In this document: positions 1 to 57,059 of the stretch, one piece after another | Position numbering within the stretch: position 1 is the stretch's first letter | How the letters are laid out: the number at the start of each line of letters is the position of its first letter | From: Candidatus Polarisedimenticolia bacterium | GTDB lineage: Bacteria; Acidobacteriota; Polarisedimenticolia; Gp22-AA2; AA152 | Direction of reading: 5' to 3' | Length of the DNA: 57,059 nucleotides | NCBI GenBank assembly: GCA_036004685.1 | Contig: DASYRE010000009.1 | Span: 1-57,059 of the forward strand | Made by a program: the position numbers and the translations under genes | The notes under the pieces: generated by a model | Database searches by the model: none | Told to the model about the DNA's origin: nothing | Seen by the model: the letters and a program-made list of their open reading frames with translations, nothing else

Positions 1-881
1 AGGTTTCCGTAGCCCGGGTACATGCGCTCGAGAATGTAGTCGCGGTCTTTCTCGGGGATGTCGTTGGGGTGGCGCTTGTCCTTCTGGTCTTTCGGGACCC
101 AGACGCGTCCGCCCTCGCCGCGCGCGCTCTCGGAGATGAGCCTGAGCTTGTCGGCGCCCGGGATGGCCGTCGGATGCACCTGGATGAACTCGCCGTTGGC
201 GTAGTACACGCCCTGCTGGTAGGCGGCGGCGGCCGCGCTGCCCGTGTTCACCACCGAGTTGGTGCTCTTGCCGAACACGATGCCGGGGCCGCCGGTCGCG
301 AGCATCACGGCTCCGGCCGGGAACGCGCGCACCTCCATCCGCCGGAGGTCGAGCGCCGTGATCCCGCGGCAGCGCCCCGCCTCGTCGAGGATCGCCGAGC
401 AGAACTCCCAGGTCTCGAACTTCTGTACCAGGCCGGCGGCCTCGTGGCGCCGCACCTGCTCGTCGAGGGCGTAGAGGAGCTGCTGGCCCGTGGTGGCGCC
501 GGCGAAGGCGGTGCGGTGGTAGAGCGTTCCGCCGAACCGGCGGAAATCGAGGTTCCCTTCCGGCGTCCGGTTGAACTGCACGCCCATCCGATCCAGGAGG
601 TAGATCAGATCCGGCGCGGCATAGCACATCGCCTTGCACAGCGGCTGATCGGCGAGGAAGTCGCCGCCTTTGACGGAGTCGATGAAGTGGATCTCCGGGG
701 AGTCGTTCTCTCCCCGGATGTTGACGGCGCCGTTGATCCCCCCCTGGGCGCAGACGGAATGGGAGCGCCTCACCGGCACCACGGAGAAGAGATCGAGCGC
801 GTGCCCCGCCTCGGCGATCTGGATCGCCGCCATCAGCCCGGCGAGTCCTCCTCCCACGACGATGAATCGCGGCTCCGGCAT
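1..881 (-). CDS. sdhA: succinate dehydrogenase/fumarate reductase flavoprotein subunit (3' end outside window)
   Basis: This is the FAD-containing catalytic subunit of complex II, which oxidises succinate to fumarate on the inner face of the cytoplasmic membrane. Reading leftwards from ATG at 881, the protein opens with a Rossmann FAD motif (VVGGGLAGLMAA), followed by the FAD-linking histidine context HSVCAQGGINGAVN and later GQQLLYALDEQ and ATGGPGIVFGKSTNS. The last is typical of the Bacteroidetes/Bacillus-like long SdhA type. About 293 codons are visible; the C-terminal half, with the catalytic capping domain, lies beyond position 1. The gene starts 10 bp after the stop of the M20 peptidase, so it is probably cotranscribed with it. 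SdhC, which often precedes SdhA, is not upstream. Confidence 0.93.
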   Translation of the reverse strand, partial: MPEPRFIVVGGGLAGLMAAIQIAEAGHALDLFSVVPVRRSHSVCAQGGINGAVNIRGENDSPEIHFIDSVKGGDFLADQPLCKAMCYAAPDLIYLLDRMGVQFNRTPEGNLDFRRFGGTLYHRTAFAGATTGQQLLYALDEQVRRHEAAGLVQKFETWEFCSAILDEAGRCRGITALDLRRMEVRAFPAGAVMLATGGPGIVFGKSTNSVVNTGSAAAAAYQQGVYYANGEFIQVHPTAIPGADKLRLISESARGEGGRVWVPKDQKDKRHPNDIPEKDRDYILERMYPGYGN

Positions 882-891
882 CGCTCCTGCC

Positions 892-2262
892 CTACCGGAT
901 TCCCTGGCCCATCAGATCGAGGAAGTGCGCGGAGCTGAGGATTCCACCCTGAAAATTCCCGAGGTCCAGCTTCTCGTTGGGAGCGTGAGCGTTCTCGTCG
1001 GGAACGCCGATTCCCATGAGGACCGACGGGATCTTCAGGACGTCGGCGAACGTGGCGACGACGGGGATGGAGCCTCCTTCCCGCGTGTAGACCGGGCGCT
1101 TCCCGAAACCCTTCTCGAAGGCCTTCGCCGCCGCCTGGATGGCGGGATGATCGATCGGCGCGACCCAGGGCTCCCCGCCGTGCATGCGCGTGACCGTCAT
1201 CTCGACCGTCTTCGGGCAGATCTTCCGGAGGTGCTTCTCGAAGAGCTTGGCGACCTTGTCGGGATCCTGGTTCGGGACGAGGCGCATCGAGACTTTGGCC
1301 ATCGCCACGGCCGGGATCACCGTCTTGGCGCCCTCGCCCGTGAAACCCGAGAGGATCCCGTTCACCTCGAAGGTGGGCCGGGCCCAGGTGCGCTCCAGCG
1401 TCGAGTAGCCTTTCTCGCCGCTCAGCGCCGGCGCCCCGAGCTCCTTGGCATATTGCCTGTCGGAGAAGGGCAGGCGCTTGAACTCCTTGCGCTCCCTCGC
1501 CGTCAGGGGCTTCACGTCCTTGTAGAAGCCGGGAATCGTGACCCGGCCGCGGACCTTCGTGGCGGATAGCATCTCGGCCAGGACGAAGGCTGGGTTGGCG
1601 ACCGCGCCGCCGAAGGAGCCGGAATGGAGATCGCTGCTGCTGCCGCGGAGATCGATCTGGTAGTAGATCAGCCCGCGCAGGCCGTAGCAGATCGAGGGGA
1701 GGCCGCGCTGGAACATCGCCGTGTCGGAGATCAGGACGACGTCGGCCTTGAGGAGGTCCTTGTGGGAGGCCACGAACTTGTCGAGGTGCTCGCTGCCGAC
1801 CTCCTCCTCCCCCTCGATCAGGAACTTCACGTTCACCGGGAGCGTTCCGTGCTGCTTCAGGTGCGCCTCGACCGCCGCGAAGTGGATGTAGATTTGCCCC
1901 TTATCGTCGGCCGACCCGCGGGCGTACAGCTGTCCGTCCCGGATCGTGGGATCGAACGGACCCGACTCCCACAGGTTCAGCGGATCGACCGGCTGGACGT
2001 CGTAATGGCCGTAAACCAGGATGGTCGGGCGTCCTGGCGCGCCGTCCCATTCCCCGAACACGATCGGATGTCCGGGCGTCTTGAAGATTTCGGCGCGCAT
2101 CAGCCCTGACTTGCGCATCAGATCGGCGACGAAATGGGCGCAGCGCTCGGTGTCGGCGTTGTGCTGCGAGGAGCTGCTGATGGAGGGAATCTTCAGGAAT
2201 TCTACGAGGTCGGCGACGTAGCGATCCTTGTTCTGGCGGATGAATGAGACCACTTTTTCCAT
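892..2262 (-). CDS. M20-family metallopeptidase (CNDP-like dipeptidase)
   Basis: This is a cytosolic zinc peptidase of the M20 family, expected to cleave dipeptides or release a C-terminal residue. The 456-residue protein carries the family metal-binding landmarks: GHYDVQPV near residue 84, GSADDKG (bridging Asp), EGEEEVGSEHL (catalytic Glu pair) and the C-terminal GGSIPVV region. There is a dimerisation insert between about residues 215 and 330. The reading frame stays open far upstream, to 3597, but that part is antisense to another gene. I therefore place the start at ATG 2262 (MEKVVSFIRQNK), where homology begins. A good sigma70-type promoter lies 70-100 bp upstream. It is the first gene of an operon continuing into sdhA. 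Exact substrate unknown. Confidence 0.92.
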   Translation of the reverse strand: MEKVVSFIRQNKDRYVADLVEFLKIPSISSSSQHNADTERCAHFVADLMRKSGLMRAEIFKTPGHPIVFGEWDGAPGRPTILVYGHYDVQPVDPLNLWESGPFDPTIRDGQLYARGSADDKGQIYIHFAAVEAHLKQHGTLPVNVKFLIEGEEEVGSEHLDKFVASHKDLLKADVVLISDTAMFQRGLPSICYGLRGLIYYQIDLRGSSSDLHSGSFGGAVANPAFVLAEMLSATKVRGRVTIPGFYKDVKPLTARERKEFKRLPFSDRQYAKELGAPALSGEKGYSTLERTWARPTFEVNGILSGFTGEGAKTVIPAVAMAKVSMRLVPNQDPDKVAKLFEKHLRKICPKTVEMTVTRMHGGEPWVAPIDHPAIQAAAKAFEKGFGKRPVYTREGGSIPVVATFADVLKIPSVLMGIGVPDENAHAPNEKLDLGNFQGGILSSAHFLDLMGQGIR

Positions 2263-2329
2263 GGTACGCTCCTGCGGAGAGGCGGCTGCTCCACGACGGG
2301 GGCCTCGGAGTCGCGCTTGACGGCGGCGG

Positions 2330-2358
2330 ATCTTATCACCCGTCCGTCGTCGTATCAA
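2330..2358 (-). promoter_or_regulatory. sigma70-type promoter for M20 peptidase-sdhA
   Basis: Read on the minus strand, TTGATA (2358-2353) is followed after exactly 17 bp by TAAGAT (2335-2330). The expected start is about 60 nt before the ATG at 2262. It is divergent from the promoter at 2391-2420. Sequence match only. Confidence 0.55.
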
Positions 2359-2390
2359 CGCGTCCGGGCGCGCCGGAACCGCGAATCGCG

Positions 2391-2420
2391 TTGAAAGGAA
2401 CGACAGGCGCGTGCTACGAT
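2391..2420 (+). promoter_or_regulatory. sigma70-type promoter for DHS-like gene
   Basis: TTGAAA (2391-2396) and TACGAT (2415-2420) are separated by 18 bp. The predicted start is near 2427, giving a leader of about 22 nt that contains the AAGGAGG ribosome-binding site (2437-2443) before ATG 2449. Confidence 0.5.
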
Positions 2421-2448
2421 GCGCGCCGATTTCACGAAGGAGGGGCCG

Positions 2449-3546
2449 ATGAACGAGAAGCGCCGATTCCTCCAGGGCCAGAGAATCTATCCGGAGCCGC
2501 TGAAAGCCGGCGCCCGGGTGGACGAGATGATCGATCAGGCCTTCCTGGCGTACAACGCGGGACGCCTGCAGAAGGCCTGCAGCCTGTTCACCGAGAAGAT
2601 GCTCGAGCCCGACGTGATCGTGGGCATGTCGCTTTCCGGAGCGATGACCCCGGCCGGAATCGGACGATCGGCGATCGTCCCGTTGATGCAGAGCGGCTTC
2701 GTCGATTGGATCACCAGCACCGGCGCGAACCTCTACCACGACGCGCACGCCGGGCTCGGCCTGTACATGCACCGCGGGAGCCACGAGATCGACGACACCG
2801 TCCTGCGGCGCGAGGGGGTGGTGCGGATTTACGACATCCTGTTCGACTACGATGTGCTCCTCTCCACCGACGCCTTCCTGCGCCGCATCATGGAGGAGGC
2901 GCCGTTCCAGAAGGCGATGGGCACGGCGGAGCTCCACCACCTGCTGGGGAGATACCTCGCCGCCCGGGAGGATGAGCTCAAGATCAAGGACAGCTGCCTG
3001 CTGACCGTCGCCTACCGCGCCGGCGTGCCGCTCTACACCTCCTCCCCGGGCGACTCCTCCATCGGCATGAACGTGGCGGAGCTGGCCTTGCGGGAGCGGG
3101 GCCCGCGGATCGACGTGTCGCTCGACGTCAACGAGACCGCCGCCATCATCTTCGAGGCCAAAACGACGGGCGGGCGCAGCGGCGTGCTGATCGTCGGGGG
3201 CGGCTCTCCCAAAAACTTCGTCCTGCAGACCGAGCCGCAGATCCAGGAGGTCCTCGGCCTGACGGAGAAGGGGCACGACTATTTCATCCAGTTCACCGAC
3301 GCGCGGGCCGACACGGGAGGCCTGTCGGGCGCCACTCCCGGAGAAGCGGTCTCGTGGGGCAAGATCGATCCCGACAAGCTGCCCGACTCCATCGTTGCCT
3401 ATCTCGACTCCACCGTCGCCCTTCCCCTGCTGACCATTTACGCTCTCTCCAAGCACCCGGCCCGCCCCTTGCGGCGCCTCTATGACCGCCGCGACCAGAT
3501 GCTTTCGCGGATGCGCGACGCTTTCCTCAAGAAAGAACGGAACTGA
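2449..3546 (+). CDS. deoxyhypusine synthase-like protein
   Basis: This 365-residue protein belongs to the deoxyhypusine synthase fold family, NAD-dependent enzymes that transfer the aminobutyl group of spermidine. Visible family features are [33 protein letters not shown], the acidic [12 protein letters not shown] stretch and GEAVSWGKI. The Lys in the last (about residue 305) aligns with the catalytic lysine of the eukaryotic enzyme. Bacterial members have been linked to homospermidine or other polyamine chemistry rather than to eIF5A modification. Start chosen at 2449 because AAGGAGG lies just before it; an in-frame ATG at 2419 lies inside the promoter. No polyamine genes are nearby, so the substrate is open. 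Confidence 0.88.
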
Positions 3547-3562
3547 CTGATAACAAGCGACA

Positions 3563-3609
3563 TCCCCAGGCCTTGTTGTCGCGCGCCCGGCCTCCACAAT
3601 ATCTGGTAT
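3563..3609 (+). promoter_or_regulatory. candidate NrdR operator upstream of nrdJ
   Basis: The 16-mer at 3594-3609 (CCACAATATCTGGTAT) matches 12 of 16 positions of the palindromic NrdR box ACACAATATATTGTGT and lies just upstream of the -35 element. A weaker half-match (7/16, TTGT core) starts at 3563. That is exactly 31 bp upstream, the usual centre-to-centre spacing of paired NrdR boxes. Known role: NrdR represses ribonucleotide reductase genes when dATP is high. No nrdR gene is in the window. Confidence 0.45.
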
Positions 3610-3617
3610 TTTTATTC

Positions 3618-3646
3618 TTGACAGCCCGGGCGCGATGGGGTTTACT
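3618..3646 (+). promoter_or_regulatory. sigma70-type promoter for nrdJ
   Basis: A perfect TTGACA (3618-3623), a 17-bp spacer and TTTACT (3641-3646). The predicted transcript has a leader of about 160 nt before ATG 3812. I looked there for a cobalamin riboswitch and found no B12 box. Confidence 0.65.
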
Positions 3647-3811
3647 GTGGGTCGTGCCGGATTTCTTAGCGGCCCGCGTCGCGCGAGGGAGTCGACCGGA
3701 AAGAGGCAGGACCAGGATCTTCAGCACGGACCTCTAACCCAGCTCAGCGAACCGCGTTCCAAAGGCGCTTGGGACTTCTTTTCTTTTTTTCAACCCGGAG
3801 GGTCAACCGTC

Positions 3812-6616
3812 ATGGACCCGCGCACCCAGGAAACCAACGGAAACATCGAACCGACCTCCGCAACGTCCGAGACGACCCGGAAAGCCAGGACCGGAGAGAA
3901 GAAGGGCTTAGCCTTCCCCCGCTTCTTCACGCGCGAGGGCAGCCATCCCTTCGACGAGATCTCGTGGGACGTGCGGACCGCCAGCATCGGCAATGAGAAA
4001 GGCGAGATGGTCTTCGAGCAGGATGACGTGGAAGTCCCCGCGTTCTGGTCCCAGACCGCCACGAACATCGTCGCCTCCAAATACTTCCGGGGAACCCTGG
4101 GAGCGCCGGAGCGCGAGCGCAGCGTCCGCCAGTTGATCGGCCGCGTCGTCGACACGATCACGCGCTGGGGACGCCAGGGCGGCTACTTCGCCACCGACGG
4201 CGACGCGCGAAACTTCTCCGAGGAGCTCGCCCACCTCCTCATCTATCAGAAGGCGTCCTTCAACTCCCCGGTCTGGTTCAACTGCGGCCTCGAGCCGCAC
4301 CCGCAGTGTTCCGCCTGTTTCATCAACTCCGTCAAGGACACGATGGAGTCGATCCTGACCCTGGCCAAGACGGAAGGGATGCTCTTCAAGTTCGGCTCGG
4401 GCACCGGCACGAACCTCTCCCCCATCCGCTCCTCCCGGGAAAACCTGGCCGGCGGCGGGACCGCGTCCGGCCCCGTCTCCTTCATGAAGGGGTTCGATGC
4501 GTTCGCCGGCGTGATCAAGAGCGGCGGCAAGACCCGCCGCGCCGCCAAGATGGTCATCCTCAACGCCGATCACCCCGACATCGAGGAGTTCATCAACTGC
4601 AAGGTCGAGGAGGAGAAGAAGGCCTGGACGCTCATGGACGCCGGCTACGACGGCTCGTTCACCGGGCCCGCCTACGCCTCGGTCTTCTTCCAGAACTCCA
4701 ACAACTCGGTGCGCGTCCCGGACGACTTCATGAAGGCCGTCCTGGAGGATCGGGAGTGGCATACCCGTTCGGTCACCTCGAACCAGGTCGTGGCCACCTA
4801 CCGGGCCCGCGATCTCCTGCACCAGATCGCCGCCAGCACGCACGTCTGCGGCGATCCCGGGATGCAGTTCGACACCACCATCAACGACTGGCACACTTGT
4901 CCCGCCACCGGTCGGATCAACGCCAGCAATCCGTGCAGCGAGTACATGTTCCTGGACGACTCGGCCTGCAACCTCGCCTCCCTCAACCTGATGAAGTTCC
5001 GGCGGGAGGACGGCGAGTTCGACCCCGAGCCCTTCCGGCGGGCGGTGCAAATCCTGATCACCGCCCAGGAGATCATCGTCGACAACGCCTCCTATCCCAC
5101 GCCGTCGATCGAGCGGAACAGCCATGACTTTAGGCCGCTCGGACTGGGATACGCGAACCTGGGCGCCCTCTTGATGGCCCGCGGCCTGCCGTACGACTCC
5201 GACGAGGGGCGCGACTACGGCGCCGCCATCACCGCCCTGATGACCGGAGAGGCGTACGCCACGTCGGCCCGGATCGCCCGCGAGGTCACCGGCCCCTTCG
5301 CCGGCTACGAGAAGAACGGCACCCCTTTCTTGCGCGTCATGAACAAGCACCGGGCCCACGTCTCCCGGATCGATTCGGCCCACGTCCCGCTCGATCTCCT
5401 CTCCGCGGCCCGCGAGGCGTGGGACGAGACGGTCGCGCTGGGCGAGCAGCACGGCTACCGGAACGCGCAGGCCACGGTGATCGCGCCGACCGGGACGATC
5501 GGATTCATGATGGACTGCGACACGACCGGCATCGAGCCCGACATCGCCCTCATCAAGTACAAGAAGCTGGTGGGCGGCGGCATGATCAAGATCGTCAACC
5601 AGACCGTCCCCGAGGCGTTGCGGCGCCTCGGCTACGAGGCCAAGGAAGTCCAGGAGATCCTGGAGTACCTCGAGGAGCACGACACGATCGAGGGGGCACC
5701 GCACCTGAAGGACCGCGATCTGCCCGTCTTCGACTGCGCCTTCAAGCCGCGCAGCGGCAGCCGCTCCATCCATTACAGCGGCCACATCAAGATGATGGCG
5801 GCCGCGCAGCCGTTCATCTCCGGCGCGATCTCCAAGACGGTGAACGTGCCGGCCGAGGCCTCGCCGGAGGACATCGGCCAGGCCTACGTCGATTCGTGGC
5901 GGCTCGGCCTCAAGGCGATCGCCATCTACCGGGACGGGTCCAAGAGGACCCAGCCGCTGAACACCGGCAAGGGGGAGGCGGCGAGGAAGCCGGACGCCGC
6001 GGCCGGACCGCAGCGCCACCGCCTGCCCGACGAGCGGAAGGCGATCACCCACAAGTTCGAGATCGCCGGCCACCAGGGGTATCTCACCGTCGGAATGTAC
6101 GAGGACGGCGCCCCTGGCGAGCTCTTCCTGGTGATGGCGAAGGAAGGGAGCACCGTCTCCGGCCTGATGGACGCCTTCGCCACCTCGATATCGATGTCGC
6201 TGCAGTACGGCGTTCCCCTCAAGGCGCTGGTCGACAAGTTCATCCACATGCGCTTCGAGCCCTCGGGCTTCACCAAGAACCCCGAGATCCCGATGGCCAA
6301 GTCGATCATGGACTACATCTTCCGCTGGCTGGGGAGCAAGTTCCTGAGCGAGGACGAGAAGGTGCAGATCGGCTTGATCCACCGGGAGGAGGACGTCCGG
6401 GAGAAGGAATCGCCCGCGCCGGCCGAGCCGGCCGCCAAGTCGCCGGCGCTGCGACTCGTGACTCCCGCCGCCCTGCCTCCGACCTCGTCGGCGGCGGTCT
6501 TCACGTTCCAGGCCCAGGACGACGCCCCCTCGTGCCACGACTGCGGCGCGATCATGGTGCGCAGCGGCAGCTGCTACAAATGTTTGAATTGCGGCGCGAC
6601 GAGTGGATGTTCTTGA
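3812..6616 (+). CDS. nrdJ: adenosylcobalamin-dependent (class II) ribonucleotide reductase
   Basis: This enzyme reduces ribonucleotides to deoxyribonucleotides using adenosylcobalamin as radical source, and works with or without oxygen. The 934-residue product shows the class II signatures FNSPVWFNCG, CSACFINSVKDTMESI (redox Cys), KFGSGTGTNLS and NPCSEYMFLDD (the N-x-C-x-E active site, Cys near residue 375). Also present are ATVIAPTGTIGFMMDCDTTG and a C-terminal zinc-ribbon-like tail, CHDCG...CYKCLNCG (from about residue 907). The frame is open upstream to 3635, but the real start is ATG 3812 behind a GGAGGG element. It is monocistronic, with its own promoter, a candidate NrdR box and an intrinsic terminator. 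No class I or III reductase is visible here. No intein is seen. Confidence 0.97.
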   Translation: MDPRTQETNGNIEPTSATSETTRKARTGEKKGLAFPRFFTREGSHPFDEISWDVRTASIGNEKGEMVFEQDDVEVPAFWSQTATNIVASKYFRGTLGAPERERSVRQLIGRVVDTITRWGRQGGYFATDGDARNFSEELAHLLIYQKASFNSPVWFNCGLEPHPQCSACFINSVKDTMESILTLAKTEGMLFKFGSGTGTNLSPIRSSRENLAGGGTASGPVSFMKGFDAFAGVIKSGGKTRRAAKMVILNADHPDIEEFINCKVEEEKKAWTLMDAGYDGSFTGPAYASVFFQNSNNSVRVPDDFMKAVLEDREWHTRSVTSNQVVATYRARDLLHQIAASTHVCGDPGMQFDTTINDWHTCPATGRINASNPCSEYMFLDDSACNLASLNLMKFRREDGEFDPEPFRRAVQILITAQEIIVDNASYPTPSIERNSHDFRPLGLGYANLGALLMARGLPYDSDEGRDYGAAITALMTGEAYATSARIAREVTGPFAGYEKNGTPFLRVMNKHRAHVSRIDSAHVPLDLLSAAREAWDETVALGEQHGYRNAQATVIAPTGTIGFMMDCDTTGIEPDIALIKYKKLVGGGMIKIVNQTVPEALRRLGYEAKEVQEILEYLEEHDTIEGAPHLKDRDLPVFDCAFKPRSGSRSIHYSGHIKMMAAAQPFISGAISKTVNVPAEASPEDIGQAYVDSWRLGLKAIAIYRDGSKRTQPLNTGKGEAARKPDAAAGPQRHRLPDERKAITHKFEIAGHQGYLTVGMYEDGAPGELFLVMAKEGSTVSGLMDAFATSISMSLQYGVPLKALVDKFIHMRFEPSGFTKNPEIPMAKSIMDYIFRWLGSKFLSEDEKVQIGLIHREEDVREKESPAPAEPAAKSPALRLVTPAALPPTSSAAVFTFQAQDDAPSCHDCGAIMVRSGSCYKCLNCGATSGCS

Positions 6617-6695
6617 GCTGGATAACGAGCCGTAGGACCTTGGAGGCAATGCACACGACTCCGGCCTGACGAAAGAATTCTCTTGCGAGGCGATG

Positions 6696-6740
6696 AAAAG
6701 GGGGATGCCGAACTCCGGACTCCCCCTTTTCACTTTGTTT
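6696..6740 (+). terminator. intrinsic terminator of nrdJ
   Basis: A perfect 10-bp stem (AAAAGGGGGA at 6696-6705 with TCCCCCTTTT at 6721-6730) encloses a 15-nt loop and runs into a T-rich tract. It lies 80 bp after the nrdJ stop. The remaining sequence up to the dodecin gene (6741-6921) holds no gene and no clear promoter that I can see. Confidence 0.8.
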
Positions 6741-6921
6741 CTCTTCTTCATGTTCAACGCAAGGAGCGCTTGAAGATCCTTTCCGCGCTCCTGGGGACAC
6801 TCGGATATCGTGAGGCAAATGTTGCGTGAAGGACTTCCCGGCCGTGTCAGTACAAGCCTTGGTGTCGATCGATACGAGCGTGAAGGGCCCACAGCGACGC
6901 GACAGCTCTAAGGAGCGCGAC

Positions 6922-7128
6922 ATGAACGAGCACGTGTACAAGACGATCGAGCTGACGGGATCCTCGAAGAAGGGGATCGAGCACGCCATTGAGACCGCGA
7001 TCGCGAAGGCGAGCCAGACGGTGCGGAACATGCGCTGGTTCGAGGTGGTGCAGACGCGCGGGTACCTCGAGAAAGGAAAAGTGGCCTATTGGCAGGTGAC
7101 GCTGAAGATCGGCTTCACCCTGGAGTAG
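6922..7128 (+). CDS. dodecin (flavin-binding dodecamer)
   Basis: Dodecins are small hollow-sphere proteins that bind and store riboflavin or FMN, protecting the cell from free flavin. The 68-residue length is exactly typical. The protein has the beta-alpha-beta-beta pattern with [11 protein letters not shown], whose Trp (residue 39) stacks on the flavin, and the final strand [15 protein letters not shown]. Start chosen at ATG 6922, with AAGGAG 8 nt upstream; the frame is open to 6826 but that stretch has no dodecin similarity. One base separates its stop from the next gene, so it heads an operon with a DUF885 protein and isocitrate dehydrogenase. Confidence 0.93.
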
Positions 7129-7129
7129 G

Positions 7130-8527
7130 ATGGTGCCGAACCTCTCAGGCGGAGTCTTCGTGCGGCAGCGCGACCCACACCCCGGCGAGCGATTCGCCCG
7201 GCTCTCCGGCTTGGTATTGGCCTTCGTCCTCGCGGCGTCCGGTTTCGGATGCCGTGTCGTCGAGCGCGGCGAGGTGGCCGCGGAACAGGAGCCGTCCCCG
7301 GCCAAGGCGCTGGACGGCCTCGCCGAGAAGTACGTCAAGCTGGTCCTGGCGCTGGGGGAGCACGATCCCGACTACGTCGACGCCTATTACGGCCCGCCGC
7401 AATGGCGCGAGCAGGTGAAGGCGGAGAAGAAGCCGGCCGCCGCGGTGAAGGAAGCGGCCTTGCCGGTGATCGAGAAGCTGGAGGGGCTCGATCTCTCCGG
7501 GCAGGAGGAGATGATCCGGCTGCGGCGCGACTACCTCCTGCGCCAGCTGCAGGCCCTTGTGGCCCGGATCGACATTCTGGGCGGAAAAAAGATGACGTTC
7601 GACGAGGAGTCGAAGGCCCTTTACGACGCCGTGGCGCCCTCCTATCCGGAGGGCCACTTCCGGGAAATCCTGGACAAGCTCGACCGGGCGCTGCCCGGCA
7701 AGGGACCACTTCCGGAGCGCTACGAGAAGTTCAAGCGCGGCTTCGTCATCCCGCGGGAGAAGCTCGACGCCGTCTTCCAGGCCGCCATCCGGGAGGCCCG
7801 CCGGCGCACCCTCGAGCACCTGCAGCTTCCGGAGAAAGAGAGCTTCACGGTCGAATACGTCACCGGCAAGTCGTGGAGCGGCTACAACTGGTACCAGGGC
7901 GGCGCCCGGAGTCTCATCCAGATCAACACCGACCTGCCCGTCTTCATCGACCGGGCGGTGGATCTCGCGGCCCACGAGGGGTACCCGGGGCACCACGTCT
8001 ACAACGTGCTCCTCGAGCAGCACCTGGTGCGGGAGCGCGGCTGGCAGGAATTCACCGTCTATCCCCTGTTCAGCCCGCAGTCGCTGATCGCCGAGGGGAG
8101 CGCCAATTTCGGCATCGAGGTGGCCTTTCCGGGAGAAGAGCGCCTGCGTTTCGAGCGCGAGGCTCTGTTTCCCCTGGCCGGATTGGATCCGCGCGGCGCC
8201 GCCGATTATCACCAGGTCATGGACCTGGTCCAGGCGCTCGACTACGCGCGCAACGAGGCGGCGCGCCGCTACCTCGACGGCGCGATCGACGCGGGCCAGG
8301 CGGCCGAGTGGCTCACGCGCTTCGCGATGATGCTCCCCGAGCAGGCCCGCCAGCGCGTCCGCTTCATGGACCAGTATCGGAGCTACGTCATCAACTACAA
8401 CCTGGGGAAGGACCTGGTGCGTTCCCATATCGAGAAGCGGGGCGGCACCGAGGAACAGCCGCAGAAGCGATGGGAGGAGTTCGCCAAGCTCCTCTCGTCG
8501 CCCCGGCTCCCCTCTTCCCTGGATTGA
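7130..8527 (+). CDS. DUF885-family secreted protein, probable metallohydrolase/lipoprotein
   Basis: This 465-residue protein has a hydrophobic N-terminal segment (about residues 25-42) ending in a Cys. It could be a lipoprotein, although the residues before Cys are not a canonical lipobox. The C-terminal two thirds match the DUF885 family, whose hallmark is HEGYPGHH (here near residue 282), a likely zinc site. Downstream acidic residues (ANFGIEVAF; EAARRYLDG) complete the pattern. DUF885 proteins are assumed to be metallopeptidases or hydrolases; no substrate can be read here. The ATG lies 1 bp after the dodecin stop and isocitrate dehydrogenase follows after 17 bp, so translation is likely coupled. 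Confidence 0.85.
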   Translation: MVPNLSGGVFVRQRDPHPGERFARLSGLVLAFVLAASGFGCRVVERGEVAAEQEPSPAKALDGLAEKYVKLVLALGEHDPDYVDAYYGPPQWREQVKAEKKPAAAVKEAALPVIEKLEGLDLSGQEEMIRLRRDYLLRQLQALVARIDILGGKKMTFDEESKALYDAVAPSYPEGHFREILDKLDRALPGKGPLPERYEKFKRGFVIPREKLDAVFQAAIREARRRTLEHLQLPEKESFTVEYVTGKSWSGYNWYQGGARSLIQINTDLPVFIDRAVDLAAHEGYPGHHVYNVLLEQHLVRERGWQEFTVYPLFSPQSLIAEGSANFGIEVAFPGEERLRFEREALFPLAGLDPRGAADYHQVMDLVQALDYARNEAARRYLDGAIDAGQAAEWLTRFAMMLPEQARQRVRFMDQYRSYVINYNLGKDLVRSHIEKRGGTEEQPQKRWEEFAKLLSSPRLPSSLD

Positions 8528-8544
8528 TTGCCGCCGGGTGAAGG

Positions 8545-9555
8545 ATGCCGCACGACGTCTGTCTGCTTCCGGGCGACGGGATCGGACCCGAAGTCACGCA
8601 AGCGGTGACGCGCGTCCTGGACGCCGCGGAGGCGCCCATCCGGTGGATTCCCCTCCACGCCGGCGCCGAGGCCCTCGAACGCCAGGGCGACACCCTGCCT
8701 CCCGCCACCCTCGAGGCCATCCAGACGCACCGCATCGCGCTCAAGGGGCCGCTGACGACGCCCGTCGGGCGCGGATTCAGCAGCGTCAACGTGCAGCTCA
8801 GGAAGCGCTTCAACCTCTACGCCGCGGTCCGTCCGGTCCGCTCGCTTCCGGGAGTCAAGACGCGCTACGACGACGTCGAGATCGTCATCATTCGCGAGAA
8901 CACCGAGGGGCTCTATTCCGGGATCGAGCACGAAGTGGCGCCCGGAGTCGTTGAGAGCGTCAAGGTGGCGACGCGGACCGGCTGCGAGCGCATCGCCCGT
9001 TTCGCCTTCCGCTACGCGCGCGACCGGAACCGGCGGAAGGTCACGGTCTTCCACAAGGCGAACATCATGAAGCTCACGGACGGCCTGCTTCTCGACTGCG
9101 CCCGGCAGGTGCATGAATCCGAGGCGCCCGGCATCGCCTACGAGGAGCTGATCATCGACAACGGCTGCATGCAGCTGGTGCGCGACCCCTCGCGCTTCGA
9201 TGTGCTGCTCCTTGAGAACCTGTACGGTGACGTCGTGAGCGATCTTTGCGCCGGGCTGGTCGGCGGGCTGGGGGTCGTGCCGGGCGCGAACATCGGCGAT
9301 GACTGCGCCATCTTCGAGGCGGTGCACGGCAGCGCGCCCGACATCGCCGGCAAAGGAGTCGCCAATCCTCTCGCCCTGCTGATGAGCGCTGTGATGATGC
9401 TCAATCATCTCGGCGAGACCGCGGCGGCGGCGCGCATCCGCGCCGCCTACGACGCCGTGCTCCGGGAAGGGAATCCGCACGAAGTGACGCGCGATATTGG
9501 TGGCGCGGCGGGGACCGACGATTTCACCCGCGCCGTGATCGCGCGGCTCTCCTGA
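8545..9555 (+). CDS. NAD-type isocitrate dehydrogenase (IDH3/IMDH superfamily)
   Basis: This is a decarboxylating beta-hydroxyacid dehydrogenase, most likely oxidising isocitrate to 2-oxoglutarate in the TCA cycle. The 336-residue protein starts with LLPGDGIGPEVTQ and has VRPVRSLPGVKTRYDDVEIVI. The phosphate/isocitrate loop IRENTEGLYSGIEH follows, then HKANIMKLTDG (catalytic Lys), NLYGDVVSDLCAGLVGGLG (metal-binding Asp) and the adenosine-binding HGSAPDIAGKGVANP. The loop sequence and short length resemble the mitochondrial IDH3 type more than 3-isopropylmalate dehydrogenase; homoisocitrate dehydrogenase is the main alternative. Last gene of the dodecin operon, converging on the next minus-strand gene. 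Confidence 0.88.
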   Translation: MPHDVCLLPGDGIGPEVTQAVTRVLDAAEAPIRWIPLHAGAEALERQGDTLPPATLEAIQTHRIALKGPLTTPVGRGFSSVNVQLRKRFNLYAAVRPVRSLPGVKTRYDDVEIVIIRENTEGLYSGIEHEVAPGVVESVKVATRTGCERIARFAFRYARDRNRRKVTVFHKANIMKLTDGLLLDCARQVHESEAPGIAYEELIIDNGCMQLVRDPSRFDVLLLENLYGDVVSDLCAGLVGGLGVVPGANIGDDCAIFEAVHGSAPDIAGKGVANPLALLMSAVMMLNHLGETAAAARIRAAYDAVLREGNPHEVTRDIGGAAGTDDFTRAVIARLS

Positions 9556-9610
9556 TCCCGGCGCCGTCCCGGCCGGCATCGAAGCCGCGCCGGGCCCGGC
9601 GCGATCGCAT

Positions 9611-10483
9611 TCAGCTCAGCGGTTGGAAGGACGTCAGCACCCAGGCGCGCTCCTGCCGCAGGAAGACCGCTTCCAACCGGGTAAGGAGGCGCGTCCGGTC
9701 GGCTCCGGGACGCGGCGTCGGAAGCACGGCGCCGACGAGCCCGATCACGACCCGGGCGGAGCCTTCCGAGAAATCGAAGGCCTCGAAGCGAAACCAGACG
9801 CCGCCCTGCTCCAGCGCGGTGCGTTGGAGCAGGGCTTCGGGAGAAAGAAGAAGTATCTGGACCCCCGGCAGCGCCAGGGCTTCCACACCGTCCAGGTTTT
9901 CCCGGCTCACCAGGACGGGCGCCTTGCGCGCCACCTTCTCCCCGCCGGGGAACGGCTTCTTCATTCCGTCCGGACGCTTGCCGAGGACCGCCCAGGCGAG
10001 GATCTTTTCGGCGATCGCCTTGCGGTCCGCGGCGCGCGGATCGGGAGGGCGCGAGGTGGGCGCCCGCCCCTCTGGGGCGCTTCCCTCGAGGATCCGGGGC
10101 GAAACTTCCGAGGCTCGCCCCAGCATCTCCCAATGACCTTCCCGCCGGCGATACACGAAGCTCTCCCGCAAGGTGCGGGTAAGCGGCGGCATCGTGATCT
10201 CCTCCGGAACGCATTCGATCCGGTAGCGGATCTTGGCGGTCGCCAGATCGTTCTCGGCCGAGACCTCCTCGACGCGCACCCCTCCCAGAAAAGTGCAGTT
10301 GCGGATCAGGTTGGCGGGATCGCCGATGTAGTCGAGGAAAATCCGCTCGGCCTCGGCGGCCTCGAGCGGCGCGGGCTCCTCCTTTTCTCCCGGCGCGGCC
10401 GCCGGCCGCGCGAGGGCCGCCCCCGGCGCGAGGAGCAGCCCCGCCAGAATCGCCAGCCAGCGGTTCCTTCCGGACGAGATCAA
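9611..10483 (-). CDS. secreted protein of unknown function
   Basis: I do not recognise this 290-residue protein. It starts with a clear signal peptide (RNRWLAILAGLLLAPGAALA). A globular region follows that contains two cysteines (ICNCTFL-like NCTF and IECVPEE), then a Pro-rich linker near residues 145-165 and a beta-rich C-terminal half. The start is inferred to be TTG 10483, because its TTGA overlaps the TGA of the gene before it and GAGGAGG lies 3 bp upstream. No ATG or GTG fits. The frame continues further upstream but is then antisense-like, low-complexity sequence. It is the third gene of a coupled operon and probably acts outside the cytoplasm. Confidence 0.7.
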   Translation of the reverse strand: MISSGRNRWLAILAGLLLAPGAALARPAAAPGEKEEPAPLEAAEAERIFLDYIGDPANLIRNCTFLGGVRVEEVSAENDLATAKIRYRIECVPEEITMPPLTRTLRESFVYRRREGHWEMLGRASEVSPRILEGSAPEGRAPTSRPPDPRAADRKAIAEKILAWAVLGKRPDGMKKPFPGGEKVARKAPVLVSRENLDGVEALALPGVQILLLSPEALLQRTALEQGGVWFRFEAFDFSEGSARVVIGLVGAVLPTPRPGADRTRLLTRLEAVFLRQERAWVLTSFQPLS

Positions 10484-10803
10484 CGGCCTCCTCCTCGATC
10501 GGCGGGCGTCCGGCTCGTCGATCGCTCCCACCGTCCCAGCCAGCGGGAGGCGCGTTCCGCGGACGCCAGCGGCCAGAGCGCCACGGCGGCGCAGAGAATC
10601 GCCCCCCAGCCGCAGGCCATCCTGGCCAGCGGAACGTGGAAGACCTTGCCGAACGCCTCGAGACGGTGATTCGTGCGAAAACTCCTGAACTCGGGGGCGT
10701 TGGGGCGCGCGCCGGAGCTCTCGTCCCACTGGAGTCCCCAGATGCCGATCGCCAGGAAGCCGAGCGCGGCCATCCACAGGAGGAGGCGGCGGAGATCGTT
10801 CAT
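10480..10803 (-). CDS. small membrane protein of unknown function
   Basis: A 107-residue protein with two hydrophobic segments (about residues 7-23, LLLWMAALGFLAIGIWG, and 60-78, MACGWGAILCAAVALWPLA), joined by a basic and polar loop. No family is recognised. Its ATG (10803) overlaps the stop of the upstream gene as ATGA. Its own TGA overlaps the TTG start of the secreted protein downstream, so all three genes are translationally coupled. The context suggests that it anchors or assists the two partners at the membrane; this is inference. Confidence 0.68.
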   Translation of the reverse strand: MNDLRRLLLWMAALGFLAIGIWGLQWDESSGARPNAPEFRSFRTNHRLEAFGKVFHVPLARMACGWGAILCAAVALWPLASAERASRWLGRWERSTSRTPADRGGGR

Positions 10804-12017
10804 CGCTCTCCCGGCTTGAGGATGAGCGACGAGCGTTTCTCCTCGGCCTGGCGCTGCCGGTGCGCCTCCTCCGCCGCGGCCAGGGACTTGGTCGCCAAGG
10901 CCCTGAGAAACGGGATTGCCTCGGGCGGCCCGGCGAGATCGGCAAGCGCCAAATGGACGGCGAGAGCGCGGCGGGCCGGCTCTTCCCGGCCGTCCTGCAG
11001 GAAAAAGTAGGACGCCGACTCCATCCGCCGGCGGTAGATTTCCGCGGCCTCCCCGGACAGGATCGCCGAAAGCGCCTCCTGCAGCGCCTTTTCCCGGCGC
11101 TCCTCCTTCTGGAAGCGGTTCAACACGAGGGGCGATTCGGAGATTTCCAGCAGCGCCGGGAGGTGCGGGGCGATCCAGTCGGCGTCGAGGATCCATCCCG
11201 CCATCTCCGGCTCGTCGAGGAGGCGCGCCGAAGACTCGACGAGACGCTCCCGCTCCTCGGACGGGAGCGCGCCGAAATGAGCGTGCACCGGACAGGGGAC
11301 TCTCTCCGGGACCCGGTGCGAGATCTCCATTCGGTACGAGGGGAACCGCGCGACCCCCGGGTTGCGTCGCTGCGCGTCGCTCTTGCGGTACGCCTCGTGC
11401 ACGACGAGATCGCACCAGAGCGGATCTCCGGGCACCAGTCGGATCGAGAAGCGGCGGCGCGTCCCCTCGAGCAGATCCCTCAGACCCGGCCGCGCCACCC
11501 GCCCCGCGTCGGCTTCCAGGAGCCCCTTCCGGTCGTTGACGACCCCCGAGAGGATGTAATAATCCCCGCTCCTCTCCGGCCGGACGTACCAGATCACCTG
11601 GTCTCCGCGGCCGTCGACGTGCGAGAGATAGCCTCGATCCTGCTCCCTTGACAAGACGGGGGGAGCGGCCGTGTCGAGCGCCCGGCGGGCCGCCGCGACA
11701 CCTCGCTGCTCCAGGCGGAAGAGGGATCGGCGGATCTCCTTTTTGAGCTCCTTGTCGCGCGCCTCCAATTCCATCTTCGCCAGCAGCTCGGCGGACTTCT
11801 CGATCTCGGCGAAGCCGAGCCAGCACGCCATGGCCCGCTCCGCCTCCGGCGAGGGGGGCCGGAGGCCGGAGAGGACGGCCACCGAGTCGTCGCTCGGCTC
11901 GAGGGCCTCCAGATCCACGCCCAGGGCGAGGAGATCTTCCGTCCCCTTCATCAGGGCGGCGTCCCGCGACTCCTTCTTCTTCTCGTGCTCTTTCGAGGGC
12001 TTCTTCCGGATCGTCAC
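10800..12017 (-). CDS. hypothetical protein, first gene of a three-gene unknown operon
   Basis: A 405-residue, largely alpha-helical, charged protein with no signal peptide and no family that I recognise. The N-terminus is Lys/Glu-rich (IRKKPSKEHEKKKES). The middle has a beta-rich block (PVLSREQDRGYLSHVDGRGDQVIWYVRP), and the C-terminal third is helical (LQEALSAILSGEAAEIYRRRM). The frame is open to an ATG at 12167, but that codon lies inside the predicted -10 region. The intervening residues are low-complexity Gly/Arg/Ala, so I prefer GTG 12017 with AGGA upstream. Coupled to the two downstream genes by an ATGA overlap. Confidence 0.65.
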   Translation of the reverse strand: MTIRKKPSKEHEKKKESRDAALMKGTEDLLALGVDLEALEPSDDSVAVLSGLRPPSPEAERAMACWLGFAEIEKSAELLAKMELEARDKELKKEIRRSLFRLEQRGVAAARRALDTAAPPVLSREQDRGYLSHVDGRGDQVIWYVRPERSGDYYILSGVVNDRKGLLEADAGRVARPGLRDLLEGTRRRFSIRLVPGDPLWCDLVVHEAYRKSDAQRRNPGVARFPSYRMEISHRVPERVPCPVHAHFGALPSEERERLVESSARLLDEPEMAGWILDADWIAPHLPALLEISESPLVLNRFQKEERREKALQEALSAILSGEAAEIYRRRMESASYFFLQDGREEPARRALAVHLALADLAGPPEAIPFLRALATKSLAAAEEAHRQRQAEEKRSSLILKPGER

Positions 12018-12157
12018 AGGCAGTCCTGGAGCTCCCGGGGCGGCGGGGCTCAGCCGCGAGCCGCCCCGCCCGTCGAGGGCCCGCGCACCGCGGCCCGCAT
12101 CGCGGCCGATTCGGATCGCATCGCGTGGACCATGAGCGTTTCCTTTACCGGGGTCGG

Positions 12158-12186
12158 AGTATTCCATATACTCCGGGCACGGTCAA
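12158..12186 (-). promoter_or_regulatory. sigma70-type promoter for the unknown three-gene operon
   Basis: On the minus strand TTGACC (12186-12181), a 17-bp spacer and AATACT (12163-12158). Transcription would begin near 12151, downstream of the ATG at 12167, which supports the later GTG start at 12017. Confidence 0.5.
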
Positions 12187-12231
12187 CGGCGTTTCGGGGG
12201 CGTTTCCGGGCTTTCCGGGAGGACTCTGGCG

Positions 12232-12954
12232 ATGAACCGTACGTCGGGAATCCGCATCACCTGGCTCGGCCATTCCACCTTCAAGATCCGGTCGGCCCGG
12301 GGGAAGATCGTCCTCATCGACCCCTGGCTGGCCAACAATCCTTCCTGTCCCGGTCCTCTGAAGACTCTCGAGCAAATCGATTTGATGCTGCTCACCCATG
12401 GGCACTTCGATCACTTCGAGGACGCCGTCGCCCTGGGACGATCCCTGCGCCCCCGGATCGTGGCCAATTTCGAGATCTGCGCGTTCCTGGAAGCCCAGGG
12501 GATCTCCGGCGCCTGCGCCATGAACAAAGGAGGCACTCAGACGGTCGACGGGATGCGCGTGACGATGGTGCCCGCCGCGCATACCAGCAGCATCGCCTGG
12601 AACGGCCAGATCCTCCCCGGCGGCGAGGCGTGCGGCTATATCGTGGAGTTCGAGGACGGATTCAAGATCTACGAGGCGGGGGACACGGCTGTGTTCGGCG
12701 ACATGAAGCTCCTCGCCGAGCTCTATCGGCCTGACCTGACGCTGCTGCCGATCGGCGACCTGTTCACGATGGGGCCGAAGGAGGCGGCGCTCGCCTGCCG
12801 CCTGATGCGCCCGCGGCGCGTGATTCCGAAACACTACGGGACCTTCCCGGCGCTGACCGGCACGCCGGCCGACCTGCGCGCCCTCACCTCGGAGATTCCG
12901 GAGATGGAGATCGTCGAGCTGAAGCCCGGCGGGAGCTGGGAGCTCAGCGCCTGA
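12232..12954 (+). CDS. UPF0173-type metallo-beta-lactamase-fold hydrolase
   Basis: A cytoplasmic metal-dependent hydrolase of the UlaG/UPF0173 branch of the metallo-beta-lactamase fold. In 240 residues it shows WLGHSTFKI, the zinc motif THGHFDHF (about residues 55-62), then PAAHTSS, EAGDTAVFGDMK (bridging Asp) and IPKHYGTFPAL (final His). The length is normal for the family. The substrate of this family is not established. Its 3' end overlaps the convergent nucleotidyltransferase-like gene by 11 bp. Confidence 0.9.
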   Translation: MNRTSGIRITWLGHSTFKIRSARGKIVLIDPWLANNPSCPGPLKTLEQIDLMLLTHGHFDHFEDAVALGRSLRPRIVANFEICAFLEAQGISGACAMNKGGTQTVDGMRVTMVPAAHTSSIAWNGQILPGGEACGYIVEFEDGFKIYEAGDTAVFGDMKLLAELYRPDLTLLPIGDLFTMGPKEAALACRLMRPRRVIPKHYGTFPALTGTPADLRALTSEIPEMEIVELKPGGSWELSA

Positions 12955-14056
12955 CGCCGGGCCGGGCGGCGCGGACTTTCTCCACCGCCGCGGCATCGCC
13001 GGCGCCCGCCGGAGTCCCCCGCAGGAGCCCGAGAGCGCGTCCGACGCGGGAGACGGAGTGTGCCGCGACGTAGCGCGCCGCGTCGCTCCAGCGATCCAGC
13101 AGCGCCATGCTGACGGCGTGGCGGGCGGCGCTTCCCGCCAGGGCGCGATGCGGCAGAATCGGGTTCGCGGTGCCGACGCCCCGGAGGATCGCGCGGCGCG
13201 CCGGCGAGAGCGTGAAGCGGCGGGCCGGCGGCGGGACTGTTCCCGGATAGATCTTCTCCACGTACTGCAGGCTGTAAGCCACACAGTTCGCCACTCCCCA
13301 GGCGCGCGCCGTCTTCCGGAGCCGCTCCCAATCCAGATTGCCGCGCTGCAAGAGGCGCCGCAGATCCTCGGTCCACAGGAGCGCCGGATCGGCATGGTGG
13401 TGCGCCAGGTGGGTGGCCAGATGCAGGAGCAGATGGTCGTCACATAGCCGAAGGAACCGCTGCCCTTCGATCTCGCACGGCACGGCGTCGCGAATCAGCT
13501 CGTCGGGATCGATGCGGCTACGCTCCACCGACTCCAGGTTCCAATGGAACTCCACGTAGCAGGACGGCGGGCCCGGAGTCTCGACGAGCTGGTGGTACCA
13601 TCGTTCCCGGTAGTAGCGCTCCTCCTCGTCGCTCGGAAGGCGGCAGCCGCGAGCCCCCAGCGTCTCGGCCACTTTCGGCCAATCCTTCTCCCGGATCAGC
13701 AGGTCGAGATCGGTCATCGGCCGCAGATGGATCTCGGGATACAGAAAGCTCAGGAGGCTTACCCCCTTGAGCAGCACGAATCCCGTCCCTTCCTCGGCGA
13801 GGGCCGAGGCCACCTCGCGCAGCGCCCGCAGAAGGACGAGGTTGTCCACCAGAGTCTTTCGCGACGCTTCCTTCAGGCCCGGAAGAAGGTCCGCGGGGAC
13901 GGCATCCGGCTGCCGCGCGGCCGCCTGAAAAACCAGCGGCCCGACGCGATGCCGGCGGCAAAGCTCGAGAAACGAGGCCGGCGGCGACAGACTGGGCGCC
14001 GGCCTTTCTCCTCGGAGGAAGGCGAGCAGGAGTCTCTCGGTGGCGAAGGAATCCAT
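12944..14056 (-). CDS. nucleotidyltransferase-like protein (NTP_transf_5 family)
   Basis: A 370-residue member of the uncharacterised nucleotidyltransferase family, often found near surface polysaccharide genes. The core shows FVLLKGVSLLSFLYPE (about residues 93-108) followed by RPMTDLDLLI, whose Asp-x-Asp is the expected metal pair. Later come YVEFHWNLES and a His-rich helix (DDHLLLHLATHLAHHH). The acceptor is unknown. Next to a glycosyltransferase operon on the other strand. Promoter at 14106-14135. Confidence 0.82.
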   Translation of the reverse strand: MDSFATERLLLAFLRGERPAPSLSPPASFLELCRRHRVGPLVFQAAARQPDAVPADLLPGLKEASRKTLVDNLVLLRALREVASALAEEGTGFVLLKGVSLLSFLYPEIHLRPMTDLDLLIREKDWPKVAETLGARGCRLPSDEEERYYRERWYHQLVETPGPPSCYVEFHWNLESVERSRIDPDELIRDAVPCEIEGQRFLRLCDDHLLLHLATHLAHHHADPALLWTEDLRRLLQRGNLDWERLRKTARAWGVANCVAYSLQYVEKIYPGTVPPPARRFTLSPARRAILRGVGTANPILPHRALAGSAARHAVSMALLDRWSDAARYVAAHSVSRVGRALGLLRGTPAGAGDAAAVEKVRAARPGVRR

Positions 14057-14105
14057 CGGGGACAGCTCGGCTCCGGCCCATCCGTCGCGGGGGGGATACG
14101 GCCGG

Positions 14106-14135
14106 ATCTTATGTCCTCGCCTTCGCCCGAGTCAA
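14106..14135 (-). promoter_or_regulatory. sigma70-type promoter for the nucleotidyltransferase-like gene
   Basis: Minus-strand TTGACT (14135-14130), an 18-bp spacer and TAAGAT (14111-14106), about 45 nt before the expected 5' leader and ATG 14056. Confidence 0.5.
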
Positions 14136-14177
14136 ACGCAACTCGTTGGGAGACGCCGGTTTCCGGTCGAAGCGGCG

Positions 14178-14206
14178 TTGCTTTTCCGGAAGCCCTTCGC
14201 TAGACT
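14178..14206 (+). promoter_or_regulatory. weak sigma70-type promoter for the GT2 operon
   Basis: TTGCTT (14178-14183), a 17-bp spacer and TAGACT (14201-14206), divergent from the promoter at 14106-14135 and 57 bp before ATG 14263. The -35 match is only moderate. Confidence 0.4.
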
Positions 14207-14262
14207 TCCAAGGGACTTCGGCGGCGCTTCCTCCCTGCGCCGATCCCACCGCGAGAGCCTTG

Positions 14263-15150
14263 ATGCCCACTCTCAGCGTCGTCGTGGCGACGCGGAACCG
14301 CAAGGACGAGGTGATCGATCTCCTGTCGGACCTGGCGCGCCTCTCCTGGCGCGCCGGGGACGAGATCGCGGTCGTCGACAACGGCTCGACCGACGGCACG
14401 GCGGCGCGCCTGCGGCGGAGCTTCCCGCGCGCCCTCGTCCTGCCTTTCCCCGAGAACCGCGGCGCTCCCGCCGCCCGCAACGCCGGCGCGGCGGCGACCC
14501 GGGGCGAGATCCTCGTCTTCCTGGACGATGACTGCCGGGTGGAGGATCCCGAATTCCTCGATCGCGTCCGCCGCGCTTTCCTGGAAACGCCGGAGGCCGG
14601 GGCGATCGCGTTTCGCATCCTCGATCCCGTCACCCGGCGGCCGCGCTCCTTCGAGGTCCCGCGGCGGCGCAAGGATCTGGCGATGGAGCCCTGCGAGACC
14701 TCCTACTTCATCTCGGCCGGCTGCGCCGTCCGCCGGAAGGTCTTCGACGCCGCCGGCGGGATGGACCCGTCGCTGACATACGGATTCGAGGAGCTCGATT
14801 TCTGTTATCGGGCCGTCATCCGGGGCTTCCGCATCTTCTACCGGCCCGACATCGTCGTTCTGCACCGCCTCTCCCGCGCCGGGCGCCCGGCGTGGCGGAG
14901 AACCTATTTCTTTTATCGCAACAAGATCTGGATCAGCGCGCGCTATCTCCCGTGGACGATGTTCCTCTCCCAGATGGCGCTCTGGAGCGGCTATTTTCTC
15001 AAGGAAGCGCTGTCGATCGGGCGTCCCGATGTCTTTCTGGCCGCGCTGGCCTCGGGACTCGCGGGAATCCGGCGCCGCCGGCGCGAGGATAGGATTCCGC
15101 CCCAGGTCCTGATGCGACTCCGGGAGATCGAAGGGAGGCTCTATTACTAG
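14263..15150 (+). CDS. family 2 glycosyltransferase
   Basis: An inverting GT-A-fold glycosyltransferase that would use a nucleotide sugar to extend a surface glycan. The 295-residue protein has the family start SVVVATRNRKDEV, then VVDNGSTDGTAARL, ENRGAPAARNAGAA and the metal-binding FLDDDCR (Asp near residue 88). The acceptor region GGMDPSLTYGFEELDFCYRA and a hydrophobic C-terminal stretch follow. The frame is open upstream to 14146, but similarity starts at MPTLSVVV, so ATG 14263 is used. First gene of a four-gene operon; its last codons overlap the start of the M24 peptidase. Confidence 0.93.
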   Translation: MPTLSVVVATRNRKDEVIDLLSDLARLSWRAGDEIAVVDNGSTDGTAARLRRSFPRALVLPFPENRGAPAARNAGAAATRGEILVFLDDDCRVEDPEFLDRVRRAFLETPEAGAIAFRILDPVTRRPRSFEVPRRRKDLAMEPCETSYFISAGCAVRRKVFDAAGGMDPSLTYGFEELDFCYRAVIRGFRIFYRPDIVVLHRLSRAGRPAWRRTYFFYRNKIWISARYLPWTMFLSQMALWSGYFLKEALSIGRPDVFLAALASGLAGIRRRRREDRIPPQVLMRLREIEGRLYY

Positions 15151-16285
15151 GGGTCCGCGGCACGGCGCCCGGGCGATCGCGGGCGTCTCCCAGTCGAACG
15201 GCGACCTCCTGCATGCTTCCGGCTATCCCTGCGCCGATCCGACCGCCTGGTTCCAGATCGGCGGGCGCACCCACCTCCTGGTGAACGATCTCGAATTTCA
15301 AGGGGCCCGCGAGCTCTCCCGGGCACGCGTCGTACTTCCCCTCTCCCGTTACTATCGCGGCCTCCAGAAGGAGGGGATCGCCTCACCCGATTTCTTCCAG
15401 GCTCTCGCCGCGGCCCTCGCCGAGCGCGGCGTCCGAGCGGTCCGGATCCCCGAGTCGTTCCCCGCCGGGGGCGTGGCCCGTCTCGGCGAGCGGGGCATCC
15501 GGACGCGCGTCCTTCCCGATCCCTTCCTGCCCGAGCGGGCCCGCAAGACGCCGGCCGAGGTCCGGTCGATCCGCCAGGCCCTGCGCGCGGCGGAGGCCGG
15601 GATGGCCACCGCCATCCTGACTCTCGCGGCGAGCCGGATCGGCCGCGACGGCTATCTTCACCTTGCGGGAAGGCGGCTGACCTCGGAAGCGCTGCGCGAC
15701 GGCGCCGAGCGGGCCATCTTCGCCGCCGGGGCGGCGCCGTTTCAGACGATCGTCGCGGGCGGCATCCAGGGATCGGACCCGCACGAGAAAGGGACGGGGC
15801 CTCTGCCGGCGCACCGCCCCATCGTCCTCGATTTCTTCCCGCGCTCGAGGCGATCCGGGTTCCATGGCGACATCACGCGCACCGTGGTGAAGGGCCGCGC
15901 CGACGCCAGGACCCGGGCCGCCTTTCTCGCCGTGGCCGCCGCCCAGAGGCTGGCCCTGGCGATGCTCCGGGCCGGAACGGACGGCGCCCGGATCCACCGC
16001 CGCGTCTGCGAATTCTTCACGCGGGCCGGTTTCGCCAACCGCGGCCGGGGCGCGGCGCGCGAAGGGTTCATTCACGGCACCGGTCACGGCCTCGGCCTCG
16101 ACCTCCACGAGTTCCCTCCCGTCAGCGCCCGGAAGTGCCGGCTCGAGGCGGGGCAGGTCGTCACGATCGAGCCCGGGCTCTATTACCGCGACCTCGGCGG
16201 AATCCGCATCGAGGACGTGGCCCTGGTGACCCGGCGGGGTCACCTCCGGCTCACCCGCTTCCCCATTTTTCTGGAGATTCCCTGA
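15143..16285 (+). CDS. M24-family peptidase (Xaa-Pro aminopeptidase-like), apparent ATT start
   Basis: A pita-bread-fold metallopeptidase likely to remove N-terminal residues preceding proline. Metal ligands are visible in VLDFFPRSRRSGFHGDITRT (two Asp), FIHGTGHGLGLDLHE (His), VTIEPGLYYRDLG (Glu) and GIRIEDVALV (Glu). The first ATG/GTG of the frame is GTG 15281. However, the family's N-terminal lobe clearly extends upstream (GDLLHASGYPCADPTAWFQIGG), and no ATG, GTG or TTG exists between the frame's stop at 15110 and that point. ATT 15143 lies 4 nt after AAGGGAGG (15131-15138) and overlaps the end of the glycosyltransferase gene by 8 bp. It is therefore the best start. A sequencing error or frameshift is the alternative. 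Confidence 0.85.
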   Translation: MTRGPRHGARAIAGVSQSNGDLLHASGYPCADPTAWFQIGGRTHLLVNDLEFQGARELSRARVVLPLSRYYRGLQKEGIASPDFFQALAAALAERGVRAVRIPESFPAGGVARLGERGIRTRVLPDPFLPERARKTPAEVRSIRQALRAAEAGMATAILTLAASRIGRDGYLHLAGRRLTSEALRDGAERAIFAAGAAPFQTIVAGGIQGSDPHEKGTGPLPAHRPIVLDFFPRSRRSGFHGDITRTVVKGRADARTRAAFLAVAAAQRLALAMLRAGTDGARIHRRVCEFFTRAGFANRGRGAAREGFIHGTGHGLGLDLHEFPPVSARKCRLEAGQVVTIEPGLYYRDLGGIRIEDVALVTRRGHLRLTRFPIFLEIP

Positions 16286-16611
16286 TGCAGGAGCTGGACA
16301 CCGGTTTCGAGAAGCTGATCCTCGTCTGCCTGAACGAGCGCACCGATGGGCGGGAGAGCTGCCTGCCGCGCGGCTCCGCCGAGGTCCTCGCGCGCTTGAA
16401 GGGCTGGGTCAAGGAGCACGGGCTGGCGCGGCGCGTCCGGGTCTCCAAATCGGGCTGCCTCGACCAGTGCTCCCGCGGGACGACGGTGGTGGTCCTGCCG
16501 GAGTTCTGCTGGTATGGTGGAGTGACCGTGCACGACGTCGACCGCATCCTATCCCGGCATCTTTCGGAGATGATCTCCCCCGCGGCGGGGGACAAGAAGG
16601 AGCCTGCCTGA
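16285..16611 (+). CDS. thioredoxin-like [2Fe-2S] ferredoxin
   Basis: A small electron carrier of the thioredoxin-like 2Fe-2S ferredoxin family. The 108-residue protein keeps the four cluster cysteines at residues 15, 26, 58 and 62 (LVCLNER, ESCLPRG, SGCLDQCSRG). The strand VVVLPEFCWYGGV and an acidic/helical C-terminus follow. ATG 16285 overlaps the TGA of the M24 peptidase (TGATG). The next gene starts 1 bp after its stop. The redox partner is not evident. Confidence 0.9.
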   Translation: MQELDTGFEKLILVCLNERTDGRESCLPRGSAEVLARLKGWVKEHGLARRVRVSKSGCLDQCSRGTTVVVLPEFCWYGGVTVHDVDRILSRHLSEMISPAAGDKKEPA

Positions 16612-16612
16612 G

Positions 16613-17686
16613 ATGACCCGATCTTCGATTCCGCTTCCTGCCGTCCTTCTCCTCCTGGCGCTTCCCGCGATCCAGGCCGCGCCGGCCTCCGCCCAGGCGG
16701 GGGCGCCCGCGAAAGCGGCCCCCTACACCCTCGCGGGGATCGATCTCTTCGGCAACAGCCGGACCTCGGACGCCGATCTCCTCGCCATGGTGCCGATCAA
16801 GGAAGGGGACGAGATCACTCCAGAAGTGGTCACGCGGCTGGACGAGAAGCTCCGCGGCTCCGGGAGGTTCGCCTACGCCAAAGTCAGCAGCACGGCGTAC
16901 GGCGATCGGAAGAGCTATCTAACCGTCGACGTCGTCGAGAAGGGGGACGAAGGACGCTTCAAGCTGAACTCCAATCCGGCCGGTTCGGTCGAAGTTCCCG
17001 CCGACGTCCTGGATTGGGTGAGGCGCTACGAGAAGGCCCAGTTCCAGATGTTTCAGGTCAATCCGAAGAGGCTGAAGGACATCAACGAGGGGCATTATCT
17101 CGACAGCGATCCGGGACTCCGGGAATACGAGGAAAAGATGCTGGAAATGGTCCCGGCCCATTACGACGTCCTGGTGAAGGCGCTCCGGGAGGACAAGGAT
17201 CCCGAAAAAAGAACCCTGTGCGCGACCCTCTTGGGATGGGCCAAGGACAAGAAGGCGGTCATCGCCCCGTTGGAGGAGGCGCTGAAGGATCCCGACGTCC
17301 AGGTGCGCTCCAGCGCCGCCCGCTCCCTGATTCCGATCGCCTATCTGTCGGTCCACCAGTCGATGCCGTTCCCGCTGGACCCGATTCTCGACGAGCTGCA
17401 CTATCCGACATCCTCGGATCGCACCAAGGCGGCCGCGCTCCTGTTGCACCTCGCCGGCGAGCCGGAGAACCGCGTCGCCATTCGCGACAAGGCGGGCGAC
17501 GTCCTCGTGCGGATGGTGAGCGCCAAGCAGCCCACCCAGCGCGAGCATTCCCTGACGCTGCTGACCACGATATCGGGAGAAAAGTACGGCAGGGATCCCG
17601 AGAAATGGCGGGCTTGGTGGAGCGCCGTGAAGAAAGGGGTTCCCCCGCCGAAGGCCGAACCGCCGAAGCCGGCGACGAAGTCCTGA
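16613..17686 (+). CDS. secreted POTRA-domain protein with HEAT-like repeats
   Basis: A 357-residue exported protein: signal peptide (about 1-27, LPAVLLLLALPAIQAAPASA), then a POTRA-like domain. The domain runs from YTLAGIDLFGNSRTSDADLL through LRGSGRFAYAKVS to YLTVDVVEKGD (residues about 37-112). A linker follows, then helical repeats (about 190-335) of the HEAT type, such as PLEEALKDPDVQVRSSAARSL. POTRA domains usually sit in Omp85/FtsQ proteins and bind beta-strands. Here there is no barrel, so it is probably a soluble periplasmic scaffold. Last gene of the GT2 operon. Function unknown. Confidence 0.75.
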   Translation: MTRSSIPLPAVLLLLALPAIQAAPASAQAGAPAKAAPYTLAGIDLFGNSRTSDADLLAMVPIKEGDEITPEVVTRLDEKLRGSGRFAYAKVSSTAYGDRKSYLTVDVVEKGDEGRFKLNSNPAGSVEVPADVLDWVRRYEKAQFQMFQVNPKRLKDINEGHYLDSDPGLREYEEKMLEMVPAHYDVLVKALREDKDPEKRTLCATLLGWAKDKKAVIAPLEEALKDPDVQVRSSAARSLIPIAYLSVHQSMPFPLDPILDELHYPTSSDRTKAAALLLHLAGEPENRVAIRDKAGDVLVRMVSAKQPTQREHSLTLLTTISGEKYGRDPEKWRAWWSAVKKGVPPPKAEPPKPATKS

Positions 17687-17701
17687 CCGCGATCGAGGGC
17701 C

Positions 17702-18292
17702 TCAGCGGGGGCGCGATTTGGCGAAGATCTCCCCGAGGTGGGCGTAGAGATCGCCGCCCAGTCGCGCCACGGGACGCAGCTTGTCGGGAGCGACCGCCCC
17801 GTCCTCGAGCAGAGTATCCTGCACGTGATAGAGCAGGACGCGGCCGAGGATCACCGCCGTTCCGGCCACCTCCACCAGTTTCTCCAGCCTGCACTCCATC
17901 TGGACGGGCGACTCGGCGATCCGCGGCGGCTTGACCGTCCGGCTCGGCACCGGCGTCAGGCCGGTCACCGCGATCTCGTCGACCTCGGGCGGATAGTCGC
18001 GCGACGCGAGGACCATGGCATCCACGATCTCGGGCACGACCACGTTCACCACGAACTCTCCCGTCGCTTCGATGTTGTTCCAGGTGTCCTTGCGGCCGTC
18101 CTTCCGGCCCCCGACGGCGATCATGACGATGGGCGGATGGGAGGAGACTCCGTTGAAGAAGGAGAAGGGGGCAAGGTTGGCGTGCCCGGTTTGGGAAACG
18201 CTTGTGACGAAGGCGATCGGGCGGGGGACTATCAAGCTGATCATCAGCTTGTAAGCTTCTTTGCGGTCGAGCTTCGCGGGATCGATCTCCAA
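17702..18292 (-). CDS. flavin reductase-like FMN-binding split-barrel protein
   Basis: A 196-residue member of the flavin reductase-like family, which binds FMN and reduces it with NAD(P)H or acts as a small flavoenzyme. The N-terminus PRPIAFVTSVSQTGHANLAPFSFFNGVSSHPPIVMI is the diagnostic FMN-binding block. KDTWNNIEATGEFVVNVV follows, then a C-terminal strand region. The start ATG 18292 lies 19 bp after the Nudix gene, so it is the last gene of the six-gene minus-strand run. Specific substrate not deducible. Confidence 0.9.
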   Translation of the reverse strand: MEIDPAKLDRKEAYKLMISLIVPRPIAFVTSVSQTGHANLAPFSFFNGVSSHPPIVMIAVGGRKDGRKDTWNNIEATGEFVVNVVVPEIVDAMVLASRDYPPEVDEIAVTGLTPVPSRTVKPPRIAESPVQMECRLEKLVEVAGTAVILGRVLLYHVQDTLLEDGAVAPDKLRPVARLGGDLYAHLGEIFAKSRPR

Positions 18293-18311
18293 GCGCTCCT
18301 CGCTTTCTTTC

Positions 18312-18743
18312 TCAGGTCGGCTCCGACGCTTCGCCCGGAACGGGGCAGACTACTCCGCCCGCCGCGATTCGTCCAACCAGCGGCCGGTCCGCCTCGAGAA
18401 AATCGTACCCCGGCAGATCGGCGGGCGCGACCCAGGCGATCTTCTCGAAGGCCCGGTTCAGCGGCTCACCCGAGAATTCGCTCACCGCGAAGAAGTGAAT
18501 CTCGACTTCCGGCCCGCCGGGGTAGCGGTGGCGGATCGTTTCCACCGCCGCGAGCCGGCCGGCGGGGACGGCGATCCCGAGCTCCTCTTCCAGCTCCCGG
18601 ACCAGCGCGGAGGCGACGGTCTCGCCCTCCTTCACTTTCCCCCCCGGGAACTCCCACTTCAGCGCGAATCCTCCCCCCTGGCGCCGCTGGCAGATCAGGA
18701 TTTCGCGGGAGCGCCACAGGATTGCCGCCGCCACCCGGATCAC
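18312..18743 (-). CDS. Nudix hydrolase, MutT-like
   Basis: A 143-residue Nudix pyrophosphohydrolase, of the type that sanitises oxidised dNTPs such as 8-oxo-dGTP. The complete Nudix box GX5EX7REUXEEXGU is present at residues 35-57, beginning GGKVKEGE and ending RELEEELGI. The preceding WEFPGG and N-terminal AAAILWRSREILICQRR fit MutT. Start is GTG 18743, which overlaps the TGA of the membrane protein gene (GTGA); a second GTG at 18734 is possible. The substrate preference is an inference from similarity. Confidence 0.9.
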   Translation of the reverse strand: MIRVAAAILWRSREILICQRRQGGGFALKWEFPGGKVKEGETVASALVRELEEELGIAVPAGRLAAVETIRHRYPGGPEVEIHFFAVSEFSGEPLNRAFEKIAWVAPADLPGYDFLEADRPLVGRIAAGGVVCPVPGEASEPT

Positions 18744-19276
18744 CGGCCGGCCCCGCGGGCGAGCCGCCTCCGCCACGCCTCGCCCAGGGCGTCCACTTCC
18801 GCTTCCCGCCGGCGGCGATCGAGACGGACGAGGCTCACGCCCGGTCCCGCCGGGACGACTCTCAAGGCGGTGCCGAGCCGCTTCAGGATCAGCCTTCCCC
18901 CTTCCCATGCCGTCTCGATGCCGCGCTCCTGGCAAGTCTCGGCGAGCGACTCCGCGACCCGCGCCGGCCGGGTCCCCAGGACGACCCAGGTGTCGCGCCA
19001 CGCGGCGCCGAGCGCCGCGAGCAGCGCCGCAACGCCGGCGGGGACCGGGAGCGCCGGGATTCCCGCCGGAAAGACGGCGGCGTCGGCCAGGAGGACCGCC
19101 GCGAAGAGAAGGTGGACCGAAGCGAGCCGGGCGCCGGGAAGCAGCAGGATCCTGCCGCGCAGGAAAGGGGAAGCGAGCCCCAGGAGCCAGAGAGCCAGGT
19201 AACCGCCCAAGAGCCACCAGCCGCCCATCGCCGCTTTCCCATCCGGACCGCAGGAGCGTTCGGACATGCCGTTCAC
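18740..19276 (-). CDS. membrane protein of unknown function
   Basis: A 178-residue protein with about three hydrophobic segments in its first half (WWLLGGYLALWLLGLA; SVHLLFAAVLLADAAVF; GVAALLAALGAAW). A soluble, Arg-rich C-terminal domain of about 80 residues (GTALRVVPAGPGVSLVRLDRRRREAE in pieces) looks strand-rich. No family recognised. The GTG start 19276 makes a GTGA overlap with the stop of the zinc-finger peptidase gene; ATG 19267 is an alternative. Coupling suggests that it works with the secreted DA1-like peptidase, perhaps as a membrane partner. Confidence 0.65.
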   Translation of the reverse strand: MNGMSERSCGPDGKAAMGGWWLLGGYLALWLLGLASPFLRGRILLLPGARLASVHLLFAAVLLADAAVFPAGIPALPVPAGVAALLAALGAAWRDTWVVLGTRPARVAESLAETCQERGIETAWEGGRLILKRLGTALRVVPAGPGVSLVRLDRRRREAEVDALGEAWRRRLARGAGR

Positions 19277-20379
19277 GAGCCCCGCGACCAGCCCTTGCCT
19301 CCCTGAAGCGCTTTCCTCAGGCCCGCGGCCGAGCCCTGGCCGTGCGCGATCTCCAGCGCCCGCCGGAAGCCGGCGCCGTAGGCGGGGTCCTCCGACCGCT
19401 TCATCGCCTCGATTTTCACTCTTCCCTCTTCCGTCCCGGCCTCTTCCAGAAGAAGGTAGGCGGCATACTCCGCGGATCCTTCCGCTTGATCGGGAGGCAG
19501 GTCGCTCAGGTCATGCAGCTGCTGCCAGACGTGCGCCAGCTCGTGCGCCGCGACCCCCGCGAGCAGCCAGTCGGGGACCCCGGTCAGCAGAGCGACGCTC
19601 ACGCGCCGGCTCACCGCCCTGCCGGAGCGGCGAAACTCGCCGACGGTAATGCCGAGCTCGTTGCCGACGAAACGGCCCGGGGAGAGCCGCCGCATCAGAT
19701 GGTCGCGGTCCACCAGCTCCCAGCTGAAGCTTCCCGGGGGCACGGGGAAGATCTCCTGCAGCCGCACGCGGACCCGCTCCAGGATGGCCGCCACCTCATC
19801 ACGCCGGGAAACCGCCCGGCGGGCGCAAAGCGCGCAGATGCGGATTCCGTTGGCGGTGCTCAGGAAGCTGCCGTGCGTCGTGGAAAGAGCCATGACGCGC
19901 CCGCAGAAGGGACACAGGCTCTCCTTCCCATGTCGTGCGTGGAAGGCGTTTCCCCAGCCGTCTTCCAGGTACGACTTTTCCAGAGGCTCGCCGCAGACGA
20001 CGCAGCGCACCGCCAGCCCGCGGTGGCAGGCGGGATGGTACTTCTTTCCGGAAGCGACGATGTAGGTGCCCTCAATCGGCTTTCCGCAGGCGTCGCAGCG
20101 GGGCTGCGCCGACTCCCGGTAACATTCCTCGTGATAGCTCTTCCCCTCGAAGTCGATGCGCGATCCCAAGATCGCTTTGCCGCAGGCCGCGCAACGCGGC
20201 GCGCGGTACTGCTCGTAGCACTCGCGATGGTAGGCCTCGCCCTGATCCTCGATGTATTTCCCTTCGATCGACTTCCCGCAGACGGCGCAGTGCAGCCGGT
20301 CCTCGGCGGCGGTTTCCGTGAGGACGGGGAGCGGCAGAAGGAGGCCAAGGAGGAGGAGCCCGAGAAAACGCCGGCGCAT
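19273..20379 (-). CDS. secreted protein with four LIM-like zinc fingers and a DA1-like metallopeptidase domain
   Basis: A 368-residue exported protein. A signal peptide (1-24) is followed by three exactly spaced 32-residue units, each C-x2-C-x16-H-x2-C (Cys pairs at 31/34, 63/66, 95/98; His 51, 83, 115). A fourth, altered unit follows (Cys 126/129, His 147/150, Cys 156/159), then another CALC. The C-terminal half has AAHELAHVWQQL (HExxH near residue 278) and, 20 or so residues on, AEGSAEYAAYLLLEE. This is the gluzincin arrangement seen in plant DA1 peptidases, which also pair LIM with HExxH and EG. I infer an extracytoplasmic zinc peptidase. Substrate unknown. It starts 8 bp after the pyruvate kinase stop. 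Confidence 0.82.
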   Translation of the reverse strand: MRRRFLGLLLLGLLLPLPVLTETAAEDRLHCAVCGKSIEGKYIEDQGEAYHRECYEQYRAPRCAACGKAILGSRIDFEGKSYHEECYRESAQPRCDACGKPIEGTYIVASGKKYHPACHRGLAVRCVVCGEPLEKSYLEDGWGNAFHARHGKESLCPFCGRVMALSTTHGSFLSTANGIRICALCARRAVSRRDEVAAILERVRVRLQEIFPVPPGSFSWELVDRDHLMRRLSPGRFVGNELGITVGEFRRSGRAVSRRVSVALLTGVPDWLLAGVAAHELAHVWQQLHDLSDLPPDQAEGSAEYAAYLLLEEAGTEEGRVKIEAMKRSEDPAYGAGFRRALEIAHGQGSAAGLRKALQGGKGWSRGS

Positions 20380-20387
20380 ACCGCGCC

Positions 20388-21851
20388 TCAGGCCCGGCGC
20401 CGGACGGGATGGGCCGGTTTCCCGACCTGGTGGATCTTCATCATGTTGGTTCCCCCCGGATACGAAGTGCTTCCCGACACGATGATGACCCGATCGGAGC
20501 GGGACAACAGGCCGCGCTCCAGCATCACCCGCTCCCCTTCCGCGAGCATGGCGTCGGTGTCGTGCGCGAAGCGGATCTTGACGGGAGTCACGCCCCAGTA
20601 CAGCGCCATCTCCCTCTCGACCGAGTCCTGGAACGTCAGGGCGATGATCCGGCAGGCGGGCCGTTGCTTGGAAAGGAACCGGGCGGTCCGGCCGGTCTGG
20701 GTGTAGACGGCGACCGCGGCGGCCCGGGAATCGAGCGCCGCCTGACTCGCGGCGTGCACCACGGCGTGCAGGTCCTCCTCCTTCTCCGGATCGAAGGGGG
20801 CGGAATGCGCGGTCACCAGGCCGCTGGCCTCGGCCTCGCGGATGATCGCGTCCATCATCCGGACCGATTCGACCGGATAGCGGCCGGTGGCGGTCTCGCC
20901 CGAAAGCATCACGGCGTCGCTGCCGTCGAACACGGCGTTCGCGACGTCGGAAGCCTCCGCCCGGGTCGGGCGCGGGCTGTCCATCATCGACTCCAGCATC
21001 TGCGTGGCGGTGATCACCACGGCCCGCTCGTGGTTCGCGCTCCGGATGATCCGCTTCTGCAGGACGGGAACCTCCTGCGGCGAGATCTCGACCGCCAGAT
21101 CGCCGCGCGCGACCATGAGCCCGTCGGCGTGCGCCAGGATCTCATCGAGGGCCTCGACCCCTTCGCGACGCTCGATCTTCGCCACCAGGGGAAGGCAGCG
21201 CCCCTGGCGCTCCATGGCGGTGCGGGCGCGCACCAGATCGCGGGCCCGCTTCACGAAGGAGAGCGCGATCCAGTCGGCCCCCTGGTCGATGGCGAACCGC
21301 AGATCGGCAAGATCCTTGGAGGTCGGAGAGGAGGCGGCCATCGGAGTCCCGGGGAGGTTGATCCCCTTGTGCTCCGACAGGATGCCGCCCACCAGGACCC
21401 GGCAGAGGATCTCGGTCCCCTGCACGCGCCGGACCTCCAGCTCCATGTTGCCGTCGTCCAGCAGGATCCGGCTGCCGCGCGCGACGTCGCGGGGCAGGTG
21501 GCGATACCGCGTGGAGATCAGGCCCTTGCGGCCCGCGACCTGGCGCGTCGTCACGACGACGCGCGTCCCCGGAGCCAGGACGATGGGCGCGCCGTCCACC
21601 AGATCTCCGGTGCGGATCTTCGGCCCCGGCAGGTCGACGAGGACCCCGACGGTCTTGCCCAGGCCGCGCGCGATGCGCCGCACCCGCCGCATCCGGCGCA
21701 GATGGTCCTCCCGGGTGCCGTGCGAGAAGTTAAGGCGCACGACGTCCACGCCGGCCTGGAGGAGCCGCGACAGCGTCTCGATCGATTCCGAGGCGGGTCC
21801 GATCGTGGCGATGATCTTGGCCATGCGCGGCGGACGGCGGGCGATCGGCAT
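20388..21851 (-). CDS. pyk: pyruvate kinase
   Basis: Last step of glycolysis: phosphoenolpyruvate plus ADP gives pyruvate plus ATP. The 487-residue protein has KIIATIGPASES, VVRLNFSHGTREDH, DLPGPKIRTG, LDDGNMELEV and LVAKIERREGVEALDEI (catalytic Lys-x-Glu). VARGDLAVEI, ATQMLESM, PTRAEASDVANAVFDGSDAVMLSGETA and a C-terminal allosteric domain (VAVYTQTGRTARFLS) follow. Start chosen at ATG 21851 (MPIARRPPR), 17 bp after the previous stop; ATG 21824 (MAKIIATIG) is also possible. In an operon after the SirB1-like gene. Confidence 0.97.
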   Translation of the reverse strand: MPIARRPPRMAKIIATIGPASESIETLSRLLQAGVDVVRLNFSHGTREDHLRRMRRVRRIARGLGKTVGVLVDLPGPKIRTGDLVDGAPIVLAPGTRVVVTTRQVAGRKGLISTRYRHLPRDVARGSRILLDDGNMELEVRRVQGTEILCRVLVGGILSEHKGINLPGTPMAASSPTSKDLADLRFAIDQGADWIALSFVKRARDLVRARTAMERQGRCLPLVAKIERREGVEALDEILAHADGLMVARGDLAVEISPQEVPVLQKRIIRSANHERAVVITATQMLESMMDSPRPTRAEASDVANAVFDGSDAVMLSGETATGRYPVESVRMMDAIIREAEASGLVTAHSAPFDPEKEEDLHAVVHAASQAALDSRAAAVAVYTQTGRTARFLSKQRPACRIIALTFQDSVEREMALYWGVTPVKIRFAHDTDAMLAEGERVMLERGLLSRSDRVIIVSGSTSYPGGTNMMKIHQVGKPAHPVRRRA

Positions 21852-21867
21852 CGGCGGCGATGGGCTC

Positions 21868-22587
21868 CTAATTGAGCGCTGCCTCGATCTTGCGGATGGC
21901 GGAAAGTGAGCTGAGAGTCTGCTCTTCGCCGGGGGCCAGGACAAGCAGCATCGCCACGATCCGGCGGCCGCGCCCGAGATCCCTCCGGCGCAGGTGGATC
22001 TCGCGGAGGTTCGTGAGCATCCGGATCAAGATCTCCCGGGGGCCGGCGTCGGCGAGGAAGGCCGGCGGAAGCCGGTTCTCGTTCTTCCTCAGGACCTCCT
22101 CGGCCGCTTTCGCCCCGAAGAGGGTCGACAGGCGCCCCGGCAGATCCCCGGGAAGAAGGATCTCCCCGGCGTTGAAGGGGTCGACGAACAGCTCGCGCTC
22201 CTTGTCCCGGAGCCGGAGCAGGAAGTGGCCCGGGAAGGAGACCCCCGTCAGGGGAAGAGCGAGGCGCCGGGCCACTTCGAGATACAGGACCGACAGCGTG
22301 ATCGGAATCCCCAGCTTTCGATCCATCACGTCGTTGATGTACGAATTCCTGGGATCGTAGTAATCCTCCTGGTTGCCGCGATACCCTTCCTCCCCGAAGA
22401 GAACGGCGTTGAGCGCCTCGAGGGTTTTCAGGGCGTCGCGTGAGGCCGGCAGGCGGCGCCGGGTCATGGCGGAGAGACGGTCGAACTCGGCAAGGTAGCG
22501 CGCGTGGTCGAGATCCGGATACTCGGAGCGGGCGATCAACAGAGCGCCCCGGTCGAGCGGCAGCGCCCCGCCGGGCGCGTGGACCAT
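21868..22587 (-). CDS. SirB1-type transglutaminase-like protein
   Basis: A member of the SirB1/transglutaminase-like family (protein YchA type), of unknown biochemical role. Diagnostic is YYDPRNSYINDVMDRKLGIPITLSVLYLEVARRLALPLTGVSFPGHFLL, seen in pieces across residues about 78-130. The annotated ATG 22587 has no ribosome-binding site. The family normally has ten more residues, and here the frame continues upstream as LEQVLTELQQ to a CTG at 22617, placed 6 nt after GGGAGG. The true start may therefore be CTG 22617. First gene of the minus-strand run that includes pyruvate kinase. Confidence 0.85.
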   Translation of the reverse strand: MVHAPGGALPLDRGALLIARSEYPDLDHARYLAEFDRLSAMTRRRLPASRDALKTLEALNAVLFGEEGYRGNQEDYYDPRNSYINDVMDRKLGIPITLSVLYLEVARRLALPLTGVSFPGHFLLRLRDKERELFVDPFNAGEILLPGDLPGRLSTLFGAKAAEEVLRKNENRLPPAFLADAGPREILIRMLTNLREIHLRRRDLGRGRRIVAMLLVLAPGEEQTLSSLSAIRKIEAALN

Positions 22588-22642
22588 CTGCTGGAGTTCG
22601 GTCAGGACCTGCTCCAGGATTTCCCTCCCTCTCCCGGCGCCG

Positions 22643-22672
22643 TTGCGACGCCGCCGCGAGTTCTCCTATGAT
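22643..22672 (+). promoter_or_regulatory. sigma70-type promoter immediately before the MFS gene
   Basis: TTGCGA (22643-22648), an 18-bp spacer and TATGAT (22667-22672). The expected start falls near 22679, only about 5 nt before ATG 22684 (or 2 nt before TTG 22681). There is no Shine-Dalgarno sequence, so the message looks almost leaderless. Confidence 0.5.
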
Positions 22673-22683
22673 ATCCGAAATTG

Positions 22684-23850
22684 ATGATCGCTTTGGAGCG
22701 CCGCAGACAATACCTCGCCCTGGGAGCGTTCTACTTCGCCCAGTTCTCCGTTCTCGGCATCTACGTCCCCTTCTTCCCGCTCTACTTGAAGTCGCTCGGC
22801 TTCGGCGGCACGGAGATCGGCGTGCTGATGGCCCTGGCGCCCGTGAGCCGCTTCCTTTTCCCCGTCTTCTGGGGTCTCTGGGCCGATCGTACGGGAAGAC
22901 GCCGGCTCTTGGTCATCCTCTCGCAGATCGCCGGCGCCGGGGTCTTCTCCCTCCTCTTCGCCCTGCATGATTTCGCCAGGATGGCGGGGGTGATGTTCCT
23001 TTACGGCTTCCTCCTCGTTCCGGCGGTGCCCCTGGTGGAGGGGATCGTGCAGGAGGAGGCGGAGAAGCGGGGCTTCGACTACGGGCGACTGCGCCTCTGG
23101 GGCTCGATCGGGTACATCGCCGCCACGCTCGTCTTCGGCTGGATCCTGGACGTCGCACCGGCGCGCGCGGTGCTGGCCGGGATTCTCGGCATCTCCGTCC
23201 TGGCCGTCTTCCCGGCGTTCGCCCTGCAGGGAGAATCCCCCCCCGGCCCGCCCCCTTCCCACCGCAGCCTGGGCCGCGAGCTGTGGCGGCGTCCGGTGAT
23301 CGCCTTCTTCGCCGTCACGGCGCTGATGCAGGCGAGTCATGGCGCCTATTACGCCTACTACTCGATCTACCTCGACCGGCTCGGGTACTCCCGCAGCCTC
23401 ATCGGAGGGTTCTGGAACCTGGCGGTGGTCGCCGAGGTCGTGATGATGCTCGCCTCGCGCCCCCTCCTGGTCCGCCTGAAAGCGCCCCCTCTGCTGGCCA
23501 TCTGCCTGGCGGCCGCCGTCGTGCGCTGGTTGATCCTGACCGCCTCCGCCGCTGTCCCTCTCCTGCTGCTCGCCCAGCTCTTGCACGCCTTCACGTTCGG
23601 GCTGTTTCACGTCGCCGCGGTCGGTCACACGCACCGTCTCTTTCCGCCGGCGCTGCGCAGCTCCGGCCAGAGTCTCTACAGCTCCCTGACCTACGGTCTC
23701 GGCAACCTCGCCGGTTTCTTCGGCGCCGCGGCGCTCGTCGAGAGAATCGGCCTCCAAGGCCTTTTCGGCGCCTCCTCGGCGGTGGCCTTTCTCGGCCTGC
23801 TCCTGTCGCGCAGCCTGTCGCGCAGCCTGTCCCGCGAAGAGGCGCGCTAG
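22684..23850 (+). CDS. MFS transporter (MFS_1-like, LacY/nucleoside-symporter type)
   Basis: A 388-residue, twelve-helix major facilitator protein of the inner membrane. The N-terminus QYLALGAFYFAQFSVLGIYVPFFPLYLKSLG and the loop motif GLWADRTGRRR between helices 2 and 3 are typical. The second half repeats the pattern (SHGAYYAYYSIYLDRLGYS). It most resembles the MFS_1-like group that includes sugar and phenylpropionate permeases; the substrate cannot be read. The C-terminus ends with three copies of a 12-bp repeat (about 23803-23839) coding RSLS, a likely slippage tract. The start may be TTG 22681 or ATG 22684. Confidence 0.9.
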   Translation: MIALERRRQYLALGAFYFAQFSVLGIYVPFFPLYLKSLGFGGTEIGVLMALAPVSRFLFPVFWGLWADRTGRRRLLVILSQIAGAGVFSLLFALHDFARMAGVMFLYGFLLVPAVPLVEGIVQEEAEKRGFDYGRLRLWGSIGYIAATLVFGWILDVAPARAVLAGILGISVLAVFPAFALQGESPPGPPPSHRSLGRELWRRPVIAFFAVTALMQASHGAYYAYYSIYLDRLGYSRSLIGGFWNLAVVAEVVMMLASRPLLVRLKAPPLLAICLAAAVVRWLILTASAAVPLLLLAQLLHAFTFGLFHVAAVGHTHRLFPPALRSSGQSLYSSLTYGLGNLAGFFGAAALVERIGLQGLFGASSAVAFLGLLLSRSLSRSLSREEAR

Positions 23851-23923
23851 GGCGCTCCGCACTCTATCTTTCCGCGGCGCCGTGGGCTAGAATCCCCGCC
23901 GGTTTCGCCGAGGAGGGGGGAGC

Positions 23924-24931
23924 TTGCGCGCTGCCGCCGAAGCCATCCGACGCATGAGGAAGACCGAGCTCCACCAGCACGTCGACGGCTCGATCCCGCC
24001 GGGGAAGATCTGGGCCATGATGCGGCGGCACCGCCTGAATCCCGTTCCGACCCTTTCGGCGATGCGCCAGCTCCTGACGATTCAGCCGGGAGAAGAGGGG
24101 ACCCTCCTCACCTACCTCGACAAGTTCCACTACCCGCTCTGGATCACCCAGTTCTACGAGAACATCCAGGTCCTCACCGAAGGGATCGTCGCCGAAGCGG
24201 CGCGCCACGGGGTGGAGACGCTGGAATTGCGTTATTCGCCGGTCATCCACACCTACGCCGGGCTGACGCTGCGCCAGGCGATCCGCGCCGTCCTGAGCGG
24301 ATTGAATCGGGCCTCGAAGCGGCACGGCGTGCGCTGCGGCCTGATCATCATCGCCATGCGCCAGCACGGCCCTCACATTGCCAAGATCGTCGCGCGCCAG
24401 GCGATCTCGGAGGCGCAGCACCTTCACGAGCGCTGCGGCGTCGTCGGCTTCGACATCGCGGGACCCGAGCGCTCCACGCCGCCGCGCCTGTTCCGCGAAG
24501 CGTATGAAGTCGCCTCCCGGGGGGGCCTGGGGGTCACGGCTCATTCGGGCGAGGAGGTCGGCCCGGAAGTGGTCTGGCAGACGATCGACGATCTCGGCGT
24601 GTCGCGGATCGGCCATGCCTGCTCGGCCGTGCGGGATCGCTCGCTGATGCGCCGGCTGGCCCGGGACAAGATCCTGGTGGAGTGCTGTCCGACCTCCAAC
24701 TATCAGACCGGCGCGGTCCGGCGCGGCGCGCCGCATCCCATCGCGGAATTCGTCCAGCGCGGCGTTCCGGTGGCGATCTGCACCGACAACACCACCGTCT
24801 CGGGGACCGATCAAACGAAGGAGACGGCTCTCCTGTCCCGCTACTTCAGCCTCGCCGACATCCGGCGGATCCACGCCCAAGCTCGCGATTATTCCTACAT
24901 CGCGAGACGCCCGAAGCCGCGCGTCGCCTGA
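23924..24931 (+). CDS. adenosine deaminase-family protein
   Basis: A TIM-barrel zinc deaminase converting adenosine (or a related purine) to the inosine form. The 335-residue protein has TELHQHVDGS (zinc His residues 17 and 19), LRYSPVIH, DIAGPE, TAHSGEE (His and catalytic Glu), RIGHACS, ECCPTSNYQTGAV and ICTDNTTVSGT (zinc Asp). Start taken as TTG 23924 because GAGGAGGGGGG lies just upstream; ATG 23954 leaves no ribosome-binding site. The length is near the usual 330-340. Related activities such as adenine deaminase are possible. Confidence 0.9.
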   Translation: MRAAAEAIRRMRKTELHQHVDGSIPPGKIWAMMRRHRLNPVPTLSAMRQLLTIQPGEEGTLLTYLDKFHYPLWITQFYENIQVLTEGIVAEAARHGVETLELRYSPVIHTYAGLTLRQAIRAVLSGLNRASKRHGVRCGLIIIAMRQHGPHIAKIVARQAISEAQHLHERCGVVGFDIAGPERSTPPRLFREAYEVASRGGLGVTAHSGEEVGPEVVWQTIDDLGVSRIGHACSAVRDRSLMRRLARDKILVECCPTSNYQTGAVRRGAPHPIAEFVQRGVPVAICTDNTTVSGTDQTKETALLSRYFSLADIRRIHAQARDYSYIARRPKPRVA

Positions 24932-24935
24932 CTCT

Positions 24936-24987
24936 GGCCGATTCACCCTGGGCCGATTCATCCCCTGGGCCCGGTAGGGATTCACCC
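24936..24987 (+). repeat. short direct repeats next to the yciF-like promoter
   Basis: GGCCGATTCACCC (24936-24948) is repeated as GGCCGATTCATCC (24951-24963). A third core, GATTCACCC, sits at 24979-24987. Core spacings are 15 and 24 bp. The array abuts the -35 hexamer at 24990, a position suited to a regulator binding site. Confidence 0.5.
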
Positions 24988-24989
24988 CA

Positions 24990-25018
24990 TTGGCTCACCC
25001 CCGCCCCGCTCCTAGGAT
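24990..25018 (+). promoter_or_regulatory. candidate promoter for the YciF-like gene
   Basis: TTGGCT (24990-24995), a 17-bp spacer and TAGGAT (25013-25018). The predicted leader to ATG 25084 is about 60 nt. Each hexamer matches only 4 of 6. Confidence 0.4.
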
Positions 25019-25083
25019 GGAAATGTCGCCGGGTTCGAGGCGCAACGCCGGCGCCAATCCATCAACCCCCCTGGAGGTTCGCC

Positions 25084-25617
25084 ATGGAACTCGCTACTCT
25101 TGAAGCTCTGTATGTCGAGCAGCTCAAGGACCTTTACAGCGCCGAGAAGCAGATTCTCAAGGCGCTCCCCAAGATGATCAAGGCCGCCGGTCACCAGAAG
25201 CTGAAGGAGGCTTTCTCGGCGCACGAGCGGCAGACGCAAACCCACGTGGAGCGGCTGGAGCAGATTTTCAAGGGCCTGGAAGTGAGCCCGAAAGGCAAGA
25301 AGTGCGTCGGCATGGAGGGCCTCCTGAAGGAGGGCGCCGAGCTGATCCAGGAGGATCCCGAGCCCGGCGTGCTCGACGCCGGATTGATCTCGGCCGCCCA
25401 GCACGTCGAGCACTACGAGATGGCCGGTTACGGAACGGTCCGGACCTGGGCCAGACTGCTCACGTTCGAAGATCAGGCCGAGCTGCTCCAGCAGACTCTC
25501 GACGAGGAAGGCGACACCGACAAGATCCTCACCGAGTTGGCGGAGACGTCGGTCAATGTCGATGCCGACCTGCAGCCTCAAATGACGGCGCGGACGGCCG
25601 AGCGGCACCGGATGTAG
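25084..25617 (+). CDS. YciE/YciF-type ferritin-like protein (DUF892)
   Basis: A 177-residue ferritin-like four-helix-bundle protein of the DUF892 family, associated with stress responses. The N-terminus LEALYVEQLKDLYSAEKQILKALPKMIKAA is diagnostic. Carboxylate and His metal ligands occur in AHERQTQTHVERLEQIF and SAAQHVEHYEMAGYGTVRTWA. LLQQTLDEEGDTDKILTELAE follows. The start ATG 25084 has GGAGG 8 nt upstream; the frame continues further upstream but only as antisense-like sequence. Own promoter with repeats upstream. Confidence 0.93.
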   Translation: MELATLEALYVEQLKDLYSAEKQILKALPKMIKAAGHQKLKEAFSAHERQTQTHVERLEQIFKGLEVSPKGKKCVGMEGLLKEGAELIQEDPEPGVLDAGLISAAQHVEHYEMAGYGTVRTWARLLTFEDQAELLQQTLDEEGDTDKILTELAETSVNVDADLQPQMTARTAERHRM

Positions 25618-25677
25618 CGGCGCGGGTCGGGGATTTTCCGCCGGCAATCCAGGAGATTCCTGATTTTCAGCCGGCAG

Positions 25678-25709
25678 ACCGGGTTCATATCATGAAAGGT
25701 GAACCCGGT
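25678..25709 (+). other. perfect hairpin between yciF-like and CelD-like genes
   Basis: ACCGGGTTCA (25678-25687) and its exact complement TGAACCCGGT (25700-25709) frame a 12-nt loop. No T-tract follows, so it is not a classical terminator. It lies 38 bp before ATG 25748 and could be an operator or a leader structure. Confidence 0.5.
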
Positions 25710-25747
25710 GCCGGGGGACCCGGCCCGATCATTTCCGAGGACGCCCG

Positions 25748-26953
25748 ATGGCGCAGGCCACGAGGATGCCCGACTCGAGCATCGCCGGCGCTCGCGACGC
25801 GGTCCGGAGCGTCGCGCCAGGGGCCCAGTTGCGCGTGAGCCTGGTGACGGAGCCTTCGGCCTTCCTCCGCCTGAAGAAGGAGTGGAACGCTCTGGCGGAA
25901 TCGACCCACGACGAGCCCTTCCATCGCCATGAATACGTGCGAAGCTGGATCGAGAGCTTCGCCCCCGGCGCGTCCCTCCGGATTCTCACGGGCCGGGACG
26001 AGCGGGATCGGCTGGTCGCGCTGCTCCCCCTGATCGAGCGGCGCTCCCGGCTCCTCGGCCTGGGCGTGCGCGAATGGTCCTCCCCGACGAACGTGCATTC
26101 CTTCCGTTTCGACTTTCTGGCTCTGGATCCCGCCGCGGCGGCGCCGTTTTTTCTCGCCCGGCTGGCCGCCCAGAGAGAATGGGACTTGCTCCGGCTCGCC
26201 GACGTCCCTCCCCAGGGGAGCGCCTGGCATCTCTATGACGCGGCCTGCGGGGCCGGCTGGCCGGCCGGGATCTATCCGGCGCAGAAGAGTCCCTACCTTC
26301 CGCTCCCCGCCTCGTTCGACGATCTGGCCGGCCTGTGGAGCTCGAAATTCCGCTCCAATCTCCGGCGCCGCCGCCGGCTCCTCGAGCGCCGCGGCCGCGT
26401 CGAGGTGGAGCGCGTCGGGGCCGGCCCGGGGCTCGCGAAGATCCTCGACGCGTGCTTCCGGCTGGAAGGGCGCGGCTGGAAGGGAAAGCACGGCGACAGC
26501 GCGCAACGCGACCCGCGGATCGGCAGCTTCTACCGTTCCCTCGCCGAGCGCAGCGGCGGCTCTTTCTCCTTGTCCCTGCTGAAGCTCGACGGCAAGTTGA
26601 TCGCCTTTCATTACGGCCTGACGCGCCGCCGCGTCTACTCCCTCCTCCTCACGAGCTATGACGAGTCCTTCCGGGAGTGCAGCCCCGGGCACCTCCTGGT
26701 GGAGGAGGTCTTGCGCGACTGCCTCGCGGAGGGCGTCCGGGAGTTCGATTTCCTCGGCTGCGATCTCGAATGGAAGCGGGCCTGGACCGAGAGCTCGCGC
26801 TCCCACAGCTGGCTATTCATGTTCCGGAACGATTCCTGGGGACGCGCCCTGAGAGGGGCGAAGTTCACCTGGGCTCCCGCGGCCCGCCGGATGATCGGGT
26901 CGTTCTTCCATAGGGGCCCGCTCCTCGGCTCCGCCAGCGAAGGAGGATCCTGA
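25748..26953 (+). CDS. CelD-like GNAT acetyltransferase (copy 1)
   Basis: A 401-residue protein of the BcsL/CelD-like acyltransferase family (GNAT fold related to FemAB). It is usually found with surface polysaccharide biosynthesis. Landmarks are EWNALAESTHDEPFHRHEYVRSWIESFAPGA, LRILTGRDERDRLVALLPL, FRSNLRRRRRLLERRG, GRGWKGKHGDSAQRD and the acceptor-half LKLDGKLIAFHYGL...GHLLVEEVLRDCLAEGVREFDFLGCDLEWKRAW in segments. It is followed after 3 bp by a paralogue with the same motif order. Acceptor and acyl donor are not deducible. Confidence 0.85.
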   Translation: MAQATRMPDSSIAGARDAVRSVAPGAQLRVSLVTEPSAFLRLKKEWNALAESTHDEPFHRHEYVRSWIESFAPGASLRILTGRDERDRLVALLPLIERRSRLLGLGVREWSSPTNVHSFRFDFLALDPAAAAPFFLARLAAQREWDLLRLADVPPQGSAWHLYDAACGAGWPAGIYPAQKSPYLPLPASFDDLAGLWSSKFRSNLRRRRRLLERRGRVEVERVGAGPGLAKILDACFRLEGRGWKGKHGDSAQRDPRIGSFYRSLAERSGGSFSLSLLKLDGKLIAFHYGLTRRRVYSLLLTSYDESFRECSPGHLLVEEVLRDCLAEGVREFDFLGCDLEWKRAWTESSRSHSWLFMFRNDSWGRALRGAKFTWAPAARRMIGSFFHRGPLLGSASEGGS

Positions 26954-26956
26954 GCC

Positions 26957-28081
26957 ATGCGGGCGCACTCCGCGCATCCCTTGGCGGCGCTCGAGATCGG
27001 CGAGGTGAACGATCTGCCCGCCTTCAAGGAGCTGGAGCGCGAATGGAACGCGCTCGTCGAGGCGACCACCAACGAGTTCTTTCACCGCCACGAGTTCCTG
27101 CGAATCTGGATGGAGAGTTTCGCGAAGGATGCGCGGCTCCGGATCCTCACGGGACGCGACGCGGCGGGGCGGCTCACCGCCGCGCTCCCCCTGATGCAGC
27201 GCTACGGATCGCTCCACGGACTTCCGGTTCGCGAGCTGGTCGCGACCGCGAACAGCCATTCCTGCCGGTGGGATCTCCTCGCCGAAGCGGGAGCGGCGGC
27301 GGGCAAGCTGTTCTTCGATTACCTCGGCAACGACGGCAGCTGGGACGTCCTGAAGCTGATCGACGTCCCGGAGGACGGGCAGGCGCATCACCTGGTCCGC
27401 GCCGCCCGGAGGGCCGGCTTCCCGGCGGCCTCATGGGAATCGCAGCGCAGCCCCTATCTCGACCTGTCCCCCGAAGACGGCCGGCTGCCGAGGTGGGGAT
27501 CCGGCCAGCTTCAGTCGCTCGTGCGCCGGCGGCGCCGGCAGCTCCTCGAGCAGGGGGAGCTTCGCCTGGAGCGCCTGACGACGGAGGGGATCAGAGAGGC
27601 TCTGAACGAGTTCTTCGAGATGGAGGGCCTCGGCTGGAAAGGGCGCCAAGGGACGGCGTGCGCCCAGGACGAGGACACCGCCCTGTTCTACACCCGGCTC
27701 GCCGAGGAGGCGTCCCGGTCGGGCCACCTCTCCTTCTTCCGTCTGAAGCTCGACGGCAGAACGATCGCCTTTCACTACGGATTGACCTACGCGGGGGCCT
27801 ACTTCCTGCCCAAGCTGGGGTACGACGAGGCGTTCGGGCGGTTCAGCCCGGGGCTCGTGCTGATCGACTCCGTCCTGCAGGATGCGCTGGCGCGCCGCCT
27901 GCGCCGCCTCGATTTCCTCGGCTCGGACGACGAGTGGAAGCTGCGCTGGAGCAGCGGGGTGCGGCGCCACGATTGGCTGTTCGTGTTCCGGGACAATGCC
28001 GTGGGGCGGCTGCTGAAGAAAGCGAAGTTCGACTGGCTGCCGCGCGTCAAGCGGCTCTGGGAGCTCCGGAGGCCGGAATGA
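26957..28081 (+). CDS. CelD-like GNAT acetyltransferase (copy 2)
   Basis: A 374-residue tandem paralogue of the preceding gene. It shares EWNALVEATTNEFFHRHEFLRIWMESF, LRILTGRDAAGRLTAALPL, VRRRRRQLLEQG, GLGWKGRQGTACAQDED and LKLDGRTIAFHYGLTY. GLVLIDSVLQDALARRLRRLDFLGSDDEWKLRW also matches, in pieces. The two copies are clearly related but well diverged, so the duplication is old or the two act on different acceptors. Its TGA overlaps the ATG of the aminotransferase-like gene (ATGA). Confidence 0.85.
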   Translation: MRAHSAHPLAALEIGEVNDLPAFKELEREWNALVEATTNEFFHRHEFLRIWMESFAKDARLRILTGRDAAGRLTAALPLMQRYGSLHGLPVRELVATANSHSCRWDLLAEAGAAAGKLFFDYLGNDGSWDVLKLIDVPEDGQAHHLVRAARRAGFPAASWESQRSPYLDLSPEDGRLPRWGSGQLQSLVRRRRRQLLEQGELRLERLTTEGIREALNEFFEMEGLGWKGRQGTACAQDEDTALFYTRLAEEASRSGHLSFFRLKLDGRTIAFHYGLTYAGAYFLPKLGYDEAFGRFSPGLVLIDSVLQDALARRLRRLDFLGSDDEWKLRWSSGVRRHDWLFVFRDNAVGRLLKKAKFDWLPRVKRLWELRRPE

Positions 28082-29307
28082 GGGGACCCGATCTTTTCGT
28101 CCCGGCGTTCACCACGCTCTCGCCCGGCATGCTGCTCCGCCGCCCGCGCCGGCGGCCGCCGCACCCCTTCTCTTCCTCCTCGGTCCGCTATTTCTATTTC
28201 GCGCGCAACGCGCTCTGGCGCCTCGTCAAGATCCTCCGCCTGGAGGGCCGGGAGGTGCTCCTCCCCGCCTATCATCATGGCGTGGAGGTGGAGGCCCTGC
28301 TCGACGCCGGCGCCCGGGTGAGCTTCTACCGGATCGGGCGTCGCATGGAAGTCGACCTCGACGACGTGGAGCGGCGGATCCGGCCCGCCACGCGGGCCCT
28401 GCACCTGACCCACTTCGCGGGCTTCCCGGGGCCCGCCCGTGAGATGAAGGAGATGGCGCGCCGGCGCGGCCTTTACCTGATCGAGGACTGCGCCCACGCA
28501 TTGCTGACGCTGGACGCCGGCGAGCCGCTGGGCCGCACGGGAGACGCGGCAATCTTCTGCCTCTACAAAGGGCTCCCCGTGCCGAACGGCGGGGCGCTGG
28601 TGATCAACAATGCGGAGCTCCCGAACGTCCCCGAGCCGCGTCCGGCGCCTCTCGCTTCGACCTTCAGCCTCATGGCTTCCTCGCTCCTGAGGCGCCTGGC
28701 CCTGCGGGGCGGTAGGCCCGGGCGCGCGGCGCGGCGGCTCGCCCTGCGGCTCGGGAAAGGAACGCTCCGGGCCTCCGGCGTGTCTCCGGTGCTCACCGGC
28801 AGCGAGCACTTCAGCCGGGACCACCTCGATCTTGGCATGAGCTCCGTCTCCCTGCGCATCGCCCTCTCCCAGGATTTCGATCGGATCCGCGCCGCCCAAC
28901 GGCGCAACTACCTTTGCTTGCTGGAGGGCCTGCGCGACGTCTCGGAGCCGCTGTTCCCCCGCCTCACCCCGGGAGTGTCCCCCTTCTTCTATCCCTTCGT
29001 CGTCGAAGACAACCGACTCGCCGCGCGCCAGCTCAACGCCATGGGGATCGAGGCGGTGGACTTCTGGCGGGGATCGCACCCCCTGTGCGATCTCACCGAG
29101 TTTCCCGAGGTGGCGCATCTGCGGCGCAGCATCCTCGAAATCCCCTGTCACCAGGACATTCCGATTTCCATCTTGCGCCGGGTCGTGACGATTCTCCGCG
29201 ACACGGCCGGCGACGGCCGCGGGGCCGCGGCGACCTCCTGGCCGGCCGCCGAGCCGGGTCCCGATCTCTCCGCGGCCGACGTGCCGCCCGCAGAGAGCGG
29301 AGCCTGA
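28078..29307 (+). CDS. DegT/DnrJ/EryC1-like PLP aminotransferase
   Basis: A 409-residue fold-type I PLP enzyme resembling sugar aminotransferases (DegT family). Visible are LLPAYHHGVEVEALLDAGA, the PLP-nitrogen Asp in LIEDCAHALL (about residue 137) and the candidate Schiff-base Lys in LYKGLPVPNGGAL (about residue 164). HPLCDLTEFPEVAHLRRSILEIPCHQDI, late in the protein, is a DegT-like C-terminal signature. The family usually has a His-Lys pair; here it is Tyr-Lys. ATG 28078 overlaps the preceding stop. With the two CelD-like genes it may amino- and acylate a nucleotide sugar or glycan; this is inference. Confidence 0.82.
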   Translation: MRGPDLFVPAFTTLSPGMLLRRPRRRPPHPFSSSSVRYFYFARNALWRLVKILRLEGREVLLPAYHHGVEVEALLDAGARVSFYRIGRRMEVDLDDVERRIRPATRALHLTHFAGFPGPAREMKEMARRRGLYLIEDCAHALLTLDAGEPLGRTGDAAIFCLYKGLPVPNGGALVINNAELPNVPEPRPAPLASTFSLMASSLLRRLALRGGRPGRAARRLALRLGKGTLRASGVSPVLTGSEHFSRDHLDLGMSSVSLRIALSQDFDRIRAAQRRNYLCLLEGLRDVSEPLFPRLTPGVSPFFYPFVVEDNRLAARQLNAMGIEAVDFWRGSHPLCDLTEFPEVAHLRRSILEIPCHQDIPISILRRVVTILRDTAGDGRGAAATSWPAAEPGPDLSAADVPPAESGA

Positions 29308-29332
29308 GAGGGCTTTCCGGATTGTCGGGGAA

Positions 29333-30136
29333 TCAGGTGCCGTTGTTGCGCAGGAGCTTCACGACCGCCCCCTCGAAGCTTCCCGCCTCGGGAGGGCCGT
29401 TGAGTCGTCCGACTTCCCGTCCATCCTGAACGAGCAGGATCGTCGGCACGCCCTGGATTCCTTTGGCGCGGGCGGCTGGGTCGCTCGGGATGTTCATCGG
29501 CAGGGCGACGAAGTGGGTTTCGAGCGAGGCGTTCGCGGCCGACTGGATCGCCTTGATCAGGCGCGGGACCCAGGCTTCGCAGTGGCTGCACCAGCTTCCG
29601 AAATAGATCTGGATGTCGGTCTTCTTCGAATACTTGCTCAGGAACGCCACCGCCTCCGCGTCGGGTTTGTACCCTTTGATGCGACTCTCGTAGTCAGGGT
29701 CGAACTCGATGATCTCCTCCAGCGTCCGCGGTCCCACCAGCGGCGCCCGCGGGCTGAGGCGCACCTTGCGCCCCTCCGCCTGGAACAGGATCTGCCCCGC
29801 GTTGACTTGATAGCTGCAGATTGGATCCGACGGAGCTCCCTTCAGGCTCACGTTTCCCTCCGCGTCCCGGATGACGTTCTGGGGAGGGATGTAGCGGACC
29901 GTCTGATCGGAGGTCATGACGAAGACCGGTCCCTTGAGCGCGCACTTCATGATGAGCAGACCGCCTCGCCCCACCAGATAGGTTTCCGGGGCGCGGACCT
30001 CGGCGCCGTCCACCTCGACACGGAACGTCGACGTCGGGGCGAGCGGAATGGGCTCGGTCGGCGGGATGGGCATCGCCCCGGCCGGGAAAGCCCAGGCGGA
30101 GGCCAATACGAGCGAAATGAGGGCGAATCGGAGCAT
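29333..30136 (-). CDS. periplasmic thioredoxin-fold protein
   Basis: A 267-residue exported protein. A signal peptide (1-21, ending AGA) is followed by a domain of about 120 residues that I do not recognise (VEVDGAEVRAPETYLVGRGG; TVRYIPPQNVIRD). The C-terminal thioredoxin domain has FGSWCSHCEAWVP (active-site Cys pair near residue 182) and cis-Pro QGVPTILLV. WCSHC is an unusual dithiol. Its ATG overlaps the stop of the MauE-like gene by 1 bp (TGATG), so the pair probably forms a disulfide relay across the membrane. Confidence 0.83.
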   Translation of the reverse strand: MLRFALISLVLASAWAFPAGAMPIPPTEPIPLAPTSTFRVEVDGAEVRAPETYLVGRGGLLIMKCALKGPVFVMTSDQTVRYIPPQNVIRDAEGNVSLKGAPSDPICSYQVNAGQILFQAEGRKVRLSPRAPLVGPRTLEEIIEFDPDYESRIKGYKPDAEAVAFLSKYSKKTDIQIYFGSWCSHCEAWVPRLIKAIQSAANASLETHFVALPMNIPSDPAARAKGIQGVPTILLVQDGREVGRLNGPPEAGSFEGAVVKLLRNNGT

Positions 30137-31008
30137 CAGCGCAACTCCTCGATCTTCGGCGGGCTCCCTTCCCAGATGCCCGCGACCCTTCCCTCCCGGA
30201 TTCGGAAGAACCGCGGCAGCTTGCGGAAGAGACGCTTCAGCTCCGGGCGGGGAACCGCGACCACATCGAAGCCTGGACTGTAATTAAAGCAGAAAATGAT
30301 CTTCTCATCCACTTCGCCCCCGTAGAAGGCGATCACGCTCACCCCGGCGCCCGACAGCGCGTTGAGGGCGCTCACGATCTTGCGGGACTCCGTGGAATCC
30401 AGATCCAGAAGGGCGGCCAGGTGGTCCCCCGTGCTCAAGTCGACCGGGGAGACCCGCAACGGCAGTTTCTCGATCCCCTGCCCGATCCTCAGGTCGGTGA
30501 CGAGAGGATCGAGCGGCAGGGCGTAGGCGGTCAGCGACAGGAGGACGGCCGCCGCGAGGGCGGTAAGGACCGGGACGATCCGCCATCGCGGCCCCGCCGC
30601 CCGCGGGGGAGCCAGAAAGAAGGCGGCGATTCCCAGGCCGAGAAAGACCGAGTCTTCGACCAGGACCTGGCCGGGGGTCCGCGAAGCGAGGGACCCGAAG
30701 CATCCACACCCCTCCACCTTCCCCTGGGACCAGGCGTAGGCGGTCGCCGCCATGAAGATGGCCATGAGAATCGATCCGGCCGCGGCCGCCCATCGGGTGC
30801 GGTATCCGGCGAGGAGCGCCGCGCCGAGGACCACCTCCAGGGGAATAAGCAGGTAGGCCAGTGTGGCGGCCGCCTTGCCGGTGAGGATGCCGTAGGTTCC
30901 GACCTGCCGCACGAACTCGGCGGGATCGGCCCCCTTGAGGAGCCCGGCCGAGAGGAGCACCAAGCCGAGCCCCCAGGCCGGGATCTTCCGCGCCAGGCGG
31001 GTCAGCAT
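30136..31008 (-). CDS. MauE/DoxX-like membrane protein with C-terminal thioredoxin-like extension
   Basis: A 290-residue inner-membrane protein. The first 165 residues form about five helices of the MauE/DoxX type (GLVLLSAGLLKGADPAEFV; EVVLGAALLAGY), including the characteristic EGCGCFGSL, whose Cys pair is probably redox-active. The last 110 residues are soluble and thioredoxin-like in pattern (LLDLDSTESRKIVSALNALS; VSVIAFYGGEVDEK; RIREGRVAGIWEG) but lack a CxxC. MauE proteins work with a thioredoxin-like MauD; here the next gene supplies a secreted thioredoxin. The gene start overlaps the end of the glycine oxidase gene by 7 bp. Confidence 0.8.
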   Translation of the reverse strand: MLTRLARKIPAWGLGLVLLSAGLLKGADPAEFVRQVGTYGILTGKAAATLAYLLIPLEVVLGAALLAGYRTRWAAAAGSILMAIFMAATAYAWSQGKVEGCGCFGSLASRTPGQVLVEDSVFLGLGIAAFFLAPPRAAGPRWRIVPVLTALAAAVLLSLTAYALPLDPLVTDLRIGQGIEKLPLRVSPVDLSTGDHLAALLDLDSTESRKIVSALNALSGAGVSVIAFYGGEVDEKIIFCFNYSPGFDVVAVPRPELKRLFRKLPRFFRIREGRVAGIWEGSPPKIEELR

Positions 31009-32141
31009 CGTTCGGGAAGGACGCCGGGCGAAGGCGGGCGCCGCCGCGGCGAGAAGGGGTCGAGCGGCCGGCCCGCCGCCCCCCGGAGGATCAGATCCGT
31101 CACCAGGGCCGCGGTGATCGGAGCCAGGAGGATTCCGTTGCGGTAATGTCCCGTCGCGGCGACGAGTCCCGCGCCCACCCTTCCAAGCACCGGCAAGCCG
31201 TCGGCGGCCGCCGGCCTGAGGCCCGACCAGGCGGTCGCGAAGCTCGCGGCCGAAAGCGACGGGTCGATTGCGAGAGCCGCGGCGGTAAGCCGGAGCAGCG
31301 TTTTCGGCGTGACCTCTTTCTTGAAGCCGGCGTTCTCGGTCGTGCTCCCGACGAGGACGGTCCCGTCGCGCCGCGGAACCAGATAGGCGTGGCGGGTGAT
31401 CAGGACGTGCGCTCTCGGGGGGCGCGGCGCGTCGAAGACGATCATCTGCCCGCGGATGGGAACGATAGCGGGCGCCGTTTCGGGGAGCAAGCTCGACGAC
31501 CAGGCTCCCGAGGCGAGGACGACCTCGTCCGCCTCCAGGATCTCGCCGCCGGCGAGGACGACTCCGGTCACCTTGTCTCCGGCCCTTTGCAGTCCCGCAA
31601 CCGGCGCCCCTTCCCGGATCTCCGCGCCCCGCGCCCGCGCCGCCATCGCCACCCCCCGCGTCAGGGCACGGGGATCGACGCGCGCGCTTCCGGGGAAATA
31701 GAGGCCTCCCCGGATCGCCTGGCCGAGACCGGGCTCCAGACGCGCGAGATCGTCGGGCCCCACCTTCTCCACCGGCAGCCGGGCCTCTTCCTGCCAGGCG
31801 CGCTGCGCCTGCGAGGCTTGCTCGTCCTCGCGCGTGAGGTCCAGCAAGAGGCTGCCCGGGGTGTCCAGCTCGGGATCGATGCCGGTCTCCTTCCGGACCC
31901 GCTCCACGAACCCGGGAAAGAGGCGGAGCGACTCCATCCCGAGATCAAGCAGCGGGGAGGGGGCCTCCGCCTCGACTTGGGGGCAGAGGATACCCGCCGA
32001 AGCGGAGGAGGCCTGCGCTCCGATCCGGTCGCGCTCGACCAGGACGACCCGGCAGCCGCATCCCGACAGCTCCCGGGCGATGGAGCAGCCGACGATCCCG
32101 CCGCCGACGACGACGATCCTGGGCTTTCCTGCGTCCTGCAC
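31002..32141 (-). CDS. glycine oxidase ThiO-like FAD-dependent oxidoreductase
   Basis: A 379-residue member of the DAO family; ThiO oxidises glycine to iminoglycine with release of hydrogen peroxide, for thiazole synthesis. It shows RIVVVGGGIVGCSIARELSGCG (FAD site), GAQASSASAGILCPQ, VVLASGAWSSSLLP, TVLVGSTTENAGF, TAWSGLRPAAADGLPVLG and ATGHYRNGILLAP, a close ThiO pattern. Start chosen at GTG 32141 with GGAGG 4 nt upstream; a GTG at 32168 is possible. No thiamine genes are adjacent, so another small amino acid may be the substrate. Confidence 0.85.
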   Translation of the reverse strand: MQDAGKPRIVVVGGGIVGCSIARELSGCGCRVVLVERDRIGAQASSASAGILCPQVEAEAPSPLLDLGMESLRLFPGFVERVRKETGIDPELDTPGSLLLDLTREDEQASQAQRAWQEEARLPVEKVGPDDLARLEPGLGQAIRGGLYFPGSARVDPRALTRGVAMAARARGAEIREGAPVAGLQRAGDKVTGVVLAGGEILEADEVVLASGAWSSSLLPETAPAIVPIRGQMIVFDAPRPPRAHVLITRHAYLVPRRDGTVLVGSTTENAGFKKEVTPKTLLRLTAAALAIDPSLSAASFATAWSGLRPAAADGLPVLGRVGAGLVAATGHYRNGILLAPITAALVTDLILRGAAGRPLDPFSPRRRPPSPGVLPERC

Positions 32142-32207
32142 CGTCCCTCCGCATCGCGCGACGCGCACGAGCCTTCCCGGCTCCGGGTTTTCGGAGAAAT
32201 CCGTCTC

Positions 32208-32585
32208 TCAGCTCGTCCGGACGATGATTCGGGGAGGGGACGCCTCCATCATCGGATAGGGATCCCTTCCCGCCTCCATCTCTCGGAAGAGGGGAAGGAC
32301 CTGCGAGCGCAAGTGGTCCAGATCGACCCCGCCCCGTTCCGCGGGGAATTCCTGAAGGTAGCCCAGCGCCGTCCCCATCACCTTGCGGGCGCCGGGAAGG
32401 TTCCCCGATTCGAGGTGGTACAAGGCGACCGCAACCTGGATCAGCCCTTTCAGGAAGCGGTTCTCCTCCCCTTCCGTGCCGTACCAGGTCTTCTCCCATT
32501 CTTCGTGGGCCTCGAAATAGTCGCCGCGGTTGAAATGCTCCGCGCCCGGCAGGAGCATGGCGGGGCCGACGGGGGAATCGGACAC
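32208..32585 (-). CDS. DUF309 family protein
   Basis: A 125-residue helical protein with the DUF309 signature HFNRGDYFEAHEEWEKTWY, followed by EENRFLKGLIQVAVALYHLESGN. The His and Glu residues of EAHEEWE are the conserved features of this family, whose function is unknown. It sits 10 bp after the amidohydrolase gene and 67 bp before the ThiO-like gene in the same operon. Confidence 0.88.
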   Translation of the reverse strand: MSDSPVGPAMLLPGAEHFNRGDYFEAHEEWEKTWYGTEGEENRFLKGLIQVAVALYHLESGNLPGARKVMGTALGYLQEFPAERGGVDLDHLRSQVLPLFREMEAGRDPYPMMEASPPRIIVRTS

Positions 32586-32594
32586 GATCTCTCC

Positions 32595-33449
32595 TCAGGA
32601 ATACCGATACACCGCCAGCGCGTTCTCCCGGAGAATCCGGCGCCGCGCCTGCTCCGAAATCGGCAGCTGCCGGATCTCCTCGACGTTCCTCGAAATCGCG
32701 GGCACCGAGGGCCCGGGCCAGTCGGAGCCGAACAGAACCTTGCCCGAGATCTCTTCCAGCCGCGGGAACATCTTCAGCACCGAGCGGGGCGGAATCCCCG
32801 AAATGTCCATGAAGACGTTCGGGAAGCGCCTCAGGAGGAAGAACGCCGTATCGCCCCACAGCGGCCTGCCTCCGTGGGCCATCACGATCGTGAGCTTCGG
32901 GAAATCGACTGCCACGTCGTCGAGGTGGATCGGATCGCCGTAGAGGTTCCTGGCTCCCGGGAAGATCGACGTGCCGGTGTGGAACATCACCGGCAGCGAA
33001 TGCTCGGCGGCTTTTTCGTAGATCGTCGCGAGTCCCGGGAGATCTCCGTGGCGGTACGCGTTGGGATGGAAGAGCTGGTGGGGAGGATGAATCTTCAGCG
33101 CCCGGATTCCCATCTCCGCCAGGCGATCGACGTCCCCGGCCGGATCGGCCGTGAACCGCGGATGGACCGAGCCCATCGGCAGCAGCCGATCGGCGTGCCC
33201 CCGGCAATAGCCGGCGACGTAGGAGTTGACCTCGTCGGTGAACCCCATCAGATCGGGGCTCACGTAATTCACCAGGATCGCCTTTTCGATCCCTTCCCGG
33301 TCGAGATGCTCCAAAAAGCTTCCCGGGGATCGGGAATACTGCATGAGCGTCTCGAAGTCGGGGTGCCCCCGGCGCATCGTCGCGAGGACGTCCGGCTTCA
33401 TCTGCTCCCAGGGTTGGATGTGAAGGTGGGCGTCGACGACGCCGCTCAC
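32595..33449 (-). CDS. amidohydrolase-2 family protein (ACMSD-like TIM barrel)
   Basis: A 284-residue metal-dependent hydrolase or decarboxylase. It has the N-terminal VDAHLHI (metal HxH), GIRALKIHPPHQLFHPN, PVMFHTGTS (His), IVMAHGGRPLW (His) and LFGSDWPGPS (catalytic Asp), the full metal set of the amidohydrolase-2 group. Start GTG 33449 overlaps the stop of the TlpA-like gene as GTGA; the longer open frame upstream is antisense-like. Substrate unknown. Confidence 0.88.
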   Translation of the reverse strand: MSGVVDAHLHIQPWEQMKPDVLATMRRGHPDFETLMQYSRSPGSFLEHLDREGIEKAILVNYVSPDLMGFTDEVNSYVAGYCRGHADRLLPMGSVHPRFTADPAGDVDRLAEMGIRALKIHPPHQLFHPNAYRHGDLPGLATIYEKAAEHSLPVMFHTGTSIFPGARNLYGDPIHLDDVAVDFPKLTIVMAHGGRPLWGDTAFFLLRRFPNVFMDISGIPPRSVLKMFPRLEEISGKVLFGSDWPGPSVPAISRNVEEIRQLPISEQARRRILRENALAVYRYS

Positions 33450-34012
33450 GGGGCGGCCCCGGCGGGGCGGGCCTCTCGGAGGATCCGATCGAGCTCCTCG
33501 GAGAGGATCTTCGCTTTCGATTTCTGATCCCCGATGAGGCGCATCAGGATCTCTCCCTCTCCGGAAAACACGTAGGTTTGTGGCAGGGTCACCTCGCGCC
33601 CCCCCCGCTTGTCGATCCCCGCGAACTTGTCGATGAAGATCCCGCCTCCGAGCAGCACCGGCACCTTGATCTCCGCCTCCCGGACGAAGGCGGGAACCTT
33701 CTCGACCGTCTTCGAGACGGCGTCGGCCGAAACCGCGATGAAGGCGACTTTTTCCGGAGGATACTTCGGCGCCAGGGCGGTCACGGCCGGGAGATCCTTC
33801 CGGCAGGGGGGACACCAGGTGGCGAAGAACTCCACCACCAGGACTTTTCCCTTGTAGGCGGAGAGGTTGGTCTCTTTCCCGTCGAGCTCGTTCATGGCGT
33901 AGTCGTAAAGACCGACTTCCTGCTCTTCGGCCGGCGCGGCGGGGACGAAGGCGGAGGCTCCGGCGAGGAGGATCCACGCAAGGACGAACGGCGCGGCGCG
34001 GCGCGGCGACAT
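33446..34012 (-). CDS. TlpA/ResA-like exported thioredoxin
   Basis: A 188-residue protein with a signal peptide (about 1-28) and a TlpA-type thioredoxin domain: GKVLVVEFFATWCPPCRKDLP (dithiol Cys 67 and 70), AFIAVSADAVSKTVEKVPAF and cis-Pro TLPQTYVF. It probably reduces or isomerises disulfides or apo-cytochromes in the periplasm. First gene of a six-gene operon that also encodes a MauE-like protein and a second thioredoxin. The promoter at 34019-34047 places the transcript start at the ATG itself. Confidence 0.92.
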   Translation of the reverse strand: MSPRRAAPFVLAWILLAGASAFVPAAPAEEQEVGLYDYAMNELDGKETNLSAYKGKVLVVEFFATWCPPCRKDLPAVTALAPKYPPEKVAFIAVSADAVSKTVEKVPAFVREAEIKVPVLLGGGIFIDKFAGIDKRGGREVTLPQTYVFSGEGEILMRLIGDQKSKAKILSEELDRILREARPAGAAP

Positions 34013-34018
34013 GGGTCG

Positions 34019-34047
34019 ATTCTAACGGGGAGAGGCGGACGGGTCAA
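34019..34047 (-). promoter_or_regulatory. strong sigma70-type promoter giving a leaderless TlpA-like mRNA
   Basis: Minus-strand TTGACC (34047-34042), a 17-bp spacer and TAGAAT (34024-34019), each 5 of 6. Only 6 nt separate the -10 from the ATG at 34012, so transcription would begin at or next to the start codon. Confidence 0.6.
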
Positions 34048-34081
34048 TTTCGAGGGAAACGGCGTGGCTGGAATGAAAAGG

Positions 34082-34150
34082 AGCGGGCCGAGGATGGTTG
34101 CAACGGGGACCCGGTCGTTTATTCACCCCCTAAGGCATCCTCGGCCCGCT
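34082..34150 (+). other. 15-bp perfect inverted repeat with 39-nt loop
   Basis: AGCGGGCCGAGGATG (34082-34096) is exactly complementary to 34136-34150. It lies in a 478-bp gene-free region between the TlpA-like operon and the aldehyde dehydrogenase. No T-tract follows, and I could not match it to a known riboswitch or small RNA. The same region also has a smaller hairpin, CCGCCCG/CGGGCGG (34273-34294), and a 12-bp palindrome GGGTCGCGACCC (34353-34364). Confidence 0.6.
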
Positions 34151-34392
34151 TGCGACTTCAAGAAGGTAGCAATTCGAATGCCCGCCCCGAGCGGCTGGGT
34201 CAAAAGAAACCACTTCGCTCGCAAGCTTCGCCGGAAGGCCATTTGCGGAATGCTGCCTGCCGGGGGTCGTCGCCGCCCGCCCGCCGCCGGGCGGAAACGA
34301 ATTCCGGGCGACTTACAAAATCGTCGAGCAGTTACCGAACGGTTCGCGGAGTGGGTCGCGACCCGCCCGCCGAAACCCCTCCGCCTTCTCAA

Positions 34393-34422
34393 TTGACGCC
34401 TTCGATTCTCCGCTGCTATGAT
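34393..34422 (+). promoter_or_regulatory. sigma70-type promoter for aldehyde dehydrogenase operon
   Basis: TTGACG (34393-34398), an 18-bp spacer and TATGAT (34417-34422), both 5 of 6. The leader to ATG 34491 is about 60 nt and contains CAGGAG (34475-34480) as ribosome-binding site. Confidence 0.65.
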
Positions 34423-34490
34423 CCGCCGCGTCGCACGCGAAGCGAACCCGCCTTCCACCGCCCGGATGTCCGGACAGGAGCTCTTTAAAC

Positions 34491-35960
34491 ATGCCCAATG
34501 AAGCGACCTCTTCCCTTCCCGCCGGGAAATTGTTCATCGGCGGAGTGTGGATCGACGCCCGTTCGGGGCGCACCTTCGAGACGATCAATCCCGCCACCAA
34601 CCAGGCTCTCTGCCGCGTAGCCGAAGCCGACGAGACGGACGTCGACGCCGCGGTCCAGGCGGCCCGCAAGGCCTTCGAGCAGGGCCCGTGGCCCAAGATG
34701 AGCGCCGCCGACCGCTCGCGTGTTCTCTGGCGCATCGCCGATCTGCTGATGCAGCGCGCCGACGAAGTGGCGCGTCTCGAGACGCTGGACAACGGCAAGC
34801 CGATCTTCGAATCGCGCCAGGTGGACATTCCGCTGGTCGCCGAGATCTTCCAGTATTACGCCGGCTGGGCCACGAAGATCACCGGCGAGACGATTCCCGC
34901 CCGCCCCGGCGCCTTCACCTACACGCTGCGCGAGCCCCTCGGCGTCGTGGCGGCCATCGTCCCCTGGAACTTTCCCTTGCTTCTCGCCTCCTGGAAGATC
35001 GCTCCCGCCTTGGCCGCGGGCAACACCGTGATCGTGAAGCCCTCCTCGAACACTCCCCTTTCGGCTCTCAAGTTCGCGGAGATCGTGAAAGACGCCGGCC
35101 TCCCCGACGGCGTCCTGAACGTCGTCACCGGCAAGGGCTCGGTCGCGGGAATGGCTCTCGTCCGCCATCCGGGCGTCGACAAGATCGCCTTCACCGGCGA
35201 CACCCGGACCGGCGTCGAAATCATGAAGAGCGGCTCGGACACCCTGAAGCGGATCACGCTGGAGCTGGGAGGGAAGTCGCCGAACATCGTCTTCGCCGAC
35301 GCCGACCTGGAGGCGGCAGTCCGCGGCGCGACCGTCGGCATCTTCTACGGCAAAGGGGAGGTCTGCGCCGCCGGCTCGCGACTGTTCGTCGAGAAGCGGA
35401 TTCACGAGGAGTTCCTCGACAAGCTCGCCGGACGGGCGAAGAAAACCGTCCCGGGCGATCCGCTCGATCCGAAGACCCGCTTCGGGGCGCTCGTGAGCCA
35501 GGCCCAGATGGAGAAGGTCCTGCGCTACATCGCCTCGGGCAAAGAGGAAGGGGCGCGGCTGGTGGCCGGCGGCGAGCGGACGGAAGTGGCCGGCCTCAAT
35601 GGCAACTTCGTGCTGCCCACCATCTTCGATCAGGTGAAGCCCGAGATGAGGATAGCCCGCGAGGAGATCTTCGGCCCGGTCCTGTCCACCCTGGAGTTCT
35701 CCGATCCCGAGGAGGCCGTCGCGCAGGCGAACGCCTCTCCGTACGGCCTGGCGGCCGGGATCTGGACGCGCGACGTCGCCAAGGCGCACCGGGTCGCCCG
35801 GGCCCTGAAGGCCGGGACGGTCTGGATCAACACCTACAACCGCTACGACCCGGCGCTGCCGTTCGGCGGCTACAAGCGCAGCGGCTACGGCCGCGAGCTG
35901 GGCTCCGCCGCCCTGGAGGCCTACACGCAGATCAAGAGCGTCTGGGTCGACGTGGAATGA
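34491..35960 (+). CDS. NAD(P)-dependent aldehyde dehydrogenase
   Basis: A 489-residue ALDH-superfamily enzyme oxidising an aldehyde to its acid. It has VAAIVPWNFPLLLASWKIAPALAAGN, the catalytic Glu in LELGGKSPN (about residue 258), the nucleophile in GKGEVCAAGSRLFV (Cys near 291), EEIFGPVLS and PFGGYKRSGYGRELG. The usual GQxC is GEVC here, a mild variation. Its TGA overlaps the ATG of a PaaG-like hydratase, which suggests a joint catabolic role for aromatic or fatty acyl compounds. Confidence 0.95.
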   Translation: MPNEATSSLPAGKLFIGGVWIDARSGRTFETINPATNQALCRVAEADETDVDAAVQAARKAFEQGPWPKMSAADRSRVLWRIADLLMQRADEVARLETLDNGKPIFESRQVDIPLVAEIFQYYAGWATKITGETIPARPGAFTYTLREPLGVVAAIVPWNFPLLLASWKIAPALAAGNTVIVKPSSNTPLSALKFAEIVKDAGLPDGVLNVVTGKGSVAGMALVRHPGVDKIAFTGDTRTGVEIMKSGSDTLKRITLELGGKSPNIVFADADLEAAVRGATVGIFYGKGEVCAAGSRLFVEKRIHEEFLDKLAGRAKKTVPGDPLDPKTRFGALVSQAQMEKVLRYIASGKEEGARLVAGGERTEVAGLNGNFVLPTIFDQVKPEMRIAREEIFGPVLSTLEFSDPEEAVAQANASPYGLAAGIWTRDVAKAHRVARALKAGTVWINTYNRYDPALPFGGYKRSGYGRELGSAALEAYTQIKSVWVDVE

Positions 35961-36826
35961 AGACAAAGGCTGGGCGGGGGGCTGGGCGGCGAGCCCGCGG
36001 ACAGGGCGGCCGCCGGAGCGCTTCCGCCGCTCGCCCCTCCGAGACCGTCGTCTACCGGGTCGAAGAGGGCGTCGCCTGGCTCACCCTGAACCGGCCCGAG
36101 CGCAGCAACGCCCTTTCCGGGCGGATGCGCGAGGATCTGCTCGAGAAGATCCTCGAAGCCGGCGGGGCTGCCGACGTCCGTTGCCTGGTGCTCACGGGAG
36201 CGGGCGATTCGTTCTGCGCGGGCGGGGACCTGTCGGTGATGGCCGCGATGAAGGAGGAGGGGGAAGGGTTCGAAGGGCTCGGACGCCTGATGGAGATCGG
36301 CGGCCGGATCGCCGCCGCCCTGGCCGCCCTGCCAAAGCCCTCTTTGGCCAGCCTCCCCGGAGCGGCCGCGGGAGCCGGCTGCAACCTGGCGCTCGCCTGC
36401 GACTTCCGTCTCGCCGCGGCGAGCGCCAGCCTCGGCGAGACGTTCGCCCGGATCGGGCTGCATCCCGACTGGGGCGGGACCTACTTCCTGCCCCGTCTCG
36501 TGGGAGCGGGGCGGGCTCTCGATCTCTGCGCCACCGGAAGGATGGTGGCGGCGGCGGAGGCGCTCGCCATCGGCCTGGTCACCCGCGTCGTCCCCCGGGA
36601 AGAGCTTGCGGCCGAGACGCGGGCGTTCGCCCGGCAGTTGGCCACGCTGCCGCGCCGCTCGTTCCTGGCCGCCCGCGAGGCGCTGCGCCGCAGCCTCACC
36701 AGCTCGCTGCCCGCCATGCTGCTCTTCGAGCGCCAGGCGCAGGAGCTCTGCTGGGGATCGCCGGACTCCGCCGAGGGCATCCGCGCCTTTCAGGAGAAGC
36801 GACCTCCCCGATTCAGCGACCGCTAG
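35957..36826 (+). CDS. enoyl-CoA hydratase/isomerase (PaaG-like)
   Basis: A 289-residue crotonase-fold protein. After a basic, low-complexity N-terminus (about 30 residues) come VYRVEEGVAWLTLNRPERSNALS, the oxyanion-hole segments SFCAGGDLSVM and GAAAGAGCNLALACDFRLA, and FARIGLHPDWGGTYFLPRLVG. The HPD sequence in the last is the Asp form seen in PaaG-type isomerases rather than the two-Glu hydratases. ATG 35957 overlaps the dehydrogenase stop (ATGA). The substrate CoA ester is unknown. The 3' end overlaps a minus-strand TfoX-like remnant. Confidence 0.9.
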   Translation: MKTKAGRGAGRRARGQGGRRSASAARPSETVVYRVEEGVAWLTLNRPERSNALSGRMREDLLEKILEAGGAADVRCLVLTGAGDSFCAGGDLSVMAAMKEEGEGFEGLGRLMEIGGRIAAALAALPKPSLASLPGAAAGAGCNLALACDFRLAAASASLGETFARIGLHPDWGGTYFLPRLVGAGRALDLCATGRMVAAAEALAIGLVTRVVPREELAAETRAFARQLATLPRRSFLAAREALRRSLTSSLPAMLLFERQAQELCWGSPDSAEGIRAFQEKRPPRFSDR

Positions 36827-36920
36827 CGATTCCTCTTCCCGCCACGCCGCGGGCGTTCACGGGGGCGATCCGCTCCATCTGCTCGAGGACGTACTGGCGG
36901 AACCCGGCGCCGACGGCCAA
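36813..36920 (-). pseudogene. remnant of a TfoX N-terminal domain
   Basis: A 35-codon frame starting TTG 36920 reads VGAGFRQYVLEQMERIAPVNAR before losing similarity (GVAGRGI...). This closely fits the opening helix and turn of TfoX-N proteins (FxxYVLEQLxPLGPVxARRMFGG), but nothing of the remaining domain is present. It ends inside the tail of the hydratase gene. I read it as a decayed gene end left by rearrangement; chance similarity over 22 residues is the alternative. Confidence 0.4.
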
Positions 36921-36923
36921 GGC

Positions 36924-36997
36924 TCGCGTCTCCAGAATCCCATTACACGAGTCGGGTTGACCCGCGGCCGGATTTACGGCCGTCGGGTCCAACCCGG
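36924..36997 (+). repeat. modular hairpin repeat, copy C (5' box plus hairpin)
   Basis: The 5' box (TCGCGTCTCCAGAATC, then TTACACGAG) is followed by a hairpin. Outer stem CGGGTTG (36953-36959) pairs with CAACCCG (36990-36996), middle ACCCG with CGGGT, and inner CGGCCG with CGGCCG, around the loop GATTTA. Single bulges are at 36983 and 36989. It shares this plan with the copy at 42488-42677 (minus strand). Lying between two convergent genes, it could also stop transcription. Confidence 0.75.
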
Positions 36998-37009
36998 CTC
37001 GCTTTCCGG

Positions 37010-38266
37010 CTATTCGTACCGCAGCGCCTCGATCGGGTCGAGCCGCGCCGCCCGGTTGGCGGGATAGATCCCGAAGAACAGCCCGATGCTGGTCGACGAG
37101 ACGAACGCCAGGACGACGGACCAGAGCGGCGTGGAGGCAGGGAAATGGAAGATCAGGTCCACCGCCCAGGCGAGGCCGACGCCCAGGGAAATTCCGAAGA
37201 CTCCGCCGACCGCGGTGAGCATGGAGGCTTCGATGAGGAACTGCCAGAGGATGTCGCGGCGCCGTGCGCCGATCGCCTTGCGAACCCCAATTTCCCGCGT
37301 CCTCTCCGTCACCGACACGAGCATGATGTTCATCACGCCGATGCCGCCCACCATCAGCGCGATCGACGAGATGGCGATCATGACGCCGAAGAGGCCCTTG
37401 GTGATGTCGTTCCAGAACTTCAGGAGGGATTCCTGGGTCAGGACTGAGAAGTCGTTCGGCTTTCCGAGGCCGACCTTGCGCCGCACCCGCATGAGCTGCG
37501 TGATCTCCTCGATCGCGGTGTCCTTCACCGCCGGGCTCCAGGGGACCGAATCGATGAAGATCTCCCCCTTGCCGAATTGCTTCTGATGGGCCGTGTAGGG
37601 AATCACCACGTATTGATCCGGATCGCGACTGAACGGGTTCGGGAATTTCTTGAACGTTCCGACCACGGTGTACAGCTCGGAGCCGATGCGAAACTTCCTG
37701 CCGATCGGATCCTGGTTCGGAAAGAGCGCCAGCACCGGCCCTTCGGCGAGCACCGCGACGTTCCGCCGGTGCAGAACGTCCTCCCGGGTCATCGCCCGCC
37801 CGTCGGCGATCTGCACGTTACGGACGTCCAGGAACGCCTCCGAGGCCCCGATGATGATGAGCGGCTCGCTCTTGCGGCGTCCGTTCGTCAACACCCCGAA
37901 CGCCGGGACGAGCGGGCAGGACTCCCGGATCGACGGCAGACCGCGGATCGCCGTCGCATCCTCCACCTTGAAGTCCTTGCGGTGCCGCAGCTCTTCCGGC
38001 AGGCCCCCCACGAACAGCGCCGGCTCGAACTTCCTCAGGAACAGGATGTGCGGCCCGGCGCCCTGGATGAGGCTCTGCACGGAGGTGTTGAGCCCCCTCA
38101 CGAGCGCAGTCATCCCGACCACCGCCATGATCCCGATCACGATGCCGAGGATCGTCAGCCCGGAGCGCAGCTTGTTCGCCCGCAGCGTCGCGAGCGCCAT
38201 ACGGAAATTCTCCCAGAGGGCCAGGCCGGCGGCAGACCGCCGGAGCGGCGGGATCGGGCTACTCAT
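37010..38266 (-). CDS. MacB-like ABC transporter permease (second permease)
   Basis: A 418-residue permease of the MacB/FtsX type. It has an N-terminal helix (LRSGLTILGIVIGIMAVVGM), a large periplasmic domain (about 55-280) and three C-terminal helices containing GIGVMNIMLVSVTERTREIGVRKAIGARRRDILWQFLIEA in segments, ending DPIEALRYE. No ATPase domain is attached; that is encoded separately two genes upstream. Its start overlaps the end of the first permease by 8 bp. Last gene of the exporter operon. Confidence 0.93.
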   Translation of the reverse strand: MSSPIPPLRRSAAGLALWENFRMALATLRANKLRSGLTILGIVIGIMAVVGMTALVRGLNTSVQSLIQGAGPHILFLRKFEPALFVGGLPEELRHRKDFKVEDATAIRGLPSIRESCPLVPAFGVLTNGRRKSEPLIIIGASEAFLDVRNVQIADGRAMTREDVLHRRNVAVLAEGPVLALFPNQDPIGRKFRIGSELYTVVGTFKKFPNPFSRDPDQYVVIPYTAHQKQFGKGEIFIDSVPWSPAVKDTAIEEITQLMRVRRKVGLGKPNDFSVLTQESLLKFWNDITKGLFGVMIAISSIALMVGGIGVMNIMLVSVTERTREIGVRKAIGARRRDILWQFLIEASMLTAVGGVFGISLGVGLAWAVDLIFHFPASTPLWSVVLAFVSSTSIGLFFGIYPANRAARLDPIEALRYE

Positions 38267-39479
38267 AGCGCAGCGCCTCGATCGGATCGAGCCGCGCGGC
38301 TCGGTTGGCCGGATAGATCCCGAAGACCAGGCCCACGACGAAGACGATTCCCAGCGCCAGCACGATCGAGTAGGGGCTCATCGACGTCGGCAGCGGCGTG
38401 AGCGCCCTGATGAGCAGGCAGAGACCGTACCCGGCGAGGACCCCGAGGATTCCCCCCAGGGTGGACAGGGCGATCGACTCGATCAGGAACTGCCAGAGGA
38501 TGTGCCGCCGCTTCGCCCCGAGCGCCTTGCGGATGCCGATTTCCTTCGTCCTCTCCGTGACGGAGACCAGCATGATGTTCATGATCACGATCCCGCCGAC
38601 GACCAGCGACAGCGACACGAGTCCCGAGGCCGCCCCGAAGATGGCCGCGGAGATCTGCTTCCAGAAGCTGGTCAGCGACTCGGAGCTCTCCAGAGCGAAG
38701 TCATCCTCCTGGCCGGGCTTCAGGTGATGCCGCACCCGCATCACCATCCTGATCTCGTCCTTGAGCGCGGCGACGGCCGCTTCGTCCGCGCCCTCCACCG
38801 GGACGTCGACCGAGTCGAGGTTGCCGAACTGCTTCTGGTAGGCCGAGATGGGAATCGCGACGATCTTGTCCTGGCTCACTCCGAGCACCGCGCCCTGCTC
38901 CTTGGCGACGCCCAGGATCGTGTAGCTGGTCTCGTCGATCTTCACTTCCTTGCCGACCGGGTCGGCGCCCGCGAACAGCTTGTCGGCCACCTCGAACCCG
39001 AGCACCGCCACGTTCCGCGCCCGCTCCACCTCGGTGGTGGAGAAGAGCCTCCCCCGCTCCACCTCGAAATCGGCGGGGATCAGCACCGGCAGCCCTTGAC
39101 CCTGGATCTCGACTTCATCGATGTAGCGCTCGCGGAACCGGACCTTGTGCGGGGAGGAGACGTGCGCCCCGATGAAGCGGGCGGAGACGACCGACCTCCG
39201 GACCTCCTCCTGGTCCTCCAGCGTGATCCGCCGGCGTTTGCGGATTTGATCCGCCGCCTCGTGGCTCGTGATGATGAAGGGCCCTTTCCGGAGCACAAAC
39301 AGGTTCGCACCGAGTCCCGCGACCTTCTCCTCCACGTAACTGTTCATCCCCTGGATCACGGAGACAACCGCCACGATCGAGGTGATGGCGATGATGTTCC
39401 CCAGGACGGTCAGGAAGGAGCGGAGCTTGTTCGCCCAAAGGGCCTTCAGGGCGATGAGGAGGCCTTCCGAAAAGGGCAT
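38259..39479 (-). CDS. MacB-like ABC transporter permease (first permease)
   Basis: A 406-residue MacB-type permease with the same topology as its neighbour: helix LRSFLTVLGNIIAITSIVAVVSV, periplasmic domain, then GGIVIMNIMLVSVTERTKEIGIRKALGAKRRHILW and two more helices, ending DPIEALRYE. The two permeases probably form a heterodimer that drives mechanotransmission through the adaptor. It starts 2 bp after the ATPase gene. Confidence 0.93.
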   Translation of the reverse strand: MPFSEGLLIALKALWANKLRSFLTVLGNIIAITSIVAVVSVIQGMNSYVEEKVAGLGANLFVLRKGPFIITSHEAADQIRKRRRITLEDQEEVRRSVVSARFIGAHVSSPHKVRFRERYIDEVEIQGQGLPVLIPADFEVERGRLFSTTEVERARNVAVLGFEVADKLFAGADPVGKEVKIDETSYTILGVAKEQGAVLGVSQDKIVAIPISAYQKQFGNLDSVDVPVEGADEAAVAALKDEIRMVMRVRHHLKPGQEDDFALESSESLTSFWKQISAAIFGAASGLVSLSLVVGGIVIMNIMLVSVTERTKEIGIRKALGAKRRHILWQFLIESIALSTLGGILGVLAGYGLCLLIRALTPLPTSMSPYSIVLALGIVFVVGLVFGIYPANRAARLDPIEALRYE

Positions 39480-39481
39480 GG

Positions 39482-40165
39482 TCAGGCTTTCTGGCGGACG
39501 TCCGAGGCGATCTTTCCGTCGTGGATGGAGACGACCCGGTGGGCCCTTTCGGCGATCGTCTTCTCGTGGGTGACCACGATGATCGTCTGGCCTCCGGCGT
39601 GGAGCCGCTCGAAGAGGCGCAGGATCTCCTCCCCCGTCTTGCTGTCCAGGTTGCCCGTCGGCTCGTCGGCGAGGATCAGCGAGGGGTTGTTGATCAGGGC
39701 GCGGGCGATGGCGACGCGCTGGCGCTGCCCTCCCGACAGCTCGTTGGGGCGGTGGGTGGCGCGATCCTCCATCTCCACGCCGCGCAGGGCCTGGAGGGCC
39801 CGCTCGTGGCGCTCCTCCGCCCCCACGCCGCTGTAGACCAGCGGCAGCTCGACGTTGTGGAGCGCCGTGGCCCTCGGCAGGAGGTTGAAGGTCTGGAAGA
39901 CAAAGCCGATCTCCCGGTTGCGGATCTCGGCGAGACGATCGTCGCCGAGGCGGCTCACCTCCTGGTCGTTCAAGAGGTAGGTGCCGCGCGTCGGGGAGTC
40001 GAGGCAGCCGAGGAGGTTCATCAAGGTCGTCTTCCCCGAGCCCGAAGGGCCGGTGATCGCCATGTACTCGTTGCGGCCGATCTCCAGATCGACGTCCCTG
40101 AGGGCGTAGATCTCCTCTCCGCCCACCTCGTAGCGTTTCGTCAGCTCGCGGGTCTGGATCAGCAC
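39482..40165 (-). CDS. ABC transporter ATP-binding protein (MacB/LolD type)
   Basis: A 227-residue ATPase with Walker [11 protein letters not shown]-loop [10 protein letters not shown], signature [15 protein letters not shown], Walker [13 protein letters not shown] and switch His in VVTHE. The sequence is that of the lipoprotein/macrolide export (LolD/MacB/SalX) class. It is expected to power the two downstream permeases, with the adaptor encoded 4 bp upstream. Confidence 0.95.
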
Positions 40166-40169
40166 CGGC

Positions 40170-41570
40170 TCACCCTTTCCGGGTCTCTTCCCCTTCCTTC
40201 TTCTTGGGGGTGTTGTCGACTTTCACGGGGTCCCCGTCCTTGAGGTCCCGGATCGCCTGGTAGGTTCCGGTGATCACCTCGTCTCCTGCCTTCAGGCCGT
40301 CCAGGACCTCGAAGAACCGCTCTCCGCTGATGCCCGTCTTCACCGTGACGAAATGAGCCACCCCGTCGCGGACCACGAAGGCCCCCTCCTTTTCGAGCTC
40401 GCCGCGTGATTTCTCTTCATCCGAAGCATCGGCGGAAGCGTCGGAGGAAGCCTCGTCGGCTGAAGCATCGGCGGAAGCGCCCGAGGACGAGCCGGCGGTC
40501 TGCCGCGCCGGCTTCGGGGAACCCGGACCGGAAGCGGCGCGCACGCCGCCGGCATCCCCGCCGGCGCCGGCCGCCGCCTTCTCCTTCGGCAGCGTCCGGA
40601 TCGTCATCGATTGGATCGGGACCGCCAGGCTGCGATCCCGGACGGCGGTGACGATGTCGGCCGAGCAGGAAAGGGCCGGCTTGATCCCCGGCACCTTCTC
40701 GCGCAGCGCCAGGGTCACGCGGAAGTTCGTCGTCTGTTCCGTCGCGGCGGCGCTCGAGGCGGCCACGGCGCTGTTTCCCACCTTGACCACCTCGGCCTTG
40801 AATTTTTTGCCGGGAAAGGCGTCGATCGACACGGTCGCCGGCTGGCCGATCCGGATCCCCACCACGTCGGTCTCGTCCACGTCGATCTCCGCCTCGATCT
40901 CGGAGAGATCGGCGATCGTCATCAGGACGGTCCCGGGGTTGTTCATCGTCCCGGTCACGACGTTCTCCCCTTCCTCGATGTTCATGACGGTGATGAGTCC
41001 TGCCAGAGGTGAGCGGAACGTGACCTGCGAGAGCATGTGGCTCGCGCTTCTCAGATTGGCCTCCAGCCTCTCGACCTCCCGCTCGGCGGCGTGGGTGCGC
41101 GCCGTCTCCACCTGGACGCTGGTCTTCGCCCGATCGATGTCCTGGTCGGTGGCCAGGTCGTGCTTCTTCAGCTCGGTGAGCCGCCGCAGCTCCAGCTGCG
41201 ACTGGTCCAGGCTGGCGTGCGACTGAGCCAGGGCCGCGTTCCCCGCGGCGATCGAAGCCTTCAGTGCCGCGACCTCGGCGGCCAGGGGCGCCGGATCGAT
41301 CTGCAGGAGAAACTGGCCTTCGGTGACCAGGTCTCCCTCGGCGACCGCCAGCTTCGTCACCTTGCCGATCGTGCTGGCGCTGATGTTCACCTGCTTCTTC
41401 GGCTTGATCTTCCCCGAGGCGGTGACGATCGACTTCAAGCGGCGGTATTCGATCTTCTCCGTCTGGACGGTGACCTTCTTCTTCCGATCGAACTTGAGGT
41501 TGACCACGACGAGGGCCCCGACCACCAGGACGACGCCCGCGGCGATGGCGATCTTCGTTTTTCCTGACAT
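40170..41570 (-). CDS. MacA/HlyD-type periplasmic adaptor
   Basis: A 466-residue membrane fusion protein linking an ABC exporter to an outer-membrane channel. An N-terminal anchor helix ([19 protein letters not shown]) is followed by a beta-barrel/lipoyl portion ([30 protein letters not shown]). A coiled-coil hairpin (about 90-180) and a second lipoyl half ([19 protein letters not shown]) come next. Unusual is a low-complexity Ala/Ser/Asp/Glu insert near residues 355-390 (coded around 40420-40490), between the barrel and the C-terminal domain. Start ATG 41570. Confidence 0.9.
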
Positions 41571-41601
41571 CGTTCCTCGCTGTAAGGACGGGTGCGTCCT
41601 T

Positions 41602-42330
41602 TCAGGACAGCACCTGCCAGATGACGGCGATGATCAGGGAGATGGACAGATAGAGGGAAAAGAGCACCGTTGCCGACTTCTTTGTGCTCAGGTTGTTCAG
41701 GATTCCCATGCCGATCGAAAGAACTCCCAGCTGCCACAGCACGAAGACGTCGATGCACCGGAAGAACTTGTACGCGAAGGAGGCCTCGTCCAGGAAGGGC
41801 AGGAACGCCGTCAGCGTGGTGGAGGCCCTGACGCTCTGCTTTAGATAGATCACGGCCACCGTGACCAGCCCTCCGATCAGGCCGATCAGTCCGACGTGAC
41901 AGTAGGCGGCGAAGGTCTGCTTGAAGGTCCCCTCCCCCCCCAGGCCGATGCTGAAGATCAGGTAGACGAGCCCGGCCAGCAGGAGCGTGGCGACGGGCGT
42001 GAAGACCACGATGCTCGCCGGCCAAAAGTAGCGCGTGACGGCCACCTGCTTGTCGACGGTTTCCGGAGGGATTTGCCGGCCCGCCTTCTCATTCGCCTCC
42101 TGCATCTGCTGGCGAAGCGCCGTTGCGCCCTCCGGGGTCACGAAGAGGACGCCGTAGAGGCCCGCGAGCAGCAACGTGACGACGAGAAGCGGAGCCAGCC
42201 ACGCCGGCCGCCGCTTCATCTCCTCGAAGACTCGGGATGGCGCCGTGAAGATTCCGACGGCCCTCGCCGGGAAGCTCATCGCCTGGCGCGGCTCGGTTTC
42301 GGCCGCGGCCTGCACCTGGACGTCCGTCAT
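41602..42330 (-). CDS. YIP1-family membrane protein
   Basis: A 242-residue protein of the YIP1/DUF1282-like family. It has a short cytosolic N-terminus (MSFPARAVGIFTAPSRVFEEMKRRPAWLAPLLV, typical of bacterial YIP1) and five hydrophobic helices. Start ATG 42330 behind GGGAGGAGGGAG; the frame extends a little upstream without support. It is the first gene before the MacA-like adaptor (31 bp gap) and may help the exporter in the membrane. Function of bacterial members is unknown. Confidence 0.87.
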   Translation of the reverse strand: MTDVQVQAAAETEPRQAMSFPARAVGIFTAPSRVFEEMKRRPAWLAPLLVVTLLLAGLYGVLFVTPEGATALRQQMQEANEKAGRQIPPETVDKQVAVTRYFWPASIVVFTPVATLLLAGLVYLIFSIGLGGEGTFKQTFAAYCHVGLIGLIGGLVTVAVIYLKQSVRASTTLTAFLPFLDEASFAYKFFRCIDVFVLWQLGVLSIGMGILNNLSTKKSATVLFSLYLSISLIIAVIWQVLS

Positions 42331-42487
42331 CTCCCTCCTCCCTCGGGCCGGCCTCTCCCGCGGCACCGGCCGTTACCGGAGAGCCACTCGTGCAAATGTA
42401 CGCGGGAAGATCGGCGCTGTTTCACAGGAATTTACGGCAGGGTTTCGCCGGCGGCGCCAGACTTGTGACTCCGAAATGGCGTTAACA

Positions 42488-42677
42488 TCGAGGCCGCCGA
42501 GGCGACCGGATCGCAAGACGCGCCGAAGTACCGCGTACCCAACGCGGTACGCAAACGAGGCGCAACGCGGCGAGCCGGGATGCATCGCCTGCCGAATTAG
42601 GGCCGGTTTGGACCCGGCGGCGGGAACCCGCCGCGGGTCAACCCGTCTCATGTAGCGCGATTTCGGAGACGCGACAC
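42488..42677 (-). repeat. modular hairpin repeat, copy A (5' box, hairpin and 3' module)
   Basis: Read on the minus strand from 42677. The 5' box TGTCGCGTCTCCGAAATC...CTACAT (42677-42650) is followed by a hairpin with ACCCG/CGGGT and CGGCGGG/CCCGCCG stems. The 100-nt 3' module (42587-42488) matches 88 of 100 positions with 56960-57059. Inside the module, GCGTACC and GGGTACGC form a second hairpin conserved in both copies. It begins right at the TAG of the RNase E/G gene. The rest of the gap to the YIP1 gene (42331-42487) shows nothing clear. Confidence 0.8.
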
Positions 42678-44708
42678 CTAAGTCGCGTCCTCTCCCCCGG
42701 TCCCGCCGGACCCTGCCGCCGGAGCCTTGGATCGAAGGTTCCTCTTGCGCCACCAGAGCCGCCTCGCCCTTTTAAGGGGCTTGTCCTCGTCGCCCGAGGC
42801 CGCCGAAGCCTCCGGCCGCGGCTCCGCGGGCGTATCCTCCGCGCTCTCGGGCGCGGCGGTGTGCCCGCTCCGCCCGGCCCCCCCGGAATCCTCGCGAAAG
42901 CGAATCGTCGCCTCTGGCGGCTCCGGCTCCGAGACTTGGCCCTCGGCAGGCGGCGCCGGACCCGTCGCCGCGTCCTGCCGATCGTGACCGTGGCGCGATC
43001 GGCGTCGACGGCGGCGTCGCCGCCTCTTGCGCACTTCCCCTTCCGCGGGCGCGGTCGCTGGCGAAGCGGCCGGCACGGGTTCTCCGGGCTCTTTCTCCGG
43101 AGACGGCGCCGGCGCGGCGGCCTCCGCGGCCGGAGCGGCGAGCTGAAGGACCGGGCGATCGGAGCGCGCGGGGCGACGCTCATGGGCGTGGACCACCTTC
43201 GGCTCCTCGAACCGGCCCGCCTCTCCTTCTTTCGTGAGCAGCTCGATTTCCGATTGGTGGGGCCTCATCCCCGGAGTGGGGACGACCGAGATCTTCGTCT
43301 TGTAGCGCCTCTCCAGTCCGGCGAGATCCTCCCGCTTGTTGTTGAGCAGGTAGATGGCGACCTCCGGGGGAAGCTCGACCTTCACGGCCGAGAGGTCGCC
43401 GCGCGGCACGCGGGCGTGAATCTTCCGCAGGACGGCGAGCGCGGCCGACTCGGTGGTGCGCACCAGCCCGTGCCCGCCGCACACGGGGCACGACACGTAG
43501 CTGCCCGCCGCCTTCTGGCTCTTCAGGCGCTGGCGGGAGATTTCCATGAGGCCGAGCTTGGAGATCCGCGTCACGTCGTATTTCGCCTTGTCCCGCTTCA
43601 TCGCCTCCTTCAGCGCGCGCTCCACTTCGCGGACGTTCTTCTGGGAGCGCATGTCGATGAAATCGATGACGATCAGGCCGCCGATGTCGCGGATGCGCAG
43701 CTGGCGCGCGATCTCCTCCGCCGCCTCGAGGTTGGTGGCCGTCGCGAGCTCCTCGATGTTCGACTCGCGGCGCGACTTGGCCGAGTTGACGTCGATGGCC
43801 GTGAGCGCCTCGGTCCCGTCGATGACGATCTCTCCGCCCGACCGCAGCAGGACGCGGCGCTTGTAGATGCTCTCGATCTGCTCTTCCAGGTTGTAGCGGG
43901 TGAAGATCGGGCGGTCCTCGGTGTAGAGCTTCAGGATCTTCCGGCGGGAAGGCATGACCTCCTGGAAGAAGAGGCGCGCCTTTTCGAACATCTCCTTGCT
44001 GTCGATGAAGATTTCGCCGATGTCGTGGGTGAAGTAGTCCCGGATGGTCCGGATCACGAGATCGCGCTCCTGGTAGACCATCGACGGGGCGGGTTGATCG
44101 TTCGCCGTCTTGACGACCGTCTCCCAGAGCTTCAGGAGGTACTTGAGATCGCGCTGGAGCTCGGCGCGCGACACGTCGAAGCCCGCCGTCCGCACGATCA
44201 GCCCGAACCCTTCCGGCGGCTCCAGCTCCTCGACGATCTTGCGAAGGCGCTCGCGCTGCTCGGCGTCCTCGATCTTCCGGGAGATTCCGGAGCTGTCCGA
44301 ACCCGGCATCAGGACGAGGTAGCGCCCGGGCAGTGAGTAATAGGTCGTCAGGCTGGCGGGCTTCGTCGAAAAACCGTCCTTGATCACCTGCACCAGGATC
44401 CTTTGCCCGCGATCGAGGCGGTCCCGGATCTGGTGGCGGTGGCCGTTGTCGTCCCGCCCCCGCAGGAGCGGGACGTTTTTGAAGTTGATCTCGTCCATGG
44501 GCAGAAAGCCGGGGCGGTCGTTGCCGTAGCGGACGAACGCGGCGTTGAGGGTGGTGTTGATCCCCTCGACGACGCCGTTGTAGACGTTCCCTTTGATGCT
44601 CTCGCGGTTGAGAGTCTCGATTTCGAAGGTGTCGAGCACACCATTTTCCACGATCGCCACGCGGCTCTCTTCCGCGTGGGTCACGTTGATCAACATCGCT
44701 TTTGCCAT
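42678..44708 (-). CDS. ribonuclease E/G family endoribonuclease
   Basis: A 676-residue endoribonuclease for rRNA processing and mRNA decay. It has an S1 domain (SIKGNVYNGVVEGINTTLNAAFVRYG, about 35-120), the catalytic core with ALTAIDVNSAK and LIVIDFIDM (the metal-binding Asp pair) and the zinc-link SCPVCGGHG (about residue 407). The last 170 residues are low-complexity, acidic and Pro/Ala-rich, with a run of about ten Arg (VRKRRRRRRRRRSRHGH), probably an RNA- or membrane-binding tail. Start ATG 44708 after AGGAG; the open frame upstream has no support. It ends at the repeat element. Gap 44709-44951 holds no gene. Confidence 0.93.
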   Translation of the reverse strand: MAKAMLINVTHAEESRVAIVENGVLDTFEIETLNRESIKGNVYNGVVEGINTTLNAAFVRYGNDRPGFLPMDEINFKNVPLLRGRDDNGHRHQIRDRLDRGQRILVQVIKDGFSTKPASLTTYYSLPGRYLVLMPGSDSSGISRKIEDAEQRERLRKIVEELEPPEGFGLIVRTAGFDVSRAELQRDLKYLLKLWETVVKTANDQPAPSMVYQERDLVIRTIRDYFTHDIGEIFIDSKEMFEKARLFFQEVMPSRRKILKLYTEDRPIFTRYNLEEQIESIYKRRVLLRSGGEIVIDGTEALTAIDVNSAKSRRESNIEELATATNLEAAEEIARQLRIRDIGGLIVIDFIDMRSQKNVREVERALKEAMKRDKAKYDVTRISKLGLMEISRQRLKSQKAAGSYVSCPVCGGHGLVRTTESAALAVLRKIHARVPRGDLSAVKVELPPEVAIYLLNNKREDLAGLERRYKTKISVVPTPGMRPHQSEIELLTKEGEAGRFEEPKVVHAHERRPARSDRPVLQLAAPAAEAAAPAPSPEKEPGEPVPAASPATAPAEGEVRKRRRRRRRRRSRHGHDRQDAATGPAPPAEGQVSEPEPPEATIRFREDSGGAGRSGHTAAPESAEDTPAEPRPEASAASGDEDKPLKRARRLWWRKRNLRSKAPAAGSGGTGGEDAT

Positions 44709-44951
44709 GAATCTCCTGGGAGCGCTGCTCCGCGGACTCCGGCTTCGGTGTCCTGCGGGGCGCTCCGTCACGTCGTCGCGGCTCCTCGGGCCCGGGAGTC
44801 GGGCGGGAGCCTCATCGTGGTTCGGGGGAGCGGCCGGCTTCCGGTCACGGGCGGCCCGCTCCCTGCATCTTCTCCTCGACCGGTCCTCAGGCGCTCGCCC
44901 GGCCGGGGCGGAGTATATCCGATTCCCCCGCCCGCCGCTACGGCGTGGAAA

Positions 44952-46127
44952 TCAGCTGGACAGGATGGGGGTGATCCGATCCTGCACCGAGGTGGTCACT
45001 TCCGCGCCGTTTCCGGATATATAGAGGTTGACCTCGCTGCGGATGCCGTATTCGGGAAGGTAGATCCCCGGCTCGATGGTGAATCCCGTCCCCGGAATGA
45101 GGCGCCGCTCGTCGCGCGTCTCGAGATTGTCGAGGTGCGCCCCGTTGCCGTGGACCTCGCGCCCGACGTTGTGCCCCGTGCGATGGATGAAGAACCGTTC
45201 GTAGCCCCGGTCGCGGATGAAGGCGCGCGCCACGTCGTCGACGTCGCACCCCCGCAAAAGCCCCCCTTCCTTCGATCCCTCCAGCACGTGGCGGATCGCC
45301 GCGTCTCGGGCCCCGGCCACCGCCTGCCAGACGTCGTCGTAGCGTCCGGGGACGCTCTTGCCGACGAAGCCCATCCAGGTGATGTCGGCGTAGACCGCCT
45401 CCGAGCCCTTTTCCCGGCACCAGAGATCCAGCAGCAGGAGGTCGCCGCTCCGGATCGCGGCGCTGTGCTGCGCGGACGGCTCGTAGTGGGGATTTCCGGC
45501 GTTGGCGTTGACCGCCACGATGGGCGGCTCCGTGACCAGATCCCGCTCCCGGAAAGCCTCCGTCATGAACTGCTGAATCTCGTATTCCGTCGGGGTCCGT
45601 CCTCCCCCGACGATCCGGGCCACCTCGCCGAAGGTGCGCACGACGATCTCGTCCAGGTGCCGGGCGGCCCGCCGGTGCGAGGCGAGCGCCCCGGGACTCC
45701 AGCGCGCCTCGAAGAACTGGACGAGGTCGGCCGAGGTCACGACTTCCACGCCGCAGGCGCGCACCATCTCGAACGTCCCGGCGTCGACCCGCGAGACGTA
45801 CGGGATCGCCCCGCCCGGGGAGTATTCCATGGCGATCCGCTTCCTCCCGCCGACGAGCTCCCTGAGCTTCTCCTCGAGCTGGCGCCATCCCACGTACGAG
45901 ATCTTCGTTCCCGGCAACTCGGCGAAAGCCTGCCCCTCGATGGCGCTGTGGAGCCAGACCGGATCGCCCTGGACCGGCAGGAGGCCGAACCACCGCCGCG
46001 TGATCATGTGACCTGCGGCGAGGCCGGCCACTCGAGAGGCGATCGGGTTGATCCCGTGGAAATCGAACAGCAGCCACGCGTCCAGCTCGGCTTGAGTGAG
46101 CGCCTTCTGGATCTCGGAAACGTTCAT
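44952..46127 (-). CDS. M24-family peptidase (Xaa-Pro dipeptidase-like)
   Basis: A 391-residue creatinase/prolidase-fold protein. The metal ligands are visible in LLLLDLWCREKGSEAVYADITWMG (two Asp), FIHRTGHNVGREVHG (His), TIEPGIYLPEYG (Glu) and IRSEVNLYI (Glu). A 150-residue N-terminal lobe precedes them. Start chosen at ATG 46127 (MNVSEIQKAL) with GGGGGAA upstream; ATG 46148 is the alternative. Cytoplasmic, likely in proline-peptide turnover. It is the second M24 enzyme of the window and only distantly related to the one at 15143-16285. Confidence 0.92.
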   Translation of the reverse strand: MNVSEIQKALTQAELDAWLLFDFHGINPIASRVAGLAAGHMITRRWFGLLPVQGDPVWLHSAIEGQAFAELPGTKISYVGWRQLEEKLRELVGGRKRIAMEYSPGGAIPYVSRVDAGTFEMVRACGVEVVTSADLVQFFEARWSPGALASHRRAARHLDEIVVRTFGEVARIVGGGRTPTEYEIQQFMTEAFRERDLVTEPPIVAVNANAGNPHYEPSAQHSAAIRSGDLLLLDLWCREKGSEAVYADITWMGFVGKSVPGRYDDVWQAVAGARDAAIRHVLEGSKEGGLLRGCDVDDVARAFIRDRGYERFFIHRTGHNVGREVHGNGAHLDNLETRDERRLIPGTGFTIEPGIYLPEYGIRSEVNLYISGNGAEVTTSVQDRITPILSS

Positions 46128-46352
46128 CGGAGTTCCCCCATGCGTCACGACGGATGGCCCTATCTTAGCACCGGGCCCCGCCGGACCCTTGAAGAATATG
46201 ACGCCCCGCCAGCTCCCGGCGTCTTGCTCCCATCATATTATTAGCAAGCTCGCAGCCCGGGGAAACCACGCGGGCGGGGCAGACTCCGCGGGCGATTTCA
46301 CGGTATAGTGAGCCGGCGCGGGATGGCGACCGCCTTCACGGAGACTCGCAGC

Positions 46353-47336
46353 ATGTTCCAGATCGGCAGCGTCCCGATCGATCCTCCCCTGATCCTCGCT
46401 CCGATGGCCGGGATCACCGACCAGTACTTCCGCCGGATCCTCAAACGTCTCGGAGGCCTGGGGGTCGTGAGCATGGAGTTCATCTCCTCCGAGGCCCTCA
46501 CGCGTGGCAGCGAGCGGACCCGGGCGATGATGAAGTTTCACGAGGAGGAGAGGCCCCTGGCAATCCAGATCTACGGCTCCGACGCCGCGCGGATGTCCGA
46601 CGCCGCCGAATACGTCGAGGCGATCGGCGCCGACATCGTGGACATCAACATGGGCTGTCCGGCCAACAAGATCCTGAAGGGATGCGCCGGCGCGGCGCTG
46701 ATGGGTGATCTGAAGGTCGCGGAGATCATCATCCGGGCGTGCCGCAACCGGATCCGGATTCCGCTCACCGTGAAGTTCCGCCTCGGTCTCGACGACGCCC
46801 GGAGAAACTATCTGGAGATGGGGCGAATTTGCGAGACGAACGGCGTGAACGCCATCGCCCTGCACGCCCGCACCGCCCGCCAGATGTTCACCGGCCGTGC
46901 CGACTGGGACGCGATCCGCCGGCTCAAGGAGACGGTGTCGATCCCCGTGAGCGGCAACGGCGACATCCTGACCCCGTCCGATGCTCTGTCGTTGCGGCGG
47001 GAGACTCTCTGCGATGGGGTGATGATCGGCCGGGGAGCGCTGCAGAATCCCTGGATCTTCCGGCAGACCGCCGCCGTCCTGGAGGGCGCGCAGGCCATGC
47101 CGGTGACCATCAAGGACCGGCGGGAGATGATCCTGGGGCACTTCCGCCTCCTGCGCGAGCAGGAGGAGGAGCGCTTCGCGCTTCACAAGATCCGGACCTT
47201 CACGGGCTGGTACACGCACGGCCTGCCGAACGGCAAGCACCTCCGGCAACGAATCTCTTCGCTTGCGACCGTCGACGCGTTCCTCTCCGAGGTCGAGGCC
47301 TTCTTCGACGCCTTCCCGGACAGCCTCGCCGCCTGA
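46353..47336 (+). CDS. dusB: tRNA-dihydrouridine synthase (DusB-like)
   Basis: An FMN-dependent enzyme that reduces uridines in the D-loop of tRNA. The 327-residue protein has PLILAPMAGITDQYFRR, MEFISSEALTRGS, DINMGCPANKILKGCAGAAL (catalytic Cys in the second half), LTVKFRLG, ALHARTARQMFTGRADW and SGNGDILTPSDA. The C-terminal helical domain has KIRTFTGWYTHGLPNGKHLR. Start set at ATG 46353 (MFQIGSVPI), where family similarity begins and GGAG precedes; GTG 46308 and ATG 46323 are in frame. Confidence 0.93.
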   Translation: MFQIGSVPIDPPLILAPMAGITDQYFRRILKRLGGLGVVSMEFISSEALTRGSERTRAMMKFHEEERPLAIQIYGSDAARMSDAAEYVEAIGADIVDINMGCPANKILKGCAGAALMGDLKVAEIIIRACRNRIRIPLTVKFRLGLDDARRNYLEMGRICETNGVNAIALHARTARQMFTGRADWDAIRRLKETVSIPVSGNGDILTPSDALSLRRETLCDGVMIGRGALQNPWIFRQTAAVLEGAQAMPVTIKDRREMILGHFRLLREQEEERFALHKIRTFTGWYTHGLPNGKHLRQRISSLATVDAFLSEVEAFFDAFPDSLAA

Positions 47337-47370
47337 TTCTGCGAACCCAGCGACGCCGGCGCCGCCCCGC

Positions 47371-47946
47371 TCAGACCTTCATGCGGGCGTACCAGGCCTT
47401 GATCCGGGGGTAATCGGCGGGGATGCCGCGGGGGCTGTAGAGCTCGAGACGCGACAGGAAGGCGTAGAGGGCGATGTCGGCGAGGGTCACGCGGGAGCCC
47501 AGGGCGTGCTCGTCTCCGAGGAAAAGCTGCTCGAGCGCCTCGAAGTGATGGCTCAGGTCGGCTTTCAAAGCCGCCTTTCCCGCTTCGTCGACAGGCTGCC
47601 CGTCGGCGTCTATCCCGCGTCTCGACCGGTGCAGCAGCGGTCCCAGGACTTCATCGGCGTATTCCTCCAGAATCCAGGCCAGCGCGCGTGAGCGCGGATC
47701 GTCGGGCAGCAGCCTCCCCCCCCCGTAGGTGCGGACAAGGTAGCGGAGGATGCGGGTGGAATCGTGCACCACGACCTCTCCGTCCACCAGGACCGGGACC
47801 TTCTCCTGGCCGGAAACGCCCTTGACCGCCGACCGATCGGCCGGATCAATTTCGACGCTCTCATAGCGAAGATCCAGCCGGCGCATGGCGTAGCGGACTT
47901 TCTCGCAGTACGGACAGGCCTCGAAGTGGAAGAGTTTCAACGGCAT
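47371..47946 (-). CDS. glutathione S-transferase-like protein
   Basis: A 191-residue protein with an N-terminal thioredoxin-like GST domain containing CPYC (Cys 11 and 14), the cis-Pro segment KVPVLVDG and VHDSTRILRYL. A short helical C-terminal domain follows (VTLADIALYAFLSRLEL). The CPYC dithiol is glutaredoxin-like, so it may act in thiol exchange rather than conjugation. Convergent with dusB. Confidence 0.88.
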   Translation of the reverse strand: MPLKLFHFEACPYCEKVRYAMRRLDLRYESVEIDPADRSAVKGVSGQEKVPVLVDGEVVVHDSTRILRYLVRTYGGGRLLPDDPRSRALAWILEEYADEVLGPLLHRSRRGIDADGQPVDEAGKAALKADLSHHFEALEQLFLGDEHALGSRVTLADIALYAFLSRLELYSPRGIPADYPRIKAWYARMKV

Positions 47947-48118
47947 GCCGATCTCCGGAAGGGCGGATCAAGAAGGGGTCGGGACGGCATTATCGTCGAT
48001 GGTGGAACGGGCGGTCAACCGCGGCCGTCCCCCGCGCTCGCCAAAAAGCCTGCACCTATCGCCGGGGCCGCAGCATCTCAAGCTCGTCGGACGGCGCCAT
48101 GCTCGCCGGGAGTCTTCA

Positions 48119-48979
48119 ATGCTGAAAGCGTCGCTCAAGTCACGCCCTGCCCCGCTCGCCTTTCCGGCCGCGCCGGATCGCCGGGACGAGTTCGAGTCCC
48201 AGGCGCTGCCTCATCTGGGGGCGCTGCTCAGGCTGGCGATGCGGCTCACCCGCAACGAGAAGGACGCGGAGGATCTGGTCCAGGACACCTACCTGCGCGC
48301 CTATCGCTTCTATCACCATTTCGAGCCGGGCACGAACGTCCGCGCCTGGCTGTACCGGATCCTGAAGAACCAATTCCTGAACCGACTCCAGCAGGAGAAG
48401 GGAGCCCGGGCGATGGGCGATCTTTCGGAGGCGGCCGAGTCCCGCGCCGTGCTGGAATCGGCGTTCCCCCATTCCGTCGCGCGCACTCCGGAGCAAGAGG
48501 TGATGGATTCGGTCACCGCCGGCGAGGTGGAGGAGGCGCTGGCGATCCTGCCTCCCGAATATCGCCCGGTGGTGATGATGGCCCTGTCGGAGGAGATGAG
48601 CTACAAGGAGATCGCCCGGACGATGAAGATTCCGATCGGCACCGTGATGTCCCGCCTGCACCGGGGCCGGCGAATCCTCCAGGAACGGCTCCACGATTAC
48701 GCCGCCCGCCGCCACCTTGTCGGCAGAGCGGCCCTCGAGGCCACGGGCGCCTCCCGCCTCCCCCACGTCTCTGCGGCTAAGCCGGAGCCGGTCGGAGCTC
48801 CGCCGCGAGCGTCTCCTCGAGGCTTCCGAGCTCCCCTTCGAAGGAATGTCCGGCTCCGTCCACGACCGCCAGCCGCGCCCGCGGACCGATCTCCGCGATC
48901 AGGCGTCGCACCGCCGGAAGCGGTCCGAAAGCGTCCTCCGAGCCCTGGACCACGAGCACCGGCTTGTCGGTGCGCTTGA
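48119..48979 (+). CDS. ECF-type RNA polymerase sigma factor with long antisense-overlapping tail
   Basis: Sigma-2 region: FESQALPHLGALLRLAMRLTRNEKDAEDLVQDTYLRAYRFYHHF, in pieces, up to RAWLYRILKNQFLNR. Sigma-4 region: ALAILPPEYRPVVMMALSEEMSYKEIARTMKIPIGTVMSRLHRGR. These give a typical extracytoplasmic-function sigma of about 200 residues. Start ATG 48119 with GGGAG. After YAARRHLVGRAALEATG the frame does not stop but runs on for about 70 codons of Pro/Arg/Ala-rich sequence. That tail is antisense to the hydrolase gene (overlap 48777-48979). A TAA in another frame at 48778-48780 suggests that the native end may have been lost by a frameshift or error. No anti-sigma gene is adjacent. Confidence 0.85.
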   Translation: MLKASLKSRPAPLAFPAAPDRRDEFESQALPHLGALLRLAMRLTRNEKDAEDLVQDTYLRAYRFYHHFEPGTNVRAWLYRILKNQFLNRLQQEKGARAMGDLSEAAESRAVLESAFPHSVARTPEQEVMDSVTAGEVEEALAILPPEYRPVVMMALSEEMSYKEIARTMKIPIGTVMSRLHRGRRILQERLHDYAARRHLVGRAALEATGASRLPHVSAAKPEPVGAPPRASPRGFRAPLRRNVRLRPRPPAAPADRSPRSGVAPPEAVRKRPPSPGPRAPACRCA

Positions 48980-49409
48980 GAAAACTGAAGGGCCACAGCG
49001 TGAGCGGGATGCCGATGCCGATCAGATCGGCGACGCGCGAATCGGCAGCCGCCGCCTCGAAACCGACCCAGGCTCCGAACGAATAGCCGAGCAGCGTGAC
49101 GGGCAGGCCGGGAAGCCTCGAGGCGAGCGCCTCGAGCGCGGCGCGGGCGTCCCCCCTCTCCCCTTTTCCCCCATCGAAGCTCCCGGCCGATCTTCCGACG
49201 CCGCGGAAATTGAAGCGCAGCGTGGCGAAGCCGCGCCGGTGGAGCGCCCGGGCCGCCCGAAAGACGACGGGGTTGTGCATCGAGCCTCCGTACAGGGGAT
49301 GGGGATGGCACACCAGCGCCGCTCGAGCCGGCTCGCCCGCCGGCACCCGAAACACTGCCTCGAGGCTCCCCGCGGGACCGGCGAGGCTCAATGTCTCGAT
49401 CCGTGGCAC
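48777..49409 (-). CDS. alpha/beta hydrolase (COG2945-like)
   Basis: A 210-residue alpha/beta-hydrolase. It shows CHPHPLYGGSMHNPVV (characteristic of this group), FNFRGVGRSAGSFDGG, the nucleophile elbow LLGYSFGAW, the acid in VVQGSEDAFGP and the catalytic His in VDGAGHSFEG. Start chosen at GTG 49409 (PRIETLSLAG) with GAGGGG upstream, which gives the normal length; GTG 49457 would add 16 residues. Substrate unknown. Its 3' end overlaps the sigma factor frame on the other strand. Confidence 0.87.
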   Translation of the reverse strand: MPRIETLSLAGPAGSLEAVFRVPAGEPARAALVCHPHPLYGGSMHNPVVFRAARALHRRGFATLRFNFRGVGRSAGSFDGGKGERGDARAALEALASRLPGLPVTLLGYSFGAWVGFEAAAADSRVADLIGIGIPLTLWPFSFLKRTDKPVLVVQGSEDAFGPLPAVRRLIAEIGPRARLAVVDGAGHSFEGELGSLEETLAAELRPAPA

Positions 49410-49437
49410 GCCCCGGCCCCTCGCCGGCGGCTTTCTG

Positions 49438-49482
49438 TCAGGCTTTTCCTCGGTCACGGTTGTCTTTTCCAACCCGATGCAT
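49438..49482 (-). CDS. possible 14-codon leader ORF before the hydrolase
   Basis: ATG 49482 has a strong GGAGGA six bases upstream and starts a 14-residue frame (MHRVGKDNRDRGKA) ending at 49438, 28 bp before the hydrolase GTG. It could be a leader peptide or simply a chance frame. The rest of the gap up to 49724 shows no gene that I can support. Confidence 0.25.
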   Translation of the reverse strand: MHRVGKDNRDRGKA

Positions 49483-49724
49483 GAGAATTCCTCCGCCTTG
49501 AAGCGGCACGCTTGCCGCACATGATACGCGACGCCGGCGGTGGCGACGCCGGCGGAGCGCTCCGGGAACAGGACGCGGCGTCGCTCCATCCAGTTTCCTT
49601 CCGCGCACCTCGATCCTGCCCGCCTCTCCCTCGATCGGCCGCCGGGCGCGAGCTTCCCGGCCGGCAAAGGCGTCGATTCTCGACGACCGCCGGTCCACGG
49701 ATCGCCGAGACGGCTGCGCGGAGC

Positions 49725-49753
49725 CTGGCGGCGAGGCGGCGGGCGCGTATGAT
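49725..49753 (+). promoter_or_regulatory. weak promoter candidate for the GT4 pair
   Basis: CTGGCG (3 of 6), a 17-bp spacer and TATGAT (49748-49753, 5 of 6), about 95 bp upstream of the first glycosyltransferase. Confidence 0.3.
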
Positions 49754-49848
49754 AGGGTAAGCGCGCCGGACGCCGCCGCACGGCAAGCGCGTCTCTGCCC
49801 TCGAACGCAGGGTGATCCAAGGCCACACCAACGGGATCGGGATTCGTG

Positions 49849-51108
49849 ATGGTGAAGGAACCAGCGCGAGACGGCTCACTGCGCGCCAGCGAACCGGGCG
49901 GGTGCGCGCCCCGCCGCATTCGGGTCCTGGTGGTCGGCACTCGCTACCTTCCGGTCTACTCGGGAGCGGCGCAGCAGGAGCACGACGTGCTGCGCCGGCT
50001 GGGCGGGCAGGGCGTGGAGGGCACGGTCCTGACGTTGCGCCTTCAAGGGCTGTCCCGGCAGGAGACTCTGGACGGCGTGCGCATTCTTCGTCTCGGAAGG
50101 GGCGGCGGCCGGCTGTCGCGGCTGGCCTTCACGATCGAAGTGTTTGGCTATCTCCTGCTCCGGGGGGGGAGGTTCGATCTGATCCACGCCATCAGTCCGG
50201 GATGGGCTTGCTTCCTGGTTCCCCTGGCATCCCGGGCCCGCGGGATTCCGGCGATGTACACCAGCACGCTGATGGGTTCGGATGACGCCTGGTCGATTCG
50301 CGAGCAGTCGCTCGGTTGGCTGAAGACGCGGCTGATGCGCTCCTACCGCGCCATCACGGCCTCCACGACACGGCAAGTGGAGCTTTTCGCCGCGGCCGGC
50401 TACCGCGCCGATCGGCTTGTGGAGCTGACCTGCGGCATCGACGACGATTACTACGTCCCGGGCCGCAACGCCGGCTGCCGGAGGGAGCTCAGGAAGCTCG
50501 CCGGCCGGGACGACGAAGGACCGGTGCTGCTTTTCATCGGCACCCTGTCCCCGAGAAAGAAAGTGGACCTCCTCGTCGAGGCCTTCCGGCTGTTGCTCCC
50601 GCAGCATCCGTCGGCCGTTCTGGTCCTGATGGGACCCAAGAGCCGCGAGGAGGACTTCGGCATGGACGAGGCCTACGTGCACGATCTAAAGCGCCGCAGT
50701 CTCTCGCCGGATCTCCGGGGCCACGTCGTGTTTCTGGGAAGAATCGATCAAGCGGAGCGCAAGCGGGAGGTCCTGCATGCTTCCGATCTTCTGGCGCTCT
50801 TCTCGGAGCATGAAGGTCTCGGCCTCGTGGTTCTCGAGGCGATGGCCTGCGCCGTTCCGCCGGTCCTCGCCCCCATCCCCGGAGTCTTCGACTACGTCGT
50901 CGACGACGGTCGAAACGGCCGCATCGCCGCTTCCCGCGATCTCGCCGCCCTCACGGCGGCCCTGGCCGATGTGCTTTCGAGCGAGGAGAAGCGGCTCGCC
51001 ATGGGCCGCGCAGCGCGGGACACGATTCAGCGCCGCTTCTCGATGAGCCTCATCGCGTCGCAGTATCTGGACCTTTACCGCCGGCTGGCCCGACGGGGAG
51101 GAGCATGA
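49849..51108 (+). CDS. family 4 glycosyltransferase
   Basis: A 419-residue GT-B-fold retaining glycosyltransferase. The N-terminal domain carries RVLVVGTRYLPVYSGAAQQEHDVLRRL and LIHAISPGW. The C-terminal domain carries LLFIGTLSPRKKVDLLVEAF and the donor-binding EHEGLGLVVLEAMACAVPPVLAP (EX7E). DYVVDDGRNGRI follows. The start may be GTG 49846 or ATG 49849. Its stop overlaps the ATG of a second GT4 gene, so the two are cotranslated and likely add consecutive sugars of a surface glycan. Confidence 0.92.
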   Translation: MVKEPARDGSLRASEPGGCAPRRIRVLVVGTRYLPVYSGAAQQEHDVLRRLGGQGVEGTVLTLRLQGLSRQETLDGVRILRLGRGGGRLSRLAFTIEVFGYLLLRGGRFDLIHAISPGWACFLVPLASRARGIPAMYTSTLMGSDDAWSIREQSLGWLKTRLMRSYRAITASTTRQVELFAAAGYRADRLVELTCGIDDDYYVPGRNAGCRRELRKLAGRDDEGPVLLFIGTLSPRKKVDLLVEAFRLLLPQHPSAVLVLMGPKSREEDFGMDEAYVHDLKRRSLSPDLRGHVVFLGRIDQAERKREVLHASDLLALFSEHEGLGLVVLEAMACAVPPVLAPIPGVFDYVVDDGRNGRIAASRDLAALTAALADVLSSEEKRLAMGRAARDTIQRRFSMSLIASQYLDLYRRLARRGGA

Positions 51109-52460
51109 ACGGGCCTTTCGGGCCTCCCGCCGGCGCGGCCGCCGCCGGGTCCGGCAAGAGCGCCGCCGAGCGCCTGCGGATCCTGTATTACGTCGAGTCT
51201 CTCGGCGTCGGCGGATCGATGCAGACGACGGTGACCGTGGCCCGTCAGATGCAGGCCCGCGGGCATCTGGTCGTCTTTGCGAGCCAGGAAGGGCCGCTGC
51301 TGGGCCAGCTCCAGGAGGCCGGAATCGTCCACGTCCGCGTCGACACCGACGTCCGGCATCCTTCGCCCGCCGCGGCGCGCCGGCTGATGTCGGCGATTAG
51401 GCGCTTCCAGATCACCCTGCTTTGCCCCAACGGATTCGATTGCACGCTCGACGCGGTGCCGGCCGGGCTGCTCACCGGCTGCCCGGTGCTCCCCACCTAC
51501 GGCGGCATGTTCAATCTCCCCTATCCGCACCCCCGGCTGCCGCTGGTCAACGTCTTCAGCCACGAGCTGATGGCCGACCTGGTCGCGCGTTACGGCTGGA
51601 ATCGGGATTCTTTCCGTCACATAATCGCCCGGATCGACCAGCAGCGCTTTTCGCCCGAGGTCTCCGGCGCCACGCTGCGGGCGGATCTCGGAATCTCCGC
51701 CGATCAGAAGGTCCTGGTCATGGTGTGCCGCCACGATCGGCTGAAGCGGGACGGGGTGCTGACGCTGCTCGACGCCGCCGCCGAGATTCACCGCCGTGAG
51801 CCGCGAGCGCGCATCGTCCTGTTCGGGGACGGCAACGCCCACGCCGAGATCCTGGCGAGGATCGACGAGATTCACCGTCTCGCCGGCGGCGAATTCATCC
51901 TCGCCCCAGGGAGCTCCCACCGGACGCCAGAAGCGTTCGCCATGGCCCATCTGGTAGCGGCCAACGGCGCCCGCTCCGCCCTCGAGGGGATGGCTTGCGC
52001 CCGGCCGGTGATCTCGGTCGGGCCGAACGGCTTCTGCGGGGTGCTTTCAGAGGAGACGATCGAGGGATTCCGCCGGTTCAACTTCGACAAGGGACGCCTT
52101 TCCGGAAATCCTTTGGCCGGCCGGGAAATCCTGGTCGATTGCGTGCTCCGGCTGCTGGCGGACGAGGCGCTCCGCCGGGAGCTCGGCCGGTTCTCGGAGA
52201 GCTACGCGCGCGAGCATCTGCTGATCCAGACGGCGGCCGCGGCCTACGAGCGCCTGTACCGGGAGGCTTTGGCCCGGTGGCCGGCCGGACGCCTGGCGCG
52301 TCTGGGCCTCTTCGCCAGCTGGCTGGCGACCGTTGGCCGCTACTACGCCGTCCTGCTGCGGCGGCGCTCCGGATTCATCTCCCAACCTCCGCCGGAGGAG
52401 CCGGCCACGCCCCCCCCGACGGTGGATCCCGATTGGCGGCTGGGCCTCCCGCATCGCTAG
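51105..52460 (+). CDS. family 4 glycosyltransferase
   Basis: A 451-residue GT4-like enzyme. The N-terminal half has ILYYVESLGVGGSMQTTVTVARQM. A domain linker with VFSHELMADLV follows, and then the C-terminal donor half with VLVMVCRHDRLKRDGVLTLLDAA and MAHLVAANGARSALEGMACARPVISVGPNGF. The Glu-rich EX7E motif is altered (ARSALEGMACARPV), which is common in divergent members. After about residue 385 there is a hydrophobic, Arg-rich and Pro-rich tail (LGLFASWLATVGRYYAVLL). ATGA overlap with the preceding gene. Convergent with mutY. Confidence 0.87.
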   Translation: MNGPFGPPAGAAAAGSGKSAAERLRILYYVESLGVGGSMQTTVTVARQMQARGHLVVFASQEGPLLGQLQEAGIVHVRVDTDVRHPSPAAARRLMSAIRRFQITLLCPNGFDCTLDAVPAGLLTGCPVLPTYGGMFNLPYPHPRLPLVNVFSHELMADLVARYGWNRDSFRHIIARIDQQRFSPEVSGATLRADLGISADQKVLVMVCRHDRLKRDGVLTLLDAAAEIHRREPRARIVLFGDGNAHAEILARIDEIHRLAGGEFILAPGSSHRTPEAFAMAHLVAANGARSALEGMACARPVISVGPNGFCGVLSEETIEGFRRFNFDKGRLSGNPLAGREILVDCVLRLLADEALRRELGRFSESYAREHLLIQTAAAAYERLYREALARWPAGRLARLGLFASWLATVGRYYAVLLRRRSGFISQPPPEEPATPPPTVDPDWRLGLPHR

Positions 52461-52513
52461 CCTCGCGTCGCGGAAATGACGTCGGGGTTGTCGAGACACC
52501 CGGCGGCGTCGAG

Positions 52514-53659
52514 TCATCGACCGGCGCGCCTCCCGCGCGCCGGAGATGAGGCGGATCGGGAGGATGGTCTTTCGAGTTTCTCGAAGATCCGCCGCGTCGC
52601 GGATCCGTGGGGAAGACGCACGAGATCGGACGGCCGGACCCATCTCCTCTTCGTCGCACTCCTCCCGGCGCGGCGCGGCAGAGGCTCGGAGAGGATCGCG
52701 GCGTAGGCGCCTACCCGGACGCGCCGGTAGGTGATCGATTGCCGGAGCTCGGCGATTCTCTCGCCCGCCCGCAGCGCGACTCCAAGGCAATCGCGGCCCA
52801 GCCGCGCCAGAGCCTCGGCGGGCCGCTCTCCCGCCTGCAGAAATCCCCCCGGAAACTCCCACAGCCCTTTCATGAGATCGCGGTCGGCCCGTTGCACCAG
52901 GAGACAGGCGTCGCCGCGGCGGATCACCGCCACGGCCGCCTGGAGCTCGATCGGAGCGCGGCCTCGCCGGAGCTCCGGAAGAACCGCCTCGAGGCCGGCC
53001 GCCCGGGCGCGACAGCCGCGCTTCGCGGGGCAGCGCGCGCAGCTCGGGGCGAGCGGGGTGCACACCAAGGCGCCAAGATCCATCAGGGCCTGGTTCACCT
53101 CCCCCGGCGGCCCCGCCGCCAGAAGGGAGCGGGCCGCGCGCTCCAGGACTTGGCGATTCGGGGAGCTTTCCGGATGGCCTCGAAGCGCCAGCATCCGGCT
53201 CAGGACTCTCATCCCGTTTCCATCGAGCGCCGGCTCGGGCCGGGCGAAGGCGATGCTGGCGAGCGCGCCGGCGGTGTACCGGCCCACCCCCGGCAGCCGG
53301 CGCAGCTGCGCGGCCTCGCACGGGATCGCTCCACCGAGCCGCTCCATGACCTGCCGCGCGGCGGCGTGCAGGTGGCGGGCGCGCCGGTAGTAGCCCAGCC
53401 CCGACCATGCCGCGAGAACCTCCGGGAGCGCCGCGCGCGCCAGCGACCGCAGCGTCGGAAACCGTCTCAGGAAGCGCGCGTAATAGGGAATGACCGTCCC
53501 GACCTGAGTCTGCTGGAGCATGATCTCCGAGACCCAGATCCGGTAAGGATCGTCCGTCCTTCTCCATGGAAGATCTCTGCCGTTCCTGCGGTACCAGAGA
53601 AGGAGGCGCGGGCCCGCCGCCGCCGGAAGGCGGCGCCGGGAGCCTGTCGGCGGTGCCAT
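52514..53659 (-). CDS. mutY: A/G-specific adenine DNA glycosylase
   Basis: It removes adenine mispaired with 8-oxoguanine. The 381-residue protein has DLPWRRTDDPYRIWVSEIMLQQTQV (catalytic Glu near residue 44) and the helix-hairpin-helix LPGVGRYTAGAL. ALDGNGMRVLSR (catalytic Asp near 143) follows, then the 4Fe-4S motif C-x6-C-x2-C-x5-C (CTPLAPSCARCPAKRGC, about 200-222). The C-terminal Nudix-like 8-oxoG-recognition domain contains GLWEFPGGFLQAGERPAEAL. Start chosen at ATG 53659 with GAGGGG upstream; the longer frame upstream has no homology. A Nudix MutT-like protein is encoded elsewhere in the window (18312-18743). Confidence 0.96.
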   Translation of the reverse strand: MAPPTGSRRRLPAAAGPRLLLWYRRNGRDLPWRRTDDPYRIWVSEIMLQQTQVGTVIPYYARFLRRFPTLRSLARAALPEVLAAWSGLGYYRRARHLHAAARQVMERLGGAIPCEAAQLRRLPGVGRYTAGALASIAFARPEPALDGNGMRVLSRMLALRGHPESSPNRQVLERAARSLLAAGPPGEVNQALMDLGALVCTPLAPSCARCPAKRGCRARAAGLEAVLPELRRGRAPIELQAAVAVIRRGDACLLVQRADRDLMKGLWEFPGGFLQAGERPAEALARLGRDCLGVALRAGERIAELRQSITYRRVRVGAYAAILSEPLPRRAGRSATKRRWVRPSDLVRLPHGSATRRIFEKLERPSSRSASSPARGRRAGR

Positions 53660-53733
53660 TTGATGCCCCTCGGAGGATCGGAATCCGGCGGAAGGATAGC
53701 CCGGCAGGCGCGCCGGCGCCATTCCCGGGGTCT

Positions 53734-53762
53734 TTGACAGTCCCGCCGCCGACCGGTAGGAT
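53734..53762 (+). promoter_or_regulatory. strong sigma70-type promoter for enoyl-CoA hydratase
   Basis: Perfect TTGACA (53734-53739), a 17-bp spacer and TAGGAT (53757-53762). The leader is about 40 nt and contains AAGGAG (53795-53800) before ATG 53809. Confidence 0.7.
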
Positions 53763-53808
53763 TTTCGGCGGACTCGGCGATCCGCCGCAACTGCAAGGAG
53801 AATCCCAC

Positions 53809-54597
53809 ATGCCCGCGAGACTGGTTGACTACCGCGTGGAGGGCGGCATCGCCGTCGTGGAGATGAACGATCCTCCCGCCAACACTTACACGCACGAGAT
53901 GATGCGGCAGCTGGACGACGCCATCCTCCAGGCCCGGTTCGACGACTCGGTGCACGTCCTGGTCCTGCGCGGCGCCGGAGAGAAGTTCTTTTCGGCGGGC
54001 GCCGACATCCGGATGCTCGCCTCAGCCACGCCGCGCTTCAAGTACTACTTCTGCCTCCATGCCAACGAGACGTTGGCGCGCCTCGAGCAGACTCCGAAGC
54101 TGGTGATCGCGGCTCTCAACGGCCACGCCGTCGGAGGCGGACTGGAGATTGCGCTGGCCGCCGACTTCCGGATCGCCCGGCGCGGGGGAGGCAAGATCGG
54201 CCTCCCCGAGGTCTCGCTGGGCGTGCTCCCCGGCACGGGCGGCACCCAGCGCCTCGTCCGGCTCCTGGGAAAGGCGCGCGCCCTGGAGCTGATGGCGACC
54301 GGAGGGACTTTCGACTTCGACGAGGCGCTGCGCCACGGCCTCGTGAGCCGCCTGTTCGAGCCGGAGGATTTCTTCCCCCGCGTCCTGGAGTTCGCCAGGG
54401 AGTTCTGCCCCCCCCGCAAGGCCTCGCTGGCGGTCGGGAAGATCAAGCGCGCCGTGCATTCCGGCGCGGAGGCCTCCTTCGCCGAGGGGCTGGCTCTCGA
54501 GCGGGAGCTGCAGCAGCAGCTTTTCGAAAGCGACGACGCCCGGGAAGGAATCCAAGCCTATCTGGAGAAACGTGAAGCGAAATTCACCGCCCGGTGA
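53809..54597 (+). CDS. enoyl-CoA hydratase/isomerase family protein
   Basis: A 262-residue crotonase-fold enzyme. Oxyanion-hole segments are KFFSAGADIRML and AALNGHAVGGGLEIALAADFRIA; IGLPEVSLGVLPGTGGTQRLVRLLGK supplies the catalytic Glu of the hydratase type. The C-terminus is a normal trimerisation helix region (AEGLALERELQQQLFESDDAREGIQAYLEK). Its reaction is probably hydration of a trans-2-enoyl-CoA in beta-oxidation. Start ATG 53809; the upstream frame is antisense to mutY. It is only moderately similar to the PaaG-like protein at 35957. Confidence 0.93.
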   Translation: MPARLVDYRVEGGIAVVEMNDPPANTYTHEMMRQLDDAILQARFDDSVHVLVLRGAGEKFFSAGADIRMLASATPRFKYYFCLHANETLARLEQTPKLVIAALNGHAVGGGLEIALAADFRIARRGGGKIGLPEVSLGVLPGTGGTQRLVRLLGKARALELMATGGTFDFDEALRHGLVSRLFEPEDFFPRVLEFAREFCPPRKASLAVGKIKRAVHSGAEASFAEGLALERELQQQLFESDDAREGIQAYLEKREAKFTAR

Positions 54598-54675
54598 AGG
54601 CGCGGCTCCTCCTCCCCGTCCGACGAGATCAGAGACGCAGAGGCCTCGCCGGGGAGTCCGCAAGAGTCGGCCTCG

Positions 54676-55812
54676 ATGACCGAGGCGATCCGCGTCGGCT
54701 TCATCATCGGCCAGCTCCACCGCGGCGGGACCGAGCGGCAGCTTTACGAGCTGGCCACGCGCCTCACCGGCGGCCCCTGCAGCCCTTACGTCTATTGCTT
54801 CTCCCAGGTCCTCGAGCCGTACGGTCCGATGCTCACCGCGGCCGGCGTGCCGCTGCGCTTCATCCCCCGCCGCCGGAGGATGGAGCTGCGGCGGGTCCGG
54901 GCCCTGGCGCGCCTGTTCCGCCAGGATCACCTCGATCTCGTCCACTCCTTGTCGTTCCACGCGAACCTTTACGCGTACCTGGCGCTCCGAGGCCGGCCCG
55001 GCCGGCTGATCGCCTCCAACCGCTACTACGTCCCCGGCGGCGCCGGGCCGGTGAGCTGGATCAACGGCCTGGCGCTCCGGCGCTCCGCCCGGGTGGTCGT
55101 CAACTCCGAGACGGGGAAGGCATTCACGGCCGAGCATTTCAGGGTCCCGCCCGAGCGGATCAAGGTCATCCCGAACGGGGTCGATGCGGCCCGCTTCACC
55201 CCACCGCTCTTCCCCGCCGCGATCCGGCCGGAGCTGGGCATTCCCCCCGGCGCGCCGCTGGTCGGCTTGATCGGCCGGATCACCGCGCAGAAGCGCGTCG
55301 ACATCTTCCTGGAAGCGGCGCGTCGCGTCTCCGAGAAGCTCCCCGGCGCGCGCTTCCTGATCGTCGGCAAGGGCGAGCTGATGGAGGCGATGCGGCGGAA
55401 GACGAGCCAGCTGGGTCTTGACGACCTGGCGATCTTCACGGGAGGCCGCGACGACGTTCCGGATCTGCTCGCGGCGCTCGATCTGCTGGTCCTGTGCAGC
55501 GACGACGAGGGACTTCCGAACGTGATCCTGGAGGCGATGGCGGCGCGCAAACCGGTGGTCGCGACGGACGTCGGAGCGTGCCGCGAGCTGGTCGCCGAAG
55601 GGGTCACGGGACATCTCGTCGCGCGGCGGGACTCCGAGGCCCTCGCCGCGGCCATCCTCCGGGTGCTGCTCCTCCCCGACCGGGGCCGGGCGATCGGAGA
55701 GGCGGGGCACCGCCGGGCCGTCGGGGAGTTCGGAGTCGACGCGATGGCCGCGAAGTTCCGCGATCTGTTCCAGGAGGTCCACGCCCAGGCCGCCCGGCGA
55801 TCGCCAGGCTGA
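54676..55812 (+). CDS. family 4 glycosyltransferase
   Basis: A 378-residue GT-B retaining glycosyltransferase. N-terminal domain: VGFIIGQLHRGGTERQLYELATRL. Middle: VIPNGVDAARFTP. C-terminal: GLIGRITAQKRVDIFLEAARRV and DEGLPNVILEAMAARKPVVATDVGACRELV (the EX7E nucleotide-sugar site). It is a canonical member, third of its type in the last 7 kb. It lies 78 bp after the hydratase gene, perhaps in the same transcript. Sugar and acceptor unknown. Confidence 0.94.
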   Translation: MTEAIRVGFIIGQLHRGGTERQLYELATRLTGGPCSPYVYCFSQVLEPYGPMLTAAGVPLRFIPRRRRMELRRVRALARLFRQDHLDLVHSLSFHANLYAYLALRGRPGRLIASNRYYVPGGAGPVSWINGLALRRSARVVVNSETGKAFTAEHFRVPPERIKVIPNGVDAARFTPPLFPAAIRPELGIPPGAPLVGLIGRITAQKRVDIFLEAARRVSEKLPGARFLIVGKGELMEAMRRKTSQLGLDDLAIFTGGRDDVPDLLAALDLLVLCSDDEGLPNVILEAMAARKPVVATDVGACRELVAEGVTGHLVARRDSEALAAAILRVLLLPDRGRAIGEAGHRRAVGEFGVDAMAAKFRDLFQEVHAQAARRSPG

Positions 55813-55840
55813 AGGCGACGGCGGCGCGGCCCCGGCGGCC

Positions 55841-55869
55841 TTGACCTGCTCGTGCGCTCCCCCTAGACT
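55841..55869 (+). promoter_or_regulatory. sigma70-type promoter for the zinc-type oxidoreductase
   Basis: TTGACC (55841-55846), a 17-bp spacer and TAGACT (55864-55869), with about 20 nt of leader before GTG 55896. Confidence 0.6.
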
Positions 55870-55895
55870 TCTTCGGTCCGCCCAGGGAGACCTCC

Positions 55896-56924
55896 GTGAA
55901 AGTCGTCCGAATCCACGAGCACGGCGGCCCCGACCGCCTTCTCTTCGAGGAAGCGCCTTCTCCAGCGCCCGGTCCCGGTGAGGTGCGGGTCCGCCTTCGG
56001 GCCGCCTCGCTCAACCACCTCGATTTGTGGGTGAGGCGCGGGATTCCCGGGGTGCGTTATCCGCTTCCCCTGATTCCCGGCTGCGACGGGGCGGGCGTGG
56101 TCGCGGAGGCCGGCGCCGGCGTGAGCCGATTCTCGGCGGGGGATCGCGTGGCCCTGGCCCCCGGAGTCTCCTGCGGAGTCTGCGAGGCCTGCCTGGCGGG
56201 CCGCGACAATCTCTGCCGGGAATACGGCATCCTCGGCGAGCACCGCGACGGGACGTTCGCGGAGGAGATCGCTCTCCCTGCCCGGAACCTGATTCCGCTT
56301 CCTGGCAAGATCTCTTTCGAGGAGGCGGCCGCCGTGCCGCTCGTGTTTCTCACCGCCTGGCAGATGGTGGCGGACAAGGCGAAGCTCCTTCCGGGCGAGA
56401 CGGCGGTGGTCCTGGGCGCCGGCAGCGGCGTCGGCTCGGCGGCCATCCAGATCGCGCGACTGCACGGAGCGCGGGTCATCGCGGTCTCGCAAAGCACCGC
56501 CAAGCTCGCCCGCGCCAAAGAGTTGGGAGCCGACGAGGGGATCGATCTGTCGAAATCCGCTCTGCGCGACGAAGTTCGCCGTCTCACCGATCGCCGCGGG
56601 GCGGACGTGGTGCTCGAGCACGTCGGCCGGGCCACCTGGGACCAGAGCGTGGCGAGCCTGGCATGGGGAGGGCGGCTGGTGACCTGCGGCGCCACGACCG
56701 GGGCGGACGTGGCGCTCAACCTCCGGCAGATCTTCTTCAAGAACCTCTCCATTCTCGGATCGACCATGGGAAGGCGCGCCAGCCTTTTCGACATCTTCCG
56801 TCACCTCGAGGCGGGACGCCTGCGCGCCGTGGTGGACCGCGTGCTGCCGCTCGCCAAGGTCCAGGAGGCGCACCGCCTGCTGGAGGACGGAGCGGTCTTC
56901 GGAAAGATCATCCTCACCCCCTAG
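55896..56924 (+). CDS. zinc-type medium-chain dehydrogenase/quinone oxidoreductase
   Basis: A 342-residue MDR-superfamily NAD(P)H oxidoreductase. GroES-like half: ASLNHLDLWVRRGIPGVRYPLPLIPGCDGAGVV and the structural zinc cysteines in GVSCGVCEACLAGRDNLC. The typical catalytic Cys near residue 40 is replaced (NHLDLW), as in quinone-oxidoreductase-like members. Rossmann half: VVLGAGSGVGSAAIQIARLHGA. GTG start 55896 with GGAG upstream. Its TAG stop is immediately followed by a repeat element (copy B). Confidence 0.92.
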   Translation: MKVVRIHEHGGPDRLLFEEAPSPAPGPGEVRVRLRAASLNHLDLWVRRGIPGVRYPLPLIPGCDGAGVVAEAGAGVSRFSAGDRVALAPGVSCGVCEACLAGRDNLCREYGILGEHRDGTFAEEIALPARNLIPLPGKISFEEAAAVPLVFLTAWQMVADKAKLLPGETAVVLGAGSGVGSAAIQIARLHGARVIAVSQSTAKLARAKELGADEGIDLSKSALRDEVRRLTDRRGADVVLEHVGRATWDQSVASLAWGGRLVTCGATTGADVALNLRQIFFKNLSILGSTMGRRASLFDIFRHLEAGRLRAVVDRVLPLAKVQEAHRLLEDGAVFGKIILTP

Positions 56925-57059
56925 TGTCGCGTCTCAAAAATCATGTTACATTCGGCCCCCGATCCATCCCGGCTCGCCGCGTTGCGCCTCGCTTGCGTAC
57001 CGCCTTGGGTACGCGACGCTCTGGCGCGCCTTGCGATCCGGGCGCCTCGGCGACCTCGG
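56925..57059 (+). repeat. modular hairpin repeat, copy B (5' box plus 3' module, cut by window end)
   Basis: The 5' box TGTCGCGTCTCAAAAATC...TTACAT (56925-56951) follows directly on the TAG of the oxidoreductase gene. It lacks the hairpin insert of copies A and C and passes straight into the 100-nt 3' module (56960-57059, 88 of 100 identical to copy A). The module contains the GCGTACC/GGGTACGC-type hairpin and ends beyond the window. Confidence 0.8.

Follow-up and report, generated by a model that had tools for sequence, protein, structure and literature searches.

Where does the translation of a gene begin, when its frame has none of the usual start codons in the place where one is expected? 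The question is raised by a gene coding for an M24 metallopeptidase (prolidase or Xaa-Pro aminopeptidase-like), found on the plus strand of the window, as we call the whole stretch of 57,059 nt which we have analyzed. The frame of this gene extends from 15113 to 16285, it is preceded by a TGA at 15110–15112 and ends with its own stop at 16283–16285. No ATG, GTG or TTG is found in the frame between this TGA and a GTG at 15281–15283, which is its earliest canonical codon and the start reported by a standard list of open reading frames. A previous sequence-only reading had noticed the lack of a usual start back to the stop of the frame, and had proposed that translation begins with the ATT at 15143, located 4 nt from AAGGGAGG and making an overlap of 8 nt with the preceding gene. 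All these coordinates are correct. Starting from this ATT, the gene (15143–16285) codes for 380 amino acids.

We have found ATT 15143 to be the best-supported start, and two observations which might have spoken against it, the codon of the relatives and the GTG as a start, have come out otherwise. The M24 peptidase gene is probably translated from AUU 15143, which would be a coupled and inefficient start.

The protein and its N-terminal lobe

The protein contains an M24 catalytic domain (Pfam PF00557, E 5.6e-40). Its structure was modelled with AlphaFold2, from an alignment in which the window is joined by 52 of the at least 80 homologous loci (53 rows). The mean pLDDT of the model is 96.1, poor prediction being confined to residues 1–5. 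When residues are numbered from the ATT, the GTG at 15281 corresponds to residue 47. Ordered structure appears in the model from residue 9: there are three strands (residues 9–15, 33–39 and 42–47) and a helix (20–26) before or at residue 47. The best fold match in the PDB is the prolidase 1pv9 (E 8.9e-29, TM-score 0.78 by query). The model aligns with prolidases over approximately its whole length, including the N-terminal lobe which precedes the catalytic domain. All 53 rows of the alignment share D230, D243, H315, E343 and E357, which we take to be the five M24 metal ligands D-D-H-E-E.

The sequence-only reading had also claimed that homology extends upstream of the GTG. This is borne out by two genomes of the same family but another genus, G003 and G001, whose matches (60 and 61% identity) span residues 4–390 of the open frame, and by the order seen in the model. 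For three genome pairs we have compared the 36 codons which lead up to the GTG, and have counted 8/7/17, 11/7/22 and 15/12/16 differences at codon positions 1/2/3. An excess at the third position is found in two of these pairs, so a constraint at the protein level is clear in two comparisons. Judging from the sequences and the model, the M24 protein would really begin upstream of GTG 15281. The frame, the homologues and the model agree that a canonical start is absent at its true N-terminus.

The ATT codon, the Shine-Dalgarno site and the neighbouring genes

The preceding gene (14263–15150, plus strand) codes for a family 2 glycosyltransferase (Pfam PF00535, E 5.4e-24), which ends with the stop TAG at 15148–15150. 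G003 and G001 have this gene in the corresponding position, with 67 and 64% identity. Its last codons are GAA GGG AGG CTC TAT TAC TAG and the tail of the protein is IEGRLYY. The Shine-Dalgarno sequence AAGGGAGG (15131–15138, plus strand) lies inside the codons GAA GGG AGG, and the proposed start codon ATT (15143–15145) follows at a workable distance. This ATT is the sole AUN codon which the Shine-Dalgarno site can reach ahead of the first ordered strand. The 3' end of the 16S RNA of the window's genome, read in L128, is GGATCACCTCC. Its pairing with the Shine-Dalgarno site amounts to -11.6 kcal/mol in the window; with this same tail, the values are -11.6 kcal/mol for G001 and -8.7 kcal/mol for G003.

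The codons GAA GGG AGR for E-G-R are kept in all three genomes compared (the window's, G003 and G001). Based on the codon use of the two genes, the chance of finding them is 0.6, 1.7 and 0.5% across the three genomes, which are related, so these values must not be multiplied as if they were independent. Among the 157 glycosyltransferase columns which are identical in amino acid and open to synonymous variation, the codon is kept in all three genomes at 49. A kept Shine-Dalgarno site would be the natural reading of the conserved GAA GGG AGR. In the window no canonical triplet is found within its range, so only a non-canonical start is left for it to serve. In no frame does a canonical triplet follow until +65, counted from where the TAG begins.

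The presence of the ATT is not in itself beyond chance, since the LYY* tail yields an A-Y-T codon twice in the M24 frame. A tail of the form CTN TAY TAY TAR can only give the codon types TNT, AYT, AYT and ARN in this frame, and ATT is the sole AUN among them. The chance of at least one ATT from two tyrosine codons is about 40 to 85%, for a share of TAT from 0.24 to 10/16. We have therefore not let the mere presence of ATT count as evidence, and the case for an ATT start rests on the exclusion of alternative starts. Of five distant homologues of the glycosyltransferase, one (L165, with 30% identity) has EGRIWY* as its end, and the other four end differently. This resemblance to IEGRLYY* suggests that the tail which supplies the Shine-Dalgarno site and the ATT is partly a feature of the protein. 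In L165 the tail codons are GAG GGG CGC and no M24 gene was seen downstream.

On the other side, the M24 gene is followed by a gene for a small protein containing cysteines (16285–16611, plus strand), which starts with ATG and has a sub-threshold match to Pfam DUF1636 (E 0.0038). The M24 stop and this start share TGATG at 16283–16287, an overlap of 1 nt (-1) which is kept in G003 and G001. Divergent from the glycosyltransferase lies a gene for an NTP_transf_5 nucleotidyltransferase (12944–14056, minus strand, E 3.3e-53). The window contains a second M24 peptidase gene (44952–46232, minus strand, PF00557, E 8.6e-37), and the whole genome has four M24 matches.

Start codons in relatives and homologues

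A search with an alignment as query gave at least 80 homologous loci; a scan of genome contigs with the single protein gave no relative. Matches were found in 4 of 41 genomes of the class and in 6 of 396 genomes of the phylum, the window's own genome being included in both cases. We have aligned 84 homologues together and read off their codons upstream of the anchor DLLYATG. Four of these rows were left out: L066 is truncated, L035 is a duplicate of L006, and L089 and L100 are mis-anchored, although a Met before the anchor can be seen by eye in both. Among the matches listed, 79 of the 80 readable rows have a canonical start between -34 and -12 from the anchor, and the exception is the window. 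The best candidates in these 79 rows are ATG (64), GTG (13) and TTG (2). The ATT of the window is located at -20, where several homologues have ATG. TTG is the likely start in G014, a genome of the same class whose match in the M24 frame has 46% identity, and in two further members of the phylum.

The closest comparison is given by G003 and G001; no M24 homologue was found in G002, the third genome of the family. Both relatives have the same junction between glycosyltransferase and M24 gene, with the IEGRLYY tail and a Shine-Dalgarno site, GAAGGGAGA in G003 and GAAGGGAGG in G001. The sequence-only reading had suggested looking at the start codon of close relatives, where a normal ATG would point to a local sequence error. 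Neither genome has such an ATG, nor a GTG or TTG, at the position of the window's ATT or at the next codon. Both have an ATT one codon later, 7 nt from the Shine-Dalgarno site, which forms the sequence ATTAA and a -5 overlap. An ATT is thus found in two of two homologues of the same family, at a shifted codon, and each of them also has canonical codons elsewhere. G001 has a TTG at -29, which begins before the Shine-Dalgarno site and is preceded, at 4 nt, by a GAGG of its own, while its first canonical triplet in any frame after the stop is 41 bases from the first base of the stop. In G003 the canonical codons are a TTG (-18) and an ATG (-13), located well downstream of the Shine-Dalgarno site. 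The relatives support a common junction; given these codons, an ATT start in the whole family would be likely at most.

We have also scanned the window's genome for further coupled ATT genes, using two patterns. GGAGGN{3,9}ATTRA gave 23 matches, compared with 10 in a reversed control, and GGAGGN{3,9}ATTNNTRA gave 10, compared with 2. Both patterns cover the stops TAA and TGA, which leaves ATTAG and the window's own ATTACTAG outside them. The 33 matches were judged by the length of the open frame, third-position GC, canonical codons and translations, 24 of them from the table only. The downstream frames of the other nine were scanned with Pfam, and none had a domain. No convincing pair was found among the matches to these two patterns, so an ATT start is not a habit of this genome, in which the M24 case looks isolated.

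Codons of a similar kind are seen in the start region of infC. In G004 there is no ATG, GTG or TTG between the stop of the frame and the IF3 domain, and the apparent start is ATC (L119). In G007 and G014 (L120 and L124) this ATC recurs, preceded by a GTG at a distance of 9 and 3 codons, respectively. G001, G003 and the window's genome (L121, L122 and L123) have ATT or ATC there and also an ATG five codons upstream, so the autoregulation of IF3 through its start codon may be different in the window's family.

Alternative explanations

The alternative which survives best is a start at another near-cognate codon nearby, either AGG 15149 or ATC 15176. We consider it unlikely, although it has some points in its favour. 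AGG 15149 differs from ATG by a single base and is located 10 nt from the Shine-Dalgarno site, within range, but we know of no precedent for AGG as a natural start codon. The position of ATC 15176 is occupied by ATG in G003 and by ATT in G001, and in the alignment of 53 rows, 45 of which have a letter there, it corresponds to Met in 10 and to Ile in 30. On the other hand, this codon is residue 12, inside the strand 9–15, so that its Ile is explained as a conserved residue of the strand. It has no Shine-Dalgarno site near it, and the Ala and Arg which come just before are invariant in four genomes.

The window's genome is a draft in 62 contigs, and an error in the assembly, or a variant of the strain, might have changed a normal start into ATT. 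The two other genomes of the family argue against this: they have the same Shine-Dalgarno site and lack a canonical codon at the ATT or its neighbour, which rules out a simple one-base local error in the window. An error or variant of any kind appears quite improbable.

An even less probable explanation is that no start is needed, the peptidase being fused to the glycosyltransferase by a programmed +1 frameshift in the overlap, for example at GGG AGG. Over the 36 nt which lead up to the end of the glycosyltransferase frame the M24 frame is also open, all three genomes share GGG AGR, and AGR codons are only 10.5% of the arginine codons of the window. But the same bases make a perfectly placed Shine-Dalgarno site, which is a simpler account, and the Tyr codon ahead of the stop re-pairs poorly in the +1 frame. 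Frameshifts of the prfB type have a slippery sense codon right before an in-frame stop and a Shine-Dalgarno site 3 nt upstream; here the codon before TAG or TAA is a TAY, and the Shine-Dalgarno site is 6 nt before it. The other homologues we have examined have different preceding genes or their own starts, and no fusion of glycosyltransferase and M24 peptidase was seen among them.

Finally, a start at GTG 15281, the first canonical codon and one which the sequence-only reading had named as a start that would refute its proposal, can practically be discarded: the resulting protein of 334 residues would begin inside the strand 42–47 of the model and would lose most of this strand, together with the helix and the other two strands, which are conserved in the family.

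A proposed coupled AUU start

With translation beginning at AUU 15143, we propose the following sequence of events. Translation of the glycosyltransferase would end at the UAG at 15148–15150, and the strong Shine-Dalgarno site in its last codons would hold the ribosome or recruit one. This ribosome would then initiate, with initiator tRNA, at the AUU which opens the 8-nt overlap. Such a weak codon would set a low yield of peptidase relative to glycosyltransferase, and the strong Shine-Dalgarno site would offset part of this loss. The initiation factor IF3 represses non-canonical starts (PMC5472188), so the M24 start may be expected to be sensitive to it. We infer all these features, AUU use, coupling, low yield and repression by IF3, from the sequence. 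Nothing we have seen suggests any action of the M24 peptidase on the codon from which it starts.

This proposal might be extended to the family, somewhat tentatively: the phase of the overlap would bar the closest NTG starts, and AUU would be used in their place, in two genomes as a -5 overlap with ATTAA and in the window as a -8 overlap, with the output under the control of IF3. If true, it would provide a natural case, supported by sequence, of a -5 overlap made by ATT, which has so far been suggested only as a possibility.

AUU starts are rare and are already known from a handful of bacterial genes. The present one does not alone make any long-standing question newly answerable. Standard gene callers accept only ATG, GTG and TTG, and as a result the enzyme would come out 46 residues short in an annotation, without the beginning of its N-terminal lobe. 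If the AUU is used, the gene of a metabolic enzyme from a little-studied phylum joins the short list of AUU starts. The locus would also be a concrete pair in which to test ATT in -5 and -8 overlaps, where NTG starts are barred or costly.

Comparison with known systems

In the literature on near-cognate starts with coupling, and on misannotated non-canonical starts with IF3, we have found no report which combines these features. No ATT-started M24 gene was found in the start-codon literature, which was searched without using M24 by name. Several known systems share some of the features.

The infC gene starts with ATT in E. coli and with ATC in Streptomyces (PMC5472188). Like the M24 gene, it has a non-canonical AUN start with a Shine-Dalgarno site. 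It is autoregulated because its product is IF3 itself (PMC5472188), which senses the start codon. The M24 product has no such role, and the ATT of its gene, unlike that of infC, overlaps a preceding gene. The E. coli gene pcnB, as cited in PMC13009471, is limited in its translation by AUU, and resembles our case in being an enzyme gene with an inefficient AUU start. The sequence-only reading had described ATT starts as autoregulatory, with infC and pcnB as examples. This holds for infC; pcnB is described as limited by its AUU, not autoregulated, and an autoregulation of the infC type is unsupported for the M24 gene.

A further parallel is cvfC1 of S. aureus, which has AUU with an extended Shine-Dalgarno site, conserved among staphylococci (PMC13009471). 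As in the M24 gene, a strong Shine-Dalgarno site is paired with a weak AUU. The cvfC1 start was found from its Shine-Dalgarno site, conservation and initiation profiling (PMC13009471), so it has been shown experimentally; it also differs in belonging to the first gene of an operon, which is hence uncoupled. According to the same source, a strong Shine-Dalgarno site compensates partly at AUU and AUA starts in S. aureus (PMC13009471).

In Streptomyces, sigR has a GTC start repressed by IF3, a regulation which has been demonstrated (PMC5472188). It resembles the M24 gene in that annotation overlooked its non-canonical start and in that genes of its operon overlap. The differences are the codon, GTC, and the overlap, which is formed by the downstream partner and not by the gene with the weak start.

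Coupled gene pairs favour overlaps of -4, -1 and -8 (PMC10666635). The -5 overlap is more than 1,000-fold rarer than -4 and is practically closed to NTG starts. ATT could make such overlaps as ATTGA, ATTAG or ATTAA, which is mentioned as a possible origin of the rare -5 annotations; ATT is put at about 0.3% of ATG in E. coli, a value of Hecht 2017 quoted in the same paper (PMC10666635). Where it deals with these phase 1 overlaps, this source raises ATT as a possibility rather than examining a case. The locus described here is a concrete gene pair in this phase: G003 and G001 have exactly the ATTAA form (-5), and the window has the -8 form.

Follow-up and report, generated by a model that had tools for sequence, protein, structure and literature searches.

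Does a bacterial gene for a protein with tandem zinc fingers and a gluzincin-type active site encode a counterpart of the plant peptidase DA1, and would such a protein work outside the cytoplasm? The question was raised by an ATG-initiated open reading frame in the 57,059-nucleotide stretch of Candidatus Polarisedimenticolia DNA analyzed here (the window), which is one contig of a 3.84-Mb genome. The features of the locus are collected in Table 1. The plant DA1 peptidase is latent until it is ubiquitylated by way of its ubiquitin-interacting motifs (UIMs), and it loses activity when a cysteine in its LIM-like region (Cys274) is mutated (PMC5322733).

TABLE 1 Features of the da1-like locus, with positions in the window
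Feature	Position	Strand	Basis
da1-like gene, predicted exported LIM-gluzincin, 368 aa	19273..20379	-	ORF list, Pfam, AlphaFold2 model
Signal-peptide-like N-terminus, residues 1-25 (MRRR, hydrophobic core, TAA)	20305..20379	-	Inference from charge and hydrophobicity rules
Zinc unit 1, C31-x2-C34-x16-H51-x2-C54	20218..20289	-	Motif scan
Zinc unit 2, C63-x2-C66-x16-H83-x2-C86	20122..20193	-	Motif scan
Zinc unit 3, C95-x2-C98-x16-H115-x2-C118	20026..20097	-	Motif scan; best Pfam LIM stretch, residues 95-137
Zinc unit 4, C126-x2-C129-x17-H147-x2-H150; first half of LIM-like pair	19930..20004	-	Motif scan, alignment
Zinc unit 5, C156-x2-C159-x22-C182-x2-C185; second half of LIM-like pair	19825..19914	-	Motif scan; invariant in 36 relatives
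Gluzincin (MA-clan) peptidase domain, residues 191-368	19276..19809	-	Fold match, PF12315
Active site, HELAH (279-283)-x16-E300-G301; H279, E280, H283, E300	19477..19545	-	Motif scan, alignment
YGxGFR motif, residues 334-339, possible catalytic Tyr334	19363..19380	-	Conservation; catalytic role inferred
Orphan gene for a 178-aa membrane protein, overlapping da1 at GTGA	18740..19276	-	ORF list, relative search, sister loci
mutT-type Nudix gene, directly after da1 in three sister genomes	18312..18743	-	Pfam, locus comparison
Pyruvate kinase gene (pyk), upstream of da1, conserved neighbor within the family	20388..21944	-	Pfam, locus comparison

Motif scanning confirmed that three CxxC-x16-HxxC units lie exactly 32 residues apart; when the mature sequence was shuffled 200,000 times with its composition kept, three units of this form never appeared. 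The original prediction had counted four fingers, the fourth of them altered. The fourth unit does differ (CxxC-x17-HxxH), but all four of its ligands (C2H2) are in place. Another unit, of C4 type (CPFC-x22-CALC), had been overlooked, which brings the number to five. The linkers between successive units are 8, 8, 7, and 5 residues long. Units 4 and 5 form a LIM-like zinc module directly preceding the peptidase domain, and the HELAH and EG motifs follow the fingers as had been described.

Against Pfam, the protein scored 47.2 bits for LIM (PF00412; curated cutoff 22.9, E = 2.6e-12, three stretches) and 28.4 bits for DA1-like (PF12315; cutoff 25, E = 1.3e-6). PF12315 was also matched by all 36 aligned relatives, which upholds the proposed kinship with DA1. 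The DA1-like domain order, LIM-type fingers and then HExxH/EG, was upheld as well. The number of fingers N-terminal to the LIM-like module varied in this alignment, but AHExxH, EG, and YGxG were invariant, as were the module cysteines; at the level of single residues, C126, H279, E280, H283, E300, G301, and the YGxG glycines did not change. Among 80 loci, HExxH followed by EG after 15 to 16 residues was found in 67 and YGxG in 75.

The plant DA1/DAR proteins (Arabidopsis DA1; PF12315) share the order of LIM-type fingers, LIM-like module, and HExxH plus EG peptidase, and the plant active site, HEMMHX15EE (PMC5322733), corresponds to HELAH-x16-E in the window protein. In contrast to plant DA1, which has one canonical LIM domain, the window protein carries three half-LIM units, is predicted to be exported, and lacks UIMs: none was detected in a profile search (E ≤ 1), and no stretch beyond the signal and the fingers could accommodate one. 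Given this lack of a UIM and the predicted location outside the cell interior, the plant ubiquitin trigger would not carry over, and activation by ubiquitin is not expected.

An AlphaFold2 model built from the alignment had a mean pLDDT of 93.6. Its residues 191 to 368 matched gluzincins, with Z scores of 10.7 for lugdulysin (M30), 10.4 for LTA4 hydrolase, 9.9 for ACE, and about 9.2 for M1 peptidases; the predicted C-terminal fold is thus that of a gluzincin (Z 9 to 10.7 to M30, M1, and M2 members). These enzymes share the peptidase fold and the HExxH plus Glu arrangement, but they are only 8 to 19% identical to the window protein and have no LIM array. When the finger half was modeled alone (pLDDT 94.2), LIM proteins were its only Foldseek matches at E ≤ 1e-3, in keeping with LIM-like fingers. 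Structural Z scores (VIA) for this half reached 5.1 at most (TES), with several LIM entries at the top; such low values are expected for a flexible array in which finger orientations differ. Two outcomes had been named beforehand as contradicting the original prediction, another fold for the C-terminal half and fingers unlike LIM, and the model thus gave neither. No solved structure of any DA1 was found.

Canonical LIM domains (PF00412; PINCH, paxillin, TES) share the CxxC-x16-HxxC units and were the top sequence and structure matches. Their two units are joined by 2 residues, however, whereas the window linkers measure 8 (units 1 to 3) or 5 (units 4 and 5), and the protein fails the canonical two-unit pattern. 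Because of the 8-residue linkers, units 1 to 3 are better named LIM-half fingers. The canonical consensus, including the 2-residue linker, was found in 19 relatives, all of them exported. Some exported relatives also gave higher DA1-like scores (48.9, 39.3, and 39.2 bits for L024, L034, and L023), compared to 27.2 bits for the Roseiflexus relative, and L024 and L034 matched nearly the whole LIM model. The profile scores hint that the exported forms come closest to plant DA1 in architecture; this is only a lead, as the make-up of the Pfam seed may matter.

A bacterial counterpart of DA1 is already known: similarity of DA1 to Roseiflexus proteins was noted by Dong 2017 (PMC5322733), citing Burroughs 2011. 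The Roseiflexus form, which was recovered in our scan of named genomes, has the same peptidase domain and a LIM-like module, but it has no signal and two zinc units, compared to an export signal and five units in the window protein. Full-text searching of the open-access literature brought up no account of a bacterial DA1 that is exported, and no experiment on any bacterial DA1-like member was found. What we did not find described is thus an exported DA1-like branch, many of whose members have a canonical LIM domain; absence from the open-access literature is not proof of novelty. We tentatively raise the idea, for which the odds are somewhat short of even, that a widespread extracytoplasmic branch with folded LIM fingers, in the periplasm or at the surface, is the closest bacterial match to plant DA1 in architecture, rather than the cytoplasmic Roseiflexus type. 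If true, DA1, which has a key role in setting the size of plant organs, would have a broad bacterial background in which its core of LIM-like module and peptidase works without ubiquitin. This would offer a simple system for studying how the peptidase is activated, and LIM-type zinc fingers would have a clear case of functioning outside the cytoplasm. A widespread branch of the DA1 family apparently acting there is a useful addition to the known bacterial relatives.

The da1-like gene was found in 6 of the 149 genomes of a phylum search, namely the window's own, three sister genomes (53 to 58% identity, whole-genome search), and two more distant ones. Three further PF12315 matches from this search were set aside; two had no fingers and represent a different peptidase, and for the third no finger-bearing ORF was obtained. 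When the C-terminal alignment was used to scan named genomes, at least 107 relatives came up, a sample biased by the query pattern; 80 of them were kept. Among the matches listed were Acidobacteriota, Zixibacteria, Ignavibacteriota, Latescibacterota, Calditrichota, Bacteroidota, Omnitrophota, Planctomycetota, Chloroflexota, Bacillota, Myxococcota, and others. No plasmid relatives were found, and viral contigs gave two weak partial matches only. In an unrooted tree of the bacterial sequences, the location label (exported or cytoplasmic) switched only three times. The window protein and its sister-genome orthologs made up a fully supported set within a larger, mostly exported clade, in which a cytoplasmic Bacteroidota/Myxococcota group was nested. 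In two Bacillota proteins of about 1300 residues with N-terminal membrane segments, the DA1-like peptidase domain forms the end of the chain, behind a long central stretch that on visual inspection resembles a helicase.

It is unusual for zinc fingers to be folded outside the cytoplasm, which counts against an extracytoplasmic location. With members labeled manually on the basis of their sequences and a hydrophobicity scan, and signal cleavage judged by simple rules, an export-type N-terminus was present in 47 of 75 scored members and absent in 28. The hydrophobic segment could instead be an uncleaved anchor, with fingers and peptidase facing the cytoplasm. That is the compartment in which LIM cysteines normally stay reduced, and the 28 signal-less relatives are cytoplasmic; such a placement also agrees with the intracellular roles, as partners of membrane-associated peptidases, that Burroughs is said to have given prokaryotic LIM domains in 2011. 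However, across 44 exported N-termini, mean net charge was +1.59 before the hydrophobic core and −0.34 after it, and the N-in/C-out direction prevailed 37:2 (P = 1.3e-7, n = 44, an optimistic value since the members are related). Positive charges before the core and not after it place the C-terminal part outside. Furthermore, the core is short, an AxA-type site often comes after it (25/44), and three relatives carry lipobox motifs typical of lipoprotein signals. We consider the anchor unlikely, and the signal peptide of the original prediction, with export of the protein, is supported by the charge asymmetry.

A protein that has kept the fold without catalysis, as a zinc store, chaperone, or structural scaffold, would fit the lack of a known substrate or partner and the housekeeping genes that neighbor da1 in the window; retention of HExxH, the EG glutamate, and the YGxG motif across phyla speaks against it and makes it very improbable. 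Least probable of all is a disulfide-rich extracellular module without zinc sites, which predicted export and the many CxxC pairs would suit, but which conflicts with LIM profile scores well above the cutoff, with a third ligand that is His in about half of the units and a fourth that is Cys, His, or Asp, and with an odd cysteine count in 29 of 41 mature proteins. The odd counts and the His and Asp ligands favor zinc over an all-disulfide arrangement, and, taken with the positive-inside rule and the three lipoprotein signals, these sequence traits support zinc fingers outside the cytoplasm.

Probably, the window protein is a stand-alone extracytoplasmic (secreted or periplasmic) DA1-like zinc endopeptidase with a LIM-type docking or regulatory array. 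Its domain make-up, fold, intact catalytic residues, and export-type N-terminus were shown by computation; zinc loading, peptidase activity, and a docking or gating role are what we infer. A Sec-type signal would carry the protein across the inner membrane, and in the C-terminal domain H279, H283, and E300 would hold the catalytic zinc, E280 would act as the general base, and Tyr334 might stabilize the transition state. Units 4 and 5 would be a family-wide structural or regulatory module packed beside the peptidase, probably needed for activity as in plant DA1. The extra units 1 to 3 would most likely serve as a docking site for a protein substrate or partner, or as a gate to the active site. 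Against this extracytoplasmic peptidase stand the noncanonical linkers of units 1 to 3, the low Z scores of the finger half, and the lack, among 80 loci, of a conserved partner gene pointing to a substrate.

In the window, the gene order is pyk, da1, the 178-aa membrane gene, mutT, and a flavin reductase gene. The membrane gene has GTGA overlaps at both ends, on the da1 side and on the mutT side; its GTG start overlaps the da1 stop codon, so the translational coupling that had been described is indeed present. Its conserved pairing with da1, also envisaged, is unsupported, because a search of 59 related genomes detected no relative of the 178-aa protein and, in the three sister genomes, pyk and mutT flank da1 and the membrane gene is missing from the locus; a conserved partner role was accordingly rejected. 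Taken as a whole, the original interpretation was right in part. In the order-level relatives in which pyk was found, neither da1 nor mutT lay within 1.5 kb of it. No widely common neighbor of the exported members emerged from the 80 loci (domains named by reading the sequences), with an ArsR-type regulator or a penicillin-binding protein common to small groups only. A link to defense systems was discarded, as PADLOC gave no match.

Some relatives have neighbors of other kinds. In six Bacteroidales loci, cytoplasmic DA1-like genes adjoin genes for vWA-domain proteins and PP2C phosphatases, and in several a Ser/Thr kinase gene as well, which recalls TerY-P type cassettes; a phospho-signaling context for this signal-less branch is possible. 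In two Anaerolineales loci, the genes flanking the DA1-like gene encode an FHA-ABC transporter fusion and vWA-type proteins. In four Zixibacteria loci, it is followed by tandem genes for proteins of about 880 residues that resemble Ser/Thr kinase-TPR proteins in appearance.
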